The notes under the pieces are model-generated. The model had not been told where the DNA came from. It was given only the letters and a program-made list of their open reading frames with translations, and ran no database searches. A stretch of 64,000 nt of DNA from Acidimicrobiia bacterium (lineage in GTDB: Bacteria; Actinomycetota; Acidimicrobiia; Acidimicrobiales; MedAcidi-G1). Of the stretch, positions 1-64,000 are shown piece after piece. The stretch lies in the NCBI GenBank assembly GCA_012959995.1, contig DUCC01000029.1:1-64000 (forward strand). The letters run 5' to 3'. Every line of letters begins with the position of its first letter. Within the stretch, counting starts at the first letter, position 1. The position numbers were made by a program, and so were the translations under genes.

Positions 1-2290
1 ACAGCCCACTGACCTTTACTTCCGCTAACTGGGACACGCCACAAACCGTTACCGTCACCGGTGTTGACGATGACATTATTGATGGAACTATCACCAGTAC
101 GATCACGGTCGCTGTAGACGATGCCAACTCAAATGACAACTTCGATTCTGTTGCTGATCAAACCGTTTCAGCGACCACGACCGATGATGACGTCGCTGGG
201 TTCACTATTGTTGAATCCGACGGTTCTACCGAAGTTGACGAGTCTGGAACTACTGACACATTCACGATTGTTCTTGACGCTGAACCTACAGAGGACGTAG
301 TTCTTTCGGTAACTTCAGGTGATGAAACAGAGGCAACTGTAAACCCAGGATCAATAACCTTCACAAATGAAAATTGGGACACCCCACAAACGATTACAAC
401 AACCGGTACTGATGACGTAGGAATCATTGACGGGTCGCAAATCTCAGATATCACAGTTGCAATCGTGCAAGAAGCATCCGACGACAACTTCGATTCTGTT
501 GCTGATCAAACAGTTTCAGCGACCACGACCGATGATGATGTAGCCGGGTTCACTATTGTTGAATCCGACGGATCCACTGAAGTCGATGAGTCCGGGACTA
601 CTGACACATTCACGATCGTTCTAGACGCCCAACCAACTTCAGACGTAGTCCTCACCATTGCTTCTGATGACACGGGTGAAGCAACTGTGCCAGCATCTGT
701 TACCTTCACATCTGCTGATTGGGACACCCCACAAACCATCACCGTCACAGGAATTGATGACGGGACATTGATCGACGGCAATCAAGACACAATGGTAATA
801 GTCAGTATTGATGATGCCAATTCTGATGATGGCTTTGACTCACTAGAAGATCAGACAGTAGTCGTCACAACCACTGATGACGATATACCCGAATTCACAG
901 TCACAGAAACTGACGGTTCAACAGAGGTCGCTGAATCCGGAACGACTGATACATTCACTGTTGTCCTTGATGCACAACCACAAACCGATGTTGTTATGGA
1001 CATCGTTTCATCTGATAGTACCGAAACGTTAGTAACAAGTTCGCTGACATTCACTACTTCAAATTGGAATGTGCCACAAACAGCCACAGTCACAGGTGTG
1101 GATGACTACCTAATTGACGGGACAGTTACTAGCACAATCACTGTAAGTATTAACGTGGACGCTTCAAATGAAGACTTTGCATTCACTTCGCCAAAATCTA
1201 TCTCCTCATCTACCACAGACGATGACACACCAGGATATGCAGCGGCTGAAACCGACGGTGCGACAATAGTTGAAGAAGACGGCTTCTCTGATGCATTTAC
1301 GATCGTCCTAACAGCTCAGCCAGTCACTGATGTTGTATTCACAGTCACTTCAGATGATGTTGAGGAAGTCACCGTAATCGGGAGCATCACATTTACCACC
1401 AACAACTGGGATACCGAGCAAACAATTCCAGTAGAAGCATTTAACGAATACTTAATTGATGGCAACCAAAACTCAACCATAACAATCTCCGTTGACTCTC
1501 AGAATACAGATGATGATTTCGACGGACTACTGGATACAACAATTTCTGTTGAAACAATTGATGATGACAAGGCAGGATTCACAATTATTCAAACTGGTGG
1601 AGACACAGTCATCAGTGAAGATGGAACAACTGACACATTCTCTATTGTTCTCACAGCTCAACCAACAAGCGACGTTGAAATAACGCTCAGTCAACCAACA
1701 GACGTAAACTCAAATGGAAACCTGATATTAAATGCAAATATTTCAGACGAAGCAACAATTTCAATACAATCTTTAATCTTTACTCCTGAGAACTGGGATA
1801 CTCCGCAAGCAATAACAGTGAACCCAGAAAATGATGGACTAATTGATGGGGATATTCAATTTGAAATACTCGCAGAGATTAATGATGCAACGTCAGATCC
1901 TGACTTCGCAGATGTTGACAGCGAGATTTTGATAGGAACAAACCTTGATGATGACGTTGCCGGATTTGAAATAACCTTAAATGATACTTACGTCATAGTT
2001 AATGAAACAGGGACTACTGCCACATTCAATATCGTCCTAACAGCAGAACCTCTCTCAGATGTTGTCCTCTTGCTTACTTCAAGCGATACAGGCGAGGCAA
2101 CCGTTACTGGAACACTCACCTTTACACCCGAAAACTGGGATGAAGCACAAATCGTTACTGTCACTGGGGTAGACGACACGATTATAGATAAAGAACAATA
2201 CCCATTCATCATAGTTTCAATCTCTGACACCGATTCAGACGTTCTATTCGCAGATGTTGAGAATCAAAGAGTGGGAGTAAGCAACTTTGA
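1..2290 (+). repeat. Tandem ~340-390 bp beta-repeat units
   Basis: The boundary motif encoding TTDDDVAGFTI or a variant recurs near 177, 528, 872, 1213, 1559, 1948 and 2289. This gives six complete units and one partial unit at the window edge. The first units are nearly identical in DNA (compare 177-300 with 528-650), while later units have diverged and one is longer through a short insertion near 1690-1760. This pattern fits recent expansion at the upstream end. Confidence 0.85.
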
Positions 2291-3641
2291 TGATGAAGCC
2301 GATCGAGATAACGATTACATTCTAGATCCCGACGATCCTTGCCCGGATAATCCTGATTGTGACGGTGATGGAATACGAGATAATGAAGAACCATCTGAGT
2401 TGTGTATAACTGATCCTGATTGCGATGATGATGGGCTACTTGATGGTGAAGAGTCAACTGAGTGTATAACTGATCCTGATTGTGATGATGATGGGCTACT
2501 TGATGGTGAAGAGCCATCTGAGCTGTGTATAACTGATCCTGATTGCGATGATGATGGGCTACTTGATGGTGAAGAGCCAACTGAGCTATGTATAACTGAT
2601 CCTGATTGTGATGATGATGGCATACTTGACCCAGATGAGGTTGCCCCTGAGTGTATAACTGACCCTGATTGCGATGATGATGGGCTACTTGATGGTGAAG
2701 AGCCATCTGAGCTGTGTGTAACTGATCCTGATTGCGATGATGATGGCATACTTGACCCAGATGAGGTTGCCCCTGAGTGTATAACTGATCCTGATTGCGA
2801 TGATGATGGCATACTTGACCCAGATGAGGTTGCCCCTGAGTGTATAACTGATCCTGATTGCGATGATGATGGCATACCTGACCCAGATGAGGTTGCCCCT
2901 GAGTGTATAACTGACCCTGATTTAGAATGCGGAAAAGAAATCCAAACACCCACGGTCACCATTCCGGATCTTGAAAAACCAAATCCAACTGCACCAGAAA
3001 CTGACAGCCCAAGCAGTTCATTCCCATGGTGGATTGTCATAGTTGCAGGAATAGCGCTTCTGATAGCTGCTCGAATATTCGTACTCCGATATCTCGGACG
3101 ACGGTCACCAATTATTACCCACATCGCAATTTCAGAATCGGATGATGGCTACGAGATAAGAAAGGGATCTGGAACTGAAGCAACAGGTGAATTAATGCAA
3201 GATTCAGAAATAGAGTTCCTCTCTGACGCACCAGGTCAAACGGACATAAAATTCGCTATTCGCTTGGATTCAGGAAAACTTAAATACGGAATGACAAAGC
3301 AGTCATATACGAATAGCGAGGATTTGCAATTACATGTATTAGAACTAGACGCATTGCCTGAAGTCGTCAGTATCGGCGGATTAGTATCTGAAATCATCTG
3401 GTCAATAAAAGCAAAGCGAACCCTAGGAATAACGTTCTCACTAGAATTTGAAATTGATGGCAAATGGACTGAAATCTCTCAAATCACTGAAGGGCAAATA
3501 GATTCCGATGAAGACTATGAAATCCCAACATATTGTCGAGTCGTAGCGAATTCCCCATTCAAGACCAAACGCTACTCAAACCCAGCTCCTCTAGGAGCAA
3601 TAAAATTATCCGGAGCTAGCGCAACTCATGCTCCAAACTAA
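1..3641 (+). CDS. Large repeat-containing surface protein, 3' part (5' end outside window)
   Basis: The reading frame is open from the first base, so the N-terminus lies outside the window. The visible part has three blocks. First come tandem beta-sandwich-like repeats of about 110-120 residues (to about 2290), each with a DDDVAGFTI-like start, a TDTFTIVL strand and an NWDTPQ motif, resembling Calx-beta or cadherin-like adhesin repeats. Next come nine Asp-rich repeats of about 21 residues (2349-2924) resembling thrombospondin type 3 calcium-binding repeats. After a Pro/Ser linker there is one membrane helix at about 3021-3083 (FPWWIVIVAGIALLIAARIF) followed by Arg residues. A C-terminal domain of about 180 residues, family not recognised, ends the protein. 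No LPXTG motif is visible. I infer a membrane-anchored, calcium-stabilised adhesin or receptor with the repeats outside and the last domain probably inside. Base composition is lower in G+C than the genes beyond 4600. Confidence 0.85.
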   Translation, partial: SPLTFTSANWDTPQTVTVTGVDDDIIDGTITSTITVAVDDANSNDNFDSVADQTVSATTTDDDVAGFTIVESDGSTEVDESGTTDTFTIVLDAEPTEDVVLSVTSGDETEATVNPGSITFTNENWDTPQTITTTGTDDVGIIDGSQISDITVAIVQEASDDNFDSVADQTVSATTTDDDVAGFTIVESDGSTEVDESGTTDTFTIVLDAQPTSDVVLTIASDDTGEATVPASVTFTSADWDTPQTITVTGIDDGTLIDGNQDTMVIVSIDDANSDDGFDSLEDQTVVVTTTDDDIPEFTVTETDGSTEVAESGTTDTFTVVLDAQPQTDVVMDIVSSDSTETLVTSSLTFTTSNWNVPQTATVTGVDDYLIDGTVTSTITVSINVDASNEDFAFTSPKSISSSTTDDDTPGYAAAETDGATIVEEDGFSDAFTIVLTAQPVTDVVFTVTSDDVEEVTVIGSITFTTNNWDTEQTIPVEAFNEYLIDGNQNSTITISVDSQNTDDDFDGLLDTTISVETIDDDKAGFTIIQTGGDTVISEDGTTDTFSIVLTAQPTSDVEITLSQPTDVNSNGNLILNANISDEATISIQSLIFTPENWDTPQAITVNPENDGLIDGDIQFEILAEINDATSDPDFADVDSEILIGTNLDDDVAGFEITLNDTYVIVNETGTTATFNIVLTAEPLSDVVLLLTSSDTGEATVTGTLTFTPENWDEAQIVTVTGVDDTIIDKEQYPFIIVSISDTDSDVLFADVENQRVGVSNFDDEADRDNDYILDPDDPCPDNPDCDGDGIRDNEEPSELCITDPDCDDDGLLDGEESTECITDPDCDDDGLLDGEEPSELCITDPDCDDDGLLDGEEPTELCITDPDCDDDGILDPDEVAPECITDPDCDDDGLLDGEEPSELCVTDPDCDDDGILDPDEVAPECITDPDCDDDGILDPDEVAPECITDPDCDDDGIPDPDEVAPECITDPDLECGKEIQTPTVTIPDLEKPNPTAPETDSPSSSFPWWIVIVAGIALLIAARIFVLRYLGRRSPIITHIAISESDDGYEIRKGSGTEATGELMQDSEIEFLSDAPGQTDIKFAIRLDSGKLKYGMTKQSYTNSEDLQLHVLELDALPEVVSIGGLVSEIIWSIKAKRTLGITFSLEFEIDGKWTEISQITEGQIDSDEDYEIPTYCRVVANSPFKTKRYSNPAPLGAIKLSGASATHAPN
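2349..2924 (+). repeat. Nine ~63 bp TSP3-like Asp/Cys repeats
   Basis: Nine consecutive units encode the pattern DPDCDDDG(L/I)LD followed by GEEPSELCIT or PDEVAPECIT. Each unit carries two cysteines spaced C-x5-C (CITDPDC). The spacing of Asp residues matches thrombospondin type 3 calcium-binding repeats. The two unit types are interleaved, suggesting unequal exchange between near-identical copies. Confidence 0.85.
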
Positions 3642-3656
3642 ATTTAACTACTCAGT

Positions 3657-4229
3657 TCAAGGACATCGGTTTGAAATCACTAGAGCAGCTTCCGAACTAG
3701 CTCCATCACTATCCGTAGCGTGAGCGATCAATAACAAATAGGCGCCTGCTTCATCAGGGATAGGGAAAGAAACTTCAGAAACACCTGGGACAATGAGAGA
3801 AGTTCCACCAACGATATATTCAGTTAAATCTAGAACATCATCCCCAATTTGGGTCGCAAGATCAAGAATTACCGAAGAGTCATCTTCATCAGAAACCGAT
3901 ATAGAGACAGGTATTGAACCCCCTTCAAACAATGAACTAAAGCACTCAGGCCCATCAATACCTATCACTGGGGCTTGATTCTGCGGTTCTTGTTCGATAA
4001 TAAAAGGAAGCACCGTAGGAGCGACTTTACTAGAATCACTACCTACTTCTTGAACACTGGGCGAAGGTTCTACAACTTGCGAAGGGGTTTCTTGACCCTG
4101 ACTAACAACATCATCCTCAGGACCTGATGAGAGAGCTTCAGCGAACGGCAAAACTATAGCAAATGCAAGAAAAACCGCTAGCCGCCTAATACGTTTCTGC
4201 TTATTACCGTGCTTTGAGAAGGGCATCAC
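3657..4229 (-). CDS. Small secreted protein with Ig/PKD-like domain
   Basis: A protein of about 190 residues. A basic N-terminus (KHGNKQKRIRR) precedes a hydrophobic stretch (LAVFLAFAIVLPFAEAL), a typical signal peptide. A Ser/Pro/Glu-rich linker follows, then a domain with NQAPVIGIDGPECF and SVSDEDDSSV that resembles PKD or cadherin-like folds ending in TDSDGASSEAAL. Two cysteines (one in ECF, one in NRCP at the end) could form a disulfide. It converges on the large surface protein 15 bp away. The first codon is GTG at 4229, with ATG at 4226 as the alternative; an AAAGGA lies 12-15 bases upstream. Function is unknown; cell-surface location is inferred. Confidence 0.65.
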   Translation of the reverse strand: MMPFSKHGNKQKRIRRLAVFLAFAIVLPFAEALSSGPEDDVVSQGQETPSQVVEPSPSVQEVGSDSSKVAPTVLPFIIEQEPQNQAPVIGIDGPECFSSLFEGGSIPVSISVSDEDDSSVILDLATQIGDDVLDLTEYIVGGTSLIVPGVSEVSFPIPDEAGAYLLLIAHATDSDGASSEAALVISNRCP

Positions 4230-4374
4230 CTAATATGCTAGTCCTTTACCATGGCTCTAATTGTGGATCATTCCTCATCTTAAGGGCAATGCGAGATACT
4301 CTTCACGAGCTAAAAATATGTTCGCTGAGAAGTCACATGAGTGCGCTCTTCAAGCGCGCCGTGACAACTCGACA

Positions 4375-4432
4375 TGTCTAATATTTGTCTAGAAATTCCA
4401 TCCGGATTCCATCCGACTATTCACTATGTCTA
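4375..4432. repeat. Clustered short direct repeats beside tRNA-like sequence
   Basis: TGTCTA occurs at 4375-4380, 4386-4391 and 4427-4432. Between them lies a tandem pair of ATTCCATCCG at 4395-4404 and 4406-4415. Short direct repeats near a tRNA 3' end are the usual layout of integrase arm-binding sites, but no integrase gene is present in this window. The rest of 4230-4487 is A+T-rich with no credible reading frame; it also holds a GCGCT-CTTCA-AGCGC hairpin at 4343-4357. Confidence 0.4.
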
Positions 4433-4487
4433 GCTATATTTCCTATCTAAAGGTGGAAATATCGGTCATAGCGCATAGTTGCACGCT

Positions 4488-4564
4488 GTTTCTTAGGGGC
4501 AGTCTGGTGGATCGTCGGGCTCATAACCCGAAGGTCGCAGGTTCAAATCCTGCCCCCGCCACCA
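4488..4564 (+). tRNA. Initiator tRNA-Met-like (CAU) sequence with degenerate 5' end
   Basis: The anticodon arm (TCGGG CTCATAA CCCGA), variable loop, T arm (GCAGG TTCAAAT CCTGC) and encoded CCA match bacterial initiator tRNA, including the three G-C pairs of its anticodon stem. The 3' acceptor strand CCCCGCC would need GGCGGGG, but 4488-4494 reads GTTTCTT and does not pair. The D stem is also damaged, although the D loop CAGTCTGGT is recognisable. I read this as a truncated or pseudo-tRNA covering the 3' two thirds of the gene, probably an attachment-site copy rather than a working tRNA. A covariance-model score would settle it. Confidence 0.6.
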
Positions 4565-4571
4565 AGTAGAA

Positions 4572-4597
4572 GGCCCGGTCTTTGCGGCCGGGCTTTT
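4572..4597 (+). terminator. Rho-independent terminator after the tRNA-like sequence
   Basis: GCCCGG at 4573-4578 pairs with CCGGGC at 4588-4593 around a 9-base loop and is followed by TTTT. It sits 8 bases downstream of the encoded CCA, the normal place for a tRNA terminator. Confidence 0.7.
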
Positions 4598-4636
4598 CTG
4601 GTAGGTTTTGCTAATCAAAAACTTGGGGCTGAGCCT

Positions 4637-6169
4637 ATGGCTGAAGAAATAGAGACTGCCAAGAGTTCTTCCACTGCACGGCGGTGGAACGACCTTGACG
4701 CTCTTCGAGGTTTCGCCATGCTGCTTGGCATCGGCCTACACGCTTCCCTTTCTTTCTTCCCCTCGTTTTGGCCTGCGCAAGATAAAGCATCCAGCTTTAA
4801 CGGGCCCTTTGACGAGTTCTTAATTGCTGTTCATGGGTTCCGCATGCCGTTATTTTTCCTCCTCAGCGGGTTTTTTACGGCGATGCTTTGGCAACGACGA
4901 GGCATGAAGGCACTTGTTGTTCACCGCGTATGCAGAGTTGGCTTGCCTCTCGCTTTAGGTCTTTTAACGATCGTTCCTGCGTTTGACTGGGTAGCTGAAC
5001 GATCGATCGAATCAGGCAGCAAAGACAGGGGAGAGGTAGCAACGGAGACGGAAGATGTCTGGTCAGCAATCCTCACGGGCGAACTTGATGTGGTTTCTCT
5101 GGTCGTCACCGACGGCACTGATTTGAACGTGCAAGGCGAAGACGGAGCCACCCCCCTACATTTAGCGGCTTTTCTAGGCCTGCCTGAGGTGACCCAAGTG
5201 TTGCTCGAGTCTGGTGCTGATTATGAAATAAAAAACATTGACGGGTTAACGCCGTTAGATGTCGCCGTCTGGGTTGGCAGCGCAGCCACCGCCGAAGTGT
5301 TGATAGAGGGTGGTGCTCAAGACATTCGGATAAATGGTCAGCAATGGCAAGACATTGATTGGTTTGCCGATGGTTCTGAAATTGCTGAGGCCACCTTCAA
5401 CACACCTGATACCAGCAACGAAACAGGCGTCAAATCGTGGGTTGATCAGTTTCACCATCTCTGGTTCCTGTGGTTTCTCTGCTGGTTGGTCGCAGGGTTT
5501 GCCGTAATCGCACCTTTAGCAACACAGTTAGGGCGTCGGGTTACCTCAAATACTGCACGCACCCGCATGCTTTGGGTGGCCTTCCCGTTGACATTTCTTT
5601 TCCAATTAAAGATGGGAGGCGGCGGAGAGTTCAGAACCTTCGGGCCAGATACCTCAACAGGGTTGCTACCTACCGCCCATGTCTTATTCTACTACGCCGT
5701 GTTCTTTGGCTACGGGGCGGGAGTATTCAGTACTTACGATGACGCCAGGGAGCCCCTTATTGATCGTCTTGGAAAGCATTGGAAGGTGACCCTGCCGGTG
5801 TCTGTGCTGGTGACTTTCCCTCTCGCCGCTGGGTTTACTTACGAGGGAGGAGGCTGGCCAGCGGCAGCCCTACTGCAAACGCTGTACACATGGGGAATGA
5901 CCTTTGGTTTAATCGGGCTATTCCGCCATTTTTTCTCCAGCGAACGCTATTGGGTGCGGTATCTCTCCGACGCCTCCTATTGGATGTACCTCGCTCACCT
6001 CCCCTTGGTGCTTCTTTTCCAAGACTGGACACGCAACTGGGGGATTCCCCGTATACCGAAGTTCTTCCTGATTTGTTGGGTTGTAAGCGGCCTGCTCTTA
6101 CTTACTTATCGTTATTTTGTGCGGTACACCGCTATCGGCACCCTTCTCAATGGTGTCCGAACGCGTTGA
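4637..6169 (+). CDS. Acyltransferase-3 family membrane protein with inserted ankyrin repeats
   Basis: 510 residues. The N-terminus has the acyltransferase-3 signature: DALRGFAMLLGIGLH, with Arg24 and His35 in the R-x10-H spacing, followed by several membrane helices (for example PLFFLLSGFFTAMLW). Between the early helices and the later ones (LWFLWFLCWLVAGFAVIAP onward) lies a soluble insert at residues 140-235 with at least two ankyrin repeats (DGATPLHLAAFLGLPEV and DGLTPLDVAVWVGSAATAE). The C-terminal half again matches membrane acyltransferases (SDASYWMYLAHLPLVLL). It probably transfers acyl groups to a surface glycan or lipid; the substrate is unknown. It is the first gene in the higher-G+C part of the window. 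Confidence 0.85.
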   Translation: MAEEIETAKSSSTARRWNDLDALRGFAMLLGIGLHASLSFFPSFWPAQDKASSFNGPFDEFLIAVHGFRMPLFFLLSGFFTAMLWQRRGMKALVVHRVCRVGLPLALGLLTIVPAFDWVAERSIESGSKDRGEVATETEDVWSAILTGELDVVSLVVTDGTDLNVQGEDGATPLHLAAFLGLPEVTQVLLESGADYEIKNIDGLTPLDVAVWVGSAATAEVLIEGGAQDIRINGQQWQDIDWFADGSEIAEATFNTPDTSNETGVKSWVDQFHHLWFLWFLCWLVAGFAVIAPLATQLGRRVTSNTARTRMLWVAFPLTFLFQLKMGGGGEFRTFGPDTSTGLLPTAHVLFYYAVFFGYGAGVFSTYDDAREPLIDRLGKHWKVTLPVSVLVTFPLAAGFTYEGGGWPAAALLQTLYTWGMTFGLIGLFRHFFSSERYWVRYLSDASYWMYLAHLPLVLLFQDWTRNWGIPRIPKFFLICWVVSGLLLLTYRYFVRYTAIGTLLNGVRTR

Positions 6170-6326
6170 TACACGAGTAACCAACTTTTTCACGAGTAGC
6201 CCCAAAACCATTTGCCCCCATTTGGCTGAGCCGTCAAGGCCCGAACCATATTTCCTCGCCTTGCCACCGTGCCAGCCAGAAAAGTAATGTCCTTGACGAA
6301 AACCAACGAAAGGCGTAAACAAACCA

Positions 6327-7007
6327 ATGGACTTCGAAGCAATAGTTGGAGCGCGTCGCAGCACTCGCGGCTACTTAGATAAGCCGGTAACCAAAGAACT
6401 CATGGTTGAAATCATTGACCTGGCCCAAAGGGCACCCTCGTCAATGAACACCCAGCCATGGAACTTCCATGTCCTGACTGGAGCGCCGCTTGAAGAGGTG
6501 CGAACCGGTAACACCGAGCGAATGCTGGCCGGTGCCGCCATTGACCGCGAGATCAAGATGGCCGATCATGGCTATCAGGGCATTCATCGAGAGCGTCAGA
6601 TTGGCATAGCGGTGCAACTCTTCGAAGCCATGGGCATTGAGCGTGACGACAAAACACGCCGCCAAGACTGGGTGATGCGCGGCTTCCGCCAGTTTGACGC
6701 ACCGGTGTCGGTGGTGGTCACCCTCGATAAAGAACTCGGCGACGACACCATTGCTCACTTTGACTGTGGCGCCGCAACCTACGGGTTGGTTCTGGCCGCC
6801 ACCTCGAAAGGCCTGGGCTGCGTGATCAACGGTCAAGGCATCATGCAGTCATCAGTAGTGCGCGAGCACGGGAACATCCCCGAAGACGAAGTCATCATGA
6901 CCTGTGTGGCCATGGGCTGGCCTGACCCTGACTTTGTGGCCAACGACGTGGTGTCCCGGCGAGCCGCCAACCACGATGTTGCTTCTTATGTCGGATTCGA
7001 AGACTGA
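6327..7007 (+). CDS. Nitroreductase family protein
   Basis: 226 residues, normal for the family. The N-terminal ARRSTRGYLDKPV and APSSMNTQPWNF are the FMN phosphate-binding and dimer-interface motifs of NAD(P)H-dependent flavin nitroreductases, and GLGCVINGQGIM with a following AMGWPDPD completes the fold. Such proteins reduce nitro groups, quinones or flavins in the cytoplasm; the actual substrate cannot be read from sequence. It converges on the DUF1989 gene 13 bp away. Confidence 0.85.
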   Translation: MDFEAIVGARRSTRGYLDKPVTKELMVEIIDLAQRAPSSMNTQPWNFHVLTGAPLEEVRTGNTERMLAGAAIDREIKMADHGYQGIHRERQIGIAVQLFEAMGIERDDKTRRQDWVMRGFRQFDAPVSVVVTLDKELGDDTIAHFDCGAATYGLVLAATSKGLGCVINGQGIMQSSVVREHGNIPEDEVIMTCVAMGWPDPDFVANDVVSRRAANHDVASYVGFED

Positions 7008-7020
7008 AGTTTCGAAACCG

Positions 7021-7881
7021 TTAAATGCCGTGGTGGCCGGCGTAACCAGAAGTAGCCGGCGTTTGCCAACCGGCAAGGCGACCTTGCTTCGGTTTAAAAA
7101 TTTGCACCAGTAAGGGATAACAAGATGCGACATCATCAGAATGACTGCTTCCACAATCGCCACCCGGACAAGCAGATAAAGCACCGAGAAGATCTACCTC
7201 AGCAAAGAACTCAATAAAATCACCGGGCCGAACCGGGCTGGCCTTCATAAAATACTGCTTGGTGTCTTGGGTGAAGCCGGTGCACATGAAGACATTGAGA
7301 ACATCGTGGATATGGGTTTCTGCCTCGGCCACCGTCATACCGGTAGCAGCAACAAGCGCCCGGGTCAGGTTGGAATGGCAGCAGTAGTCGTAGTCTTGGC
7401 CAGTAAGCAAATGGTTGGTATGGGGGTCACAACGGGTGCCGATGACATCGTGAATGCCGCCACCGAATTCGTCAAAACCGTACCAATCTAAGGTGTCGTG
7501 GGTAATGGTGGCCAACGGGCGAAGGAAGGGCAGGTTGCTCCACAAACGATCGCCGGTGCTGACATGGGTGGCATGCAAAGCACGGGTTTTGCCACTGTAA
7601 AATCGTTCTGATAAATCGTTGGCATGCCAAAGATTAAGGTCGCCAACCTGCGGGCCCTCCACACTGACAATACGAAAAACGTGCCCTGCAGGCACTCGAA
7701 AAGTCCGAGCATCGCGGGGAGGCACAATCACCTCATCAATGCAGGCCATGTCGCTGTGCACCAAGTCGTAGAAATCTTGATCAAAGGCCGGCACGGCATC
7801 AACCTGGTAAACAACTATCGGCTCCACCTCTCGGCGTTCAGTCGCATCTGACGGCTCTGGGTTTTGCGCAGTGATAGACAT
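7021..7881 (-). CDS. DUF1989 (urea-carboxylase-associated family) protein
   Basis: 286 residues from ATG at 7881, chosen because AAGGAG sits 5 bases upstream; the longer frame to 8082 lacks such a site. The core motifs FRVPAGHVFRIVSVEGPQVGDLNLW, SNLPFLRP and CDPHTNHL are those of DUF1989, a family often found with urea carboxylase or guanidine-degradation genes. CHSNLTRAL and DVLNVFMCTGFTQD are also typical. A urea amidolyase or guanidine gene is not present nearby. I looked at the 228-base upstream gap for a guanidine riboswitch and saw no match. Function is unknown beyond the family link. Confidence 0.8.
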   Translation of the reverse strand: MSITAQNPEPSDATERREVEPIVVYQVDAVPAFDQDFYDLVHSDMACIDEVIVPPRDARTFRVPAGHVFRIVSVEGPQVGDLNLWHANDLSERFYSGKTRALHATHVSTGDRLWSNLPFLRPLATITHDTLDWYGFDEFGGGIHDVIGTRCDPHTNHLLTGQDYDYCCHSNLTRALVAATGMTVAEAETHIHDVLNVFMCTGFTQDTKQYFMKASPVRPGDFIEFFAEVDLLGALSACPGGDCGSSHSDDVASCYPLLVQIFKPKQGRLAGWQTPATSGYAGHHGI

Positions 7882-8109
7882 GGCACTCCTTGGTTGGAGC
7901 GAGACTACTTGAAGAGGCCGCCGTTTTTCGGCACTGTGATAAAGCACATCTATGGGGCCGCCACCCGAACCGGACTTTACTATCGCCGCAAGATTCTTCT
8001 GGAGAGCCATACTGTTTGCCATGGCCGGCACAGCTTTGCCCAGTCGGCGCATCACGCGACTAAAGCCAATAGCTACGTACAACGGTGCAAGGTTTACTAA
8101 GTTTCTGGG

Positions 8110-9417
8110 ATGCGCTTAACTTGGCTTTTTTGTATCAGTGGGTTTCTGGTTGTTGGCTGCGCCCAAAATGATTCCGCCCCAGACGAATTATCGGCAACTT
8201 CAATAGTGACTACTTCGACCGAAGCCGCAACCATCACAACGGTCGCCCAAACCGAACAAATAACTTCAACTACTTCCGAAACCACTCCACCGACTTCTCC
8301 ACCAACCACCACCACCGAACCAGTAATTAGTGCCCCGACCCGACCCCCTAACACCCCAGGCCCAAACCGGGAGATCTTTAAGGGTATTACCGTTTCGACC
8401 ATGCTGATAGGTACCGCAGAGCAAGCAGTTGATTTAGCATTTCACCCGGTGGCCGAAACCGCAATGTTGGCCCAACGAACCGGAACGGTGCTTGAATTTA
8501 CCGGAGGCGCTACCGGCCAAGTCGTTATTGACCTCCGTTCCGACCTTTCTATGGTTGGAGAAAGTGGTTTGCTTTCGCTTACCTACAACCCATCGGGCAC
8601 CTACCTTTATGTCAGTTACATCAACGCAGAAAACGACACCCGTGTCTCGGCCTATGCCGTTGACCAAAAGGGGTTCCCCACTGCTCAAGAACCAGAAATA
8701 ATTTTTGCGCTCGACCAACCCGAGAATATTCATAACGGTGGCCATATACGTTTTGGCTACGACGGGTATCTCTACCTCGCTCTTGGCGACGGCGGGCCAG
8801 CCAACGACCCAGAAGACCGTGCACAACGCCTCGACACACTTTTCGGCAAAATTTTAAGAATCGATCCGCAGCCTGGGAATGAACCCGCCTACACCATTCC
8901 CGAGAACAACCCTTTTGTTGGGGTAGAGGGAGCCAAAGAAGAAATTTGGGCCTACGGACTACGCAACCCATGGCGGTTCTCCTTTGATAGAGCCAACGAC
9001 GATTTTTGGTTAGGTGATGTAGGGCAATACGTCGTGGAAGAAATAAACCGGATTGATGGCCAAACCAACGGCGCCAATTTTGGTTGGGCCCGCTGGGAAG
9101 GCCCGATAAGCCGGGGGCCAAACCCAGCAGACCATTCGCCGCCCCTTTCGTTTTACAACCATGACGACGGCCGATGCGCCGTGGTGGGTGGGTTCGTTTA
9201 CCGAGGCACCGCTATCCCTGAACTTGTGGGCGCGTACATTTACGGCGACTTTTGCGATGGAACAATCCGTGCACTGACCCAAGTAGATGGTGAAGTAGAG
9301 GCGAAACGATCACTCGGTATTTCTGCAGGCCAACTTACCTCGTTTGCCCAAGACCGAGACGGCGAACTTTACACCTTTAACCTGGCCGGCGAAGTCCACA
9401 AAATTGTTCCCCGCTAA
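8110..9417 (+). CDS. PQQ-type glucose/sorbosone dehydrogenase family lipoprotein
   Basis: 435 residues. A lipoprotein signal (WLFCISGFLVVGC, Cys at residue 17) is followed by a Thr-rich linker, so the enzyme is anchored outside the membrane. The beta-propeller motifs of soluble aldose sugar dehydrogenases are present: HNGGHIRFGYDGYLYLALGDGG, LFGKILRIDP, YGLRNPWRFSFD and WLGDVGQYVVEEIN. These supply the PQQ and calcium sites in characterised members. It probably oxidises sugars or related alcohols in the periplasmic space. No PQQ biosynthesis gene is present in the window. Confidence 0.85.
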   Translation: MRLTWLFCISGFLVVGCAQNDSAPDELSATSIVTTSTEAATITTVAQTEQITSTTSETTPPTSPPTTTTEPVISAPTRPPNTPGPNREIFKGITVSTMLIGTAEQAVDLAFHPVAETAMLAQRTGTVLEFTGGATGQVVIDLRSDLSMVGESGLLSLTYNPSGTYLYVSYINAENDTRVSAYAVDQKGFPTAQEPEIIFALDQPENIHNGGHIRFGYDGYLYLALGDGGPANDPEDRAQRLDTLFGKILRIDPQPGNEPAYTIPENNPFVGVEGAKEEIWAYGLRNPWRFSFDRANDDFWLGDVGQYVVEEINRIDGQTNGANFGWARWEGPISRGPNPADHSPPLSFYNHDDGRCAVVGGFVYRGTAIPELVGAYIYGDFCDGTIRALTQVDGEVEAKRSLGISAGQLTSFAQDRDGELYTFNLAGEVHKIVPR

Positions 9418-9612
9418 AGTTGTTGAGCGACCGATGACACAAACTGTGCGCACCGGTTGAGTTGCTCCAGCGACACGTACTCGTTGGGCTGATGGGCATC
9501 AGCAATATGGCCCGACCACAAATCGTGATGGGTGCCGAAAACACGCCCGCCAACAACCCGCCCTCAGTACCGAACCCCACCCCAGTAGCAGGGCCGTTGT
9601 CGGCCAAACGCC
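9414..9612 (-). pseudogene. C-terminal remnant of M20-family peptidase/deacetylase
   Basis: On the reverse strand one frame reads NGPATGVGFGTEGGLLAG, the conserved GTEAGLF region of ArgE/DapE-like M20 enzymes. The next frame continues GHIADAHQPNEYVSLEQL and ends at a stop at 9414-9416, the matching C-terminus (compare GPGDIEVAHKPDESVAL in the intact gene ending at 40370). A frameshift separates the two parts and nothing upstream continues the gene. It is therefore a decayed fragment of about 65 codons whose stop overlaps that of the sugar dehydrogenase. Confidence 0.6.
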
Positions 9613-9732
9613 GCCGTATGGGATGGCCGCCGCTATGCCGAAGACCTCGGTGAAACTATCAACCCCGATGACAGCCCGTTTCTACGTGAAGTCACCTACA
9701 TCGCTCACCCTCAAGCCAAAGGGCAGAACTAA
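9589..9732 (+). pseudogene. C-terminal remnant of an unidentified gene
   Basis: A forward frame open from 9589 encodes about 47 residues with protein-like composition (AAVWDGRRYAEDLGETINPD, then DSPFLREVTYIAHPQAKGQN) and a stop at 9730-9732. There is no start codon with a ribosome site, and the upstream sequence belongs to the M20 remnant on the other strand. I cannot name the family. It appears to be the tail of a lost gene joined to the M20 fragment. Confidence 0.35.
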
Positions 9733-10541
9733 ACCGGCAACAACGGAAACCAATCTTCACGCAAGCGTTGGCCGTCGGTCATGTTGTGGCCATCAAACGG
9801 GGGAGAAGTACGGCCCTTACGTTGCACGTAGCGGGAGTCGTCGCCCACCATGCGTAAAGAAAAAGCTCGCCGCAAATTAGCCGACCCATGCGCCCCGTGC
9901 ACCGTGCCAAAATTGAAGGCCACCGCATCGCCGGGTTGCATGGCCCACTCTAAAATCTCGAACTCTTCTGATGAAGCGTCCGGGTCAGGGGCCGGGCGAA
10001 ACCCGGCACTGTGGGTTGATGCATCATCTCCGTAAAAACCATCACCGGTAGTCCAGCTCACTGGATGTACCGAAGAATCCCATAAGTGCGAGCCGCGAAT
10101 AAGTCGCAAGGTTGACTCCACCGGCACCGGGTCAAGGGGAATCCAAAAACTCACTGTCTGAGGGCCCTCCACAAAATAGTACGGTGCATCGCTATGCCAA
10201 GGGGTAGGGCGAGATGCTCCAGGTTCTTTTACCAGTACGTGTTCATGGAACAGTTGCGCTGTTTTCGACCGCATCACCGCTGCAGCCAATTGACCGATGC
10301 CCGATTCAAAAGCAAAACGCTCAAACTCTGGGATGCGTTGCCAATTGCAGTAATCATCCCAAAAACGTCCGGCATCATCGGTAGTTCCATTGTCGTCAAA
10401 AAACTCGCTGGGGTCGGCTTCATTACGAGCCACCCCGGCTCTTAAAACCTCAACCCAGTCGGCAAACAAACCAGGTAGGTGCACTGCCCCGTCAGCAGCA
10501 AAAGCAGTAGCCATTTCAGGTTTAATCAGCGTTGTGCTCAT
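9729..10541 (-). CDS. Phytanoyl-CoA dioxygenase (PhyH) family oxygenase
   Basis: 270 residues. The 2-oxoglutarate/Fe(II) facial triad is visible: His116 and Asp118 in TPWHSDAPYYF and the distal His215 in FGTVHGAHGS, with Arg residues (NLRRAFSLR) suited to bind 2-oxoglutarate. RGSHLWDSS is also typical of PhyH. It is the last gene of a reverse-strand set with a methyltransferase and a second PhyH paralogue. Such enzymes hydroxylate small molecules; the substrate is unknown. Confidence 0.85.
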   Translation of the reverse strand: MSTTLIKPEMATAFAADGAVHLPGLFADWVEVLRAGVARNEADPSEFFDDNGTTDDAGRFWDDYCNWQRIPEFERFAFESGIGQLAAAVMRSKTAQLFHEHVLVKEPGASRPTPWHSDAPYYFVEGPQTVSFWIPLDPVPVESTLRLIRGSHLWDSSVHPVSWTTGDGFYGDDASTHSAGFRPAPDPDASSEEFEILEWAMQPGDAVAFNFGTVHGAHGSANLRRAFSLRMVGDDSRYVQRKGRTSPPFDGHNMTDGQRLREDWFPLLPV

Positions 10542-10588
10542 GTCTCAAGTTAAGCACAGTTCGACCTGATTAGTCCACGCTCATAAAA

Positions 10589-11158
10589 TCAAGAATAGAC
10601 CGAGCGGCGAGCCACCAGCCACGCCTCATGGCGGCCGTTGACTCGCCAACTTTCGCTGTGATGAAGAACCTCGAGATTGCCCACCAAACCAAGAATCTCT
10701 TCGGACTCCAACAAAAAAGACAAGGAAGGCTTTGCATGGCGATCCAGGTTGGTGGTGGTGGCAATAACCACGGCCAGAATCCCCCCGGGAGCCAAAGCGC
10801 TGGCCAAGCAGCCAAACAGCGGGCCATGAGAAAAATTGGCCAAAGTAATGACCGCCCAAGGCCCAGGCGGAAGGGCATCATTCTCTAAATCAACTTGCAC
10901 GGTGGTTATCGCAACCCCCGATTGAGCGGCCCGCTTGCGGTTTAAGGCCAAGCCAGCATCACTAACGTCGGCCACCGTTACTGTCAAACCAGCGACTGCC
11001 AAAGCCACCGCATCACCAGAACCACCGCCCGCTACATCAAGTGCTGAGCCAGCCGCCGGCAACCAAGGCCCCACCAACTCAAGCAGCGACGACGAGCCAG
11101 AAGAGGCAAGGCCTCTCACCTTCCAGCGGGCGTTCCAGCGGTCTTGATCAGTGGTCAT
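10589..11158 (-). CDS. Class I SAM-dependent methyltransferase
   Basis: About 190 residues. Motif I (ALDVAGGGSGDAVALA) is a clear glycine-rich SAM-binding loop, followed by an acidic residue (VTVADVSDAGLAL) and a motif IV-like stretch (WAVITLANFSHGPLF). The fold resembles TehB/UbiE-like small-molecule methyltransferases. ATG at 11158 is chosen, with GGGG shortly upstream; a GTG at 11164 in the same frame is possible. It lies between two PhyH oxygenase genes on the same strand (47 and 66 bp gaps), so the three probably modify one metabolite. Confidence 0.8.
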   Translation of the reverse strand: MTTDQDRWNARWKVRGLASSGSSSLLELVGPWLPAAGSALDVAGGGSGDAVALAVAGLTVTVADVSDAGLALNRKRAAQSGVAITTVQVDLENDALPPGPWAVITLANFSHGPLFGCLASALAPGGILAVVIATTTNLDRHAKPSLSFLLESEEILGLVGNLEVLHHSESWRVNGRHEAWLVARRSVYS

Positions 11159-11224
11159 GGGCACCCCAACTAAAGAAGTGTTTTGCGGCCCTCGGCCGGC
11201 TTTGGCTTAACAACCGGGCCTCAA

Positions 11225-12049
11225 TTAACGCGCCCAAACCAACGGGAAACGATCATCGTCGGCAGGGTATTGGCCCGCTACGGCAATGGTGTCGGCTTGG
11301 GTCACGCTGGGGTCGCTGCCCGGATGAGGTGACCAAAGCGCATCGTCGCCCAACCAGCGCGTCGACAAGGCCACCCGACGGTTAGGGCCAGCATTACCGG
11401 GGGCTCCACGAACTGTCCAAGCCGAAAAAACGATGGCATCGCCGGGCTGCACATCAAAACCAATGATGTCGTAGTCCGGACGAGCCGCCTCAATGTCTGG
11501 GCATCGCTCACCCTCAAAATCGGCGGTCCAAGAACTCTCGCCGGTGAACGACTCGGGAGCGAAGTATTTGTCCCACCGGTGTGACCCCCGAACAAACTCT
11601 AAAGAGCTTTCGTTCACGCTGGTTTCGGTACAAGCCACCCACACCGAACAAATCTGCGAACCCAGAAAAGGCCAATAAGGAATGTCTTGGTGCCAAGGGG
11701 TGGCCGATTCGGTACCTGCTTCTTTGACCAACAAATGATCAAAGTAAAAGCGGGCCGAAGAAGAACCCATCAGTGCTGCCGCTAACTCCCCAACTCCCGA
11801 GTTAAAAACAAAACGGTTAATAATCGGTTCGGTGCGCCACATATAACGAGAAGTAAACAAGCGCCCGGTAGTCGCCTCGGCGCCGGTATCGGTCACCCAC
11901 GGCCCGGGTTCTTCGAGTTGGCGATCCACCAAGGTAGATATTTCTTCAAGATAATGGAGGGCAACTACCTGAGGTAGGTGCACCACACCGTCGCTGGCAT
12001 AGGTTTGCCGCTGCTGATCGGTGAGAACAGAATTCCAGGAGGTCGCCAT
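11225..12049 (-). CDS. PhyH family protein with altered iron site
   Basis: 274 residues, paralogous to the gene at 9729-10541. The proximal ligands are present in TPWHQDIPYW (His120, Asp122) and the RGSHRWD motif is kept. At the distal histidine position the sequence is WTVRGAPGNA, giving Arg214. The codon is CGT, one transition away from CAT. Either iron binding is lost or changed, or another residue substitutes. GPNRRVALSTRW probably binds 2-oxoglutarate. First gene of the PhyH-methyltransferase-PhyH set. Confidence 0.8.
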   Translation of the reverse strand: MATSWNSVLTDQQRQTYASDGVVHLPQVVALHYLEEISTLVDRQLEEPGPWVTDTGAEATTGRLFTSRYMWRTEPIINRFVFNSGVGELAAALMGSSSARFYFDHLLVKEAGTESATPWHQDIPYWPFLGSQICSVWVACTETSVNESSLEFVRGSHRWDKYFAPESFTGESSWTADFEGERCPDIEAARPDYDIIGFDVQPGDAIVFSAWTVRGAPGNAGPNRRVALSTRWLGDDALWSPHPGSDPSVTQADTIAVAGQYPADDDRFPLVWAR

Positions 12050-12144
12050 GTTGTGAGGTTAATGGAGGGAAAATAATACTTGGCTGATGTGGTTGGTCTG
12101 TGCACTGTTGCAAAAAGCCTGGCCGTGCTGTTAAACACACGGCC

Positions 12145-12828
12145 ATGGAAGATCACCCATCAGAACAAAGCCCCCCAGAAACAAGAATCTCGGAAACCAT
12201 TCGAGTTCGCCGAGCTGCTGAACGAGCCAGTTACGAAACTGAGGCAGTAAATGCCATTGTGGACGCTTCGCTGGTAGCCCACGTAGGCACGGTACGAGAC
12301 GGACTTCCGGTGGTCATCCCCATGTTCGTGGTACGCCACGGCGACCACCTCCTACTCCACGGGGCTCCGGCCGCTGGCACCCTGCGACGCGGTAAAGGCA
12401 CGGAGGTCTGCGTCACCATGACGCTCGTTGATGGGCTAGTGCTGGCCCGCTCAAGCCTGCACCACTCGGTGAACTACCGCTCCGTGGTGGTAATCGGTAC
12501 CGCTGTGGCCATTACCGACCCAGCAGAAAAAGAAGAAGCATTGGTCACCATATTGGAAAGACTGGTACCCACTCGTCAAGCCGACCTGCGAGCCACCACC
12601 GAAAAAGAAAACCGTTCCACCGAAGTGCTTCGCCTCTCACTGGCTCAAGCCTCAGCAAAAGTCCGTACCGGCCCACCAGTTGACGAAGATGACGACTACG
12701 CCTACCCCATGTGGGCCGGGGTGCTCCCCGTAACTACCACCATTGGCGAACCCATTGCCGACCCAAAGTTAACTGAGGGCATTGAACTCCCCGACAATGT
12801 CAAAGCCTTGGTGGGCCGAGAACTTTAG
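12145..12828 (+). CDS. FMN-binding split-barrel (pyridoxamine 5'-phosphate oxidase-like) protein
   Basis: About 227 residues from ATG at 12145; an upstream GTG at 12100 would add 15 residues unlike the family. The region SLVAHVGTVRDGLPVVIPMFVV with LLLHGAPAAGTLRR is typical of COG3467/NimA-like flavin-nucleotide-binding proteins, and SLHHSVNYRSVVVIGTA continues the barrel. These bind FMN and may be redox or detoxification enzymes. The substrate is unknown. Confidence 0.8.
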   Translation: MEDHPSEQSPPETRISETIRVRRAAERASYETEAVNAIVDASLVAHVGTVRDGLPVVIPMFVVRHGDHLLLHGAPAAGTLRRGKGTEVCVTMTLVDGLVLARSSLHHSVNYRSVVVIGTAVAITDPAEKEEALVTILERLVPTRQADLRATTEKENRSTEVLRLSLAQASAKVRTGPPVDEDDDYAYPMWAGVLPVTTTIGEPIADPKLTEGIELPDNVKALVGREL

Positions 12829-12869
12829 ACCAAAGCACCGACCATCTGCTTTTCTGGCAGACTGGCTCT

Positions 12870-13541
12870 ATGGATACCCCAAGTTCCCTTGAACTCATTG
12901 GCCGTTTGGCCTTGGCCTTGGCCTTAGGCGCCGTGCTGGGCCTCGAACGAGAAGCTCGTTACAAAACGGCTGGACTGCGCACCCACACTTTGGTGGCGCT
13001 CGGCGCAGCCTTGTTTACCATCGCTGGGGCCTATGCAGTTATCGGCGACCAAAATGACCCCTCACGGGTAGCTGCCCAAGTGGTAACCGGCATTGGCTTC
13101 ATTGGCGCTGGTGCGGTGATGCGCAGCGGGGTCAACGTCACTGGTATCACCACGGCGGCCACCTTGTGGATGGCCGCCGCTTTCGGGGTGGCCGCCGCCA
13201 TGGGCCTCTACACGGTGGCCATCGTTTCTGGAGCCATGACCTTGCTGGTGGTAATCACCTTCGGCCCGTTAAAGCCCTACGTCATGTTTCGCCGCTCCAA
13301 ACGCCGCTTTATGGTCCGCTACCACGCCGGTCGGGGAACTCTTGAATCATTGTTCTCTAGCCTCGAAGAAAGCGGCGGACGCATCATGGGGGTTTGGACC
13401 ACCAAAGAAGAAGTGGAAGGCCAACGACTGCGCCAAACCACGGTGGAAATACGAGGCATTGCCGAAGTTGACTTAGCAAAAGTACTCAGCCGCCTGGCCG
13501 ACCGAGACGAAGTGGAAGAAGTAGACCAAGTGGGCGGCTAG
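12870..13541 (+). CDS. MgtC/SapB family membrane protein
   Basis: 223 residues. The MgtC signature is present: LGAVLGLEREARYKTAGLRTHTLVALGAALFT, then VVTGIGFIGAGAVMR and GITTAATLWMAAAFG, giving four to five membrane helices. A cytoplasmic C-terminal ACT-like domain follows (RYHAGRGTLESLFSSLEESG). Family members influence magnesium homeostasis and ATP synthase activity; the role here is inferred. The gene converges on the EamA transporter 13 bp away. Confidence 0.85.
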   Translation: MDTPSSLELIGRLALALALGAVLGLEREARYKTAGLRTHTLVALGAALFTIAGAYAVIGDQNDPSRVAAQVVTGIGFIGAGAVMRSGVNVTGITTAATLWMAAAFGVAAAMGLYTVAIVSGAMTLLVVITFGPLKPYVMFRRSKRRFMVRYHAGRGTLESLFSSLEESGGRIMGVWTTKEEVEGQRLRQTTVEIRGIAEVDLAKVLSRLADRDEVEEVDQVGG

Positions 13542-13554
13542 TGATGGCCCTTGG

Positions 13555-14511
13555 TTAGGAACCATTTTTCGTACGACGAAACAGCGGAGCCACCCCCACG
13601 TGTAAACCCCGGCGACGCCGTGAAACAGGGGGAAAGTCTTGCCGGCCCCCACGAGCCGTCGAAGCGGTGAGCCACAACACCGCCCCCAAACTAATGGCCC
13701 CACCAGCCAGGGTGCTCGACGAAGGCGTTTCGTTCATCCATAGCCACAACCACAACGGGGCGGCCACTATTTCAGAAATCAACAGCAAACTCACATCAGC
13801 CGGAGGCACAAAACGGTGGGCGTAGTTCCAAAAGGGAGTAGCCAAACCAATAAGCAAACCACCACCCATGAAACCCATAAACATGTCGTGCGCAGGAACC
13901 ACCACCCCGGGGCCCGCCCCTGTCACCACCAAGGCAATTATCGCCGCCACGCTGCCCCCAATAAGCGTCGGCACCCCCGGGTCTTGCGCCGGAGAACTAC
14001 GAATCAACACGCTATAAGCCCCTAAGGCAACTGAGAGCCCCACCGAAAGCGCAATACCTAACCCATCGCCGGCGGCCAAGTTGCCTCCCACCATGACCAT
14101 CACCCCAACCGCCGAAACCACCATGGCCACCAGAGTGGGGCGCCCCACCGGCTCCTTCAAAAAAATACGGGCAAACAACGCCGCATAAAACGGGCTGGCG
14201 CATTGCATAAGCAAAACAAAGGCCGCCGTTACCCGGCTAAGGGCCACCACATAAAGAGTAAACATGGCGGCCATCAAAAAACCAGCCAACCACTGCTGCC
14301 GTCCGGCCGCTACGACCGCCCGCCAGGGGTTACGGCGGACCAACAAAATGATTAACGCTGACACCCCGGCGGCCGAAACATTGCGAAAAAACAGATACTG
14401 CCAAGTGTCGGCCTCTTGCAAAGCCCGAAAAGTAAGCGGACCGAAACTAAACATGACCCCACAAGCCAAGATGACCAGAGAACCTTGAAACCGAGTAAGA
14501 GAACGGGCCAC
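13555..14511 (-). CDS. EamA/DMT-family transporter
   Basis: 318 residues with about ten membrane helices arranged as two EamA halves (residues about 10-145 and 150-285). Typical features are LACGVMFSFGPLTFRAL near the start, VTAAFVLLMQCASPFYAALFARIFLKEP closing the first half and LLLISEIVAAPLWLWLWMNE in the second. These drug/metabolite transporters export amino acids or other small molecules; the substrate is not predictable. The C-terminal tail is Arg-rich. Confidence 0.85.
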   Translation of the reverse strand: MARSLTRFQGSLVILACGVMFSFGPLTFRALQEADTWQYLFFRNVSAAGVSALIILLVRRNPWRAVVAAGRQQWLAGFLMAAMFTLYVVALSRVTAAFVLLMQCASPFYAALFARIFLKEPVGRPTLVAMVVSAVGVMVMVGGNLAAGDGLGIALSVGLSVALGAYSVLIRSSPAQDPGVPTLIGGSVAAIIALVVTGAGPGVVVPAHDMFMGFMGGGLLIGLATPFWNYAHRFVPPADVSLLLISEIVAAPLWLWLWMNETPSSSTLAGGAISLGAVLWLTASTARGGRQDFPPVSRRRRGLHVGVAPLFRRTKNGS

Positions 14512-14640
14512 AATATCTCAACTCTCTAAAGGCGCTGTTCAATAATGATGCTAGGGAGAAAAAATCCTCAGGTCAATTCGAAAACACACCGGCCGGCAAT
14601 GGTGAGGTATGCACGCTGGGCTTCGCTACCAAGCCACCGG

Positions 14641-15876
14641 CTACGGCGGGGGAGGCAAAGCCGCTTGAAGTTCAGCGACCGTGACTCCCAAGGTGGAGGC
14701 CGCCGCTTCTAGGTTTGGTGGGGGAGGGCCCAAAGCCGCTTGAAGTTCAGCAACGGTGACCCCTAAAGTTGCTGCCGCCTCGGCAAAACCAGCAGGCTCC
14801 TCAACTTCCCCGCCGGGAACACCCCCGCCCTGGTTTTTGTCAAACGAAGCATCAACCGTGCCCCACAAACAAAACATCAGATAAGGGAAAGCATCGGTCA
14901 CGTAATAGCCGTACTGCCCATTGACCACCATGCCGTTGCACTGGTCTAAATCGCCGGCAAGTTCGCTGAACCGATAGTCATCGTAATAAGTACCGTCGTA
15001 AACACCCGAAGGATTCTCCGACCCGCCCGGCCGCTGCCCAGATTTCAAAACGTAACTCGACAGTGCCTTACGCACCTGCCCGGTAGCGGAGTCTAAAAAA
15101 TACGACCCATAAATAGGGAAACCATCAGCAGCAAAACCAATCACTGGCGAACCACCCAGACCCGGAGAATCATCAAACAAAGCTTCTGGATTGCCGTGAT
15201 AATGGTAAGTGCCATCGGGTTGGGTATGAGCATTATGGGTATCGGCCCCAAAGGAATCTTCGGTACCCAAAGGGTTAGCGAGCCACGGTTCGGTGGCAGC
15301 GCACCCGATAGGCACAATGCCCTCATGATTAGCCATAGGATCATCTGGCCGATAACAGCCCGCCGAAAGCAAATCAATCGGTACCCCATTAAGCAGTACC
15401 CCGTCGTAGGTTGCCTGAGTCAAGGCGTTGAGTTGGCTTGAACGCTGCGGGTCGCGAATTAGTTCAAAAACCTGTGACTGCTCCGAAACATCAGTAGCAA
15501 AATGTGCCGATGCATCATTGAAATTATGGTTGGGAATGTTGTTAGAGGTCAGCGTGCAGGTGGTGCCGCCAGTTTCTAGTGAAACCCCCGAATTGAACAT
15601 GACTTGGCGGGTCAGATCGATTACCGTGGCCCGCAAAGTAACGTTGTAGTCAACACAATCGGGGCTGGTATTGGTCAAAATTGCTTCGGTAATATCGTGA
15701 TCGCCAACTAACCCGTGGCCATATGTTGTAGTTGTTTGAGGTATCGCTGAGGTAGTGGTCAAAACAAAAGTGCTGGACCCCGGGGTAGCGGTGGTGTTAG
15801 TGGTAAGCGGCGTCGCCAACGGGCTACTGCCACACCCCGCGGCCAGTACCAAAAGGCTCAGCAAAGCATTTCTCAT
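14641..15876 (-). CDS. YHYH-domain lipoprotein
   Basis: About 411 residues from ATG at 15876, which gives a clean lipoprotein signal (RNALLSLLVLAAGC); the longer frame to 15909 does not. A Thr-rich linker follows. The central domain carries PDGTYHYHGNPEALFDDSP, GFAADGFPIYGSYF and SGVYDGTYYDDYRF, the hallmark of YHYH proteins, a secreted family with several His residues often near copper enzymes. The C-terminus has two copies of a LGVTVAELQAAL helix with Pro-rich spacers. It lies downstream of the NirK-like gene on the same strand, separated by a terminator. Role unknown; a metal-related extracellular function is inferred. Confidence 0.8.
   Translation of the reverse strand: MRNALLSLLVLAAGCGSSPLATPLTTNTTATPGSSTFVLTTTSAIPQTTTTYGHGLVGDHDITEAILTNTSPDCVDYNVTLRATVIDLTRQVMFNSGVSLETGGTTCTLTSNNIPNHNFNDASAHFATDVSEQSQVFELIRDPQRSSQLNALTQATYDGVLLNGVPIDLLSAGCYRPDDPMANHEGIVPIGCAATEPWLANPLGTEDSFGADTHNAHTQPDGTYHYHGNPEALFDDSPGLGGSPVIGFAADGFPIYGSYFLDSATGQVRKALSSYVLKSGQRPGGSENPSGVYDGTYYDDYRFSELAGDLDQCNGMVVNGQYGYYVTDAFPYLMFCLWGTVDASFDKNQGGGVPGGEVEEPAGFAEAAATLGVTVAELQAALGPPPPNLEAAASTLGVTVAELQAALPPPP
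14656..14781 (-). repeat. Two-copy ~51 bp repeat, period 75 bp
   Basis: Copies at about 14656-14706 and 14731-14781 encode LGVTVAELQAAL preceded by Ala/Glu-rich residues and followed by PPPP. This forms a short tandem tail on the YHYH protein. Confidence 0.7.
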
Positions 15877-15921
15877 AGAACCATTAAAGCGGCACCAAGT
15901 TAGAACCAAGTTAAGAAACGC

Positions 15922-15951
15922 AAAAAAGGCCCGGACCGAAGCCCGGGCTTC
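15922..15951 (-). terminator. Intrinsic terminator of the nirK-like gene
   Basis: Read on the reverse strand, GCCCGG and CCGGGC form a stem around GCTTCGGT, followed by CTTTTTTG. It lies 17 bases after the stop codon at 15968 and ahead of the YHYH gene. Confidence 0.8.
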
Positions 15952-15967
15952 TTGCGCCGCAAGTCGG

Positions 15968-17455
15968 CTAACTCACGATCACCGTGCCCATCATCCAAGG
16001 ATGAGGGGTGCAGAAGTAATCAAACGTTCCGGCCTCGGTAAAGGTGTACGAAAATGTTTCCCCGGGCGCAATGTCACCCGAATCAAACAACCCGTCAGGG
16101 CTTGCCACAGTGCCTGTGGAAGAACCCGAAGTAACGGTGTGCGCCACCGCATCGTTATTGGTCCAAGTCACTGTGGTGCCCACAGCAATGATGGGAGACC
16201 CAGGTAAAAAGAAGTCAGAGGCCCCTGGATCCCATGCTCCATCCGGGATAGAAATAGCCCCCGGCTCATCTGCCGGTGGCTCAGCTGGCGTGGGGTCAAC
16301 CGTTTGGCCATCCGCATAAATTTCTGGGTTGGCGTCACCGGTGATATGGACCAGGCCAATAGCACCCTTAGCGAAGGTGCGAATCAATGCATGGTCCACC
16401 AAAATCACGGTGCTAGGTACCAAACCAATTAGCTCGGTCACCGTGCCGCCGCCCGCTACCACCAAAGTGCTTTGCGAACCTCGGATGACCGAATTAAGCG
16501 GGTGAGTTGCTGCTTCGGGATAAACCACATCCCACTGCGACCCGATGGGGTGCCAGTTGGAGTCCAGGTTGAGGCCTTCGTTCACCATGTAAATCCGCGA
16601 ACGCTCACCGACCTGCATTTCCAGAGCGTTGTCGCCGGTCAGCGCATCGGTACGACCGTTAAAAGTCACGTAGCGAGGGGTTTCAGTCCACAAAGAATCT
16701 GGGTCATAGGTGGCTACGCCGTCGGCATCAGCTTCGCTGACGTACCACTCAGACTGCATAACTGCCCACTCATGATCAACTTCTGGCAAAGGAGTTTCTG
16801 GGTCGACGATGAACATTCCGTACATACCGTGAGCAATGTGCTTGGGCACATCACCGAAAGCACAGTGATACATGAAGGCCCCAGGGAACAACAAACGCAC
16901 CGAAATAGTGGCTGACTCTCCAGGAGCAACCACCAATCCAGCCGCCCCGCCGCCTTGGCCGGTTACCGCATGGAAGTCAATGTTGTGCGGGTGTTCGTTG
17001 CTGGCCAAGTTGGTCAGCGTGATGACTGCCATGTCACCCACCCGGCCACGCAAGACCGGGCCTGGCGAGCCACAAATCGTGTTGGTGTCGCCCGCTACAC
17101 GAAAGCCCCACATTTCGGTGGTGACTCCGTTGGCCGGGTCAAGGTCACACATCCCTTCAATGGCTTCAAGTTCAATGCTGAAAGTGCGCTGATCAGTACG
17201 GGTTATAGGAGCCGGAACTTCCGGGGCATAGGCCACATGTACTTCGCTAGCATCGGCTGCTTTAAGACCAGCAGCGGGGCTAAGGATGGGCAATATTGAT
17301 TCCCGAGTGCTTGAATCATTCGTGGCAAAGGGCGACAAAACTTCACCCGAGACAGAAGGGGTAGTTTCGGTATCGGTTCCACAGGCAGAGACAACAAAAG
17401 CTGTTAATGCAGCGATCGCCACCAGCCGGTGAATTGTTCGGTGTTTGGAAAACAT
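15968..17455 (-). CDS. NirK-like copper oxidoreductase lipoprotein with C-terminal cupredoxin
   Basis: 495 residues from ATG at 17455, which has GGAG upstream and gives a lipoprotein signal ending VVSAC. Two cupredoxin domains match copper nitrite reductase. HPHNIDFHAVTGQGGG has the type 1 ligand His157, catalytic Asp160 and type 2 ligand His162. FMYHCAFGDVPKHIAHGM has type 2 His197, type 1 Cys198, then His206 and Met211. VDHALIRTFAKGAIG has the third type 2 ligand, His355. The motif that carries the second catalytic His in NirK (IGGHGD) reads IGSQWD, so Gln307 replaces it. A third cupredoxin domain is fused at the end (VAHTVTSG ... YFCTPHPWMMG) with its own His, Cys, His and Met. Probable role: copper-dependent nitrite or NO-related reaction outside the membrane; activity is uncertain because of the Gln. 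Confidence 0.8.
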   Translation of the reverse strand: MFSKHRTIHRLVAIAALTAFVVSACGTDTETTPSVSGEVLSPFATNDSSTRESILPILSPAAGLKAADASEVHVAYAPEVPAPITRTDQRTFSIELEAIEGMCDLDPANGVTTEMWGFRVAGDTNTICGSPGPVLRGRVGDMAVITLTNLASNEHPHNIDFHAVTGQGGGAAGLVVAPGESATISVRLLFPGAFMYHCAFGDVPKHIAHGMYGMFIVDPETPLPEVDHEWAVMQSEWYVSEADADGVATYDPDSLWTETPRYVTFNGRTDALTGDNALEMQVGERSRIYMVNEGLNLDSNWHPIGSQWDVVYPEAATHPLNSVIRGSQSTLVVAGGGTVTELIGLVPSTVILVDHALIRTFAKGAIGLVHITGDANPEIYADGQTVDPTPAEPPADEPGAISIPDGAWDPGASDFFLPGSPIIAVGTTVTWTNNDAVAHTVTSGSSTGTVASPDGLFDSGDIAPGETFSYTFTEAGTFDYFCTPHPWMMGTVIVS

Positions 17456-17534
17456 GACCTTGCTCCAATTGTTGACGATGGCCACCTCATAGCAACCCAT
17501 GCCACAACAGTAGAAATAAGAAAAAGACCTCCCT

Positions 17535-17550
17535 AGGGACCATGGTCCCT
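17535..17550. promoter_or_regulatory. 16-bp perfect palindrome, DosR/DevR-box-like operator
   Basis: AGGGACCATGGTCCCT is a perfect palindrome and contains GGGAC-N4-GTCCC, the core of the mycobacterial DosR (DevR) box. It lies between the divergent nirK-like gene (start 17455) and GMC oxidoreductase gene (start 17615). A second short palindrome, CCCTAGGG, overlaps it at 17531-17538. DosR-type regulators respond to hypoxia and NO in mycobacteria; that link here is inference. Confidence 0.55.
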
Positions 17551-17614
17551 ATTCAGTTGGTCACTCGTCACACCGTAAAAACACCGCTACCTTAAAGGCT
17601 AAGGAGCCTTCTTT

Positions 17615-19306
17615 ATGAACGAAAAAAATATTGATTATGACTTCGATGTGCTGGTGGTTGGTAGCGGCTTTGGGGGCAGCGTTACTGCTCTTCGTCTAAC
17701 CGAAAAGGGCTACCGAGTTGGAGTGTTAGAAGCCGGTAAACGGTTTGGGGCTAAGGACTTTCCAAAAACTAATTGGAATCTTCGCAAGTTTTTGTACTTC
17801 CCTCGCTTGGGGCTACGCGGCATACAGCGCATCACCGTTCTTAGCGATGCACTGGTACTTTCAGGCGCGGGGGTAGGCGGCGGGTCTTTGGTTTATGCCA
17901 ACACCCTTTACCAGCCTCTTGACGCTTTTTATGTTGACCCGCAGTGGGCAAAAATAACTGACTGGCGTAGTGAACTTGCCCTCTTTTATGACCAAGCCGC
18001 CCGCATGCTCGGTGTGGTAACCGCTCCAACCACTGCCCCTAACGATGCGGTGGTTAAAGCCCTCGGAGAGCGCCTCGGGGTAGCGGACACCTACCGGCCC
18101 ACCGAGGTAGGGGTTTATTTTGGCCAACCCGGAGAGACAGTAAGCGACCCATTTTTTGGCGGCGCGGGGCCAGACCGAACCGGCTGCATCGAATGTGGCG
18201 GGTGCATGGTGGGGTGCCAACACAACGCAAAAAACACTTTGGACCGCAACTATTTGTTTTTAGCCGAACAAGCGGGAGCCACCGTGTTACCGGAACGCCA
18301 AGTAACCGAAGTGCGACCCCTTAGCGAAGGCGGCTACCTGGTGACCTCCGAACGTCCTGGCCCTCGACGAAACAAAAAAGTACAGCAACATCGTGCCGAA
18401 CAAGTGGTGTTCTCTGCCGGGGTGCTCGGCACAGTACGGCTATTAGCTGAGATGAAAGAAGCCGGCTCTTTGCCACATTTATCGCCCCGGTTGGGTGAAC
18501 TCACCCGCACCAACTCGGAGTCCATTTTGGGGGCGGGCACCAACCGAGTTACCGAGACCGATTACTCCACGGGCATCGCTATCAGTTCGTCTATTTACCC
18601 AGATGAACATACTCATATTGAAGGAGTGCGTTATCCAGCAGGTTCCAACGCAATGGGACTGCTTTCGGTGCCACTGGTAGATGGAGGAGGACGAGTACCG
18701 CGGCTGGTTCGTTTTATTGGTCAAACCCTCCGACATCCGTTGCGATTTCTGCGCAGCCTTTCAGTTCGACGGTGGTCGGAACGAACAGTGATTTTGTTGG
18801 TGATGCAAAGCCATGACAACAGCATCAACTTGCGTTGGCGCCGCAAACGCCGAGGAGTCAAACTGCGGTCCGAACAAGGCACCGGGCAACCCAACCCCAC
18901 CTATATTCCTCAAGCATCCGAAGCGGCCCGCCAAGCCGCCGACATCATGGGAGGTCAGCCGTTTGGCTCACTCAATGAGTCTCTACGAGACACCCCGGTG
19001 ACCGCTCATATTCTGGGCGGGTGCGTCATTGGTGCTGATGCCGAACACGGAGTCATAGACCCCTACCAACGGGTGTACGGACACCCCGGCCTCCATATCG
19101 CCGACGGGTCCACCATTAGCGCCAACCTGGGGGTCAACCCTTCGCTGACTATCACCGCCCAAGCCGAACGGGCCATGGCGCTGTGGCCCAACAAAGGCGA
19201 CCCCGATCCTCGCCCACAGTTAGGGGGCCCTTACCGGCAGGTGACCCCGGTGTCGCCCCGGTCGCCGGTCGTTCCCGCCGATGCCCCGGCCGCGCTGGAC
19301 TGGTAA
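17615..19306 (+). CDS. GMC-family FAD oxidoreductase (cholesterol-oxidase-like)
   Basis: 563 residues. An N-terminal FAD-binding motif (FDVLVVGSGFGGSVTALRL) is followed by LSGAGVGGGSLVYAN, typical of the cholesterol-oxidase branch. A cysteine motif GCIECGGCMVGCQHNAKNTL lies near residues 190-210, and the C-terminal flavin motif HILGGCVIGA with ADGSTISANLGVNPSLTITA ends the enzyme. It probably oxidises a sterol-like or other hydrophobic alcohol. The ribosome site AAGGAG at 17601-17606 sits in the loop of an AAGGCT/AGCCTT hairpin. Confidence 0.85.
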   Translation: MNEKNIDYDFDVLVVGSGFGGSVTALRLTEKGYRVGVLEAGKRFGAKDFPKTNWNLRKFLYFPRLGLRGIQRITVLSDALVLSGAGVGGGSLVYANTLYQPLDAFYVDPQWAKITDWRSELALFYDQAARMLGVVTAPTTAPNDAVVKALGERLGVADTYRPTEVGVYFGQPGETVSDPFFGGAGPDRTGCIECGGCMVGCQHNAKNTLDRNYLFLAEQAGATVLPERQVTEVRPLSEGGYLVTSERPGPRRNKKVQQHRAEQVVFSAGVLGTVRLLAEMKEAGSLPHLSPRLGELTRTNSESILGAGTNRVTETDYSTGIAISSSIYPDEHTHIEGVRYPAGSNAMGLLSVPLVDGGGRVPRLVRFIGQTLRHPLRFLRSLSVRRWSERTVILLVMQSHDNSINLRWRRKRRGVKLRSEQGTGQPNPTYIPQASEAARQAADIMGGQPFGSLNESLRDTPVTAHILGGCVIGADAEHGVIDPYQRVYGHPGLHIADGSTISANLGVNPSLTITAQAERAMALWPNKGDPDPRPQLGGPYRQVTPVSPRSPVVPADAPAALDW

Positions 19307-19400
19307 CAAACGTTGATGAGGAGTACTTCAATACGCCTTTTGTTTGCGGTATGTTTATCAGTAACAAAGTGAGTGTTGAACTTGAAAGTTAAATCATTTC

Positions 19401-20126
19401 ATGGCCATGAACGAGACGATTGAAATTCACCGGGCCGCTGATCGGTTCTCCACAGAACTGGATTGGCTCCAAGCCCGCCATAGCTTTAGTTTCGGTTCGC
19501 ATTACGACCCCGGCAACGTCGGCCATGGGCTACTGATCGTTTCCAACGAGGATCGGATTGCCCCAGGAGGAGGCTTCGGGCCTCACCCGCATGCCGACAT
19601 GGAGATCGTGACCTGGGTGCTGCAAGGCGCTCTCGAACATCAAGACTCAAAGGGAAACCACGGTGTTTTGCGCCCCGGTCTGGCCCAGAGAATGTCAGCG
19701 GGAAGCGGGATCACCCACGCCGAGACGAACGCCAGCACAACCGAGCCAGTTCATCTTGTACAGATGTGGGTGGTGCCGGATAGCACAGGTATTGAACCAA
19801 GTTACGAAGACCGTGATTTCTCAGAGGATTTGACTGCCCGTGGGCTGATCGCCGTGGCCTCTGGCCAAGGTCATGGGGGAGCGATGCCTATTTGCCAGCG
19901 AGGAGCAGTTATGTGGGTTGGGCGTCTCGTTGATAACGAGACAGTAGAGATACCAGACGCGCCCTTTGTGCATCTCTTCGTTGCCAAAGGCACGCTGGAA
20001 TTAAACAGTTCAATTTTTGAACAAGGTGATGCGGCTCGGTTGGTTCAAGCCGGTACCCAACTGGTGACCAGTGTCGGGGAGAGCGAAGTCATTATTTGGG
20101 AAACTCAACAGGAAGCCAACCGTTAA
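19401..20126 (+). CDS. Pirin family protein (quercetin 2,3-dioxygenase-like)
   Basis: 241 residues. The bicupin N-terminal domain carries HRAADRFSTELDWLQARHSFSFG, FGPHPHADMEIVTWVLQGALEHQDS and SAGSGITHAETN, which contain the metal-binding His/Glu set of bacterial pirins such as YhhW. A second, weaker cupin half follows. Family members bind iron and some open flavonol rings; redox sensing has also been proposed. It follows the GMC gene on the same strand with a 94 bp gap. Confidence 0.85.
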   Translation: MAMNETIEIHRAADRFSTELDWLQARHSFSFGSHYDPGNVGHGLLIVSNEDRIAPGGGFGPHPHADMEIVTWVLQGALEHQDSKGNHGVLRPGLAQRMSAGSGITHAETNASTTEPVHLVQMWVVPDSTGIEPSYEDRDFSEDLTARGLIAVASGQGHGGAMPICQRGAVMWVGRLVDNETVEIPDAPFVHLFVAKGTLELNSSIFEQGDAARLVQAGTQLVTSVGESEVIIWETQQEANR

Positions 20127-20149
20127 CAAGAGGTCTGTCACTTCGCGCT

Positions 20150-20256
20150 GTTCTCGTGCTAAAAGATTACGGGGTTTTTCGGTGCATCTCTGGCCAGAAC
20201 ATACGGTGATTTTGTTAATCGTGCTGAGCCAACGCAACAGCATCAACCTGTACTGA
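20150..20256 (+). pseudogene. Fragment of a GMC oxidoreductase gene
   Basis: A short frame encodes LRGFSVHLWPEHTVILLIVL followed by SQRNSINLY and a stop at 20256. It aligns with LRSLSVRRWSERTVILLVMQ followed by SHDNSINLRW in the intact GMC gene (about 18750-18830), and the DNA is also similar (ACGGTGATTTTGTTAATCGT against ACAGTGATTTTGTTGGTGAT). No other part of such a gene is present. It is a remnant of a second copy, now downstream of the pirin gene. Confidence 0.55.
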
Positions 20257-20321
20257 TGCCCATCACCTGGTGAGCGACCTCTCCCCGTGGGTACGGTCTC
20301 AGGTGCCTTTTGAGCGTTTGA

Positions 20322-21296
20322 TTATTGGCGTAAAGAACCGAGAGCAAAGGTGTGCGGAACGGGCAGTTGATTACGCCAATTGGTGCGCCACACTTCGGCG
20401 GTTAAAACCCCTACGGGCATCGGGGTAGCAACAAAACTAGGTTTTACCGGTACCAACGGTTTAACCACTACATCATGGTTAGGCACCATGAAATAGGGAA
20501 ACGAAAAACGATCCGGGCCCCGGTTGATAACCCGATGAGGAGTGGCGGCGTAGTGCCCACCCGACCAGACCTCCATCATCTCTCCGGTGTTAATGAGTAG
20601 GGCTTCAGGTGGGCAATTCACAGAAATCCAAGAACCATCACGGCCCAACACCTCGAGCCCACCTACTGGGTCAGGATGCAACAAAGTAAAAACGTTGGTG
20701 TCTTTATGCGGATGGATCCCAAAATCGGCACCAGCGGGTTGCGTCGGGTAATGCAGCAACGTCATGTTGGTCAACGGTGCTGTAAAACAACACGACAAAG
20801 ATAGCGGGTCAAGATCAAGCGCCGCCGCACTCAAGGCCAGCAAAAGATTGGCCAAGTCATCACAAGCCGACCAATAAGTCAAAACGGTTTCCTCCATGCC
20901 CGCAACTTCAGACAACCACTGGTTGTTTCCGTAAAGGGCGCACTCTTGGCGCACCGAGTGTTCAACCGGGCACTCCCAATGGAGCTTGAAAGCTTCGTAA
21001 GCATCTGGGAGAACACCGGTCACCTCACCCCGGTTCGGGCTAAAGAATCCGAAAGGAACAAAACCACGGTAGTTCTTCGCTGTGATCTGAAAGCGCTGCT
21101 TTGTTTCTTCACGCAGCGAAAAAACCTCCTGAGTCAGCGAGCGCATCTTGGCGAAAAGACCAAGATCGACGCTGTGGCCGGTTACCGCCGCAAAACCAAC
21201 CTCACGCCACGCCCGGTCCAGTAACCGTCCAGCATTGTCGCCTTGAAGGTTAATCACCGGGATTCCTGCCACCCCCAAAGCATAGTTTCTGGCCAC
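20322..21296 (-). CDS. Isopenicillin N synthase-like 2-oxoglutarate/Fe(II) oxygenase
   Basis: 324 residues. The N-terminal domain (IPVINLQGD, WREVGFAAVTGHSVD) and the core motifs FGIHPHKDTNVFTLLHPDPVGGLEVL and TPHRVINRGPDRFSFPYF are those of the plant/IPNS-type dioxygenases. The HxD pair is His-Lys-Asp, the distal His is in TPHRV, and the R-x-S motif for 2-oxoglutarate is RFS. It probably hydroxylates or desaturates a small molecule. It is divergent from the multicopper oxidase. Confidence 0.85.
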   Translation of the reverse strand: MARNYALGVAGIPVINLQGDNAGRLLDRAWREVGFAAVTGHSVDLGLFAKMRSLTQEVFSLREETKQRFQITAKNYRGFVPFGFFSPNRGEVTGVLPDAYEAFKLHWECPVEHSVRQECALYGNNQWLSEVAGMEETVLTYWSACDDLANLLLALSAAALDLDPLSLSCCFTAPLTNMTLLHYPTQPAGADFGIHPHKDTNVFTLLHPDPVGGLEVLGRDGSWISVNCPPEALLINTGEMMEVWSGGHYAATPHRVINRGPDRFSFPYFMVPNHDVVVKPLVPVKPSFVATPMPVGVLTAEVWRTNWRNQLPVPHTFALGSLRQ

Positions 21297-21463
21297 GTGT
21301 CGGCTAGCGGTTGCCGTTCAAATGGCCGTGTTAGAAGGTGTTACCATGAAATCTTGCTTTGGGGTTGGCGCCCTAGCGAGCAACAATGACAAACCAACTC
21401 TTCATGTCGCCTTAACAAACTCTTCCCAAAATAATGCGAGAACCCCGACCAAGAAGACCTGTT

Positions 21464-22912
21464 ATGACCACCCTTAATCGACGAAAATTTTTAATACTCG
21501 GTGCTGGCGCCGTAGTTGGGGCAAGTGCCTTCCCACTTTTGGGTTGTGGAAGTGATGAAGAGGTTGCTCCGCTTGGGGCCGCCTTGGGGAGCGCTTCAAC
21601 TTTTTTGACTCCTACCGAGATCATTTCGACCGATGGGGTGCTCGAAACTTCTCTGATTATGGCGGCGGCCATGGTGCCTTTCGGTGACGGCGAACGCTGG
21701 GCCTACACCTATAACGGCGCCACCCCTGGACCCACCCTGCGCGTTCGCCCCGGTGACCTCATGCGCATACGGGTAGTGAACCAACTCGGAAGCCCCACTA
21801 ATCTGCACACCCACGGTCTGTATGTTTCCCCCGAAGGCAATAGCGACAACGTTTTCGTCAGCATCGCCCCCGGTGAAGAATTTCTTTTTGAAATACAACT
21901 TCCCGAAAACCATCGAGGAGGCACCTACTGGTATCACCCGCATCGCCACGGCTACGTCGCCGAACAAGTATCAGCAGGCTTAGCTGGCATGATCATCGTG
22001 GAAGGTGACTATGACAGCGACCCCGTGCTGGCCGCCGCCACCGAACGAATCATGGTGCTCAGCGACCCCGCTATTGGCCAAGACAATGGCATTGTCTCTG
22101 TCTCTATGATGGATCGCATGATGGGCCGAGAAGGCGACCTCGTCACTATAAACGGTGTACACCAACCCGTCATGGCCGCCGAAACGGGCTCCCTTGAGCG
22201 GTGGCGATTAGTAAACGCCAGCTCTTCACGCTTTTACAATCTCGCTTTAGTTGGTGCCCCCACGGTGTTGGCCGGTAACGATGGCGGTCTCATGGAAACA
22301 CCACAGCAAATTGACTCACTGCTTTTGGCCCCCGGCGAACGAGCCGAGTTGCTGGTAGCAGCAAACGAACCAGGAACCATTGTCTTGCAAACCACCCACT
22401 ACGACCGAGGCGGTATGGGCGGTATGGGCGGCTCAGACAGCAATGAGCCCATTGACCTCTTAGCTTTGGAAGTCACCGGGTTAACAAAAGAAGCCGCTAT
22501 GCCTACACGAATCGAAAAAGCAGCAATCGCCAAACCGCGGGCCTTCACCGGCCAACGAACGTTGGAACTAAACATGTCCGGCATGTCGTTGACCATTGAC
22601 GGTAAAATCTTTGACCACGAACGAGTTGACCAACACCTCACTCTGGGCGATGTTGAAGAGTGGACCATCACCAACCCCTCCACGATGGACCACCCTTTCC
22701 ATATCCACATTTGGCAGTTTCAAGTAACTGACGCCAGCGACCAGCGCCTCATCTCACCTGGGCTTAAAGACACCGTGGTAGTGCCAGCTGGCGGATGGGT
22801 CAAGTTTGTTCTTCATATCACCGGCTTCACCGGCAAAGCGGTGTATCACTGTCACATCTTGGACCACGAAGACCAAGGAATGATGGGCATTTTTGAAACC
22901 ACTGCTCGCTAA
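21464..22912 (+). CDS. Three-domain multicopper oxidase (laccase/CueO-like), Tat-exported
   Basis: 482 residues from ATG at 21464; this start gives a twin-arginine signal (LNRRKFLILGAGAVVGASAF, then a Cys in LLGCG that could be lipidated). All four copper motifs are present: NLHTHG, YWYHPHRHG, DHPFHIHIWQF and VYHCHILDHEDQGMMG. Met-rich MGRE and GGMGGMGG segments are reminiscent of cuprous oxidases. Probable role: oxidation of Cu(I), phenolics or metals in the periplasmic space. Confidence 0.9.
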   Translation: MTTLNRRKFLILGAGAVVGASAFPLLGCGSDEEVAPLGAALGSASTFLTPTEIISTDGVLETSLIMAAAMVPFGDGERWAYTYNGATPGPTLRVRPGDLMRIRVVNQLGSPTNLHTHGLYVSPEGNSDNVFVSIAPGEEFLFEIQLPENHRGGTYWYHPHRHGYVAEQVSAGLAGMIIVEGDYDSDPVLAAATERIMVLSDPAIGQDNGIVSVSMMDRMMGREGDLVTINGVHQPVMAAETGSLERWRLVNASSSRFYNLALVGAPTVLAGNDGGLMETPQQIDSLLLAPGERAELLVAANEPGTIVLQTTHYDRGGMGGMGGSDSNEPIDLLALEVTGLTKEAAMPTRIEKAAIAKPRAFTGQRTLELNMSGMSLTIDGKIFDHERVDQHLTLGDVEEWTITNPSTMDHPFHIHIWQFQVTDASDQRLISPGLKDTVVVPAGGWVKFVLHITGFTGKAVYHCHILDHEDQGMMGIFETTAR

Positions 22913-22954
22913 GCGGGTGAAGGTAAAACCCCCTTCAGCGTGTAGAACTAAGGC

Positions 22955-24067
22955 GTGCTGGACTTTTCTCTCACCCCAGAATTAGAAAAACTCAGAAATC
23001 ACGCCGCGGAAGTAGCCGCCGCCGGGGTTGCCCAATTTGGCCGCCACACCGATAGTTGGATAAACGGGTACAGCCCCGAATTCTCTCAAGTTATGGCCGC
23101 AGAAGGCTGGATAGGCATGGGGTGGCCTAAAAAACACGGTGGGGGACAACGCCCTCCATTAGAACGGGTCATCGTGGCCGAAGAAATGATCGCCGCCGGT
23201 GCCCCCATTGCCGGCATGTGGTTCGCCGATCGGCAAATGGGGCCCAGCCTGATCGCCCACGGCACTGCCGAACAACAAGTCGAATATTTGCCAGCCATGC
23301 TGAGCGGCGAAAGCACTTGGTGCATCGGTATGAGCGAGCCCGATGCCGGTTCCGACTTGGCTTCGCTCAAAACCTTTGCTCAACACACCGGTGACCATTG
23401 GGTGATCAACGGTCAAAAAATTTGGACCAGTTTCGGCGACCGAGCAGACTTCATCTACCTCATCTGTCGCACCACCGCCGAAGGGCCGCCCCACAAAGGC
23501 ATCTCCGAAATAGTGGTCCCTATGGACCTGCCCGGCATTGAAGTACGCCCCATTACTGACATGACCACCAACCGGCATTTCTGCGAGGTCTACTTCACCG
23601 ACGTTGAGGTGCCTATTGAAAACCTGGTGGGGGTGGAAGGCAGCGCCTTTAGCCAAACCATGAAACAACTGGAGTTCGAGCGCGGGGGCATTGACCGCCT
23701 GGTCTCTAACCGACCGCTGTACGACCTGGCTCTTGAACACGCCGATCGAAGCGACGCTCGGGTGCGACAAGAAATAGCCCGTCTGGAAACCGGCTACCGG
23801 TTGGGCCGCCTGCTGGTGTATCGCGAAGTGAAACGCCAAGCCCCGGCTGGGTTTAGCGCCGCCACCAAGGCCTACTGCACCGAACATGAACAACGGGTGG
23901 CAGAGTTTGTTTTCCAAACCTTGGGGCCGCAAGCCACCCTGTGGAACGACGATGTCAAAGGGCTGGTCTACGCCCCCGGTTACACCATCATGGGCGGCAC
24001 ATCAAACATTATGCGCAACATCTTGGGCGAACGGGTGCTCGGTTTGCCTCGCGAGCCCCGCAAATAA
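22955..24067 (+). CDS. Acyl-CoA dehydrogenase
   Basis: 370 residues from GTG at 22955 with AAGG just upstream. Typical motifs are WPKKHGGGQRPPLERVIVAEEM, WCIGMSEPDAGSDLASLKT (FAD and substrate contact), WVINGQKIWTSFGDRADFIYLICRT and the C-terminal GYTIMGGTSNIMRNILGERVLGLP. It reduces FAD while forming the enoyl-CoA. The substrate is unknown. Its TAA stop overlaps the ATG of the next gene (TAATG), so the two are translationally coupled. Confidence 0.9.
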   Translation: MLDFSLTPELEKLRNHAAEVAAAGVAQFGRHTDSWINGYSPEFSQVMAAEGWIGMGWPKKHGGGQRPPLERVIVAEEMIAAGAPIAGMWFADRQMGPSLIAHGTAEQQVEYLPAMLSGESTWCIGMSEPDAGSDLASLKTFAQHTGDHWVINGQKIWTSFGDRADFIYLICRTTAEGPPHKGISEIVVPMDLPGIEVRPITDMTTNRHFCEVYFTDVEVPIENLVGVEGSAFSQTMKQLEFERGGIDRLVSNRPLYDLALEHADRSDARVRQEIARLETGYRLGRLLVYREVKRQAPAGFSAATKAYCTEHEQRVAEFVFQTLGPQATLWNDDVKGLVYAPGYTIMGGTSNIMRNILGERVLGLPREPRK

Positions 24068-24918
24068 TGTCCGCAACCGAATATCCCCTGCAATGGCCTG
24101 CCATGACCTTGGCCGAACGCGAAGAGGCCTACTCGCCCAGTTCGTGCATTGGCGGCGACTACCTACCTTTCATAGAGGCCTACATTACGCAAAGCGCGGC
24201 AACTCGAGCCAAAATTGGCGAAGGTCAAGAGATCGCCTACGGGCCAGCACCAAGCCAAACCTTGGATCTCTTTTTACCGGCATTGCCCGAAGGCCAGCAA
24301 GCCCCCCTACTGGTTTTTATCCACGGCGGATATTGGCAAGAACTCTCCAAGCGTGAATCTTCTTTTGCCGCACCGGCTTGGGTCAAACAAGGGGTGGCTT
24401 TTGCTGCTCTGGACTACACGCTGGCCCCCCAAGCAACACTGGCCGAAATCGTGGAAGAAAGCCGCCAAGCAATTCGCCACCTCATTACCCAATCCGCAGA
24501 ACTTCAGATTGATGCACAACGCATCGTGCTGGTGGGCAGCTCGGCCGGCGCCTATTTGGCCGCCATGGTGGCCTACGAAGTGCCGGTGTTGGCCACCATG
24601 TTGATTTCAGGGATCTTTGAACTAGCCCCTCTTGTCGGAACATCCATCAATGAAGCGCTTGGCCTCACCGAAACTGAGGCCCGTGCCTTGAGCCCACAGC
24701 CTGAAGCAGGGTTTCCTCGTAGCATCGTGTGTTGGGGAGAAAACGAAACCACCGAGTTTAAGGCACAAAGCCAAGCCTTTGCGGCAACTCTTGAAGAGTT
24801 GGGCACCCCATGCACGGATTTTGAGGTAACAGGACGCAACCATTTTGACGTAGTGTTCGAACTGGCCGACCTCAGCACACCAGTTGCTCGACAAACCCTC
24901 TCGCTACTGAAGCCATAA
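24067..24918 (+). CDS. Alpha/beta hydrolase, probable kynurenine formamidase
   Basis: 283 residues from ATG at 24067, chosen because it overlaps the preceding stop. LLVFIHGGYWQELSKRESSF is the HGG oxyanion motif of the AFMID-type arylformamidases, VLVGSSAGAYLAAM holds the nucleophile Ser159, and RNHFDVVFEL has the catalytic His. Arylformamidases hydrolyse N-formylkynurenine to kynurenine and formate. The next gene encodes tryptophan 2,3-dioxygenase, which makes that substrate, so the assignment is well supported by context. It is not the metal-dependent KynB type usual in bacteria. Confidence 0.8.
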   Translation: MSATEYPLQWPAMTLAEREEAYSPSSCIGGDYLPFIEAYITQSAATRAKIGEGQEIAYGPAPSQTLDLFLPALPEGQQAPLLVFIHGGYWQELSKRESSFAAPAWVKQGVAFAALDYTLAPQATLAEIVEESRQAIRHLITQSAELQIDAQRIVLVGSSAGAYLAAMVAYEVPVLATMLISGIFELAPLVGTSINEALGLTETEARALSPQPEAGFPRSIVCWGENETTEFKAQSQAFAATLEELGTPCTDFEVTGRNHFDVVFELADLSTPVARQTLSLLKP

Positions 24919-24935
24919 GAAATAGGAGCATTATC

Positions 24936-25877
24936 GTGCCCAACTTCAAGCCAGTCACCCCACGAATCGTTGACCCCGAAGGCGTAGAACTCGGTATTGA
25001 TCCACGCCCCATGAACGTTTCATCTGATGCTGAGCGTGTTCAAGAAGTAAAAGAAACTGATGGCCAGCCTCGGGTTGAGTTCTCCAGCGACACCAACCCA
25101 TACATTGCTTATCAAAGCATTGATTTGCTTCTCTCATTGCAGAACCCGCGCAGCGACGCCTATGACGAGATGAGTTTTTTCATCATGGGGCAAACTAAAG
25201 AACTCTTGTTTAAAGGCTTACATCACGAGCTCTACAACGCTCGTGAACGCATCAAGGAAGATGCCGTTGATGATGCCCTCATGATTTTGGATCGAGCTAA
25301 AGAATTTGTGCGGTTACTCATCAAAACATGGGATGTGGTGGCCACCATCACCCCTGAGGGATTCAACCAGTTTCGCAACTACCTTGACCAAGCCTCGGGC
25401 CAACTCTCCTTCATGTACCGCCACGTAGAGTTCGTGTTGGGTAACAAAAACCAACGGTTAGCTAGCGCCCACAACAACGTGCCCCATGTATGGCCAGCCA
25501 TGAAAGATGCTTTAGAAACCCCTAGCCTCTATGACGAAATCATTGCCCTTCTGGCCCGTCAGGGAAGCAGCATCTCTGCCCAGGCCTTAAATCATGACTG
25601 GACAGAGCCTTACCAAGCAGACGACACCGTTGAGCAAGCGTGGTTTGATATTTACCAAGACCCTTCCACCGCCAACACTTTTTACCAGGTCGGGGAAAGC
25701 CTGGTTCAACTTGATGACCTCATCTCACAATACCGCTGGCGTCATTACGTGTTAGTAGCACGCACCATTGGCTACAAGCCCGGCACCGGCGGGTCAGCAG
25801 GCGTGGAATGGCTCAAACACACCGCCGACCTGCGTTACTTTCCGGAACTCTGGGCCATTCGCACCCGCATGGGGTAG
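24936..25877 (+). CDS. kynA: Tryptophan 2,3-dioxygenase
   Basis: 313 residues from GTG at 24936 with ATAGGAG upstream. Family motifs are clear: YQSIDLLLSLQNPRSD, MGQTKELLFKGLHHEL (distal His region), NQFRNYLDQASGQLSFMYR and the C-terminal WRHYVLVARTIGYKPGTGGS with EWLKHTADLRYFPELW. The cytoplasmic heme enzyme opens the indole ring of tryptophan to N-formylkynurenine. It lies 17 bp after the formamidase gene. No kynureninase gene is in the window. Confidence 0.9.
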   Translation: MPNFKPVTPRIVDPEGVELGIDPRPMNVSSDAERVQEVKETDGQPRVEFSSDTNPYIAYQSIDLLLSLQNPRSDAYDEMSFFIMGQTKELLFKGLHHELYNARERIKEDAVDDALMILDRAKEFVRLLIKTWDVVATITPEGFNQFRNYLDQASGQLSFMYRHVEFVLGNKNQRLASAHNNVPHVWPAMKDALETPSLYDEIIALLARQGSSISAQALNHDWTEPYQADDTVEQAWFDIYQDPSTANTFYQVGESLVQLDDLISQYRWRHYVLVARTIGYKPGTGGSAGVEWLKHTADLRYFPELWAIRTRMG

Positions 25878-25892
25878 AGGCAATATAAAAAT

Positions 25893-26495
25893 TTAGCGTG
25901 TGGTAAAGCGCCAAATTCCCGGCAGTAACACACCGGCGGCCGCAACCTTCAACAGATCGCCCACCAAAAATGGGGCGACGCCATAAGCAATGGCACTAGG
26001 TTCGCCAACCCCCGCAGTGAGCGGAATGTTGAGGCGGTAGGCAAGCCAAGAAGCCCCCATACCGTAGATGATGATGCTGCCCGCCAAAAAGGCAGGAAGC
26101 GAAGTAACAAGATTCCTGTCATGTCCACGCTCCGCCATGGCACCCACCACAAAGGCGGCCATCACGAAGCCGACAAGGTAACCGGCGGTCGACCCGGTCG
26201 CTGCTTCCCAACCCCCCTGACCACCGGCATAGAAAGGAAGGCCCACAGCTCCCAAAATGACGTAGAGGCCTTGCGCAGCGGCACCAAGTTTTGCGCCGAG
26301 AACACCGCCCGCCAACAACACCACCAGAGTTTGACCGGTGAGCGGAACGGGGGTGAAACCTAATGGAATAGTGATTTGTGCCGCAGCAGCCGTGAATAAA
26401 GCAAAGCTAGAAACTGCGAGGAGATCACGGAGACGAGAACGCGGAATGAAATCCAACAAAGTTAACGGAGGGGAAAGATGCGAGATGGCAGTCAC
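25893..26495 (-). CDS. bioY: Biotin transporter BioY
   Basis: 200 residues, the usual length, from GTG at 26495. Six hydrophobic helices and the BioY signature are visible: AAAAQITIPLGFTPVPLTGQTLVVLLAGGVLGAKLG, PFYAGGQGGWEAATGSTAGYLVGF and YGVAPFLVGDLLKVAAAG. It is the S-component for biotin uptake; no EcfA/EcfT genes are adjacent. The 158-base leader contains a promoter-like TATACT inside a GGTT-N9-AACC inverted repeat. Confidence 0.9.
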   Translation of the reverse strand: MTAISHLSPPLTLLDFIPRSRLRDLLAVSSFALFTAAAAQITIPLGFTPVPLTGQTLVVLLAGGVLGAKLGAAAQGLYVILGAVGLPFYAGGQGGWEAATGSTAGYLVGFVMAAFVVGAMAERGHDRNLVTSLPAFLAGSIIIYGMGASWLAYRLNIPLTAGVGEPSAIAYGVAPFLVGDLLKVAAAGVLLPGIWRFTTR

Positions 26496-26537
26496 AGGGC
26501 GTCCAATCAGGTTGGTGAATGAAGGAGATCAACGATC

Positions 26538-26554
26538 GGTTAAGTATAGAAACC
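26538..26554 (-). promoter_or_regulatory. Possible bioY promoter -10 within an inverted repeat
   Basis: On the reverse strand TATACT (26543-26548) matches the -10 consensus at five of six bases and lies within GGTT-N9-AACC. It is about 48 bases ahead of the bioY start. I see no convincing -35 hexamer. A repressor such as BirA or BioQ could bind the repeat, but it does not match the known consensus of either. Confidence 0.3.
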
Positions 26555-26653
26555 TTTGCGGAGGAAGCCTCTACGAACCCGATGGGAGACGGCTTGCCCC
26601 GCCCGGTCAGCGCTACTTCCTGAATTGTGGGCAGTACACACCCGCATGGATGA

Positions 26654-28393
26654 TTAACCGCGTAAGGCCGAGTGTTCAAAACAGGCCAACAGTTTCTTAA
26701 CCGAGGTTAAATCGCCGTTGACCGCAACTACCTCCGATGCAACAGCCTCAGAGAAAACGATACGACCCGAGAAAAGATCAGCCAAGGCGGCATGAGTCAA
26801 AACAATCTCCAAGTCGGCTCCCTTCCCGTCAGTAGGCACCGCAACCTGGCCTCGAATGCGTAAACCTGTTGTTGGCCCATCGGTGATGCACCACCGTAAG
26901 TGGCCATCTGTGTTTTCTGCCGAAGAAGGATCAAGCAACACCCGCAAACTGTGAATAAACGAAACCGGATCTCCGGCGAGCACTTGCCGATGCCCAAACC
27001 GGTGTTTCCGAAAACGAGACAAATCAAGTTGGTCATCTAACTCCAAAGCACGAGTAAGGCACCAATTTCGAATGTTGGCCGAAGTGGATCGCTGCCCCAA
27101 GGCCCGTAACACCGCAGCCAGTAACGCCCGTTCAGTGGTTGAACCCCCATCGGCCCGGCCGGTTCCCGCTTCTTCTTCGCTGCGCACCAGCCAAGAAGCC
27201 AGTTCTAACGCCCATCGAAGGTCGTGACCCTCAAGAGCTGCCTGTGCTTGCTGAATTACTTCAACTCGACCGCCAAAACCTTTAATGAGTCGACGACAAC
27301 GCTCCAACGTGGGAAGCGGAAACAAAGAAGCCTCGTCGCCATCAAACCAGCCGATCAACCCAGTAGAAATTTGCCGCACATGGTGCTCAACCAAGCCATA
27401 GTTCTGGTGGGTAAGAAACGACCGATCAAAACGTTGCGGCAACTGAACAAAAGAAATCAACTCACCTTGAGTAAGACCCTTATTGACCCCCCGCACCGTT
27501 TGATCCCAAAGAAACTGCAGAGCATCACGCGCGTCGGTTACCCCGGCGGCAATCTCATCTGCGCCACTCAACGGCGGGCCATGGGCCCCCACTAGATGCT
27601 CCGCCCCCAAACCCAAAATCTCATCAAGGCCCCTAACCAAAACTTGTGGGTCACGGTAAGCCTCACCCCGAATAGCAAACACATTAAATAAAGCCGGCCA
27701 GACCAAGTTGTTGACACACACTGAAAGGTCGGGAAAGAAAATAGTGATGTTGTCGTCAGCATCCGAAGGAGCCAGCGTTAACTCAACGCGCAAACCAGCG
27801 ATGGTGGTTGACGTAGCCTCAGTAATTTCCTCAGTTGGCGCAAGAAACCCGGGGGTAAAAGGAGCGTGTTCAGCCCGACGATAATGAAGCCCCAACCCCA
27901 CATGGGTAACACCATCAGGCCCTTCGGTGGGCAGCATCATGGCGAACTGATGAACCAACCCCCGTCCGGCGGTCGGTCCTACCTCAGCCCCTCTGGCCTG
28001 TAAGTTGCCGGCCACCCCATGGTGCGCCCAAATCGGCACCTCGCCACCCGCTTCATCAACAACGGCTTGGGTGCCGCTGCAATAGTGGTAATGCGTGTAA
28101 ATAACCGCCACCACCGGCGCCGAAGTGTAAACCCGCACGGCCTGCAAGGCCGCCTCCATTTCTTCTACTGACTCACCGGTGTCAATAACAATGAGGCCCT
28201 CGGGGCCCTCAACGAACGTCTGGTTCGACAAGCCATTGCCCACCACACACCACACCCCATCAGCAACTGTATAAAGATGTTCCTTAAGGCGAGTCAGGTG
28301 AGCAAACTGCTGCTTATGGGCCCGTTGCCCTTGTGGGCCGGTAACCACCAGCGCATCGTTGTGAGTAAAACTAGACGGAATGGAGTTGGTCAT
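26654..28393 (-). CDS. Metallo-beta-lactamase-fold alkylsulfatase-like protein, diverged active site
   Basis: 579 residues. Overall organisation follows SdsA1-type alkylsulfatases: an MBL domain (TFVEGPEGLIVIDTGESVEEMEAAL), a middle helical domain and a C-terminal SCP2-like domain (about residues 455-579). The key zinc motif reads THYHYCSG (His101, His103, then Cys105 and Ser106) where the intact paralogue at 61968-63863 has THSHVDHYGG, so the Asp and third His are replaced. The enzyme is therefore unlikely to be a standard sulfatase. It is the last gene of the glycerol-type operon and overlaps the kinase stop by 4 bp (ATGA). Confidence 0.75.
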   Translation of the reverse strand: MTNSIPSSFTHNDALVVTGPQGQRAHKQQFAHLTRLKEHLYTVADGVWCVVGNGLSNQTFVEGPEGLIVIDTGESVEEMEAALQAVRVYTSAPVVAVIYTHYHYCSGTQAVVDEAGGEVPIWAHHGVAGNLQARGAEVGPTAGRGLVHQFAMMLPTEGPDGVTHVGLGLHYRRAEHAPFTPGFLAPTEEITEATSTTIAGLRVELTLAPSDADDNITIFFPDLSVCVNNLVWPALFNVFAIRGEAYRDPQVLVRGLDEILGLGAEHLVGAHGPPLSGADEIAAGVTDARDALQFLWDQTVRGVNKGLTQGELISFVQLPQRFDRSFLTHQNYGLVEHHVRQISTGLIGWFDGDEASLFPLPTLERCRRLIKGFGGRVEVIQQAQAALEGHDLRWALELASWLVRSEEEAGTGRADGGSTTERALLAAVLRALGQRSTSANIRNWCLTRALELDDQLDLSRFRKHRFGHRQVLAGDPVSFIHSLRVLLDPSSAENTDGHLRWCITDGPTTGLRIRGQVAVPTDGKGADLEIVLTHAALADLFSGRIVFSEAVASEVVAVNGDLTSVKKLLACFEHSALRG

Positions 28394-29841
28394 GATTTAT
28401 CTTTCTTTTGAGAAAAATTTAAGGTTTGAGCCTGCCACTGGTGGAGCCGCTGCCTTGCTTCGGTTGGGGTTAACGTCGGGTTAAACCGTTGGCAAAAATC
28501 AGTCGAGTCAGATGTTTCCACTCCCACGCCTTGAGCACCGGCTCGTGCCGCTCCCCAAGCGGTGGCCTCTACCTGGTGGCGGCGCGTTACCGGTCGAGCC
28601 AACAAGTCAGCCAATATTTGGCAAAACACATCGCTGCGGGTAAGGCCCCCATCAACAGGCAACGCGGTGGTGGGGCCTATGGGGTGGTGGGTGGCGGCAA
28701 GATGTACGATCTCGGCCATGCGAAGGGCTACCCCCTCCAACACTGCACGCGCCAAGTGGGCTGCCGTGGTGGTCGCTGAACGGCCCCGCACCGCCACCGA
28801 TGCTGTTGGATTGTTATGCGGCGTACCTAACCCGTGCAAAGCAGGCAACACGCTTACCCCGCCCGCATCGGGTGTTTGGCCAGCCTGCAAACAGAGCTCT
28901 TCAACAGAAGGAGCAAACCCTTGACTTACCGCCCAAGGCAGCATTTCACCCGCACTCCGAACCATGCCCTCCGCCGCCAACAAAGTTTTGTCGCCCCAAC
29001 CCGCCAAAGCCATAGGCACCAAACCCGAAGACGTATCGAGGTGTTGACCAGTAGCTACCATTAATACCCCCGAGGTACCAAAAGTGGCTTTCCACCGCCC
29101 CTGCTCTAGGGCTTGATGGGCAAACATGCCCGCCTGCTGGTCGGCCACCACCGCACCAATTGGCACTGCCGCCCCGAAAGTCTTGGCCTCGGTAACCCCC
29201 AAAAACCCGGTGGTGTCACAAAGCGTAGGGAAAAACTCCAGCGGTAACCCTTGATGGGCGATGAGCGCTTCGTTCCACTGGGTGGGGTTAAAAAAATCTA
29301 AGTAAGCCGTCGACCAAGCGCACGATCGGTCGGTGATGTGGCGCTTCCCGCCCGTTAACCGGTAGACCAAGTAACTCTCCAAGGTTCCCCACGCCAACTC
29401 CCCAGCATGGGCCCGTTGCCGCCCATCGGGAAGGGCAGCAAGCACCCCCTCAAGTTTGGCGGCAGCAGTAATGTTCATCACCGGAAAACCCTCAGCCTGC
29501 AATTGGGCTGCCCGCTCGTCACCCCGAAGATCGTTCCACACCACCATGGGCGCCACTGGGTGGCCCGAAGCCCGCTCCCAAATAACCACGCTGGAACGCT
29601 GCGTGGCCACCCCTACCGACGCCAAATCATTTGGGGCGCAACCGGCCGCCGCCAAGGCTCGTTTTTGAACCTGTTGGACGACCTCCCACACCACGGCGGC
29701 ATCTTGTTCCACCCGACCCGGCTCCGGGTGGCTGCTCACCAAACCCACTTGCGCCGCCCCCAGCGATACCCCAGCAGGGGTGAACACCATGGCCCGGGCG
29801 CTCGACGTGCCTACATCGAGGCCCAGCAGCAACTCAGGCAT
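28390..29841 (-). CDS. FGGY-family carbohydrate kinase (glycerol-kinase-like)
   Basis: 483 residues. N-terminal LLLGLDVGTSSARAMVF (phosphate loop) and GVATQRSSVVIWERASGHPV with VVWNDLRGDE follow glycerol kinases. The second ATPase half shows KATFGTSGVLMVATG and PVDGGLTRSDVFCQILADLLARPV. Substrate is probably glycerol or a related polyol, supported by the adjacent G3P dehydrogenase homologue; exact specificity is inferred. It overlaps both neighbouring genes by a few bases, so translation is probably coupled. Confidence 0.8.
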   Translation of the reverse strand: MPELLLGLDVGTSSARAMVFTPAGVSLGAAQVGLVSSHPEPGRVEQDAAVVWEVVQQVQKRALAAAGCAPNDLASVGVATQRSSVVIWERASGHPVAPMVVWNDLRGDERAAQLQAEGFPVMNITAAAKLEGVLAALPDGRQRAHAGELAWGTLESYLVYRLTGGKRHITDRSCAWSTAYLDFFNPTQWNEALIAHQGLPLEFFPTLCDTTGFLGVTEAKTFGAAVPIGAVVADQQAGMFAHQALEQGRWKATFGTSGVLMVATGQHLDTSSGLVPMALAGWGDKTLLAAEGMVRSAGEMLPWAVSQGFAPSVEELCLQAGQTPDAGGVSVLPALHGLGTPHNNPTASVAVRGRSATTTAAHLARAVLEGVALRMAEIVHLAATHHPIGPTTALPVDGGLTRSDVFCQILADLLARPVTRRHQVEATAWGAARAGAQGVGVETSDSTDFCQRFNPTLTPTEARQRLHQWQAQTLNFSQKKDKS

Positions 29842-31243
29842 CGGGTACTAAGTTGCCGGGGTTCATTAACCCCTCCGGATCAACAGCATTTTTGACGGTT
29901 CGCAACAAGGCCACCCCGGCTTCGCCTAAATCGTGTACCAGGTAAGGCTTGCGCACCCGACCAATGCCGTGATGATGCGCCACCCCACCGCCATGAGCCG
30001 CCGTAGCTTCCATCACCGCATGCCAGCAAGCCAAGTAAATGTTTTCCAAAACCTGAGGGTCGTCGCTGAGCCCAGCAAAAGTGAAATACAAATTCACCCC
30101 AGTGCGATAAGCATGCGAACTATGAGCAGATACCGCCACCACGCCCTCCACTGCCGACACGTCAGCAATGGATTGATCATAAATAAGCTCAATATTTGAC
30201 CACGATCCCGAAATCTCAATGGTGTCCACCACCAAGTCTTGGTCAAAAAGCTCTGTCCAAGAAGGCACATGGTTACGGTTTTCCATCCAATGTGCAGCCA
30301 CTTGGTCATCGGCCCGAGTCAAGCCGCACTGAGCAGCCAGCACATCAACGGCCTCCACCTCAGCGGCTACCCGACCCACCGGCCCCTCATGAACCATCAT
30401 CAACATGCCGTCGCCTTTAACCGACCATTCTTTGAAGTTGCGTCGGGTCTCTCGAGCGTCGTATTGGCGAACCACCGGCGGCATCCACCCGGCTTGCATA
30501 ATCAGCCGTTGGGCTTCTAGGCCCGCCGCCATAGACGGGGTATGAAACACCCGGTAAGTGCGCTGCTCAGCTTGGCGATGCAAAGCCAAAGTTACTTGGG
30601 TTACTACCCCCATGGTGCCTTCGGCCCCTAAAAACAAATGCCGCAAATCGGGCCCGGCGGCCGCTCGTGGCGCACAACCCAAAGTCACCAACTCGCCGCT
30701 GGGCAACACCACCTCAAGGGAATACACCATGTCTTCGATGTTTCCGTAAGCGGTAGAAAACTGGCCCGCCGCACGGGTAGAAACCCAACCGCCTACCGTG
30801 CTCACGGCAATGGACTGTGGCCAATGCCCAATGGTAAGTCCCTTAGCGGCCACGGCCTCTTCAGCCACCAAACCGTTGACCCCCGCAGCAAAAGTAGCGG
30901 TCAAATTAACCTTATCTATGGCATGAATTTGGTTGAGCATCGAGAGGTCAAGCAACAACACGCTTTGGTCTGGTTGCACCCCGCCGCACACCCCGCTGCC
31001 CAAACCAAAAGGAACCACCGCAGTGTTGGTTTTGCTGGCCAAACGCATGATGGCCTGCACCTCTTGAGTGCTTTGGGGCCGCACCACCGCACCCGGGCGG
31101 CCCGCAAAAACCCCGGCCCAAGAGCGCAGATGGCTAAGCACCCAGTAATCATGGCGCCGGTCGGCTACCTGCTCATCGCTAGTTAGCACCTGGTCGGCGC
31201 CCAACAAGTCGGTGAGCGAAGTTATAAGCGAAGAATCAAGCAT
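29834..31243 (-). CDS. FAD-linked oxidase, alkylglycerone-phosphate-synthase-like
   Basis: 469 residues from ATG at 31243 (AAGGAC upstream). The FAD-binding PCMH domain contains VVRPQSTQEVQAIMRLASK and PFGLGSGVCGG. The stretch HWPQSIAVSTVGGWVSTRAAGQFSTAYGNIEDM, the HSSHAYRTGVNLYFTF segment and the His cluster AHHHGIGRVRKPYL are characteristic of alkyl-DHAP synthase homologues, not of lactate or glycolate oxidases. The true enzyme builds ether lipids from acyl-DHAP; bacterial homologues of this type often sit by glpD. Function here is inferred. Confidence 0.75.
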   Translation of the reverse strand: MLDSSLITSLTDLLGADQVLTSDEQVADRRHDYWVLSHLRSWAGVFAGRPGAVVRPQSTQEVQAIMRLASKTNTAVVPFGLGSGVCGGVQPDQSVLLLDLSMLNQIHAIDKVNLTATFAAGVNGLVAEEAVAAKGLTIGHWPQSIAVSTVGGWVSTRAAGQFSTAYGNIEDMVYSLEVVLPSGELVTLGCAPRAAAGPDLRHLFLGAEGTMGVVTQVTLALHRQAEQRTYRVFHTPSMAAGLEAQRLIMQAGWMPPVVRQYDARETRRNFKEWSVKGDGMLMMVHEGPVGRVAAEVEAVDVLAAQCGLTRADDQVAAHWMENRNHVPSWTELFDQDLVVDTIEISGSWSNIELIYDQSIADVSAVEGVVAVSAHSSHAYRTGVNLYFTFAGLSDDPQVLENIYLACWHAVMEATAAHGGGVAHHHGIGRVRKPYLVHDLGEAGVALLRTVKNAVDPEGLMNPGNLVPDA

Positions 31244-31251
31244 GGGAGTCC

Positions 31252-32838
31252 TTAGTCGGTGGGTAAAGAATCGGTGAACAAAGCATGGTCGGCGGTGTGA
31301 CGTTGAAGGCAAGTATCTAGTTCCTGGTCAAGGCGTTCACCAGACCAACCCAGCAAGCGGCCCATCTCGGCTGCCGCTGATGCCAGGATGCTTTGCCCGC
31401 CATCCAAAGCAAAAAAAGCTCGAGGCACCCGACGTACCCAAAAATCTTCCAACCGGACAGCACCTTCACGCAGCACCGCTTGGCGCACCTCAGCGGCCAC
31501 ATCGCCGCCATCGTTAAGTACCGCGGCGGCTTCATCGCCGTAGAGGTCAAGCCAGCGGTTCCGCTCAGCGATCGCTACATCGCCACCCACTAAGGACTGC
31601 TGGTCGGTGTCGTCGGGGCGAGCAGTCACCCCCAAGGTTTCCACCACCTGGTCAACTACCCGCTCTGCCATAGAACGATAAGCAGTCAACTTGCCGCCGG
31701 CCATGGTCAACACCCCACCGGGGCCGGTCCACAGTTCGTTACGGCGAGAAATCTCCGAAGGCTTCTTACCGGCCTCGGCGATCAACGGCCGTAACCCGGC
31801 CCAACTACCGATGACCTCAGAACGCTGAAGCGGCGGGCCGGTAAAACTACGGTTGGCGGCCGCCAAAAGGTAATCCACATCTTCCGCGGTTACCTCAGGC
31901 CAGCGGTTATTTTCGGCATAAAAAGTGTCAGTGGTGCCCAAATAAGTAACCGCCCCTCGAGGCACAGCAAACACACTGCGCTTATCGGTGGTGGTCATCA
32001 AAACCGTGTTGTTGAGCGGCAACCTTTCATGAGGCACCACCAAATGGATACCTTTGGTCAAAGTCAAACGCGGGGCCTGCGCAGGATCTTCTAAAGCCCG
32101 CACCGCATCAACCCAAGGGCCAGCAGCGTTAATAACTACCCGAGCCCGCAACGTGGCCGCCAAAGATTCTTGAGGCAGCGCACCCTCTACCCGCACGCCG
32201 ACCACCCGGCCATTTTCTTGCAAAAACTCAACGGCCGGAGCGTAAGTAAGAATCAAGGCTCCGTCTCGGGCCGCTGACCGAGCATTAGCCAGCGTCAACC
32301 GGGCATCATCGGTAACGAACTCAAAATACCGCACCGCCCCATTGCTGCCCTCAATAGCCGCCAAAGGTTCTTGCTGGTGAAGGTCATCAAGGCTCCACAC
32401 TTCATGGTGATCTTCGTTCGGTACCTTGCCCAGTTTCTCAAAGGTCCACATGGCGCTACGAAACTTGGCCTGCCCAGCCGCCGAACGGGTAGGTAACAAA
32501 AAACCGATACGCCGTGTTAAATGCGGAGCCACCCGGCGCAACACCTGACGCTCTTGAGCCGCCTCACGGACCAAGCCCAAATCGCCCTGGGCCAAATAAC
32601 GCACCCCGCCGTGAATCATCTTGGAACTCCGACTGCTGGTGCCCGACGCTAAATCTTGGGCCTCCACCAAAGCCACCGAAAGCCCCCGGCTGGCTGCCGA
32701 CCGAGCAATACCGGCCCCGGTAATGCCCCCGCCGACCACTACTATGTCAAAGGTTTGCTCCTCGACCCGAGCAAACAGGGCAGCCCGGTGGCGGTTATCC
32801 AAATCTTGGGGGCGCCCCACCGGCAACAAAGAAACCAT
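31252..32838 (-). CDS. glpD: Glycerol-3-phosphate dehydrogenase (FAD-dependent)
   Basis: 528 residues. FAD motif FDIVVVGGGITGAGIARSAASRGLSVALVEAQDLASGTSSRSSKMIHGGVRYL is diagnostic for GlpD (quoted here in parts: IVVVGGGITGAGIA and GTSSRSSKMIHGGVRYL). GSWAGLRPLIAEAG and the C-terminal domain are also typical. It oxidises sn-glycerol 3-phosphate to DHAP at the membrane, feeding electrons to quinone. First gene of the reverse-strand operon; creatinase is divergent 92 bp away. Confidence 0.9.
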   Translation of the reverse strand: MVSLLPVGRPQDLDNRHRAALFARVEEQTFDIVVVGGGITGAGIARSAASRGLSVALVEAQDLASGTSSRSSKMIHGGVRYLAQGDLGLVREAAQERQVLRRVAPHLTRRIGFLLPTRSAAGQAKFRSAMWTFEKLGKVPNEDHHEVWSLDDLHQQEPLAAIEGSNGAVRYFEFVTDDARLTLANARSAARDGALILTYAPAVEFLQENGRVVGVRVEGALPQESLAATLRARVVINAAGPWVDAVRALEDPAQAPRLTLTKGIHLVVPHERLPLNNTVLMTTTDKRSVFAVPRGAVTYLGTTDTFYAENNRWPEVTAEDVDYLLAAANRSFTGPPLQRSEVIGSWAGLRPLIAEAGKKPSEISRRNELWTGPGGVLTMAGGKLTAYRSMAERVVDQVVETLGVTARPDDTDQQSLVGGDVAIAERNRWLDLYGDEAAAVLNDGGDVAAEVRQAVLREGAVRLEDFWVRRVPRAFFALDGGQSILASAAAEMGRLLGWSGERLDQELDTCLQRHTADHALFTDSLPTD

Positions 32839-32930
32839 GGCCTCACTCTAGGGCACGAACCAGAAGGAGAAAAATCCAAGACAGGCAAAACCCTTGCTAA
32901 TCTGCACCAAATAAGAACGAGAGGAACCGC

Positions 32931-34160
32931 ATGAAGCAACCAAACACCGACGACATGGTCCACGTCACCCGATGGGCGTGGGGAGAAAAAGAATGGTCAC
33001 CGTTTTCGGCCGCCGAAATGGACCGTCGACAAAACGCATTACGTGCTCACCTTGACGCCGAAAATATTGATGCCTGTCTGCTGACCTCTTTTCACAACAT
33101 CTGCTACTACTCCGGTTGGCTGTACTGCTACTTCGGGCGTAAATACGGCATGGTCATCGACGCTCAAGCGGCCACCACCATTTCTGCAGGCATCGACGGC
33201 GGCCAACCATGGCGACGCACCCACGGCGACAACGTGGTGTACTCCGACTGGCGACGAGACAACTACTACCAAGCAGTGCGCTCACTACTCAAAGGCGCCA
33301 AACGCTTAGGCGTCGAGTTCGACCACCTCAGCGTGGAACAATTCCAAGCCCTACAAACTGAACTCGACGGCGTAGAACTGGTCGACATAGGCGCCGCCAC
33401 CATGTGGATGCGCACCATTAAATCCCCCGAAGAACACGACCTGATTCGCCACGGCACCCGCATCTGCGATCTGGGCGCCGCCGCCTGCGTAGAAGCAGTG
33501 GCCGCCGGGGTGCCCGAACACGAAGTAGCCCTCGCTACCACCCAAGCCATGGTGCGCGAGATCTCCCAAAGTTTCCCCTTTGTAGAACTCATGGACACGT
33601 GGACCTGGTTCCAATCGGGCATCAACACCGATGGCGCCCACAACCCGGTCACCAACAAACTGATTGAATCGGGTGACATATTGTCTATCAATACCTTCCC
33701 CATGATCTTCGGTTACTACACGGCGCTGGAACGCACCCTGTTTTGCGACCACGTGACCAGCGACGAACACCTTCGACTCTGGGAAATAAACGTCGAAGTG
33801 CACGAACGGGGTCTCGAACTCATTGTGCCCGGCGCCCGCTGCTGCGACATTGCCGCCGAACTCAACGACATTTACCGCAGTTACGACCTGCTGCAATACC
33901 GCTCATTTGGTTACGGCCACAGCTTCGGGGTGCTCAGCCACTACTACGGCCGAGAAGCCGGGGTAGAACTACGCGAAGACGTAGAAACAATACTGGAACC
34001 CGGCATGGTGGTTTCCATGGAACCCATGATCGCTATCCCCGACGGCCAACCCGGCGCCGGCGGTTACCGCGAACACGACATTTTGATTATCGGCGACCAA
34101 GATGCCGAAAATATTACCGGCTTCCCCTACGGCCCGGACCACAACATCATCGACGGCTAA
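32931..34160 (+). CDS. Creatinase (creatine amidinohydrolase), M24 family
   Basis: 409 residues, matching the length of Pseudomonas creatinase. Many stretches agree with that enzyme from memory: ALRAHLDAENIDACLLTSFH, NIDGGQPWRRT-like IDGGQPWRRTHGDNVVYSDW, LMDTWTWFQSGINTDGAHNP, FGYYTALERTLF, QYRSFGYGHSFG and VVSMEPMIAIPDGQPGAGGY. The active-site His and Glu residues in those motifs are kept. It hydrolyses creatine to sarcosine and urea. Start ATG follows GAGAGGAACCGC. The stop overlaps that of the hydantoinase by 4 bp, tail to tail. Confidence 0.9.
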   Translation: MKQPNTDDMVHVTRWAWGEKEWSPFSAAEMDRRQNALRAHLDAENIDACLLTSFHNICYYSGWLYCYFGRKYGMVIDAQAATTISAGIDGGQPWRRTHGDNVVYSDWRRDNYYQAVRSLLKGAKRLGVEFDHLSVEQFQALQTELDGVELVDIGAATMWMRTIKSPEEHDLIRHGTRICDLGAAACVEAVAAGVPEHEVALATTQAMVREISQSFPFVELMDTWTWFQSGINTDGAHNPVTNKLIESGDILSINTFPMIFGYYTALERTLFCDHVTSDEHLRLWEINVEVHERGLELIVPGARCCDIAAELNDIYRSYDLLQYRSFGYGHSFGVLSHYYGREAGVELREDVETILEPGMVVSMEPMIAIPDGQPGAGGYREHDILIIGDQDAENITGFPYGPDHNIIDG

Positions 34161-37100
34161 CTCGGCGAGCCGAAACCGCCGCCACCCGGGGTTTCTATTT
34201 CTATACGATCGCCCGTTACCACGTTGGTTTGAGCACTGGCCCCAAACTCGGTGATCGTGCCATCGGCAGCAATCAACCGGGTGTGACCCACCGCCCCCGG
34301 CAACCCGCCATCCACCCCGTAAGGCGGCACCACCCGATGACCCGACAACACGTTGACCTCCATGGCTTCTTCAAAAAACACTCGACGCACCGTGCCGTCG
34401 CCGCCCCGGTGCTTTCCCGCCCCGCCAGACCCTCGCCGGATATGAAAAGTTTCAAGTCTCACCGGAAAACGCCACTCCAAAACTTCCGGGTCGGTTAACC
34501 GAGAGTTCGTCATATGGGTATGGACCGCATCGCAGCCATCGGCCCGAGCAGTGGCCCCTGAACCGCCACAAATGGTTTCATAGTTTTGGTAGTCGTCGTT
34601 GCCCCAAATAAAGTTATTCATCGTCCCCTGTGGCGCAGCCAACACCCCGACCGCCCCAAATAAAGTGTCCACCACCACCTGGCTGGTTTCAACATTGCCG
34701 GCAATCACGGCCGCCGGGTACGACGGGTTAATCATCGACTCATCAGGCAAAACCACCTGCAAAGGCTTCATGCACCCGGCGTTCAAAGGAATGTCATCGT
34801 TGACCAAACAGCGAAACACATAAAGCACCGCCGCATGGGCAATAGAAGAAGGAGCATTGAAGTTGCCGGGGTGCGTGTCGCTGGTACCAGTGAAATCAAT
34901 ACAGGCCGAACGGTCAGCGTGGTCCACGGTAATGGTCACCGAAACCTGATGGCCATCATCCATTCGGTAAGTAAACGACGAATCGGTCAAGGCATCAATA
35001 ACTCGCCGTACCGACTCTTCGGCGTTATCTTTGACATGGCCCATATAGGCGTGCACCACCTCGAGGCTGTAATGGTCGATGACCTGCCGCAACTCGGTGG
35101 TGCCTTTTTCGCAAGCCGCCACCTGGGCTTGTAAATCGGCAATGTTTTGCTCTGCGTTACGAGCCGGCCAACGGCCACCCGTTAACACGGCATGAATCTC
35201 GTCATAAAGAAAACGACCTTGCGAAACCAGCAACAAGTTGTCGATCAACACGCCCTCTTCGTCCACCGTGGTGGAATCCGCCGGGGCCGACCCGGGCACC
35301 CGGCCACCCACATCCGCATGGTGGCCCCGCGAAGCAACATAAAAAATCACTTCGGTTTCCGCATCGTTAAACACCGGCTTAATCACCGTAATATCAGGCA
35401 GATGGGTGCCGCCGTTGTACGGAGCGTTCATCACGTACACATCGCCCGGGTTCATGTGCGGGTTCTGGCGAATAATTGACTTAATGGATTCACTCATTGA
35501 ACCCAAATGCACCGGCATATGCGGGGCGTTGGCGATCAACTCGCCGCTGGGGTCAAAAATGGCGCACGAAAAATCCAGCCGTTCCTTAATGTTGACCGAA
35601 GCCGCCGTGTTCTCTAACACCACCCCCATTTGCTCGGCGATGTTCATAAATAAGTTGTTGAAGATCTCCAACTGCACGGGGTCAACGGTGGTGCCCACCG
35701 CTACCTGAGCGGGTAGCGCCTCTACTCTTTCAAGCACTAAGTCGCCGTTGGTTTGCGCAGTAGCGGCCCATCCCGGTTCGACCACGGTGGTGCCGGTTTC
35801 TTCTAACAACACGGCCGGGCCAGCCAAAGGCTGCCCTGGAGTCAACGAAGAACGATCAACAAACACCGTGTCACGGCTTTGGCTCGCCATGACTGTGGAG
35901 AACACTCCTTGCTGGCCGGCTCCGGGAGCAGCAGCCTCCGGCACCAAGTCCACAGCATCGGTGGCCCCCACGGTCTCCACCTGCATGGACTCTACGACGA
36001 GAGTTTTTTCGGGCGAAATAAAACCAAAACGGGCCCGATGCTGCTCTTCAAAAGCGGCCTGCACCTCGGCCACCGAACCAGCATCCACCGACAACGCAGT
36101 ATCCGAACCGGCGTAACGCAAACCCAGACGACGTACCGCAGAAATGCGATCCTCGGCAACCCCCTGGCTAGCCACCGTGGCCCGACCATCAGCTTCCATT
36201 TGTGCCCAACGGGCAGCCAAACCGGCTAAAAGATCATGATCCAAATTGGCTTCAACCGAGCCGTCAACCACCTGGCGTATATCGGCCAACCCAATACCTA
36301 AAGCCGAAAGCACCCCGGCATGAGGGTGCAGGTGAATACGAGAAATACCCAGACGATCAGCCACCAGTCCAGCGTGCTGCCCGCCCGCCCCACCAAAACA
36401 AACCAAGGTGTACGAAGTGATGTCATAGCCCCGCTGCACAGAGATTTTCTTAATGGCATTAGCCATGTTTTCTACGGCAATAGAAAGAAAACCCTCGGCA
36501 ATGGACTCAGGGGTTTGCCTCACCCCAGAAGCAGCAGAAATAGTGTCGGCCAAAGCATCAAATTGTTGACGCACCGTGGCGACATCTAAAGGCTGGTCGC
36601 CTTGCGGGCCAAAAACTTGTGGGAAAAACTCTGGGCGCAAACGACCCAACAATACGTTGGCATCGGTGATAGCCAACGGGCCGCCGTTGCCGTAACAAGC
36701 CGGGCCCGGGTCGGCACCCGCCGAATCGGGGCCCACCCGCAAGCGCGCCCCATCAAAATGCAGAATCGACCCGCCACCCGCGGCCACCGTATGAATGTGA
36801 ATCATGGGAGCCCGCACCCGCACCCCCGCCACCTGCGTTTCATGAGTGCGCTCAAGCTCACCGGCGTAATGCGACACGTCGGTGGAAGTACCGCCCATGT
36901 CGAAACCGATCAGTCGATCAAAACCCGCTGCTTCAGCGGTACGCACCATGCCCACCACACCACCCGCCGGCCCAGAAAGCAAAGCATCTTTGCCTTGAAA
37001 ATGGTGAGCATCGGTCAGGCCACCGTTGGACTGCATAAACATGAGCCGCGGCCCTTGCCCATCGGGACGCAGTTGGCTATCAACTTGGTTGACGTAACGA

Positions 37101-37756
37101 CGCAAAATGGGGGACAAGTAAGCATCGACCACCGTGGTGTCGCCTCGAGAAACCAGCTTCATCAACGGGCTCACCTCGTGGCTAACCGACACCTGACTAA
37201 AGCCCAATTGGCGAGCCAAAGCTCCAAGCGCCGCTTCGTGTTCGGTGTAGCGATAGCCATGCAACAAAGCAATAGCTATTGAGTCAAAGCCAGCATCTTG
37301 GGCGGCTTGCAGGGCAACACGTGCTGCAGCTAAATCAAGGGCCGTAAGAACCTCGCCCTGAGCCGTCACCCGCTCATCAACTTCAACAACTTCTTGGTAA
37401 AGCATTTCGGGTAAAACAATGTCTAAGGCAAACAACTCAGGCCGCGCTTGGTAACCGATACGCAGGGCATCAGCAAAGCCCTTGGTGGTAAACAAAACAG
37501 TGGGCTCACCTTGGCGTTCCAACAAGGCATTGGTGGCTACCGTGGTACCCATTTTTACGGCATCAATGGCTTCGGCGGGCAAGGGTTCGCCGTGGCCTAC
37601 ACCCAACAAATGGCGAATGCCAGCAATAGCCGCATCGTCATAATGACGAGGATTTTCCGACAACAACTTATGAGTCACCGTGGTGCCATCGGGGCGGCGC
37701 GCTACCACATCGGTAAAGGTCCCGCCTCGATCTATCCAAAATTGCCAACCGCTCAT
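34157..37756 (-). CDS. Fused HyuA/HyuB hydantoinase, 5-oxoprolinase type
   Basis: About 1199 residues from ATG at 37756. The N-terminal half is HyuA-like (GWQFWIDRGGTFTDVVARR near residue 3, FDMGGTSTDVSHY around residue 290) with an ASKHA-type ATPase fold. The C-terminal half from about residue 700 is HyuB-like (LEIFNNLFMNIAEQMGVVLE, DVYVMNAPYNGGTHLPDI, FHIRRGSGGAGKHRGGDGT). Full fusion at this length is the architecture of ATP-dependent 5-oxoprolinase. Related enzymes also open N-methylhydantoin, which would fit a creatinine pathway beside creatinase. Substrate is not settled by sequence. Confidence 0.85.
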   Translation of the reverse strand: MSGWQFWIDRGGTFTDVVARRPDGTTVTHKLLSENPRHYDDAAIAGIRHLLGVGHGEPLPAEAIDAVKMGTTVATNALLERQGEPTVLFTTKGFADALRIGYQARPELFALDIVLPEMLYQEVVEVDERVTAQGEVLTALDLAAARVALQAAQDAGFDSIAIALLHGYRYTEHEAALGALARQLGFSQVSVSHEVSPLMKLVSRGDTTVVDAYLSPILRRYVNQVDSQLRPDGQGPRLMFMQSNGGLTDAHHFQGKDALLSGPAGGVVGMVRTAEAAGFDRLIGFDMGGTSTDVSHYAGELERTHETQVAGVRVRAPMIHIHTVAAGGGSILHFDGARLRVGPDSAGADPGPACYGNGGPLAITDANVLLGRLRPEFFPQVFGPQGDQPLDVATVRQQFDALADTISAASGVRQTPESIAEGFLSIAVENMANAIKKISVQRGYDITSYTLVCFGGAGGQHAGLVADRLGISRIHLHPHAGVLSALGIGLADIRQVVDGSVEANLDHDLLAGLAARWAQMEADGRATVASQGVAEDRISAVRRLGLRYAGSDTALSVDAGSVAEVQAAFEEQHRARFGFISPEKTLVVESMQVETVGATDAVDLVPEAAAPGAGQQGVFSTVMASQSRDTVFVDRSSLTPGQPLAGPAVLLEETGTTVVEPGWAATAQTNGDLVLERVEALPAQVAVGTTVDPVQLEIFNNLFMNIAEQMGVVLENTAASVNIKERLDFSCAIFDPSGELIANAPHMPVHLGSMSESIKSIIRQNPHMNPGDVYVMNAPYNGGTHLPDITVIKPVFNDAETEVIFYVASRGHHADVGGRVPGSAPADSTTVDEEGVLIDNLLLVSQGRFLYDEIHAVLTGGRWPARNAEQNIADLQAQVAACEKGTTELRQVIDHYSLEVVHAYMGHVKDNAEESVRRVIDALTDSSFTYRMDDGHQVSVTITVDHADRSACIDFTGTSDTHPGNFNAPSSIAHAAVLYVFRCLVNDDIPLNAGCMKPLQVVLPDESMINPSYPAAVIAGNVETSQVVVDTLFGAVGVLAAPQGTMNNFIWGNDDYQNYETICGGSGATARADGCDAVHTHMTNSRLTDPEVLEWRFPVRLETFHIRRGSGGAGKHRGGDGTVRRVFFEEAMEVNVLSGHRVVPPYGVDGGLPGAVGHTRLIAADGTITEFGASAQTNVVTGDRIEIETPGGGGFGSPS

Positions 37757-37983
37757 CAATGCTCCCGAAACAAAACGCCTAAACCCTCAAGCCGGTCATC
37801 TATGCCGGCCAAGCGTAAACAATGCCACAACATGGCTTGGTTAGACGACACGCAAGGCCTGTCCTCGCACAGAGTTACCAATCCCGAGGGCACAAGTGCA
37901 ACAAAGGTAAAAAGCACGAAGGTCAGCGCGGGTTGGTTTGACCGGAATATTTGTCTTTGCTGGCGATATTGACGGGGATGCAC
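37756..37983 (-). CDS. Possible small or truncated ORF coupled to the hydantoinase
   Basis: A 75-codon frame whose TGA stop overlaps the hydantoinase ATG (TGATG). The last 30 residues (AMLWHCLRLAGIDDRLEGLG, then VLFREH) look protein-like; the start has a hydrophobic run (FVLFTFVALVPSGLVTL). No family is recognised and no ribosome site was seen. It may be the tail of a decayed gene or a real small protein. The gap between divergent genes here is otherwise empty. Confidence 0.25.
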   Translation of the reverse strand: MHPRQYRQQRQIFRSNQPALTFVLFTFVALVPSGLVTLCEDRPCVSSNQAMLWHCLRLAGIDDRLEGLGVLFREH

Positions 37984-38025
37984 TACGTTGCCATGATTGC
38001 CGGTAAAGGCCGAAGGGGTAGAGCG

Positions 38026-39207
38026 ATGCCAGATGTTGAACTAAATTTTAGCCGAGAAGAGTACGCCGCTCGGTTAACCAAGGTACGCCAGTCCATGGAA
38101 AACCACGGCCTTGATGTGGTGGTAACCACGGACCCTTCCAACATGTCTTGGCTAACCGGGTACGACGGCTGGTCTTTTTATACGCCCCAAGCCGTCATCG
38201 TTACCCTCGACGATGACCCCATCTGGTGGGGTCGAGGCATGGACGCCAAAGGGGCACTCCGCACTGTCTACATGGACGAACGTCACATCGTGGCTTACTC
38301 CGACGATCACGTGATGTCCACCGAACGCCACGCTTTCCAACACTTGGCGGCCTTATTGGTCGCCTCTCGTTTTAGTCAGGCCACCATTGGGGTGGAACTT
38401 GACAATTACTATTATTCGGCGGCTTCCCATGGCCATTTGTTGGCTGGTTTGCCCGAAGCCACCGTGGTTGACGCTACGGCGCTTATTAACTGGCAACGGG
38501 CCGTGAAGTCGGCGCAAGAACTGGTTTATATGCGTCGCGCTGCCACCATTGTCGAAAATATGCATAACCGAATTCTTGAACTGGTTGAGCCTGGATTACG
38601 AAAAAACGATTTGGTGGCTGAGGTGTACCACACAGCAATCTCTGGCACCGATGAATTTGGCGGCGACTACCCGGCCATGGTTCCGCTCATGCCCACTGGG
38701 GCTGACGCTTCGGCAGCGCACCTCACCTGGAACGACAAACCGTTCGAAAACGAGGCGGGGACCTTTTTTGAATTGGCCGGCTGCCACCGCCGCTACCACG
38801 TGCCGCTGTGTCGGTCGGTGTATTTGGGTACGCCGCCGCAAAAAATGGTCGAAGCTGAAAAAGCGCTGGTGTCAGGGCTAGAAGCCGGGCTAGCAGTCGC
38901 TCTACCCGGCAACCGGGCATGCGATATAGCGAATGCCCTACACGACGAGTTAGCCAAAGCCGGCATTGAGCGCGACGCCCGCTGCGGTTACCCCATTGGT
39001 TTGAGTTACCCACCCGACTGGGGAGAGCGCACCATTTCATTACGGGGTACCGACGAATCCATTTTGAAACCGGGCATGACTTTTCATTTCATGCCCGGTA
39101 TCTGGATGGACGACTGGGGGCTAGAAATAACCGAAAGTTTCGCCGTCTCTGCTGAAGGGGCCCCTGAAGTGTTTGCCGACCTGCCGCGCAAACTCTTTGT
39201 GAAATAG
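38026..39207 (+). CDS. doeA: Ectoine hydrolase DoeA, M24 family
   Basis: 393 residues from ATG at 38026, which has AAGGGG upstream and aligns with the family start; the frame to 37951 is longer without support. Diagnostic stretches are VVTTDPSNMSWLTGYDGWSF, WWGRGMDAKGALRTVYMD, GVELDNYYYSAASHGHLL, INWQRAVKSAQELVYMRRAA, FFELAGCHRRYHVPLCRSVY and YPIGLSYPPDWGERTISLRG. DoeA opens ectoine to N-acetyl-diaminobutyrate. The next gene, 2 bp away, encodes a deacetylase that could act on this product. Confidence 0.85.
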   Translation: MPDVELNFSREEYAARLTKVRQSMENHGLDVVVTTDPSNMSWLTGYDGWSFYTPQAVIVTLDDDPIWWGRGMDAKGALRTVYMDERHIVAYSDDHVMSTERHAFQHLAALLVASRFSQATIGVELDNYYYSAASHGHLLAGLPEATVVDATALINWQRAVKSAQELVYMRRAATIVENMHNRILELVEPGLRKNDLVAEVYHTAISGTDEFGGDYPAMVPLMPTGADASAAHLTWNDKPFENEAGTFFELAGCHRRYHVPLCRSVYLGTPPQKMVEAEKALVSGLEAGLAVALPGNRACDIANALHDELAKAGIERDARCGYPIGLSYPPDWGERTISLRGTDESILKPGMTFHFMPGIWMDDWGLEITESFAVSAEGAPEVFADLPRKLFVK

Positions 39208-39209
39208 CC

Positions 39210-40370
39210 ATGCTGGACGACACGCTAAAAATTCTTGATGACTTGATCGCTTTTGAGTCGGTGGCTTTGACCCCCAATTTGGATCTCATTGATTATGTGG
39301 TGAACTACCTTGAACCTTTGGGGGCGCGCCTTACCTTGACGCACAGCCCAGACCAAACCAAGGCAAACCTCTTCGCCACTTTGGGGCCAGAAGGCAACGG
39401 AGGGATAGTGCTCTCTGGGCACAGTGACGTGGTGCCGGTAGACCCCGCCGACTGGGCCACCCCACCGTTTACTACCGACTATCGCCAAGGCCGTGTTTAC
39501 GGGCGAGGTACGGCCGACATGAAAGGGTTTATTGCTTGCGTGTTGGCTATGGCGCCTCGCTATGCGGCATTGGACCTAAAACGACCGCTGCACATTGCTT
39601 TGACCTTCGACGAAGAAGACGGCTTTCATGGGGCACCCATCCTTTTAGAAGAATTGGTGCGCAACGGGCCCACCCCAGCGGCGGTCATCATTGGTGAGCC
39701 AACCGGCCTCCGAGTGGTTGGTGCTCATAAAGGGTGCTTTGAATACACCACCACCTTTACCGGAATAAATGGCCATAGTTCACTGCCCGACGAAGCAGTC
39801 AGCGCCGTGCATTATGCGGTGCGCTTTATTGCTCGACTTCTTGAACTTGGTGCAGCCTTGCCGGCCTTGGCACCAACCGACAGCCCTTATCATCCGCCCT
39901 CGAGCACGGTAAACGCGGGGGTTATTTCTGGGGGTATAGCCCGCTGCACGGTGGCCGGAGACTGCGTGGTGGAGTGGGAAATGCGCCCTATCCAAGATTC
40001 TGATGCCGACTTTGTGCGTACCGAACTGGCGGCCGCTACAGAAGTATTGGTGGCTGAGATGCGTCAGACGCACCCTGAGGCGGCCATAGAAACTGAAACA
40101 GTGTGCGAGGTGCGCGGGTTGGAGTTCGCCGAGGGTTCCCCCGCTTTGTTGCTTATGGGGGAGTTGTTGGGGGAAAACCCGGTTGAGGTGGTGTCTTACG
40201 GAACCGAAGCAGGGCTTTTTCAAGCAGCGGGGGTGCCGGCAGTGGTGTGGGGGCCAGGTGACATTGAGGTGGCCCATAAGCCTGACGAATCGGTGGCTTT
40301 GAGTGACCTCGAAGCGTGCCTTGAGGCCTTAGAAAAACTAGGACTAGATATCCTCACGAAAACGTTATAG
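39210..40370 (+). CDS. ArgE-like M20 deacetylase (acetylornithine deacetylase family)
   Basis: 386 residues. Metal-binding motifs are present: GIVLSGHSDVVPVD, YGRGTADMKGF, LTFDEEDGFHGA and VVSYGTEAGLFQAAGVPAVV with GDIEVAHKPDESVAL. Dimer-domain residues NGHSSLPDEAVSAV also fit. ArgE removes the acetyl group from acetylornithine; N-acetyl-diaminobutyrate, the DoeA product, is one carbon shorter. Because the gene follows doeA by 2 bp, I infer it replaces DoeB, the usual unrelated deacetylase. Alternative: a general acyl-amino-acid deacetylase. Confidence 0.85.
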   Translation: MLDDTLKILDDLIAFESVALTPNLDLIDYVVNYLEPLGARLTLTHSPDQTKANLFATLGPEGNGGIVLSGHSDVVPVDPADWATPPFTTDYRQGRVYGRGTADMKGFIACVLAMAPRYAALDLKRPLHIALTFDEEDGFHGAPILLEELVRNGPTPAAVIIGEPTGLRVVGAHKGCFEYTTTFTGINGHSSLPDEAVSAVHYAVRFIARLLELGAALPALAPTDSPYHPPSSTVNAGVISGGIARCTVAGDCVVEWEMRPIQDSDADFVRTELAAATEVLVAEMRQTHPEAAIETETVCEVRGLEFAEGSPALLLMGELLGENPVEVVSYGTEAGLFQAAGVPAVVWGPGDIEVAHKPDESVALSDLEACLEALEKLGLDILTKTL

Positions 40371-40422
40371 TCTCTCACTTACGGCGATTTGCCAACATAG
40401 TTGATCAACCTCGGAGAAACCC

Positions 40423-42189
40423 ATGACCAAAATGACCCCCAGCGAAGCCTTCGTCGAGACCATGGTGGCAAACGGCGTTGACACCACCTTTGGCATCATG
40501 GGTTCAGCTTTCATGGACGCCATGGACATTTTTGCCCCCGCTGGCATTCGCCTCGTCCCCGTAGTGCACGAACAAGGCGCCGCCCACATGGCAGACGGCT
40601 ACGCCCGAGTAAGCGGCCGCCACGGTGTAGTGGTCGGCCAAAACGGCCCCGGCATCTCCAACTGCGTTACGGCCATCGCCGCCGCCTTCTGGGCCCACAG
40701 CCCGGTAGTTATCGTCACCCCCGAAACCGGCACCATGGGCATCGGCCTGGGCGGCTTCCAAGAAGCCAACCAACTCCCCATGTTTCAAGAATTCACCAAA
40801 TACCAAGGCCACATCAACAACGAACACCGCATGGCCGAAATAACCGCCCGCTGCTTCGACCGGGCCATGTCAGAAATGGGCCCCACCCAACTCAACATTC
40901 CCCGCGACCGCTTCTACGGCGACATTGATGTAGAAATCGCCGAACCCATGCGCCTCGATCGTGGCCCCGGCGGCGAACGCACCCTCAACGAAGCCGCCGA
41001 CCTTTTGGCCCAAGCAGAATTCCCGGTACTTATTTCTGGCGGCGGGGTAGTGATGGGCGATGCCATGGACGACGCCATAGCGCTGGCCGAACGCCTCGGT
41101 TGCCCAGTTGTAAACAGTTACCTCCACAACGACTCCTTCCCCGCCAGCCACCCACAATGGTGTGGCCCTCTCGGCTACCAAGGCTCCAAAGCCGCCATGA
41201 AACTCATTGCCCAAGCCGACGTAGTACTGGCCCTCGGTACCCGCTTAGGCCCCTTCGGCACCCTGCCCCAACACGACATGGACTACTGGCCCGCCAACGC
41301 CAAAATCATCCAAGTGGACGCCGACCAAAAAATGCTGGGCCTGGTAAAGAAAATCTCCGTCGGTATCTGCGGCGACGCCGGTGCCTCGGCCCGAGCACTA
41401 ACCGATCGCTTAGCCGACCGCACGTTGGCCTGCGACGCCACCCGAGAAGAACGCGCTGCCCGCACCGCCCAAGAAAAAGAAACATGGGAAGCCGAACTCG
41501 ACGACTGGACCCATGAAACTGATGACTTCAGCATCGAAATGATTAAAGAAGCCATCGACGAACCAGACAACTGGCTGCACCCCCGCCAAGTATTGCGTGA
41601 ACTTGAAAAAGCCATGCCAGCCCGAGCCATGGTGTCCACCGACATTGGCAACATCAACTCGGTAGCCAACAGTTACCTGCGCTTCGAAGAACCACGCTCC
41701 TTCTTTGCCGCCATGAGTTGGGGCAACTGCGGCTACGCCCTACCCACCATCATCGGCGCCAAAGCAGCCGCCCCCGACCGCCCCGCCATTTCTTACGCCG
41801 GCGACGGAGCTTGGGCCATGAGCATGAGCGAACTAATGACCGCCGTACGCCACGACATTCCCGTGACCGCCGTGGTATTTCACAACCGCCAATGGGGCGC
41901 CGAAAAGAAAAATCAAGTGGACTTCTACGGTCGCCGTTTCGTAGCCGGAGAACTCGACGGCGGCGAAGACTACTCAGAAATCGCCCGAGCCATGGGTGCC
42001 CAAGGCGTACGGGTCAACGAACTTGAAGAAGTAGGCCCCGCACTCACCGCAGCCATAGAAGCACAAATGAACGACGGAGTCACCACGGTCATCGAAATCA
42101 TGTGCACCAAAGAACTCGGTGCGCCGTTTCGCAAAGACGCCCTGTCGACACCAGTACGCAACCTCGAACAATACATCGACTACGTGTAG
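40423..42189 (+). CDS. xsc: Sulfoacetaldehyde acetyltransferase Xsc
   Basis: 588 residues, the size of known Xsc. From memory the closest agreement is with Xsc and not acetolactate synthase: GIMGSAFMDAMDIFAPAGIR, HEQGAAHMADGYARVSG (catalytic Glu), GQNGPGISNCVTAIAAAFW, GLGGFQEANQLPMF, LHNDSFPASHPQWCGPLGYQ, VLALGTRLGPFGTLP and VDADQKMLGLVKKISVGICG. The enzyme uses ThDP and phosphate to split sulfoacetaldehyde into acetyl phosphate and sulfite. GGAGA lies upstream of the ATG. It leads an operon with an iron alcohol dehydrogenase and a glutamine synthetase homologue. Confidence 0.85.
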   Translation: MTKMTPSEAFVETMVANGVDTTFGIMGSAFMDAMDIFAPAGIRLVPVVHEQGAAHMADGYARVSGRHGVVVGQNGPGISNCVTAIAAAFWAHSPVVIVTPETGTMGIGLGGFQEANQLPMFQEFTKYQGHINNEHRMAEITARCFDRAMSEMGPTQLNIPRDRFYGDIDVEIAEPMRLDRGPGGERTLNEAADLLAQAEFPVLISGGGVVMGDAMDDAIALAERLGCPVVNSYLHNDSFPASHPQWCGPLGYQGSKAAMKLIAQADVVLALGTRLGPFGTLPQHDMDYWPANAKIIQVDADQKMLGLVKKISVGICGDAGASARALTDRLADRTLACDATREERAARTAQEKETWEAELDDWTHETDDFSIEMIKEAIDEPDNWLHPRQVLRELEKAMPARAMVSTDIGNINSVANSYLRFEEPRSFFAAMSWGNCGYALPTIIGAKAAAPDRPAISYAGDGAWAMSMSELMTAVRHDIPVTAVVFHNRQWGAEKKNQVDFYGRRFVAGELDGGEDYSEIARAMGAQGVRVNELEEVGPALTAAIEAQMNDGVTTVIEIMCTKELGAPFRKDALSTPVRNLEQYIDYV

Positions 42190-42216
42190 GCGAGTTATCT
42201 CCGGTACCGTTTGGGG

Positions 42217-43386
42217 ATGACTGAACTTAACGCAACCTGGGGTTTCCCCACCCAAATACGCATCGGTGCGGGCCGCATTAGCGAACTACCCCAAGCCTGT
42301 GTAGCGGCTGGCATGACCCGGCCACTCATCGTCACCGACCCCGGGATTGCCCAACTACCCCTCTTAGGCGTGGTCCAAGCAGCACTGGCCGCCGACGGGA
42401 TAACCGCCGGGGTGTTCACCGATGTCCGGGCCAACCCCGTGGGGGCCAACGTGGACGCCGGCGTAGCGGCCTACAAAAGTGGCGACCACAACGGAGTAGT
42501 GGCCTTGGGCGGTGGTTCAGCCCTAGACGTTGGCAAATTAGTGGCCCTCATGGCGGGCCAAACCCGCCCCCTCTGGGACTTCGAAGACATCGACGACTGG
42601 TGGACTCGAGCCGACGCGGAACTCATCGCACCAGTAGTAGCGGTACCCACCACCGCGGGCACCGGGTCCGAAGTAGGACGCGCCGGGGTAGTCATCAACG
42701 AAACTCAAGGCCGCAAAGTCATTGTCTTCCACCCGGCATTGCTACCCAAAGCAGTCATCTGCGACCCCGAACTAACGGTCGGACTACCCCGCATGCTCAC
42801 CGTCGGCACCGGCCTCGACGCACTCTCGCATTCCCTCGAAGCGATAAGCGCCCCCACCTTTCACCCCATGGCTCACGGCATCGGCCTCGAAGGCAGCCGC
42901 CTGGTGCTCGAACACCTGCCCCGCGTCGCCGCCAACCCCGAAGACCTCGACAGCCGCACCGCCATGCTGGCCGCCGCCGCCATGGGAGCCGTGGCCTTCC
43001 AAAAAGGTTTAGGAGCCATGCACGCCTTAGCGCACCCCATCGGCGCCACCTTTGACACCCACCACGGCATGACCAACGCCGTAGTGATGCCCTACGTATT
43101 AGAAGTCAACCGACCCGCCATAGAAGAAAAAATAGCGTCCCTAGCCGCCTACGCAGGCATCACCGGCGGCTTCGACGGGTTCATGGAACACCTCTTGGCT
43201 CTGCGGTCCGCCCTCGACGTGCCCCACACTTTGGTGGACCTCGGCGTAGACGCCAACGCCGTAGACGCCATTTCTGCCGCGGCCGCCGTAGACCCCTCAG
43301 CGGGCACCAACCCGCTGCCTTGCACCCCCGAATTTGCCGCCCAAGTGTTCACCGCAGCCTGTAACGGCACATTAGCCGTAGGATAA
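42217..43386 (+). CDS. Iron-containing alcohol dehydrogenase
   Basis: 389 residues from ATG at 42217. NAD motif VVALGGGSALDVGKLVALMAG, TTAGTGSEVGRAGVV, the metal-binding DALSHSLEAISAPTFHPMAHGI and GAMHALAHPIGATFDTHHGMTNAVVMP are all present. Its position between xsc and a GS-like gene suggests it forms or removes sulfoacetaldehyde, for example isethionate oxidation; an iron alcohol dehydrogenase (SarD) is known to act on sulfoacetaldehyde in Bilophila. That substrate is inference. Confidence 0.85.
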   Translation: MTELNATWGFPTQIRIGAGRISELPQACVAAGMTRPLIVTDPGIAQLPLLGVVQAALAADGITAGVFTDVRANPVGANVDAGVAAYKSGDHNGVVALGGGSALDVGKLVALMAGQTRPLWDFEDIDDWWTRADAELIAPVVAVPTTAGTGSEVGRAGVVINETQGRKVIVFHPALLPKAVICDPELTVGLPRMLTVGTGLDALSHSLEAISAPTFHPMAHGIGLEGSRLVLEHLPRVAANPEDLDSRTAMLAAAAMGAVAFQKGLGAMHALAHPIGATFDTHHGMTNAVVMPYVLEVNRPAIEEKIASLAAYAGITGGFDGFMEHLLALRSALDVPHTLVDLGVDANAVDAISAAAAVDPSAGTNPLPCTPEFAAQVFTAACNGTLAVG

Positions 43387-43392
43387 AACGCC

Positions 43393-44739
43393 ATGACCCC
43401 CGACGAACTCCAAGTTTCCGTAGCCGACGGCACCATCCACACCGTAGTAATGGGCTTCACCGACCACTACGGCCGCACCATGGGCAAACGATTCGACGCC
43501 GAATTTTTCTGCGAAGTCATCGAAGACGGCACCCACGCCTGCGACTATTTGCTCACCGTTGACATGGAAATGGAACCCGTAGAAGGCTACGACTACGCCA
43601 ACTGGGCCGGCGGATACGGCGATTTTCACCTAGTGCCCGACCTCGACACTTTGCGCCGAGCCGCCTGGACCGAAGGCACAGCATTTGTATTGTGCGACAT
43701 TCACCAAGGCGACGACCACCAACTCGTTGAAGTAGCCCCCCGATCTATTTTGCGCCGCCAAGTAGACGCCGCAGCCCAAGCAGGCTTCACCATCGCCGCC
43801 GCCTCCGAACTGGAATTCTTTCTCTACCGAGACTCCTACCAAGAAGCCCACACCAAGGGATACCGAGACCTACAAGCCGCCGGCTGGTACGTCGAGGACT
43901 ACCACCTCTTACAAGGAGCCCGAGTAGAAGATTACGTCGGAGCCGCCCGCCGAGTACTGACCGCCTCGGGCGTACCAGTAGAAAACTCCAAAGGCGAAGC
44001 AGCCATTGGCCAACACGAACTCAACATTCGCTACACCGACGTGCTGACCATGGCCGACCGCCACGTAGTCATGAAACAAGCCATGAAAGAACTCGCTGAC
44101 CAACAAGGAGTCAGCGTGACCTTCATGGCCAAACCCGATGCCGACCAACCCGGCAACAGTTGCCACCTGCATCTCAGCTTGTGGCAAGGCGACACCAACG
44201 CTTTTGTAGGCGACGGCCCCGACGGTCGCTCGGACCTGTTTCGCTGGTTCCTCGGTGGATGGATGCGCCACTGCGCCGACCTGATGCCCTGCTACGCCCC
44301 CACGGTTAACTCGTACAAGCGTTACCAAGATGCCTCTTGGGCACCCACCCGCATTGCCTGGTCTACCGACAACCGCACCGCCGGTTTTCGCATCGTGGGA
44401 ACCGGTTCAGGGCTACGCATCGAAAACCGTATTCCCGGCGGCGACGTCAACCCCTACCTAGCGTTTGCGGCGGCCCTAGCCAGCGGCCTCGACGGCATAG
44501 CCAACCAAATAGAGCCACCCGATGAGTTCAAAGGCGACGTTTACGCCGCCACCGATTTGCCCACCGTGCCCCACAGCCTCGAAGCCGCTAATACACAATT
44601 TGGAGCCAGCAGCGAAGCCCGCCGACTATTAGGTGACGTGGTAGTCGACCACTACCACCACTTTTTTGCCAGCGAAGTCGCCGCCCACCAAAAAGCGGTA
44701 ACCGACTGGGAACACCGCCGCTACTTCGAACGCATCTAG
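43393..44739 (+). CDS. Glutamine-synthetase-family ligase (PuuA/GlnA3-like)
   Basis: 448 residues, typical for the non-assimilatory GS group. ATP and metal motifs are visible: AASELEFFLYRD, VENSKGEAAIGQHELNIRYTD, FMAKPDADQPGNSCHLHLSL and CYAPTVNSYKRYQDASWAPTRIAWSTDNRTAGFRI with RIENRIPGGDVNPYLAFAAAL. Relatives attach glutamate to amines (putrescine, isopropylamine, methylamine). In this operon it may glutamylate an amine linked to sulfonate use, but that is inference. It is 6 bp from the dehydrogenase and has AGGA upstream. Confidence 0.85.
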   Translation: MTPDELQVSVADGTIHTVVMGFTDHYGRTMGKRFDAEFFCEVIEDGTHACDYLLTVDMEMEPVEGYDYANWAGGYGDFHLVPDLDTLRRAAWTEGTAFVLCDIHQGDDHQLVEVAPRSILRRQVDAAAQAGFTIAAASELEFFLYRDSYQEAHTKGYRDLQAAGWYVEDYHLLQGARVEDYVGAARRVLTASGVPVENSKGEAAIGQHELNIRYTDVLTMADRHVVMKQAMKELADQQGVSVTFMAKPDADQPGNSCHLHLSLWQGDTNAFVGDGPDGRSDLFRWFLGGWMRHCADLMPCYAPTVNSYKRYQDASWAPTRIAWSTDNRTAGFRIVGTGSGLRIENRIPGGDVNPYLAFAAALASGLDGIANQIEPPDEFKGDVYAATDLPTVPHSLEAANTQFGASSEARRLLGDVVVDHYHHFFASEVAAHQKAVTDWEHRRYFERI

Positions 44740-44760
44740 ATTTTTAGTTCGAAAAGGTTT

Positions 44761-46008
44761 TTAGCCCGAAAAGCAAACACCTAAAGATTTCGGACTGTTC
44801 AAAAAAGTGGAATGGGCACGCTGCGCCGGCACGTTGACCTCAATGTCGGGCAAACGGGTTAGTAACTCTCGCAACATGGTTTCAATCTGCAACCGGCCCA
44901 CCCGAGCCCCCAAACAAAAGTGCACCCCAAACCCGAAGGCCACATGAAGATTCGGTGAACGAGTTAAATCAAACTCTTCTGGTCGGTCAAAAACCGCTTC
45001 GTCCCGGTTAGCCGACGGGTACCACAAGATCACCTTGTCGCCGGCTTTTATCTGTGCTCCGTTGAGGTCAACATCTTTGGTAGCGGTACGACGAAAATGC
45101 AGCACTGGGTTAGTGAAGCGCAACGACTCCTCAATGAACCCCGGCAAGTGGGCATCAAGGTCACTCAGCAGCAAGGCACGCTGCTCGGGAAAGGCCGACA
45201 GCATTTCCATAGCCCCAGTTAACGACGAACGAGTGGTTTCATTGCCGGCAATGAGTAACAAGAACCACAACAAGATGATCTTCTCGTCATCGAGAGGGAC
45301 ACCATCAACTTTCGAAGAAATAAACGTAGACACCAAACCGTGATCAGGGTTTTGACGCTTGGCGGCAATGACCTCACGGCCGTAAGCAAACAACTCATTT
45401 TTAGCCGTTAAAAAATCGGTGACCGTGCCCCCGAACTCCGGGTCATGGTTGCCAATAATGGCGTTTGACCAATGATAAAACTTGCGGCGATCTTCCGGCG
45501 CCACCCCCAACATGTGCGACAAAGTCAACAAAGGCATTTCTGAAGCAACATTGTCAACAAAATCCACTTCATTCTGGCCGGACACCGCATCAACAATTTG
45601 GGTAGCAAAACGCTGCACATGCTGACCCAAGTCCCGAGTTACCGCCGGACCAAAAGGAGCTCGAACAGAACGCCGAAAAGCCGTGTGATCCGGTGGGTCC
45701 ATACCCATCAGGTTCAACCGGGTTTCTTCAAGTATCGCCCCGCTAATATCGGCCCCGGTAAAACCACCGGCCCACGACGAAAAGGTGCCAGCATCTTTAG
45801 AGATCTCCACAATGTCGGCATGGCGAGTCACGCACCAAAACCCCGGCCCCTCTTTGCCGCCCGCTCGACGCGGCGGCTCTGGGTGAAAAGCCACCGGCGC
45901 TTTTTGACGCAAGGCAGCGAACGCTTCATAAGGAGGACCCACCGAAAAAGTAGCGGGATCCCACAAATCAACATCTACAAAATCGTGGACCAAAGGGGAA
46001 CGCTTCAT
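44761..46008 (-). CDS. Cytochrome P450
   Basis: 415 residues. The I-helix motif LLLIAGNETTRSSL, the ExxR motif in EESLRF and the heme-binding AFGFGVHFCLGARVGRLQ (Cys ligand) are intact. It resembles the bacterial soluble CYP classes that hydroxylate fatty acids, steroids or terpenoids. No ferredoxin gene is adjacent. Last gene of a coupled operon with PFK, PuuD-like and MaoC-like genes. Confidence 0.9.
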   Translation of the reverse strand: MKRSPLVHDFVDVDLWDPATFSVGPPYEAFAALRQKAPVAFHPEPPRRAGGKEGPGFWCVTRHADIVEISKDAGTFSSWAGGFTGADISGAILEETRLNLMGMDPPDHTAFRRSVRAPFGPAVTRDLGQHVQRFATQIVDAVSGQNEVDFVDNVASEMPLLTLSHMLGVAPEDRRKFYHWSNAIIGNHDPEFGGTVTDFLTAKNELFAYGREVIAAKRQNPDHGLVSTFISSKVDGVPLDDEKIILLWFLLLIAGNETTRSSLTGAMEMLSAFPEQRALLLSDLDAHLPGFIEESLRFTNPVLHFRRTATKDVDLNGAQIKAGDKVILWYPSANRDEAVFDRPEEFDLTRSPNLHVAFGFGVHFCLGARVGRLQIETMLRELLTRLPDIEVNVPAQRAHSTFLNSPKSLGVCFSG

Positions 46009-46050
46009 AAATGCAGCGTAGACGGAAACTGAAGGCCGATCAGAAGTCGG

Positions 46051-47085
46051 CTAAGCACCGCGGAACAAATCTTTAGCGGTGGACCACAAGCCGGCATCAA
46101 CAAACTTCAACTCGGCCACCGCTTCGACCAAAGGCACCCGCACCATGCGGTTCGCTTGAAGAGCCACCATAGAACCAAAATCCTGATCATGAGCGGCCTC
46201 TACGGCGGCCACCCCGTAACGAGAAGACAACACCCGATCAAAAGCATTGGGGGTCCCGCCGCGCTGCACATGCCCCAAAATGGTGACCCGAGTTTCAAAC
46301 TTGGTGCGAGCCTCAATGCCCGCCGCCACCACGTTGGCAATACCTCCCAAACGTTGATGGCCGAACTGGTCAACCTCCGGGGGAGAAACCTCCAAGGTGC
46401 CTTCTTTCGGCAATGCCCCCTCGGCCACCACAATGGTAGAAGCGAAACGGCCCGTGGCATGGCGGGCCCGCACATCGGCACTGATCTCTTCAATGTCAAA
46501 CGGTTCTTCGGGGATCAAAATAGCGGTGGCTCCACCGGCGATACCCGCCCAGGTAGCGATATGACCCACATGGCGGCCCATAACCTCAACCACCATGACC
46601 CGGTCATGCGACTCGGCCGTGGTGTGCAGACGGTCAATGGCATCGGTAGCAATCTCAACCGCCGTTTGAAAACCGAACGTCATTTCGGTGGCTCCAATGT
46701 CGTTATCAATGGTTTTGGGAATACCGATAACCGGAAAACCTAATTCGTAAAGACCTTGAGCAACCGAAAGCGTGCCCTCGCCACCGATCACCAACAGGAC
46801 ATCTACCCCATGGGCTTGGAGGGTGGCCCGGCAGCGTTCTACCCCATTATCCACCCCAAAAGGTTGGAGACGCGTGGTGCCTAAAATGGTGCCGCCACGA
46901 GGCAGCAAGCCACGGCAAGTTTCAATATCTAACACCATGGTGTCGTCCTCGATCACCCCACGCCAGCCATCCATAAAACCCACCACGGTGTCGCCAAAGC
47001 CGCGCTCCGCTTTGCGCACCACAGCACGAATAACCGCGTTCAAACCGGGGCAATCGCCGCCGCCAGTCAGAATGCCTAACTTCAA
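46051..47085 (-). CDS. pfkA: 6-phosphofructokinase (group III, probably ATP-dependent)
   Basis: 344 residues. MKLGILTGGGDCPGLNAVIRAVV, LLPRGGTILGTTR, VIGGEGTLSVAQGL, GIPKTIDNDIGATEMTFGFQTAVE, VVEVMGRHVGHIA and ILGHVQRGGTPNAFDR are diagnostic. The Gly in GGEGT with the Lys in PKTIDND is the combination seen in actinobacterial ATP-PFKs; PPi enzymes have Asp at the first position. The start is TTG at 47085, forming TTGA with the PuuD-like stop, and no ATG fits. Confidence 0.9.
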   Translation of the reverse strand: MKLGILTGGGDCPGLNAVIRAVVRKAERGFGDTVVGFMDGWRGVIEDDTMVLDIETCRGLLPRGGTILGTTRLQPFGVDNGVERCRATLQAHGVDVLLVIGGEGTLSVAQGLYELGFPVIGIPKTIDNDIGATEMTFGFQTAVEIATDAIDRLHTTAESHDRVMVVEVMGRHVGHIATWAGIAGGATAILIPEEPFDIEEISADVRARHATGRFASTIVVAEGALPKEGTLEVSPPEVDQFGHQRLGGIANVVAAGIEARTKFETRVTILGHVQRGGTPNAFDRVLSSRYGVAAVEAAHDQDFGSMVALQANRMVRVPLVEAVAELKFVDAGLWSTAKDLFRGA

Positions 47086-47783
47086 GAGGACCGGCTAATA
47101 AGCCATCCAAAAACTGGGTCCGTATCGCGGGTAGTCATCATCTCCGGGTGCCACTGCACCGAAACAATCGGTAACCCCGGGCGTTCTAAACCCTCCACCG
47201 AACCCTCTTCGTCAAAAGCGGTAGCCACCACACCATCACCCAAATCAGCCACCGTTTGATGGTGCAGCGAGTTGACCTTGTGGTGCTTCGGGTAGATGCT
47301 TTCTAAAACGGAACCCTCAGCAAAAGCCACCTCATGGCGTTCGGTAGTTATGGGCAAGTCGAAAGCCCCGTGCTCGGGCACGTCCTGATTTAACGAACCA
47401 CCAGCGTGCACGTTGATGATTTGATGCCCGCGGCAAATACCCAACACCGGTAAAGCCGCTTCCACCGCGGCATCCATTAAAGCCAACTCAAACGAGTCAC
47501 GGAGTGGTTCTTTGGCAAAGGCATCGGTTGTTGACTCTTGGCCATAAAGATCAGGAGAAATGTCGGTACCACCGGTCATGAGCAGACCATCGCAGCGTTC
47601 AACGGCATCGGCAGGGTCCATGTTGAGTGGCAGATAAACCGGGATACCTCCAGCGGACAAGATGCCCTGTGAATAATTTGTCCAATACACGTGGGCGGGT
47701 GCCTCGTACAAACTGGGAATATTGCCCGCCACATCGCGCCCGAAGACCTGCTTGCCAGAAATGCCAATAAGTGGTTTCGTCAT
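47082..47783 (-). CDS. Gamma-glutamyl hydrolase-like class I amidotransferase (PuuD/C26 family)
   Basis: 233 residues from ATG at 47783, overlapping the MaoC stop by 4 bp (ATGA). MTGGTDISPDLYG, LPVLGICRGHQIINVHAGGSLNQD (Cys nucleophile) and SVQWHPEM (His of the triad) define the family. PuuD removes glutamate from gamma-glutamyl-GABA. A PuuA-like ligase lies 2.3 kb away at 43393-44739, so the pair could form a gamma-glutamyl route; this is inference. Confidence 0.8.
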   Translation of the reverse strand: MTKPLIGISGKQVFGRDVAGNIPSLYEAPAHVYWTNYSQGILSAGGIPVYLPLNMDPADAVERCDGLLMTGGTDISPDLYGQESTTDAFAKEPLRDSFELALMDAAVEAALPVLGICRGHQIINVHAGGSLNQDVPEHGAFDLPITTERHEVAFAEGSVLESIYPKHHKVNSLHHQTVADLGDGVVATAFDEEGSVEGLERPGLPIVSVQWHPEMMTTRDTDPVFGWLISRSS

Positions 47784-48724
47784 ACCGCCACCACGATAGG
47801 GGTCCACAACAACAGGTCGTCGCCGTCGCGGCTGGCTCGCACCTCAAAACGCAATAAACGTCCGGCTGGTAAATCCAGCGCACCTACTAACCGGTGGCGA
47901 AAAGCCAAACGGTCGCTTTCAAAAACCGGGCCCAAATGGTCGCAACCATCCCACCCGACCACGGTGGCCAAACCCGGCAACATGCGGGTCAGAGAAGCCT
48001 GAGCTAACCCTTGGGTGTGCCCGCCGTAGACCAACCGCTGGTCAAAAACTGTGGCTTCCGCATCACGATGAATAGCAGCCTGGTTAAAGGTCAAACGAGC
48101 CAAAGCAGGAGCCAGATCAACATGATCGGCCAGTGGGTCAATGCACTCTTGGCCCACCTCCCAAGCGGTCACCGGCAAAGCGGAAAGATCCCACTCGGGC
48201 ACCAGGCTGGACCACGAATCTAACGAAGCCGGGTCAACAGGGCCCGGGATTTCATCCTGGTGGCCCGGAGCATCCGCTCGGCAAGGCAACAACGCCACCC
48301 GTTCGTAGCGCACCACCAACTCGGCACCCGCCCGGGTCTCAATGCCCAGCCATACTTTGCCTCGATTGAGTTCGCCCTTGGGAGAAGCATCACGTAAACC
48401 CAACACCGTGGTGGTGGTCGCCAAGGTTTCTCCGACCTCAACGGGCCGCAGAATCTCCACCGACCGGTAATAAAGGTTAGCGATAGCTTTTCGTGTGGCA
48501 TTGGTGGTTTGTCCAATAGCTATCTGCATAACCAAACCCGGGTTGACCAAGGCCGCTGAGCGGCCAGACATTTGCTGATAAAGACCATGGTCGGCGGTCG
48601 CTAAATGCTGGTCTCCGGTAATGGCCCGGTAAACAGCGTTGTCGGCTTGGGTGACCGTCAGAGCCGGCAACGGAGCAATGATGTCTCCAGAAGTCAGGTC
48701 GTCAAAAAAGGGGCCGTCGGTCAT
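47780..48724 (-). CDS. MaoC-like acyl dehydratase
   Basis: 314 residues from ATG at 48724. Two hot-dog halves are suggested: ITGDQHLATAD and IAIGQTTNATRKAIANLYYRSVEILRPVEVGETL in the first; FNQAAIHRDAEATVFDQRLVYGGHTQGLA in the second, close to the D-x(4)-H-type site of MaoC hydratases. Double-MaoC proteins include mesaconyl-CoA or enoyl-CoA hydratases. First gene of the operon with PuuD-like, PFK and P450 genes. Confidence 0.75.
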   Translation of the reverse strand: MTDGPFFDDLTSGDIIAPLPALTVTQADNAVYRAITGDQHLATADHGLYQQMSGRSAALVNPGLVMQIAIGQTTNATRKAIANLYYRSVEILRPVEVGETLATTTTVLGLRDASPKGELNRGKVWLGIETRAGAELVVRYERVALLPCRADAPGHQDEIPGPVDPASLDSWSSLVPEWDLSALPVTAWEVGQECIDPLADHVDLAPALARLTFNQAAIHRDAEATVFDQRLVYGGHTQGLAQASLTRMLPGLATVVGWDGCDHLGPVFESDRLAFRHRLVGALDLPAGRLLRFEVRASRDGDDLLLWTPIVVAV

Positions 48725-48785
48725 GACGTTAAATCTAGGGCAGGCGAAGCACTTCAAGTGGTTTGGGCCGTGCCAGACTAACGAA

Positions 48786-48950
48786 ATGAGTGCACGAACC
48801 GAAGGAACTTCATGGTGGCTGTTTCTGGCGAGCTCTGGGTTTTTTGTTTTAGGGGCCCTGCGTCACGGCGACCTTGTAGACCTCATCGCGGCCGGGCTTT
48901 TTGCTGCAGCATGTGTGGTGTATTTAATAGGACGAAAAAATGACAGTTAA
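48786..48950 (+). CDS. Small two-helix membrane protein
   Basis: 54 residues from ATG at 48786. Two hydrophobic segments (WWLFLASSGFFVLGAL and LIAAGLFAAACVVYLIG) flank a short HGDLVD loop and the tail is GRKNDS. Its stop overlaps the start of the TPP enzyme by 11 bp, which supports a real coupled reading frame. No ribosome site is clear. Function unknown. Confidence 0.55.
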   Translation: MSARTEGTSWWLFLASSGFFVLGALRHGDLVDLIAAGLFAAACVVYLIGRKNDS

Positions 48951-50583
48951 TGGCGGCCGTTTGGTGGTCGACGCTTTAGTAGCCCACGGGGTGGACACCG
49001 CCTTTTGTGTACCCGGCGAGTCATACCTTGAAGTACTTGATGCTTTACACGACCAGCCCAGCATTCGTTTGGTGGGTTGCCGCCAAGAAGGAGGGGCCGC
49101 CTACATGGCCGAAGCCTACGGTCGCCTAACTGGCCGGCCCGGGGTGTGTTTGGTAACCCGAGGCCCGGGGGCGACCAACGCATCAATCGGCGTGCACACC
49201 GCTGACCAAGGATCCACCCCAATGGTGTTGCTCGTCGGCCAGGTACCCACCGATCATCAAGGCAAAGAAGCTTTTCAAGAAGTGGATTACTGCTCGTTTT
49301 TTGCCGACCTCGCCAAATGGGTGGTTGAAGTAAAAAATGTTGATGACCTGCCAGAAATAATGAACCAAGCATTTGCCGTGGCCACCGAGGGTCGGCCCGG
49401 CCCGGTGGTGGTGGCGCTCCCCGAAAACGTTTTACGAGCCGAAACCACCGTAAGCACGCTGGCTCCTCTGGAAGTTCACCAAGCCCAGCCCACCGCAGCA
49501 GACCTTGCTGCCTGGCAAGAGTTACTCAACCAAGCCCAACGCCCGGTGGTCTTGGCTGGCGGGGGAGGATGGACCACCATGGCTCGGGAGCATCTGCGCC
49601 AATGGGCCGAACAAAACGAACTCCCGGTAGTAGCGGCCTTTCGCCGCCACGACCTGATGGACAACAACAGCGACTGTTACGCCGGAGAAGCCGGGGTAGC
49701 TATGCCCGGCCCGGTACGTCAGACTTTGGCCCAAGCCGACCTGGTGATGGCCCTTGGGGTGCGTTTTGGCGAAATGACCACCAGCGCCTACACCTTGTTT
49801 AACGACCCTGATCAAAAAATAGTGCACGCCCACGCCGCCCAAGAAGAACTCGGCAAAGTAGTGGTCCCCACGCTGGCTTTGCACGCCGGACCCAACGCTC
49901 TGCTGGCCGCTTTGCTTGCTGAACCAAAAATAAACCAGCCAAAAACTATTTGGCGCAACGAAGCCCGGCAACGATTCTTAAGCACCCACCAAGTAACCGC
50001 CCCAGCCACCGGGGTCGACATGGCAGCCGTCACCACTCACCTGCAAGCAGTGCTGCCCGCTGACGTCATCATCACCAACGGGGCGGGCAACTTTGCCGTA
50101 TGGCCCAACAAGTTTTTTCTCTACGGGGCTGAGGCCACTTTGTTGGCCCCCCAAAACGGCACCATGGGCTATGGCCTGCCCGCTGCGGTGGCCGCCAAAG
50201 TGGTGCACCCTGACCGCACCGTGGTGTGTTTTGCCGGTGACGGTGATTTGCAAATGAATATTCAAGAACTCGGCAGCGCCCAACAAGAAGCAGCGCAACC
50301 CATAGTGCTGGTGGTTAACAACAGCACTTACGGAACCATCCGTATGCATCAAGAGCGCCGTCATCCGGGACGGGTGGTGGGTACCGACATTGTCAACCCC
50401 GACTTCGTGACCCTGGCCCAGGCCTACGGTTTTTATGCCGAGCAAGTAACCAACACACAAGATTTTGCTGGCGCATTTGAACGAGCTTCCGCCTCAACCA
50501 CCGGGGCGCTACTGAACCTTATGGTGGACCCCAACCAGGTAACCCCGTGGTCCACGGTGGCATCGTTGCGTGAAGGCCAGTAG
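48940..50583 (+). CDS. Thiamine-diphosphate-dependent enzyme (acetolactate synthase-like)
   Basis: 547 residues, preceded by AGGACGAAAAA. AFCVPGESYLEVLDAL and GCRQEGGAAYMAEAYGRLTG hold the catalytic Glu; TRGPGATNASIGVHTADQGSTPMVLLVGQ is typical. The ThDP motif is VVCFAGDGDLQMNIQELGSAQQ with VVNNSTYGTIRMHQE. It could be a decarboxylase, lyase or synthase; the family is broad. It heads an operon with a class IV aminotransferase (9 bp gap) and a sulfotransferase-like protein. Confidence 0.8.
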   Translation: MTVNGGRLVVDALVAHGVDTAFCVPGESYLEVLDALHDQPSIRLVGCRQEGGAAYMAEAYGRLTGRPGVCLVTRGPGATNASIGVHTADQGSTPMVLLVGQVPTDHQGKEAFQEVDYCSFFADLAKWVVEVKNVDDLPEIMNQAFAVATEGRPGPVVVALPENVLRAETTVSTLAPLEVHQAQPTAADLAAWQELLNQAQRPVVLAGGGGWTTMAREHLRQWAEQNELPVVAAFRRHDLMDNNSDCYAGEAGVAMPGPVRQTLAQADLVMALGVRFGEMTTSAYTLFNDPDQKIVHAHAAQEELGKVVVPTLALHAGPNALLAALLAEPKINQPKTIWRNEARQRFLSTHQVTAPATGVDMAAVTTHLQAVLPADVIITNGAGNFAVWPNKFFLYGAEATLLAPQNGTMGYGLPAAVAAKVVHPDRTVVCFAGDGDLQMNIQELGSAQQEAAQPIVLVVNNSTYGTIRMHQERRHPGRVVGTDIVNPDFVTLAQAYGFYAEQVTNTQDFAGAFERASASTTGALLNLMVDPNQVTPWSTVASLREGQ

Positions 50584-50592
50584 GTTCTGCCC

Positions 50593-51507
50593 ATGACCCG
50601 CAGCACCCATCAAGCCTTAGCCGACGAACGAAACGCCACGGTAGAGATTTATATAAATGGCGAGTTCTTTCCCCGACACGAAGCCAAAGTGTCGGTGTTC
50701 GACAGTGGCTTTTTAGTAGGTGATGGGGTTTGGGAAGGGCTACGCCTCCACCACGACAAGTTCGCTTTTCTAGACCTGCATCTTGACCGGTTGTTCGCCG
50801 GCTTAGCGGCCACCGACATAAACCTAGGCTTGACCAAAGACGAAGTAACGGCCGCCTTGCAAGCCACGGTGGACCACAACGACATGCACGACGGGGTACA
50901 TGTGCGGCTCATGATCACCCGGGGCGACAAAAAAACTCCTTCTCAACACCCCTCCAACGTGGTGGGTGGGCCCAACATGGTGATCATTGCCGAACACAAA
51001 GCCGCCGACCCGGCGGTAGCCGACCAAGGAATAACCCTATTTACCGCCACCGTGCGACGCCCCGCTCCCGACATGTTGGACCAACAACTTAACTGCCATT
51101 CCAAACTGCACGAAGTGATCGCCCTGATTCAAGCGGTGCACGCCGGCGCCGACGAAGCACTCATGTTGGACCCCACCGGAGCGGTGGCCACCTGTAACGC
51201 CACCAACTTTTTTATTGTCCGCAACGGGGTGCTGCACACCTCCACCGGTCAATACAACCTCAACGGCATCACCCGCCAGATGGTGCTCGAAGTAGCCCGG
51301 GCGGCGGGCATCCCTACCAAAGAAGCACCGTTTACTTTGACCGATGTGTACGCCGCCCAAGAAGTGTTCGTTACCGGTACCTTCGGTGGGCTCACCCCGG
51401 TAACTGAAATAGACGGCCGCACCGTGCCCGGCCCTACCCCGGGGTCGATGACCCAACGCTTGCGCAGCCTCTACGCCGAGGCGGTAGCAACTTCGGTGGG
51501 GCAATGA
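50593..51507 (+). CDS. Class IV aminotransferase (BCAT/D-amino acid type)
   Basis: 304 residues. YINGEFFPRHEAKVSVFDSGFLVGDGVWEGLRL is the typical N-terminus (in parts: KVSVFDSGFLVGDGVWEGLR). LNCHSKLHEVIALIQAV carries the probable PLP lysine, with ADEALMLDPTGAVATCNATNFFIV and YNLNGITRQMVLEVARAAGI later. Family members transfer amino groups of branched-chain or D-amino acids, or act as lyases. The gene overlaps the next by 4 bp. Confidence 0.85.
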   Translation: MTRSTHQALADERNATVEIYINGEFFPRHEAKVSVFDSGFLVGDGVWEGLRLHHDKFAFLDLHLDRLFAGLAATDINLGLTKDEVTAALQATVDHNDMHDGVHVRLMITRGDKKTPSQHPSNVVGGPNMVIIAEHKAADPAVADQGITLFTATVRRPAPDMLDQQLNCHSKLHEVIALIQAVHAGADEALMLDPTGAVATCNATNFFIVRNGVLHTSTGQYNLNGITRQMVLEVARAAGIPTKEAPFTLTDVYAAQEVFVTGTFGGLTPVTEIDGRTVPGPTPGSMTQRLRSLYAEAVATSVGQ

Positions 51508-52217
51508 CCCTGCGCATCAACTGCTGTTCGGGGCCCCGAAACCTCTCTACTGCTTTGATGTATTCGTTTCGTCAACGCAGCGACACCACAGTTTTTGACG
51601 AACCTTTCTACGCCCACTACCTAAAGGTCACCGGGCGCCAACACCCCGGCCGAGACGAAGTACTAGCCAGTCAAAGCACCGACCCCGGCCAGGTAACTGA
51701 AGAAATAATGTCGGGTGACCACGGCACCCCGGTGGTGTTTTTTAAACAAATGGCCCATCACCTCATCGAAATGGATCGATCATTTTTGACCCAATGCGCC
51801 AACGTGTTGCTTGTACGAGACCCCACAGAAATGTTGGCCTCTTATTCGGTAAAAATGACTGACGCTACTTTGGCCGATACCGGTCTAGAAGCCCAAGTGA
51901 TGCTGCTCGAAGAAATATTAGCCAACGGAGAAACCCCGATTGTTCTGGACGCCACCACCCTGCGGCGCAACCCCCGCCAAGCATTAGAAGCGTTCTGCAG
52001 CCAACTGGGTTTGCCCTTCGACGAAGCAATGCTGGCCTGGCCCGCCGGCCCAAAACCCGAAGACGGGGTATGGGAAAAACACTGGTACGCCGGGGTGCAT
52101 GCCTCCAATGGCTTTTTGCCTTACCAACCCAGCACCGCCACCGTGGCGAAACACCTACAACCGGTTATTGACCAAGCACAGCCGCTCTACCAACGGCTCT
52201 GCGCTTACGCTTCGTAA
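51504..52217 (+). CDS. Sulfotransferase-like protein
   Basis: 237 residues. The N-terminal CCSGPRNLSTALMYSFRQRS resembles the PAPS 5'-phosphate-binding loop, FDEPFYAHYLK and NVLLVRDPTEMLASY fit the 3'-phosphate region, and the end (GFLPYQPSTATVAKHLQPVI) matches P-loop sulfotransferase folds. It starts inside the aminotransferase stop (ATGA) and is therefore coupled. Substrate unknown; a role in sulfonate or sulfate ester metabolism is possible but not shown. Confidence 0.7.
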   Translation: MTLRINCCSGPRNLSTALMYSFRQRSDTTVFDEPFYAHYLKVTGRQHPGRDEVLASQSTDPGQVTEEIMSGDHGTPVVFFKQMAHHLIEMDRSFLTQCANVLLVRDPTEMLASYSVKMTDATLADTGLEAQVMLLEEILANGETPIVLDATTLRRNPRQALEAFCSQLGLPFDEAMLAWPAGPKPEDGVWEKHWYAGVHASNGFLPYQPSTATVAKHLQPVIDQAQPLYQRLCAYAS

Positions 52218-53122
52218 CCGGCTAAAGCCACCGCCACTTGGGCAGCCACCGTGGCGTTGTGGGTTACCAAAGCAACGTTGGTATCCAAACTGGCTCCGCC
52301 GGTGGTCTCCACAATATGGGCCAACAAAAACGGGGTGATCTCCGCCCCAGAAACACCTTGATCATGGGCCGCCGCTAAACCCGCTTCAATAGCAGCCTCA
52401 ATAATGACTTGGTCGGCTTCGTATTCCGCCGGAACCGGTGCAGCGAGAACCACCCCGGTGGTCAGCCCAACCGACCAATGGGCATGAAGAATGGCCGCCG
52501 CATGAGAGGCATCAGAAACCGAGGCAGTGACCGGCAAGTCAAGACCGCGCGTCCAAAACTCGGGGAAAATTTCGGTCTGCCAACCCAAAACCGGAACCCC
52601 CAAAGTCTCTAAGGCTTCCAACGTACGAGGCAAATCCAGCACGGCTTTGACCCCGGCACTCACCACCGCCACCGGCAGAGAACCCAAAGCGGTGAGATCA
52701 GCAGAAACGTCACCGGTATCGCCGCGATGCACCCCACCCAAACCGCCGGTCGCAAAAAGGCGAATACCCGCCTGATGGGCAGCAAACATGGTGGTAGCCA
52801 CCGTGGTGGCCCCTAAGGTTTTGTTGGCCAAAGTGGCGCCCACGTCACGCCAACTCACCTTGGCTACGTCGGGCGCAGAACCCAACCGCTCGATTTGGTC
52901 GGCGGTGAGACCCACCACCAAACAGCCTTCCAACAAAGCCACGGTGGCCGGCACCGCCCCCTGCTGGCGAACCGTGTCTTCCACCGTTAAAGCCGTGGCC
53001 ACATTACGGGGATGCGGCATACCGTGGCTAATGATGGTGGACTCTAAAGCCACCACCGGACGTTGCTCGGCCAAAGCGTCGGCTACTTCAGGAGCAATCA
53101 GTAAAAAGTCAGAGGCGGTCAC
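52205..53122 (-). CDS. psuG: Pseudouridine-5'-phosphate glycosidase
   Basis: 305 residues from GTG at 53122; TTG at 53179 in the same frame would add 19 residues unlike the family. PVVALESTIISHGMPHPRNV, TADQIERLG, KVSWRDVGATLANKTLGATTVA, IRLFATGGLGGVHRG and PVLGWQTEIFPEFWTRG agree with PsuG. It converts pseudouridine 5'-phosphate and water to uracil and ribose 5-phosphate. A PsuK kinase is not adjacent. The stop overlaps the end of the sulfotransferase-like gene. Confidence 0.9.
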   Translation of the reverse strand: MTASDFLLIAPEVADALAEQRPVVALESTIISHGMPHPRNVATALTVEDTVRQQGAVPATVALLEGCLVVGLTADQIERLGSAPDVAKVSWRDVGATLANKTLGATTVATTMFAAHQAGIRLFATGGLGGVHRGDTGDVSADLTALGSLPVAVVSAGVKAVLDLPRTLEALETLGVPVLGWQTEIFPEFWTRGLDLPVTASVSDASHAAAILHAHWSVGLTTGVVLAAPVPAEYEADQVIIEAAIEAGLAAAHDQGVSGAEITPFLLAHIVETTGGASLDTNVALVTHNATVAAQVAVALAGYEA

Positions 53123-53249
53123 TCGTTTAGTTTGCCCGGCGAACAGCCAGACCCCACCGACCCTCAGGCAGCAACGCAATTAGTCGCAAAAAAAGAAAAC
53201 GGCGACCAACTTGGTTGTGCAAAGAGCGCAAAGCGGCAACAATGGCTCT

Positions 53250-54344
53250 ATGCAACGACCTCCCATGCGCATCCTTGACCTCACCGGTAGCCCCGAAGCC
53301 ATGGGCCACACCCACGGAAAAACCTACGCTGAAGAAATACAGGCCTACGCCGAAGATCGCATCGCTTTAGCAGGCACCGAATTCTGGGCCGGCGGAGAAA
53401 TAGACAAAGCAACCGTCTTAGAGATCGCCGAGTCCACCCTGCCCGCCCACCAGACCCACTCACCCGACCTCTACGCAGAAATGTGCGCCCTAGCCGAAGG
53501 CGCCGGCATCACCCCCGCCGAAGCAGTAGTGGTTGGTGGTTTCACCGATTTCGTAGACACCGTGCGCAGCGTGGTCACCGGCGCCCACCCCGACCCCGTA
53601 GTCGAAGACGACTGCACCGCCTTTATTGTCCCCAACCAGCGAGGCGTCAACGACCAAGGCCTCTACGGCCAAACCTGGGACATGCACGACACAGCCACCG
53701 AACACGTTGTGCTGCTGCGTCTTCGTCCCCAAGACGCACCCGCCGCCCTAGTTTTTTCTACCGTGGGCTGCCTCGGACAAATCGGCATGAACGAAGCCGG
53801 AGTCTGCATAGGCATCAACAACCTGACCGCCCTTGACGGCGGCCCCGGCGTCATGTGGCCCTCCGTGGTGCGGGCAGCCCTCGCTACCGAAACCGCCGAT
53901 CAAGCATTGCAAGAAATACTCACCGCCGACCTGGCCGGCGCCCATAGTTTTCTGGTCTTCGACAAAAGCGGGGTGGGTTACATGATCGAAGCCATGCCCA
54001 CTAAACGACCCTACGTGTCCTTAGACCAAGACGCTTTAATCCACACCAACCACGCCTTATGGCTTGAGGCACAAAACCACGAAGGGCCCAAAAACCCATT
54101 GCTTAAAGCCAACTCAGAAAAACGACACCATGAAGCCACCAAACTCCTCGACCGCCACGACCTGACCCCCCAAGACCTCATGGCCGTAACCCGCCACCCC
54201 GAAGCAATCTGCCAAATCTCGTCAGAACCCTTCCACCTGGAATCCAGCGGCGGAGCCATCATGCGGCCCTCCACCGGTGACTTCTGGGCGGTATGGGGAG
54301 TACCCAGCCACAACGACTACCTCCACATCCCGTTCCATGGCTGA
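53250..54344 (+). CDS. C45-family autoproteolytic acyltransferase/hydrolase
   Basis: 364 residues from ATG at 53250. GSPEAMGHTHGKTYAEEIQAYAED leads, and VEDDCTAFIVPNQR contains the Cys (about residue 112) that would become the N-terminal nucleophile after self-cleavage. YGQTWDMHDTATEHVVLLRL and NEAGVCIGINNLTA follow. Relatives include isopenicillin N acyltransferase and acid-ceramidase-like amidases. Substrate unknown. The next gene overlaps its stop by 8 bp. Confidence 0.8.
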   Translation: MQRPPMRILDLTGSPEAMGHTHGKTYAEEIQAYAEDRIALAGTEFWAGGEIDKATVLEIAESTLPAHQTHSPDLYAEMCALAEGAGITPAEAVVVGGFTDFVDTVRSVVTGAHPDPVVEDDCTAFIVPNQRGVNDQGLYGQTWDMHDTATEHVVLLRLRPQDAPAALVFSTVGCLGQIGMNEAGVCIGINNLTALDGGPGVMWPSVVRAALATETADQALQEILTADLAGAHSFLVFDKSGVGYMIEAMPTKRPYVSLDQDALIHTNHALWLEAQNHEGPKNPLLKANSEKRHHEATKLLDRHDLTPQDLMAVTRHPEAICQISSEPFHLESSGGAIMRPSTGDFWAVWGVPSHNDYLHIPFHG

Positions 54345-54963
54345 CCTCACCTACACCAACCTTCACCCCAAGTGGGCCGAACAACTCACCGAGATTGAGC
54401 ACACCGTGTTCGCCAGTATTGACATTGAAGACCTACTCAGTTTGCGTGACATGGAGGCCTATTGCCGGGTGTTTCCCGAAGGCGGCTTCGTGGCTCTCGA
54501 CGACGACACCCCAGTTGGTTTCGGCCTCGGCATTTTGCTGGACTTCGACTTCGAAGACACCAGCCACTCACTAGATGATCTGACCGGTGAAGAAGACTGC
54601 GGCAACCACAACCCCGACGGCGACTGGTATTACGGAGTAACCATCGCCGTCAACCCGCAATACCGCAAACAAGGCATCGGCAATCGTCTTTACGAACTAC
54701 GCAAAGAAGTAGTACGCACGCTAAACAAAAAAGGCATAGTGGCCGGCGGGGTAATACCCGGCTACGCCAAACACCTCCACGACATGACCGCCGACCAATA
54801 CATCGACCAAGTAGTGGCCGGCACCCTCCACGACCCAACCTTAAGCTTTCAAATCGCCAACGGTTTTCAAGCCCGCGGGGCTATACCCGACTACCTTGAC
54901 GACCCCACGGTAGGTAACAACGCTGTGCTCATCGTTTGGGAAAACACCGACTACCAGCCTTAA
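54337..54963 (+). CDS. GNAT-family N-acetyltransferase
   Basis: 208 residues from ATG at 54337. A GNAT core is visible: GFVALDDDTPVGFGLGILL, YYGVTIAVNPQYRKQGIGNRLYELRKE (acetyl-CoA-binding R-x2-G-x-G type motif) and VVAGGVIPGYAKHL. The middle and end resemble a group of GNATs with long C-terminal regions. Likely acetyl-acceptor unknown. It overlaps the C45 gene, so the two probably work together, for example removing and adding acyl groups. Confidence 0.8.
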   Translation: MADLTYTNLHPKWAEQLTEIEHTVFASIDIEDLLSLRDMEAYCRVFPEGGFVALDDDTPVGFGLGILLDFDFEDTSHSLDDLTGEEDCGNHNPDGDWYYGVTIAVNPQYRKQGIGNRLYELRKEVVRTLNKKGIVAGGVIPGYAKHLHDMTADQYIDQVVAGTLHDPTLSFQIANGFQARGAIPDYLDDPTVGNNAVLIVWENTDYQP

Positions 54964-55694
54964 GCAGACAGCGTACGAAAACGAGCCGGGGTTTCACCGG
55001 CCAACCGAGCAAACTGCCGGGTAAAGCTCGCCTGATCGTAAAAACCACAAGAAACAGCCACCGAAGCAATCGGCTCCTCAGAGTTCAACAACAACGATGT
55101 GGCCCGGTCGACCCGCACCCGCAACACATATTGCGTAGCGCTCAACCCAAACACTTTTTTCATGCGCCGCTCTAACTGTTTTTCTGAACAACCAGCAGCC
55201 TCCGCTAAATCAGCAACCCGCAGCGGGGACGACAACCGTTGTTGCACCAACTCAACCACCCGGGTGAGCGACTCAAAAGAGATACTCTCTTCGCTGGGCG
55301 TCGCCAAATCTCGGCTTACGCTCACCAAAGCAGAAACTTGCGAACCCTCCATCACCGGGAGTTTTACGGTCATGTACCAGCCGAACGAACCATCGGGGCG
55401 GCGAATCAACTCCAACTCATTACGCAACGGTTCGCCGGTAGCCAACACCAGTGCGTCTTGTTCTTCGTAGCGTTCGGCGAGTTGAGTAGGAAAAAGGTCA
55501 ATCGCCCGAGCACCAATGACCTCACGCTTTGAAGTTCGGCCCGAACGCCGAACAAAAGCGTCATTAACCGCCAAGTAACGATCATCGGCTCCCTTCATGC
55601 AAAACATGACATGGGGGAGTGCATCAAACAATTCAACCAGAGCAGAAGTAGACCCGGCAGAAAAAAGTGACTGATTGTTTAATTCGTCCGTCAT
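54960..55694 (-). CDS. PAS-domain AraC-family transcriptional regulator
   Basis: 244 residues from ATG at 55694. The N-terminal half is a PAS domain (LPHVMFCMKGADDRYLAVNDAFVRRSG, then GSFGWYMTVKLPV). The C-terminal half has two AraC helix-turn-helix units (LRVADLAEAAGCSEKQLERRMKKVFG and PIASVAVSCGFYDQASFTRQFARLAGETPARFR). It is divergent from putA with 52 bp between starts, so it probably controls proline use; the PAS ligand is unknown. Confidence 0.85.
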   Translation of the reverse strand: MTDELNNQSLFSAGSTSALVELFDALPHVMFCMKGADDRYLAVNDAFVRRSGRTSKREVIGARAIDLFPTQLAERYEEQDALVLATGEPLRNELELIRRPDGSFGWYMTVKLPVMEGSQVSALVSVSRDLATPSEESISFESLTRVVELVQQRLSSPLRVADLAEAAGCSEKQLERRMKKVFGLSATQYVLRVRVDRATSLLLNSEEPIASVAVSCGFYDQASFTRQFARLAGETPARFRTLSA

Positions 55695-55746
55695 AACAAG
55701 GGAAATCGTACAAGACCTCAGCAAGTTATTTCAGCAAACTTACCAA

Positions 55747-58700
55747 ATGGAAGAAAAAATGTCGCCTCAGAGCATCGACCTACTTACCGACCAGGCCGTA
55801 GAACTGGTCGCCCAGTGGCTCACCGCAGCACAAAAAACTGAAACGAAAAGCGAACAAAAACTCAACGCCCGCCTCGCCACACTGATCGAAGACCCCGACG
55901 GGGTGGCCTTCACCATGCGTTTCGTCGACCGAGTAGCCCGTCACCGCAGCAACAAATCAGCAGCCATCCAACTACGCCGCTTGGTTGCCGAACAAAAACT
56001 CCCCAAGTTTCTGAGCCCGGTCGATCGACTGCTTCTACAAATAGGGGCACGCCTGGCCCCGGTATTACCAGGAATAGTTTTACCGTTAGCCCGTTTACGC
56101 ATGCGCAGTTTGGTGGGCCACTTGGTAGTAGACGCCGAACCAGAAGCCATGCGTGCCCACCTCGAAGCTCGCAGCGCAGAAGGTTATGCCTGCAACGTCA
56201 ACCTATTAGGTGAAGCGGTGCTGGGCGACCAAGAAGCCACCCACCGTTATGAACAAACCCTCGGGTTAATAAACGACCCCGAAGTCAACTACGTCTCCAT
56301 CAAAGTTTCATCGATCACCAGCCAAATAAACCTGTGGGCATTTGACCACACACTGGAGCGAATCAAAGCCCAACTACGAGAGATATACCGCCAAGCCGCC
56401 GCCTCACAGCCACCCACCTTCATCAACCTCGACATGGAAGAATACCGCGACCTACATCTCACGGTTAGAGCCTTTACCGAACTGCTCGTTGAACCAGAGT
56501 TACGTTCACTTAACGCCGGCATTGTTTTACAGACCTACCTGCCCGACACTTACGCCGTGATGCAAAACCTCACCACCTGGGCCGCCCAACGAAAAGAAAA
56601 CGGCGGCGGCGACATAAAGATACGCCTGGTCAAAGGGGCCAACTTGGCCATGGAAAAAGTCGAAGCAGCGCTCCACGGTTGGCAACCCGCCCCCTACGCC
56701 AGCAAAGCAGAAGTAGACGCCAACTACAAACGATGCGTGGACTGGGCATTCCACCCCGAGCGACTTGATGCAGTACGCATAGGTTTAGCCAGCCACAATT
56801 TGTTTGATGTGGCCTGGGCCCACCTGCTGGCCCAAGAGCGGCAAGTCGCCCACCGCATAGAGTTCGAAATGCTCCAAGGCATGGCGCCCGCCCAAGCCCG
56901 GCAAGTACAAAGCGACACCGAAGGACTGCTGCTCTACACCCCAGTAGTAGGTAAAAAAGACTTCGACGTAGCCATCAGTTACCTCTTTCGCCGCCTCGAA
57001 GAAAACGCCTCAGACGAGAATTTTTTACGCCACCTCTTCACCCTGCACCCCCAAAGCCCAGAGTTTGTTCAACAAGCAGAGCTCTTCCGCCAAGCCATCG
57101 CCCAACGCCACGACGCAGGTTCTGCCCCGCGACGAGCCACCAACATGCAGCCAAGGCAAAACGCCACATTCGTAAACCAACCCGACCTTGACCCGTCACT
57201 ACCGGCCACCCAAAAATGGTTAGAGCAACTTGTTGACCAACAACCTCAACCGGTTCAAGCCCCAGTCACCACGAAACGTGAAGAAATAACGCGCATCATC
57301 GACGTCGCCAAAAATGCACAAAAAGAATGGATAGCACGGCCACTAAGCGAAAGAAAAAAAACATTGGCTGCCGTAGCCGAAGAACTATTGGCCCGCCACG
57401 CAGAACTCATGGTCACCATGGCCCACGAAGCAGAAAAAACCCGGGCTGAAGCCGACGGGGAAATCAGCGAAGCCATTGACTTTGTGCGCTGGTACGCCCA
57501 ACAAAGCAGCGAACTAGAACAAACAGACCACGCTCGCTTTACCCCCCTAGGGGTAATAGCGGTCATCCCTCCCTGGAACTTCCCGGTAGCCATCCCCGCC
57601 GGCGGAGTGCTGGCGGCCTTGGCCGCCGGAAACGGAGTGATCTTTAAACCAGCACCCGAAACCCCTCGCTGCGCCGAAGTGATCGCCGAAGCCTGCTGGG
57701 CCGCCGGAGTACCCAAAGAACTACTGCAATTCGTGCGCACCCCCGACGACCAAGTGGGGCAACATTTAGTCACCACGGTCGACGGAGTGATCCTGACCGG
57801 AGGAGCAGAAACCGCAGAACTGTTTCGCTCATGGAAACCAGAAATAAAACTCTTCGCCGAAACCAGCGGAAAAAATGCCCTCATCGTCACCCCGCAAGCC
57901 GACCTCGACCTGGCCGCCGCCGACCTCGTGCGCTCGGCCTTTAGCCACCAAGGCCAAAAATGTTCAGCAGCCAGTTTAGGCATTTTGGTGGGGTCGGTAG
58001 CCACCGATCAGCGATTCTTACGCCAAATCGTAGATGCTGCCGCATCACTAGTGCTAGGCCCAGCACACGACCCAGCAACCACCTTCGCCCCACTCATTGC
58101 CCCAGCCCAAGGCAAACTCTTAAAAGCCCTCACCACCCTGACTCCCGGGGAAAAATGGTTACTTCAACCCACAGCACTCGACGATGAAGGCCAACGCTGG
58201 ACCCCCGGCATAAAAACAGGGGTCACCCCAGGGTCGGCATTTCACCAAACCGAATGCTTCGGGCCCGTGCTGGGCCTCATGGCAGCCACAGACCTTGGAG
58301 AAGCCATAAGTTGGCAAAACGATGTTGACTACGGACTCACCGGCGGCATCCACTCCCTAGACCCCACCGAAATTGAGCAATGGCTCAACCAAGTAGAAGT
58401 CGGGAACGCCTACGTCAACCGAGTAATCACCGGAGCCATCGTCAACCGGCAACCCTTTGGCGGATGGAAACGCTCAGCCATCGGCCTCGGAGCCAAAGCC
58501 GGGGGCACCGATTACCTGCTGCAACTCGGCACCTGGCAGCCCATCGATGCCAGCGACCTCAGCGCCGCCATCGACGACGACCAAAAATGGTGGGAACAGC
58601 ATTACCGCATTGACCATGACCCAACGGGATTATTTTGCGAAGCCAACATCTTGCGTTACCTCCCACACCCCGATGTGTTGATTCGCATCGCTGCAGGAAC

Positions 58701-59013
58701 AAAACAAACGGTTATCGATCGGATACTGGCCGCCACGGACCGCTGTGGCGTAAACCCCCACCTAAGCCACGGCGACCAAACCAGCGATCAAGAATTCGCT
58801 GAACTCTTGGCTGGCCACCGCTTTGGACGGCTACGAATAATTGGCCCAGTCAGCCCAAAAATAAGACAAGCCGCCCAAGCCGCCGAAATCAACATTATTG
58901 ATGCACCAGTTACGGCCAGCGGCCGACTTGAATTGAGGTGGTACCTACGCGAGCAAGCCATTAGCCGCACCCTGCACCGCTTCGGAAACCTCATTTCCGC
59001 CAGTAACGAATAA
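55747..59013 (+). CDS. putA: Bifunctional proline dehydrogenase / P5C dehydrogenase PutA
   Basis: About 1088 residues from ATG at 55747 (ATG at 55759 is an alternative). The PRODH barrel spans roughly residues 100-430 (KVSSITSQINLWAFDHTLER, NLDMEEYRDLHLTVRAF, RLVKGANLAMEKVEA, LASHNLFDVAWAHLLA). The aldehyde dehydrogenase part spans about 500-960 (VIPPWNFPVAIPAGGVLAAL, FAETSGKNALIV, nucleophile Cys in FSHQGQKCSAASLG, TECFGPVLGLM). A C-terminal extension ends YLREQAISRTLHRFGNL, as in long PutAs. It lacks the N-terminal DNA-binding domain, in keeping with a separate regulator next door. Confidence 0.9.
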   Translation: MEEKMSPQSIDLLTDQAVELVAQWLTAAQKTETKSEQKLNARLATLIEDPDGVAFTMRFVDRVARHRSNKSAAIQLRRLVAEQKLPKFLSPVDRLLLQIGARLAPVLPGIVLPLARLRMRSLVGHLVVDAEPEAMRAHLEARSAEGYACNVNLLGEAVLGDQEATHRYEQTLGLINDPEVNYVSIKVSSITSQINLWAFDHTLERIKAQLREIYRQAAASQPPTFINLDMEEYRDLHLTVRAFTELLVEPELRSLNAGIVLQTYLPDTYAVMQNLTTWAAQRKENGGGDIKIRLVKGANLAMEKVEAALHGWQPAPYASKAEVDANYKRCVDWAFHPERLDAVRIGLASHNLFDVAWAHLLAQERQVAHRIEFEMLQGMAPAQARQVQSDTEGLLLYTPVVGKKDFDVAISYLFRRLEENASDENFLRHLFTLHPQSPEFVQQAELFRQAIAQRHDAGSAPRRATNMQPRQNATFVNQPDLDPSLPATQKWLEQLVDQQPQPVQAPVTTKREEITRIIDVAKNAQKEWIARPLSERKKTLAAVAEELLARHAELMVTMAHEAEKTRAEADGEISEAIDFVRWYAQQSSELEQTDHARFTPLGVIAVIPPWNFPVAIPAGGVLAALAAGNGVIFKPAPETPRCAEVIAEACWAAGVPKELLQFVRTPDDQVGQHLVTTVDGVILTGGAETAELFRSWKPEIKLFAETSGKNALIVTPQADLDLAAADLVRSAFSHQGQKCSAASLGILVGSVATDQRFLRQIVDAAASLVLGPAHDPATTFAPLIAPAQGKLLKALTTLTPGEKWLLQPTALDDEGQRWTPGIKTGVTPGSAFHQTECFGPVLGLMAATDLGEAISWQNDVDYGLTGGIHSLDPTEIEQWLNQVEVGNAYVNRVITGAIVNRQPFGGWKRSAIGLGAKAGGTDYLLQLGTWQPIDASDLSAAIDDDQKWWEQHYRIDHDPTGLFCEANILRYLPHPDVLIRIAAGTKQTVIDRILAATDRCGVNPHLSHGDQTSDQEFAELLAGHRFGRLRIIGPVSPKIRQAAQAAEINIIDAPVTASGRLELRWYLREQAISRTLHRFGNLISASNE

Positions 59014-59056
59014 GCACTGGTTGGCGTATTGGGCATTGGGCGGCCAGACTGCACCT

Positions 59057-60241
59057 ATGTCTGACCATTTCGACCGAGCCGACCAAGGTGCCTTAGGGAC
59101 GCTACGCATCGCCGACTTCTCTCGCGTGCTGGCCGGCCCACTAGCCACCATGGTGCTCGGTGACCTCGGCGCCGACGTCATCAAAATTGAACAACCCGGA
59201 GTAGGCGACGACACCCGCACCTGGGGGCCACCTTGGTGGGGCGAAGGCGAGACCGCCACCAGCACCTACTACCTCGGTTTCAACCGCAACAAACGATCCA
59301 TCGCCCTAGACCTCCGCCAAGAACAAGACCTTCAAGTGGCTCGACAAATCTGCCAAAGCGCCGATGTCGTGATAGATAACTTTCGCACCGGCACCATGGA
59401 ACGCTTCGGATTAGACCGTCAAACACTCGCCCACGACCACCCCGAGCTCATTACCTGTTCGGTCACCGGATTCGGCAGCACCGGGGCAGGCGCCGATCTA
59501 GCCGGCTACGACTTTTTGATTCAAGCCATGAGCGGCATCATGCACATCACCGGCGAAGTAGACGGCCAGCCATCAAAAATAGGGTCAGCCATGGTCGATA
59601 AACTGACCGGCCTCTACGCCGCCGTAGGTATTTTGGCCGCCGTAGAAGAACGTCACCGCACCGGCGAAGGTCAACACGTTGAAGTATCGCTTATGCAATC
59701 AGCGTTGGCCGGTTTACTCAACGTGGGGTCCGCCCACGTAGTAGCCGACGTTGACCCGGATCGTCACGGAAACCGACACCCGTCCATCGCCCCCTACGAG
59801 CCCTACCAAGCAGCCGATGAACCAGTAGTAATAGCGGCAGCCAGCCCAGTCTTATGGGAACGCTTCTGCGTGGCCCTTAATCAGGAAACCTGGAAAACTG
59901 ACCCCCGTTTCGCCACCAACGAGGCCCGCGTAGCCCACGTACAAGAACTGGCCGACGAAGTAAACGCCGTGTTGGCAACAAACACCGCACAGCACTGGGT
60001 TGCTTTACTTCAAGAAGCGGGAATCCCCGCCGGGCCCATCAACAATGTACGCCAGGCCTTTGAGGCTGCCCAAGCCTTGGGCCTCGACCCAATAGCTACC
60101 ATGATCGACCAAGGCGCCGAGTTTCGTTCGGTGCGTTCGCCGATCAAACTCTCAGGCACCCCGCCGGAAGTACGCCGCTCACCGCCGATAAACGACCAGC
60201 ACGGTGAGGAAATTCGCCAAGAACTATCCGAGAGCGATTAA
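59057..60241 (+). CDS. Class III (CaiB/BaiF) CoA-transferase
   Basis: 394 residues from ATG at 59057. LRIADFSRVLAGPLATMVLGDLGADVIKIEQPG is the family start (catalytic Asp later in AGYDFLIQAMSG, within GAGADLAGYDF). RNKRSIALDLR, DVVIDNFRTGTMERFGL and VEVSLMQSALAGLLNVG are typical. It moves CoA between carboxylic acids; the substrate is unknown. It ends by overlapping the lipoprotein gene on the other strand by 18 bp. Confidence 0.9.
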   Translation: MSDHFDRADQGALGTLRIADFSRVLAGPLATMVLGDLGADVIKIEQPGVGDDTRTWGPPWWGEGETATSTYYLGFNRNKRSIALDLRQEQDLQVARQICQSADVVIDNFRTGTMERFGLDRQTLAHDHPELITCSVTGFGSTGAGADLAGYDFLIQAMSGIMHITGEVDGQPSKIGSAMVDKLTGLYAAVGILAAVEERHRTGEGQHVEVSLMQSALAGLLNVGSAHVVADVDPDRHGNRHPSIAPYEPYQAADEPVVIAAASPVLWERFCVALNQETWKTDPRFATNEARVAHVQELADEVNAVLATNTAQHWVALLQEAGIPAGPINNVRQAFEAAQALGLDPIATMIDQGAEFRSVRSPIKLSGTPPEVRRSPPINDQHGEEIRQELSESD

Positions 60242-61927
60242 AAAAGGCCCAGCCGGGCCGGCGGGGTCGGTTAGGCCCGATAGGTCAGCCCACGCAATGG
60301 TGACCGAAAGGCCACCGAGGTAACCCGGGGCAACGGAGTATTCATCAAAGTTAAGTTGCAAACCATTAAGGGTGATGGCGAAGTGCTCAAATATTGTGGC
60401 TGACGGCCACCCTCGCCAAGACTCCAAGGGGTCAATCTGGTCTACCTGGCTACTCAAGGCAGAATGGGTGAGTAGTCCTAAAGTATTTACCCAGTCACTC
60501 TCGGGGAGAAAGAGCGATTCGAGTGTGATGAGTTGCCCGGTTTCGGCGGAAAAGTTAAAAGATTGCGCTGACTCGTTTCCGTTGGCGGTGCCGGCGAAAT
60601 AAGTCCAATGGCGAATAACCACGCTGATCACGGTGTCGGAATCCATGGTGACTTCGGTGCCCCAATGGGCAAACGACCCACTCCCGGGTGCCCAATTATT
60701 GGTCAGGTTGTATTCAGCAGTTTCTATAGCCCACTCAAGGTACTGGTCAAGTCCAGCATCGAGATAACTTTCAATAGTGGCGTTAATGGTCTGGCTAGGT
60801 AAGGGCCCAGCAACCTGTACCCATTGAACCTCAAAATCAACACCACCCCATTCATTGGGGTGGCTACAAGAAAGAGACTTTGCGGTATAGGTATTTACCC
60901 AACCGGCATGGTGCTCAACCGGGGTAACAGCGGGGTCTTCGTGACGACAAGCAAGAACCTCGAGCGTAAAAGTATCAAGGTTGGGTGGAGCCACAATGAA
61001 ATCAGCCAACGGGCCATCAGGGTCTAACAAGTCGCTCACTTCGGTCCAGCCAATGGTTACTACCGGATCTTCGTAAAGGCGAAACAGTGGGGCAAAGAGA
61101 GTAAAAGTAAGCCCCTCGGGATTCGGGGAAAAGTTGGTGAGTTCTTCACTCAAGTCCCAGCCGGCATCTTCGGCATCGGGGTATTTCTCAAAAACCGCGG
61201 CCGCCACCAAAGGAGCCAATTGGCTAGCCCAGTCAACGCCCGGGGAGAAAATGTCAGTAGCGGCTAGCTGCTGACCAGTGTCTAGATCGAAAAATATTTG
61301 TTGTGAAGAATATTCCATACGTGCTCGCCCGTACCAATATGCACCACTATTAACCGTGACCCCCAGCAGGCGAGGAGAATCAAAAGACACATTAATTGAC
61401 CAACCAATTTCTGGAAAAGACCCGGTTCCTTCGTAAAAATCCCCAGCGAAGGCCAAAGTGTCATCAATAAACGCTTCCTCCATACCCGTACCAAGCTCTT
61501 CAAGAGCGTCGTTAATGATTTGATCAACCCCGGTGCCGGCTACCCGCAGCCAAGAAATACTCATCAACAAAGAAAAATCAGGATCAGCGTTTATTGCGTC
61601 ACAAGAGGTGCTCACAGAAAGAAATTCGTGCGGCCAATCAGCCTGACCGGTTACCGGTGAAATTGCGTAAGGCTGTTCTTGACAAGCCTCAACTTGTTCA
61701 AGCAACAGAGAATACTGTTCAGTTGGCGACAAAGTAGTTGTAGTGGTGGTCGTTGAGGTGGCGCTGATAGTCGTCGAGGTGGTGGTTTCAACCGGAACAG
61801 CGGTAGTGGCCGGAGCAACGTCCAGGGTGGTGGTTGGCGGTTGAGCGCTGTCGCCACCGCTACAGGCGGCGATCAATAAACCGCTGGCCAGTAAAGCCAC
61901 CGTGGGAAAGATTTTTACGTTAGACAC
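60224..61927 (-). CDS. Lipoprotein with two DUF3298/RsiV-like domains
   Basis: 567 residues from GTG at 61927, the choice that gives a clean lipoprotein signal (VKIFPTVALLASGLLIAAC) and avoids the upstream gene; an ATG frame to 62068 would overlap it. After a long Thr/Ser linker come two similar halves. Each has a CDAINADPDF or CSHPNEW-like beginning, a long helix (IINDALEELGTGMEEAF and TINATIESYLDAGLDQYL), and a QIFFDLDTGQQLAATDIF or SFNFSAETGQLITLESLF motif typical of DUF3298. It is extracytoplasmic; role unknown. Confidence 0.75.
   Translation of the reverse strand: MSNVKIFPTVALLASGLLIAACSGGDSAQPPTTTLDVAPATTAVPVETTTSTTISATSTTTTTTTLSPTEQYSLLLEQVEACQEQPYAISPVTGQADWPHEFLSVSTSCDAINADPDFSLLMSISWLRVAGTGVDQIINDALEELGTGMEEAFIDDTLAFAGDFYEGTGSFPEIGWSINVSFDSPRLLGVTVNSGAYWYGRARMEYSSQQIFFDLDTGQQLAATDIFSPGVDWASQLAPLVAAAVFEKYPDAEDAGWDLSEELTNFSPNPEGLTFTLFAPLFRLYEDPVVTIGWTEVSDLLDPDGPLADFIVAPPNLDTFTLEVLACRHEDPAVTPVEHHAGWVNTYTAKSLSCSHPNEWGGVDFEVQWVQVAGPLPSQTINATIESYLDAGLDQYLEWAIETAEYNLTNNWAPGSGSFAHWGTEVTMDSDTVISVVIRHWTYFAGTANGNESAQSFNFSAETGQLITLESLFLPESDWVNTLGLLTHSALSSQVDQIDPLESWRGWPSATIFEHFAITLNGLQLNFDEYSVAPGYLGGLSVTIAWADLSGLTDPAGPAGPFLIALG
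60240..60259 (-). terminator. Terminator-like hairpin inside the end of the lipoprotein gene
   Basis: On the reverse strand GGCCC-GGCT-GGGCC is followed directly by TTTTTT. The hairpin encodes GPAGP and the T-run Phe-Leu in the last codons, so the signal precedes the stop codon at 60224-60226 by about 13 bases. Confidence 0.5.
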
Positions 61928-61967
61928 CCGCTCATTGTGACACAGATGAAAAAACTTTGCCGGGCAG

Positions 61968-63863
61968 TTACGGCTCAATAATGTTAAAAAATAACGGGAA
62001 TTCGGTAAAGGTAGCCCACAAAGCCAATACTCGGCTTTGGTCACCGTCGATGGTGGCTTGACCTTCATCTACCAAATCGGCCAACCCCGTACCGGTAGAA
62101 ATTATGCGCTCCAGTTGGGTCCGGCTACAGGTAACGGTGGCCTCTGGGCAATCATGACCGAGGCCAGGAACCGCATGCAAGGTGCCATTAGAGAGGGTTA
62201 CCCGCACCGTTTGATCTACATCGGGGAGGTTCCAGTTGATGTTTAGCGAGCCCAAAGCGTCGGCCGCTGGCCCGTCAATCTTGACCGCTAAATAGTCGAA
62301 GATTTGCTGGATCGAAAGACCGCTGGTTACATCGGCGGGCGGGCGTCGAACAACCGGAAGGTCCAAGGTTCCTTGGCGAAGTTCTTGCGCCCCAGAAAGA
62401 TACACATCTCGCCAAACCCCTGACTCGGCTTGGTAAGCCAGTTGTTCAAAAGCTGCCGCTTGTAAGTCACGGGCCTGCTGGTTGCTGGAGTCAACGAACA
62501 CGGCATGACGAAGCACTTGGGCAACCCAACGGTAATCCCCCTGGTCAAAAGAAACTTGGGCCTGTTCTAAAAGGCGCTCCATGCCGCCCATAAACTCCAC
62601 ATAGCGAGTACCGGCTTCGGTGGCTTCATAGGGGTGAAGGCTCGACGGGTGGCCGTCGTACCAACCCAAATAGCGTTGATAAATAGCTCGGACGTTGTGG
62701 CTCATGGTGCCGTAGTAGCCATGGCACAGCCAGTCATCCCAAAGATTCTTCGGCATATCAACGCGGGCAGCAATCTCGTCGGGAGTATGGCCTAAATTAA
62801 GCAAGCGAACCGCTTGGTCGTGGGTCCAACGGTAGAGGTCGCGTTGGCGAGTCAAGTACCCCTGCACGTTGTCGCTACCCCAATGTGGCCAACCGTGGCT
62901 GGCAAAAACTACGTCGGCTTCTTTTCCCCAGCGGTCCAGTGCTTCATCTATGTAACGGCTCCACATAAGGGCATCACGCACTAAAGCACCCCGTAAGGTC
63001 AACACGTTGTGCATGGTGGACGTGCAGTTTTCGGCCATGCACAACGCCTTGAAGTCGGGAAAATAGAAATGCATTTCTGCCGGAGCTTCACTCTCAGGGG
63101 TGAGTTGAAACTCCACCCGCACCCCATCGAGGGTCAACTCTTGGCCGGTCTCGGTAATTTCAATGTTGGGCGGCACCAAAGCGGTGGATCCGGTGGCGGC
63201 CCCTTTGCCTAACCCGGTATCAACATGGCCGGTCTCATCCCACGGCAACAAAATGCCAAATTGATAAATCGCCCGGCGGCCCATGGCGGGGCCAGCAATA
63301 ATATTTTCACTTACTGCTTCAGCCATGAAACCTTCGGGGGCCACAATGGGGATCTCACCGGCCGTTGCTTGTTCTGGGCTGATGACCCCAAGGATTCCGC
63401 CGTAATGATCTACGTGGGAGTGGGTGTAAATGACCGCCTTAACCGGCCGTTGGCCAAGGTGTTCGGTGACCAAGGCGAAAGCGGCCCGAGCAGTTTCGGC
63501 GGTGGTTAAGGGGTCGATAATTATCCAACCGGTGTCACCAGCAATAAAGGTGACCGTAGAAATATCAAAGCCCCGTACTTGCCAAATGCCTTCACAGACT
63601 TCGTAAAGGCCGTGTTGAGCGTTAAAACCAGCTTGTCGCCATAAGGCTGGGTTTACGGTGCTCGGGGCGGCGCCGGTTACAAAGTCAGAGCGCGAAAGAT
63701 CAAAAGCGGCCGATTGCCAGGCCATGGGTTGGTCTCGTTCAATAATTGGTTCTGCTCTGGTCCCGAGAAAACCTCGCCCTACGTTGGCGGCGTCGGTGCC
63801 GTCGTCGGCCGGCAAAGACGCAGAAAAATCCTGAAGAACTTTTCGCGTGTGTTGTTCGGGCAT
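61968..63863 (-). CDS. Class III alkylsulfatase (SdsA1/BDS1 type)
   Basis: 631 residues, normal for the family. The binuclear zinc site is complete: THSHVDHYGG (His148, His150, Asp152, His153), AEMHFYFPDFKALCMAENCTSTMHNVLTLRGA with the two Glu ligands, and FASHGWPHWG. NVQGYLTRQRDLYRWTHDQ and a C-terminal SCP2-like domain (SGLSIQQIFDYLAVKIDGPA) fit SdsA1. It hydrolyses primary alkyl sulfates to alcohols and sulfate. No signal peptide is seen, so it may be cytoplasmic. It follows the acyl-CoA dehydrogenase fragment by 2 bp, consistent with further oxidation of the alkyl chain. Confidence 0.9.
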   Translation of the reverse strand: MPEQHTRKVLQDFSASLPADDGTDAANVGRGFLGTRAEPIIERDQPMAWQSAAFDLSRSDFVTGAAPSTVNPALWRQAGFNAQHGLYEVCEGIWQVRGFDISTVTFIAGDTGWIIIDPLTTAETARAAFALVTEHLGQRPVKAVIYTHSHVDHYGGILGVISPEQATAGEIPIVAPEGFMAEAVSENIIAGPAMGRRAIYQFGILLPWDETGHVDTGLGKGAATGSTALVPPNIEITETGQELTLDGVRVEFQLTPESEAPAEMHFYFPDFKALCMAENCTSTMHNVLTLRGALVRDALMWSRYIDEALDRWGKEADVVFASHGWPHWGSDNVQGYLTRQRDLYRWTHDQAVRLLNLGHTPDEIAARVDMPKNLWDDWLCHGYYGTMSHNVRAIYQRYLGWYDGHPSSLHPYEATEAGTRYVEFMGGMERLLEQAQVSFDQGDYRWVAQVLRHAVFVDSSNQQARDLQAAAFEQLAYQAESGVWRDVYLSGAQELRQGTLDLPVVRRPPADVTSGLSIQQIFDYLAVKIDGPAADALGSLNINWNLPDVDQTVRVTLSNGTLHAVPGLGHDCPEATVTCSRTQLERIISTGTGLADLVDEGQATIDGDQSRVLALWATFTEFPLFFNIIEP

Positions 63864-63865
63864 GG

Positions 63866-64000
63866 TTACGGTCCAGTAAAAATTTGTCCGGTGCTTTCGA
63901 GCATAGGAACCGGGCCCGGGCCGTCGCCGTAGCGACCTGATTCAAAGCGGGCCACCACAAAGTGATGCACCTCGTCGGGGCCGTCGGCGAGTCGTAAGGT
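63866..64000 (-). CDS. Acyl-CoA dehydrogenase, C-terminal end (cut by window)
   Basis: 44 residues are visible, open to the window edge. LRLADGPDEVHHFVVARFES matches the C-terminal helix of acyl-CoA dehydrogenases of the ACAD10/11 type (ADGPDEVH). The stop at 63866-63868 lies 2 bp before the alkylsulfatase ATG, so the two are probably one operon. Confidence 0.7.
   Translation of the reverse strand, partial: TLRLADGPDEVHHFVVARFESGRYGDGPGPVPMLESTGQIFTGP

Follow-up and report, generated by a model that had tools for sequence, protein, structure and literature searches.

The ectoine hydrolase gene doeA of the Acidimicrobiia genome studied here is followed by a gene for an ArgE-type deacetylase of the M20 family that, judging from sequence and gene context, very probably deacetylates N-alpha-acetyl-L-2,4-diaminobutyrate (alpha-ADABA) after DoeA, in place of DoeB. 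Surveys of other genomes suggest that, in the breakdown of ectoine, enzymes of this type widely take the place of the usual second enzyme. Ectoine is common in the sea as an osmolyte and a nutrient, and alpha-ADABA differs from acetylornithine in having a side chain one carbon shorter. In the proposed scheme DoeA would open the ectoine ring to yield alpha-ADABA, which the metal-dependent M20 enzyme would deacetylate to diaminobutyrate with release of acetate, thereby replacing the unrelated DoeB. We infer this substrate, this product, and this direction of the pathway for the pair; the chemistry would be that of ArgE, and the two substrates are so close that an ArgE-like enzyme would need little change.

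The two genes lie in the window (the whole stretch of 64,000 nucleotides that was analyzed), which comes from contig C29. The genome is 2.03 Mb in size and 96.7% complete, and the named relatives closest to it are Acidimicrobiales and Actinomycetota MAGs. The doeA gene (also eutD; 38026..39207, plus strand), whose ATG is preceded by the Shine-Dalgarno-like sequence AAGGGG, encodes a protein of 393 amino acids with the M24/creatinase fold. The protein matched nearly all 391 positions of the ectoine hydrolase model TIGR02993 with a score of 605.5 bits, which is 7.5 bits short of the curated cut-off of 613, and in relatives from the same family that carry the pair DoeA reaches 617-626 bits. Its best match in the PDB was 6twk ("Ectoine hydrolase DoeA"; E = 2.6e-152, residues 3-393). 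The M20 gene (39210..40370, plus strand) encodes 386 amino acids and, as the preliminary description had stated, starts 2 bp past the doeA stop codon (TAG-CC-ATG). Its product consists of the domains Peptidase_M20 and M20_dimer only, and it exceeds the cut-offs both of the acetylornithine deacetylase model TIGR01892 (361 versus 298 bits) and of PRK07522 (429 versus 412 bits).

An AlphaFold2 model of the M20 protein (mean pLDDT 95.5) had as its best PDB match the di-zinc form of Escherichia coli ArgE, 8uw6 (TM 0.82, 31% identity). The residues that bind metal or take part in catalysis (H71, D103, E135, E136, E163, and H356) align with those of the E. coli enzyme and are invariant in the 48 members of the family that we aligned. 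The same alignment revealed a motif, HKGCFEYTT (residues 173-181; 39726..39752, plus strand), in which two residues are characteristic of the doeA-linked family: position 176 (C176) is cysteine in 44 of the 48 members, and position 178 (E178) is glutamate in all of them. Four plasmid-encoded "argE" proteins of at most 43% identity, none of them near doeA, have HKGK and lack the glutamate. These differences suggest that the HKGC-E segment may help to set the substrate of the enzyme.

The preliminary description had proposed that an ArgE-type enzyme could stand in for DoeB, as a non-orthologous replacement, and genomic context supports this proposal. No match to the DoeB model TIGR02994 was found at E ≤ 0.001 across the whole window genome, and hence no doeB gene, which would have spoken against the proposal, lies elsewhere in it. 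The same genome yielded no clear doeD, the best candidate showing 37% identity. Ectoine synthase is likewise absent from the window genome, so the ectoine that it uses is presumably scavenged from outside; no ectoine transporter was identified in that genome.

We surveyed 395 genomes of the class Acidimicrobiia, 14 of which had a strong DoeA. DoeB scored above its cut-off in three of these only (G391, G312, and G271), in each case directly beside doeA, and in these three genomes the ArgE-type M20 was absent. Ten others, including the window genome, had the M20 gene beside doeA and no DoeB above the cut-off. Thus, DoeB and the ArgE-type M20 are mutually exclusive in the doeA genomes of the class. 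The other nine M20 proteins are 49-98% identical to that of the window, and the distance from doeA ranges from -4 to 17 bp; G247 is the exception, with a eutB-like gene between the two. In two distant members of the class (G222 and G247) the M20 gene is clustered with eutB, eutC, and ehuBCDA. Eight of the ten genomes with the pair belong to one family, and therefore the ten do not represent ten independent events. In the fourteenth genome (G358), DoeA is more distant and the cluster includes an M20D amidohydrolase.

The arrangement extends well beyond the class. When GTDB was scanned with the aligned M20 proteins and the best 80 loci were kept, the M20 gene was found directly behind doeA and on the same strand in 57, so the pairing is not a chance neighborhood. 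The distance between the two genes in these loci had a median of 5 bp (53 gaps were of 60 bp or less, and several were 4-bp overlaps). The loci came mostly from Alphaproteobacteria (Roseobacteraceae, Paracoccaceae, Phyllobacteriaceae, and Devosiaceae) and also from Acidimicrobiia; many of the genomes are related, and hence the counts are not independent. At least one further ectoine gene was present nearby in 41 of the 57 loci, and at least three (among eutB, eutC, ehuABCD, asnC, doeC, and doeD) were present in 21. DoeB was found in none of the stretches around the 57 loci, nor did it exceed the family cut-off in any of 50 genomes of the GTDB set: 40 had no match at 1e-50, and the other ten had, elsewhere in the genome, an AstE/AspA-family protein of about 200-290 bits, well under the DoeB cut-off, that might serve as a distant DoeB. 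In both Acidimicrobiia and Alphaproteobacteria, then, the adjacency survey placed the M20 gene in the doeB slot with DoeB absent, in keeping with the earlier proposal. The regulator EnuR was not found in the stretches around the M20-linked pairs; a regulator beside doeA and "argE" in Mesorhizobium was considered as a candidate and rejected, as it did not match EnuR at E ≤ 1e-10.

The remaining 23 of the best 80 M20 genes, from Roseovarius, Pelagibacteraceae, and other groups, lay away from doeA, which counts against the proposed role. Those of the Pelagibacteraceae (SAR11; L143, L151, L154, L155, and L157-L161) encode members of the same M20 clade with no doeA nearby and adjoin a gene whose product is 32-37% identical to DoeC. 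In L143, the one SAR11 locus inspected, the M20 protein has the HKGC-E motif.

A less biased sample of 385 alphaproteobacterial genomes, 52 of them with a strong DoeA, provided 63 stretches around doeA genes. DoeB was present in 23 of these, the ArgE-type M20 was directly beside doeA in 8, neither was present in 32, and none had both. DoeB is thus the commoner partner in this sample, and doeA can occur with neither of the two. One of the eight stretches with the M20 gene (L219, from G798, a genome sampled as alphaproteobacterial) is probably a misplaced contig, since in the tree its M20 protein is identical to that of the actinobacterial genome G244.

In a phylogenetic tree of M20 proteins, all those linked to doeA formed one clade with their unlinked near relatives, apart from the paralogs of the class itself. 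A DoeA tree of 104 rows showed only 6 switches in the type of partner (M20 or DoeB), as compared with 26 in shuffles, near-copies among the rows adding to this clustering, and strongly supported branches forced at least three switches. The type of partner therefore goes with the DoeA lineage, apart from a few replacements.

Might the M20 enzyme act on another acetylated intermediate of ectoine breakdown, such as the gamma-acetyl isomer or the hydroxy-alpha-ADABA derived from hydroxyectoine, while some other enzyme handles alpha-ADABA? The DoeA of Halomonas elongata gives both the alpha and the gamma isomer (PMC5924519). Many M20-linked clusters include the hydroxyectoine genes eutB and eutC, but the doeA-M20 pair is also found without either of them nearby. 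ArgE-type enzymes, moreover, cleave alpha-acetyl groups, and no DoeB above the cut-off is available to take care of alpha-ADABA. We consider this explanation improbable.

Even less probable, in our view, is that the M20 protein is a genuine acetylornithine deacetylase of arginine synthesis that lies beside doeA by chance. Its scores with TIGR01892 and PRK07522 are those of an ArgE, and relatives in Mesorhizobium are publicly annotated as argE. In the cyclic acetyl pathway, however, arginine can be made without an acetylornithine deacetylase when ArgJ is present. ArgJ is encoded in the window genome, which consequently needs no ArgE for arginine synthesis, and on this ground we rejected such a role for the M20 protein there; ArgJ was likewise found in all 46 of the genomes with the pair that were tested. 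Furthermore, the M20 gene adjoins doeA rather than arg genes in both Acidimicrobiia and Alphaproteobacteria, and G299, a genome of the same family as the window genome, keeps ArgJ with neither this M20 nor doeA at the threshold used.

Behind the M20 gene (40423-44739, plus strand) are genes for Xsc (sulfoacetaldehyde acetyltransferase, 1008 bits), an iron-type alcohol dehydrogenase, and a glutamine-synthetase-like protein, with successive gaps of 52, 21, and 6 bp starting from the M20 gene. Xsc is also encoded near the doeA-M20 pair in five other cases (G370, G348, G334, L084, and L085), with 87-90% identity, hinting that taurine-type osmolytes and ectoine are used together. It is very unlikely that the five co-directional genes from doeA to the glutamine-synthetase-like gene form an operon for some other acetylated osmolyte (for example, N-acetyltaurine, which would furnish sulfoacetaldehyde for Xsc) and that the annotation of doeA is misleading, for despite the proximity of xsc here and in those relatives, the alphaproteobacterial pairs, many of them in full ectoine clusters, showed no Xsc beside them, and DoeA aligns along its whole length with the solved ectoine hydrolase.

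Other genes near the pair and in ectoine clusters merit mention. Upstream of doeA and divergent from it (34157-37759, minus strand) is a gene for a fused HyuA/HyuB-type (hydantoinase/oxoprolinase) protein of 1200 amino acids, whose best curated match, to the alpha and beta subunits of caprolactamase, is far under the cut-off. Beyond it (32931-34160, plus strand) is a gene for a second hydrolase of the M24/creatinase fold, which is not DoeA (55 bits) and has relatives of 60-67% identity near doeA in four alphaproteobacterial stretches (L212, L213, L214, and L220). A PLP enzyme of the cystathionine-gamma-synthase family recurs in actinobacterial and Bacillota ectoine clusters (L019, 2836-4014; L030, 2122-3294; L023, 10397-11572; L026, 10805-11941; and L036, 10234-11433), in which it is 62-64% identical to that of Priestia.

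Returning to the ArgE-type enzyme as a substitute for DoeB, we think it probable that a large, unnamed ArgE-type family carries out the second step in the breakdown of ectoine by many bacteria from the sea and from soil (Roseobacters, Devosia, Phyllobacteriaceae, and Acidimicrobiia), that it has co-diversified with its DoeA partner, and that it has so far been missed. Members of the family may also replace EutE in a hand-over of product, as EutE has been proposed to aid the release of product from EutD (PMC8739950). One survey of ectoine consumers picked genomes by the juxtaposition of eutD and eutE (PMC8739950), and another was centered on genomes with EutD, EutE, and EutB (PMC13188858); lineages that use an ArgE-type enzyme would be missed by surveys so keyed. 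Annotation would have contributed as well: the enzyme is recorded as an acetylornithine deacetylase with a GO term for ornithine biosynthesis, so that genome annotations assign a gene of probable catabolic function to the wrong pathway.

How does the enzyme compare with those already known or suspected to serve at this step? The deacetylation is performed in the standard pathway by DoeB, or EutE (PMC5924519, PMC8739950), a member of the AstE/AspA family (TIGR02994). DoeB resembles the window M20 in its slot behind doeA and in the reaction proposed but belongs to a different protein family, and the two were found together beside doeA in no genome examined. E. coli ArgE (7rsf, 8uw6) and PRK07522 share the fold and catalytic residues of the window M20, which in addition scores above the curated cut-offs. 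What sets the window M20 apart from ArgE is its linkage to doeA, the presence of ArgJ, and the C176/E178 motif, which is missing from the less similar "argE" proteins. Its relatives are annotated as acetylornithine deacetylases, as is the one beside doeA on a Mesorhizobium plasmid.

Closer in role is DoeB2 (NF038260), which NCBIfam already curates as an M20D amidohydrolase acting in the role of DoeB. In alphaproteobacterial stretches we saw it beside a second type of DoeA (NF038259), in the gene order doeB-doeD-doeA-doeC. The same order has been reported in Methylomicrobium alcaliphilum. There, DoeB shares only 22% identity with the enzyme of Halomonas, and a doeB mutant shows alpha-acetyl-DAB (PMC7192451); we infer that this DoeB is a DoeB2. 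DoeB2 and the window M20 have in common the M20 superfamily, the role of DoeB, and a gene near that for a DoeA-type hydrolase, but DoeB2 represents another M20 subfamily (TIGR01891), another gene order, and another type of DoeA. Identification of the window M20 as DoeB2 was rejected, since NF038260, with its cut-off of 550 bits, was not among the best 25 families for the protein, the 25th of which scored 62 bits; BLASTP against a DoeB2 member gave 25% identity over 154 amino acids (E = 0.05). Finally, Bacillota ectoine clusters that lack eutE carry an abgB gene (PMC13188858). Its product (as in Priestia, L036) is, like the window M20, an M20 hydrolase in a eutD cluster without eutE, but it is an M20D amidohydrolase whose gene is not directly adjacent to eutD and whose role the authors left open.

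Our search of the accessible literature found no description of the pairing of doeA with an ArgE-type M20. As DoeB2 is already curated, an M20 enzyme in place of DoeB is a known principle, and the ArgE-type branch alone looks new. The ArgE-type M20 would then be a third solution to the deacetylation step, after DoeB and DoeB2, and, if so, one and the same step would be served by three or more enzymes that are unrelated or only distantly related.
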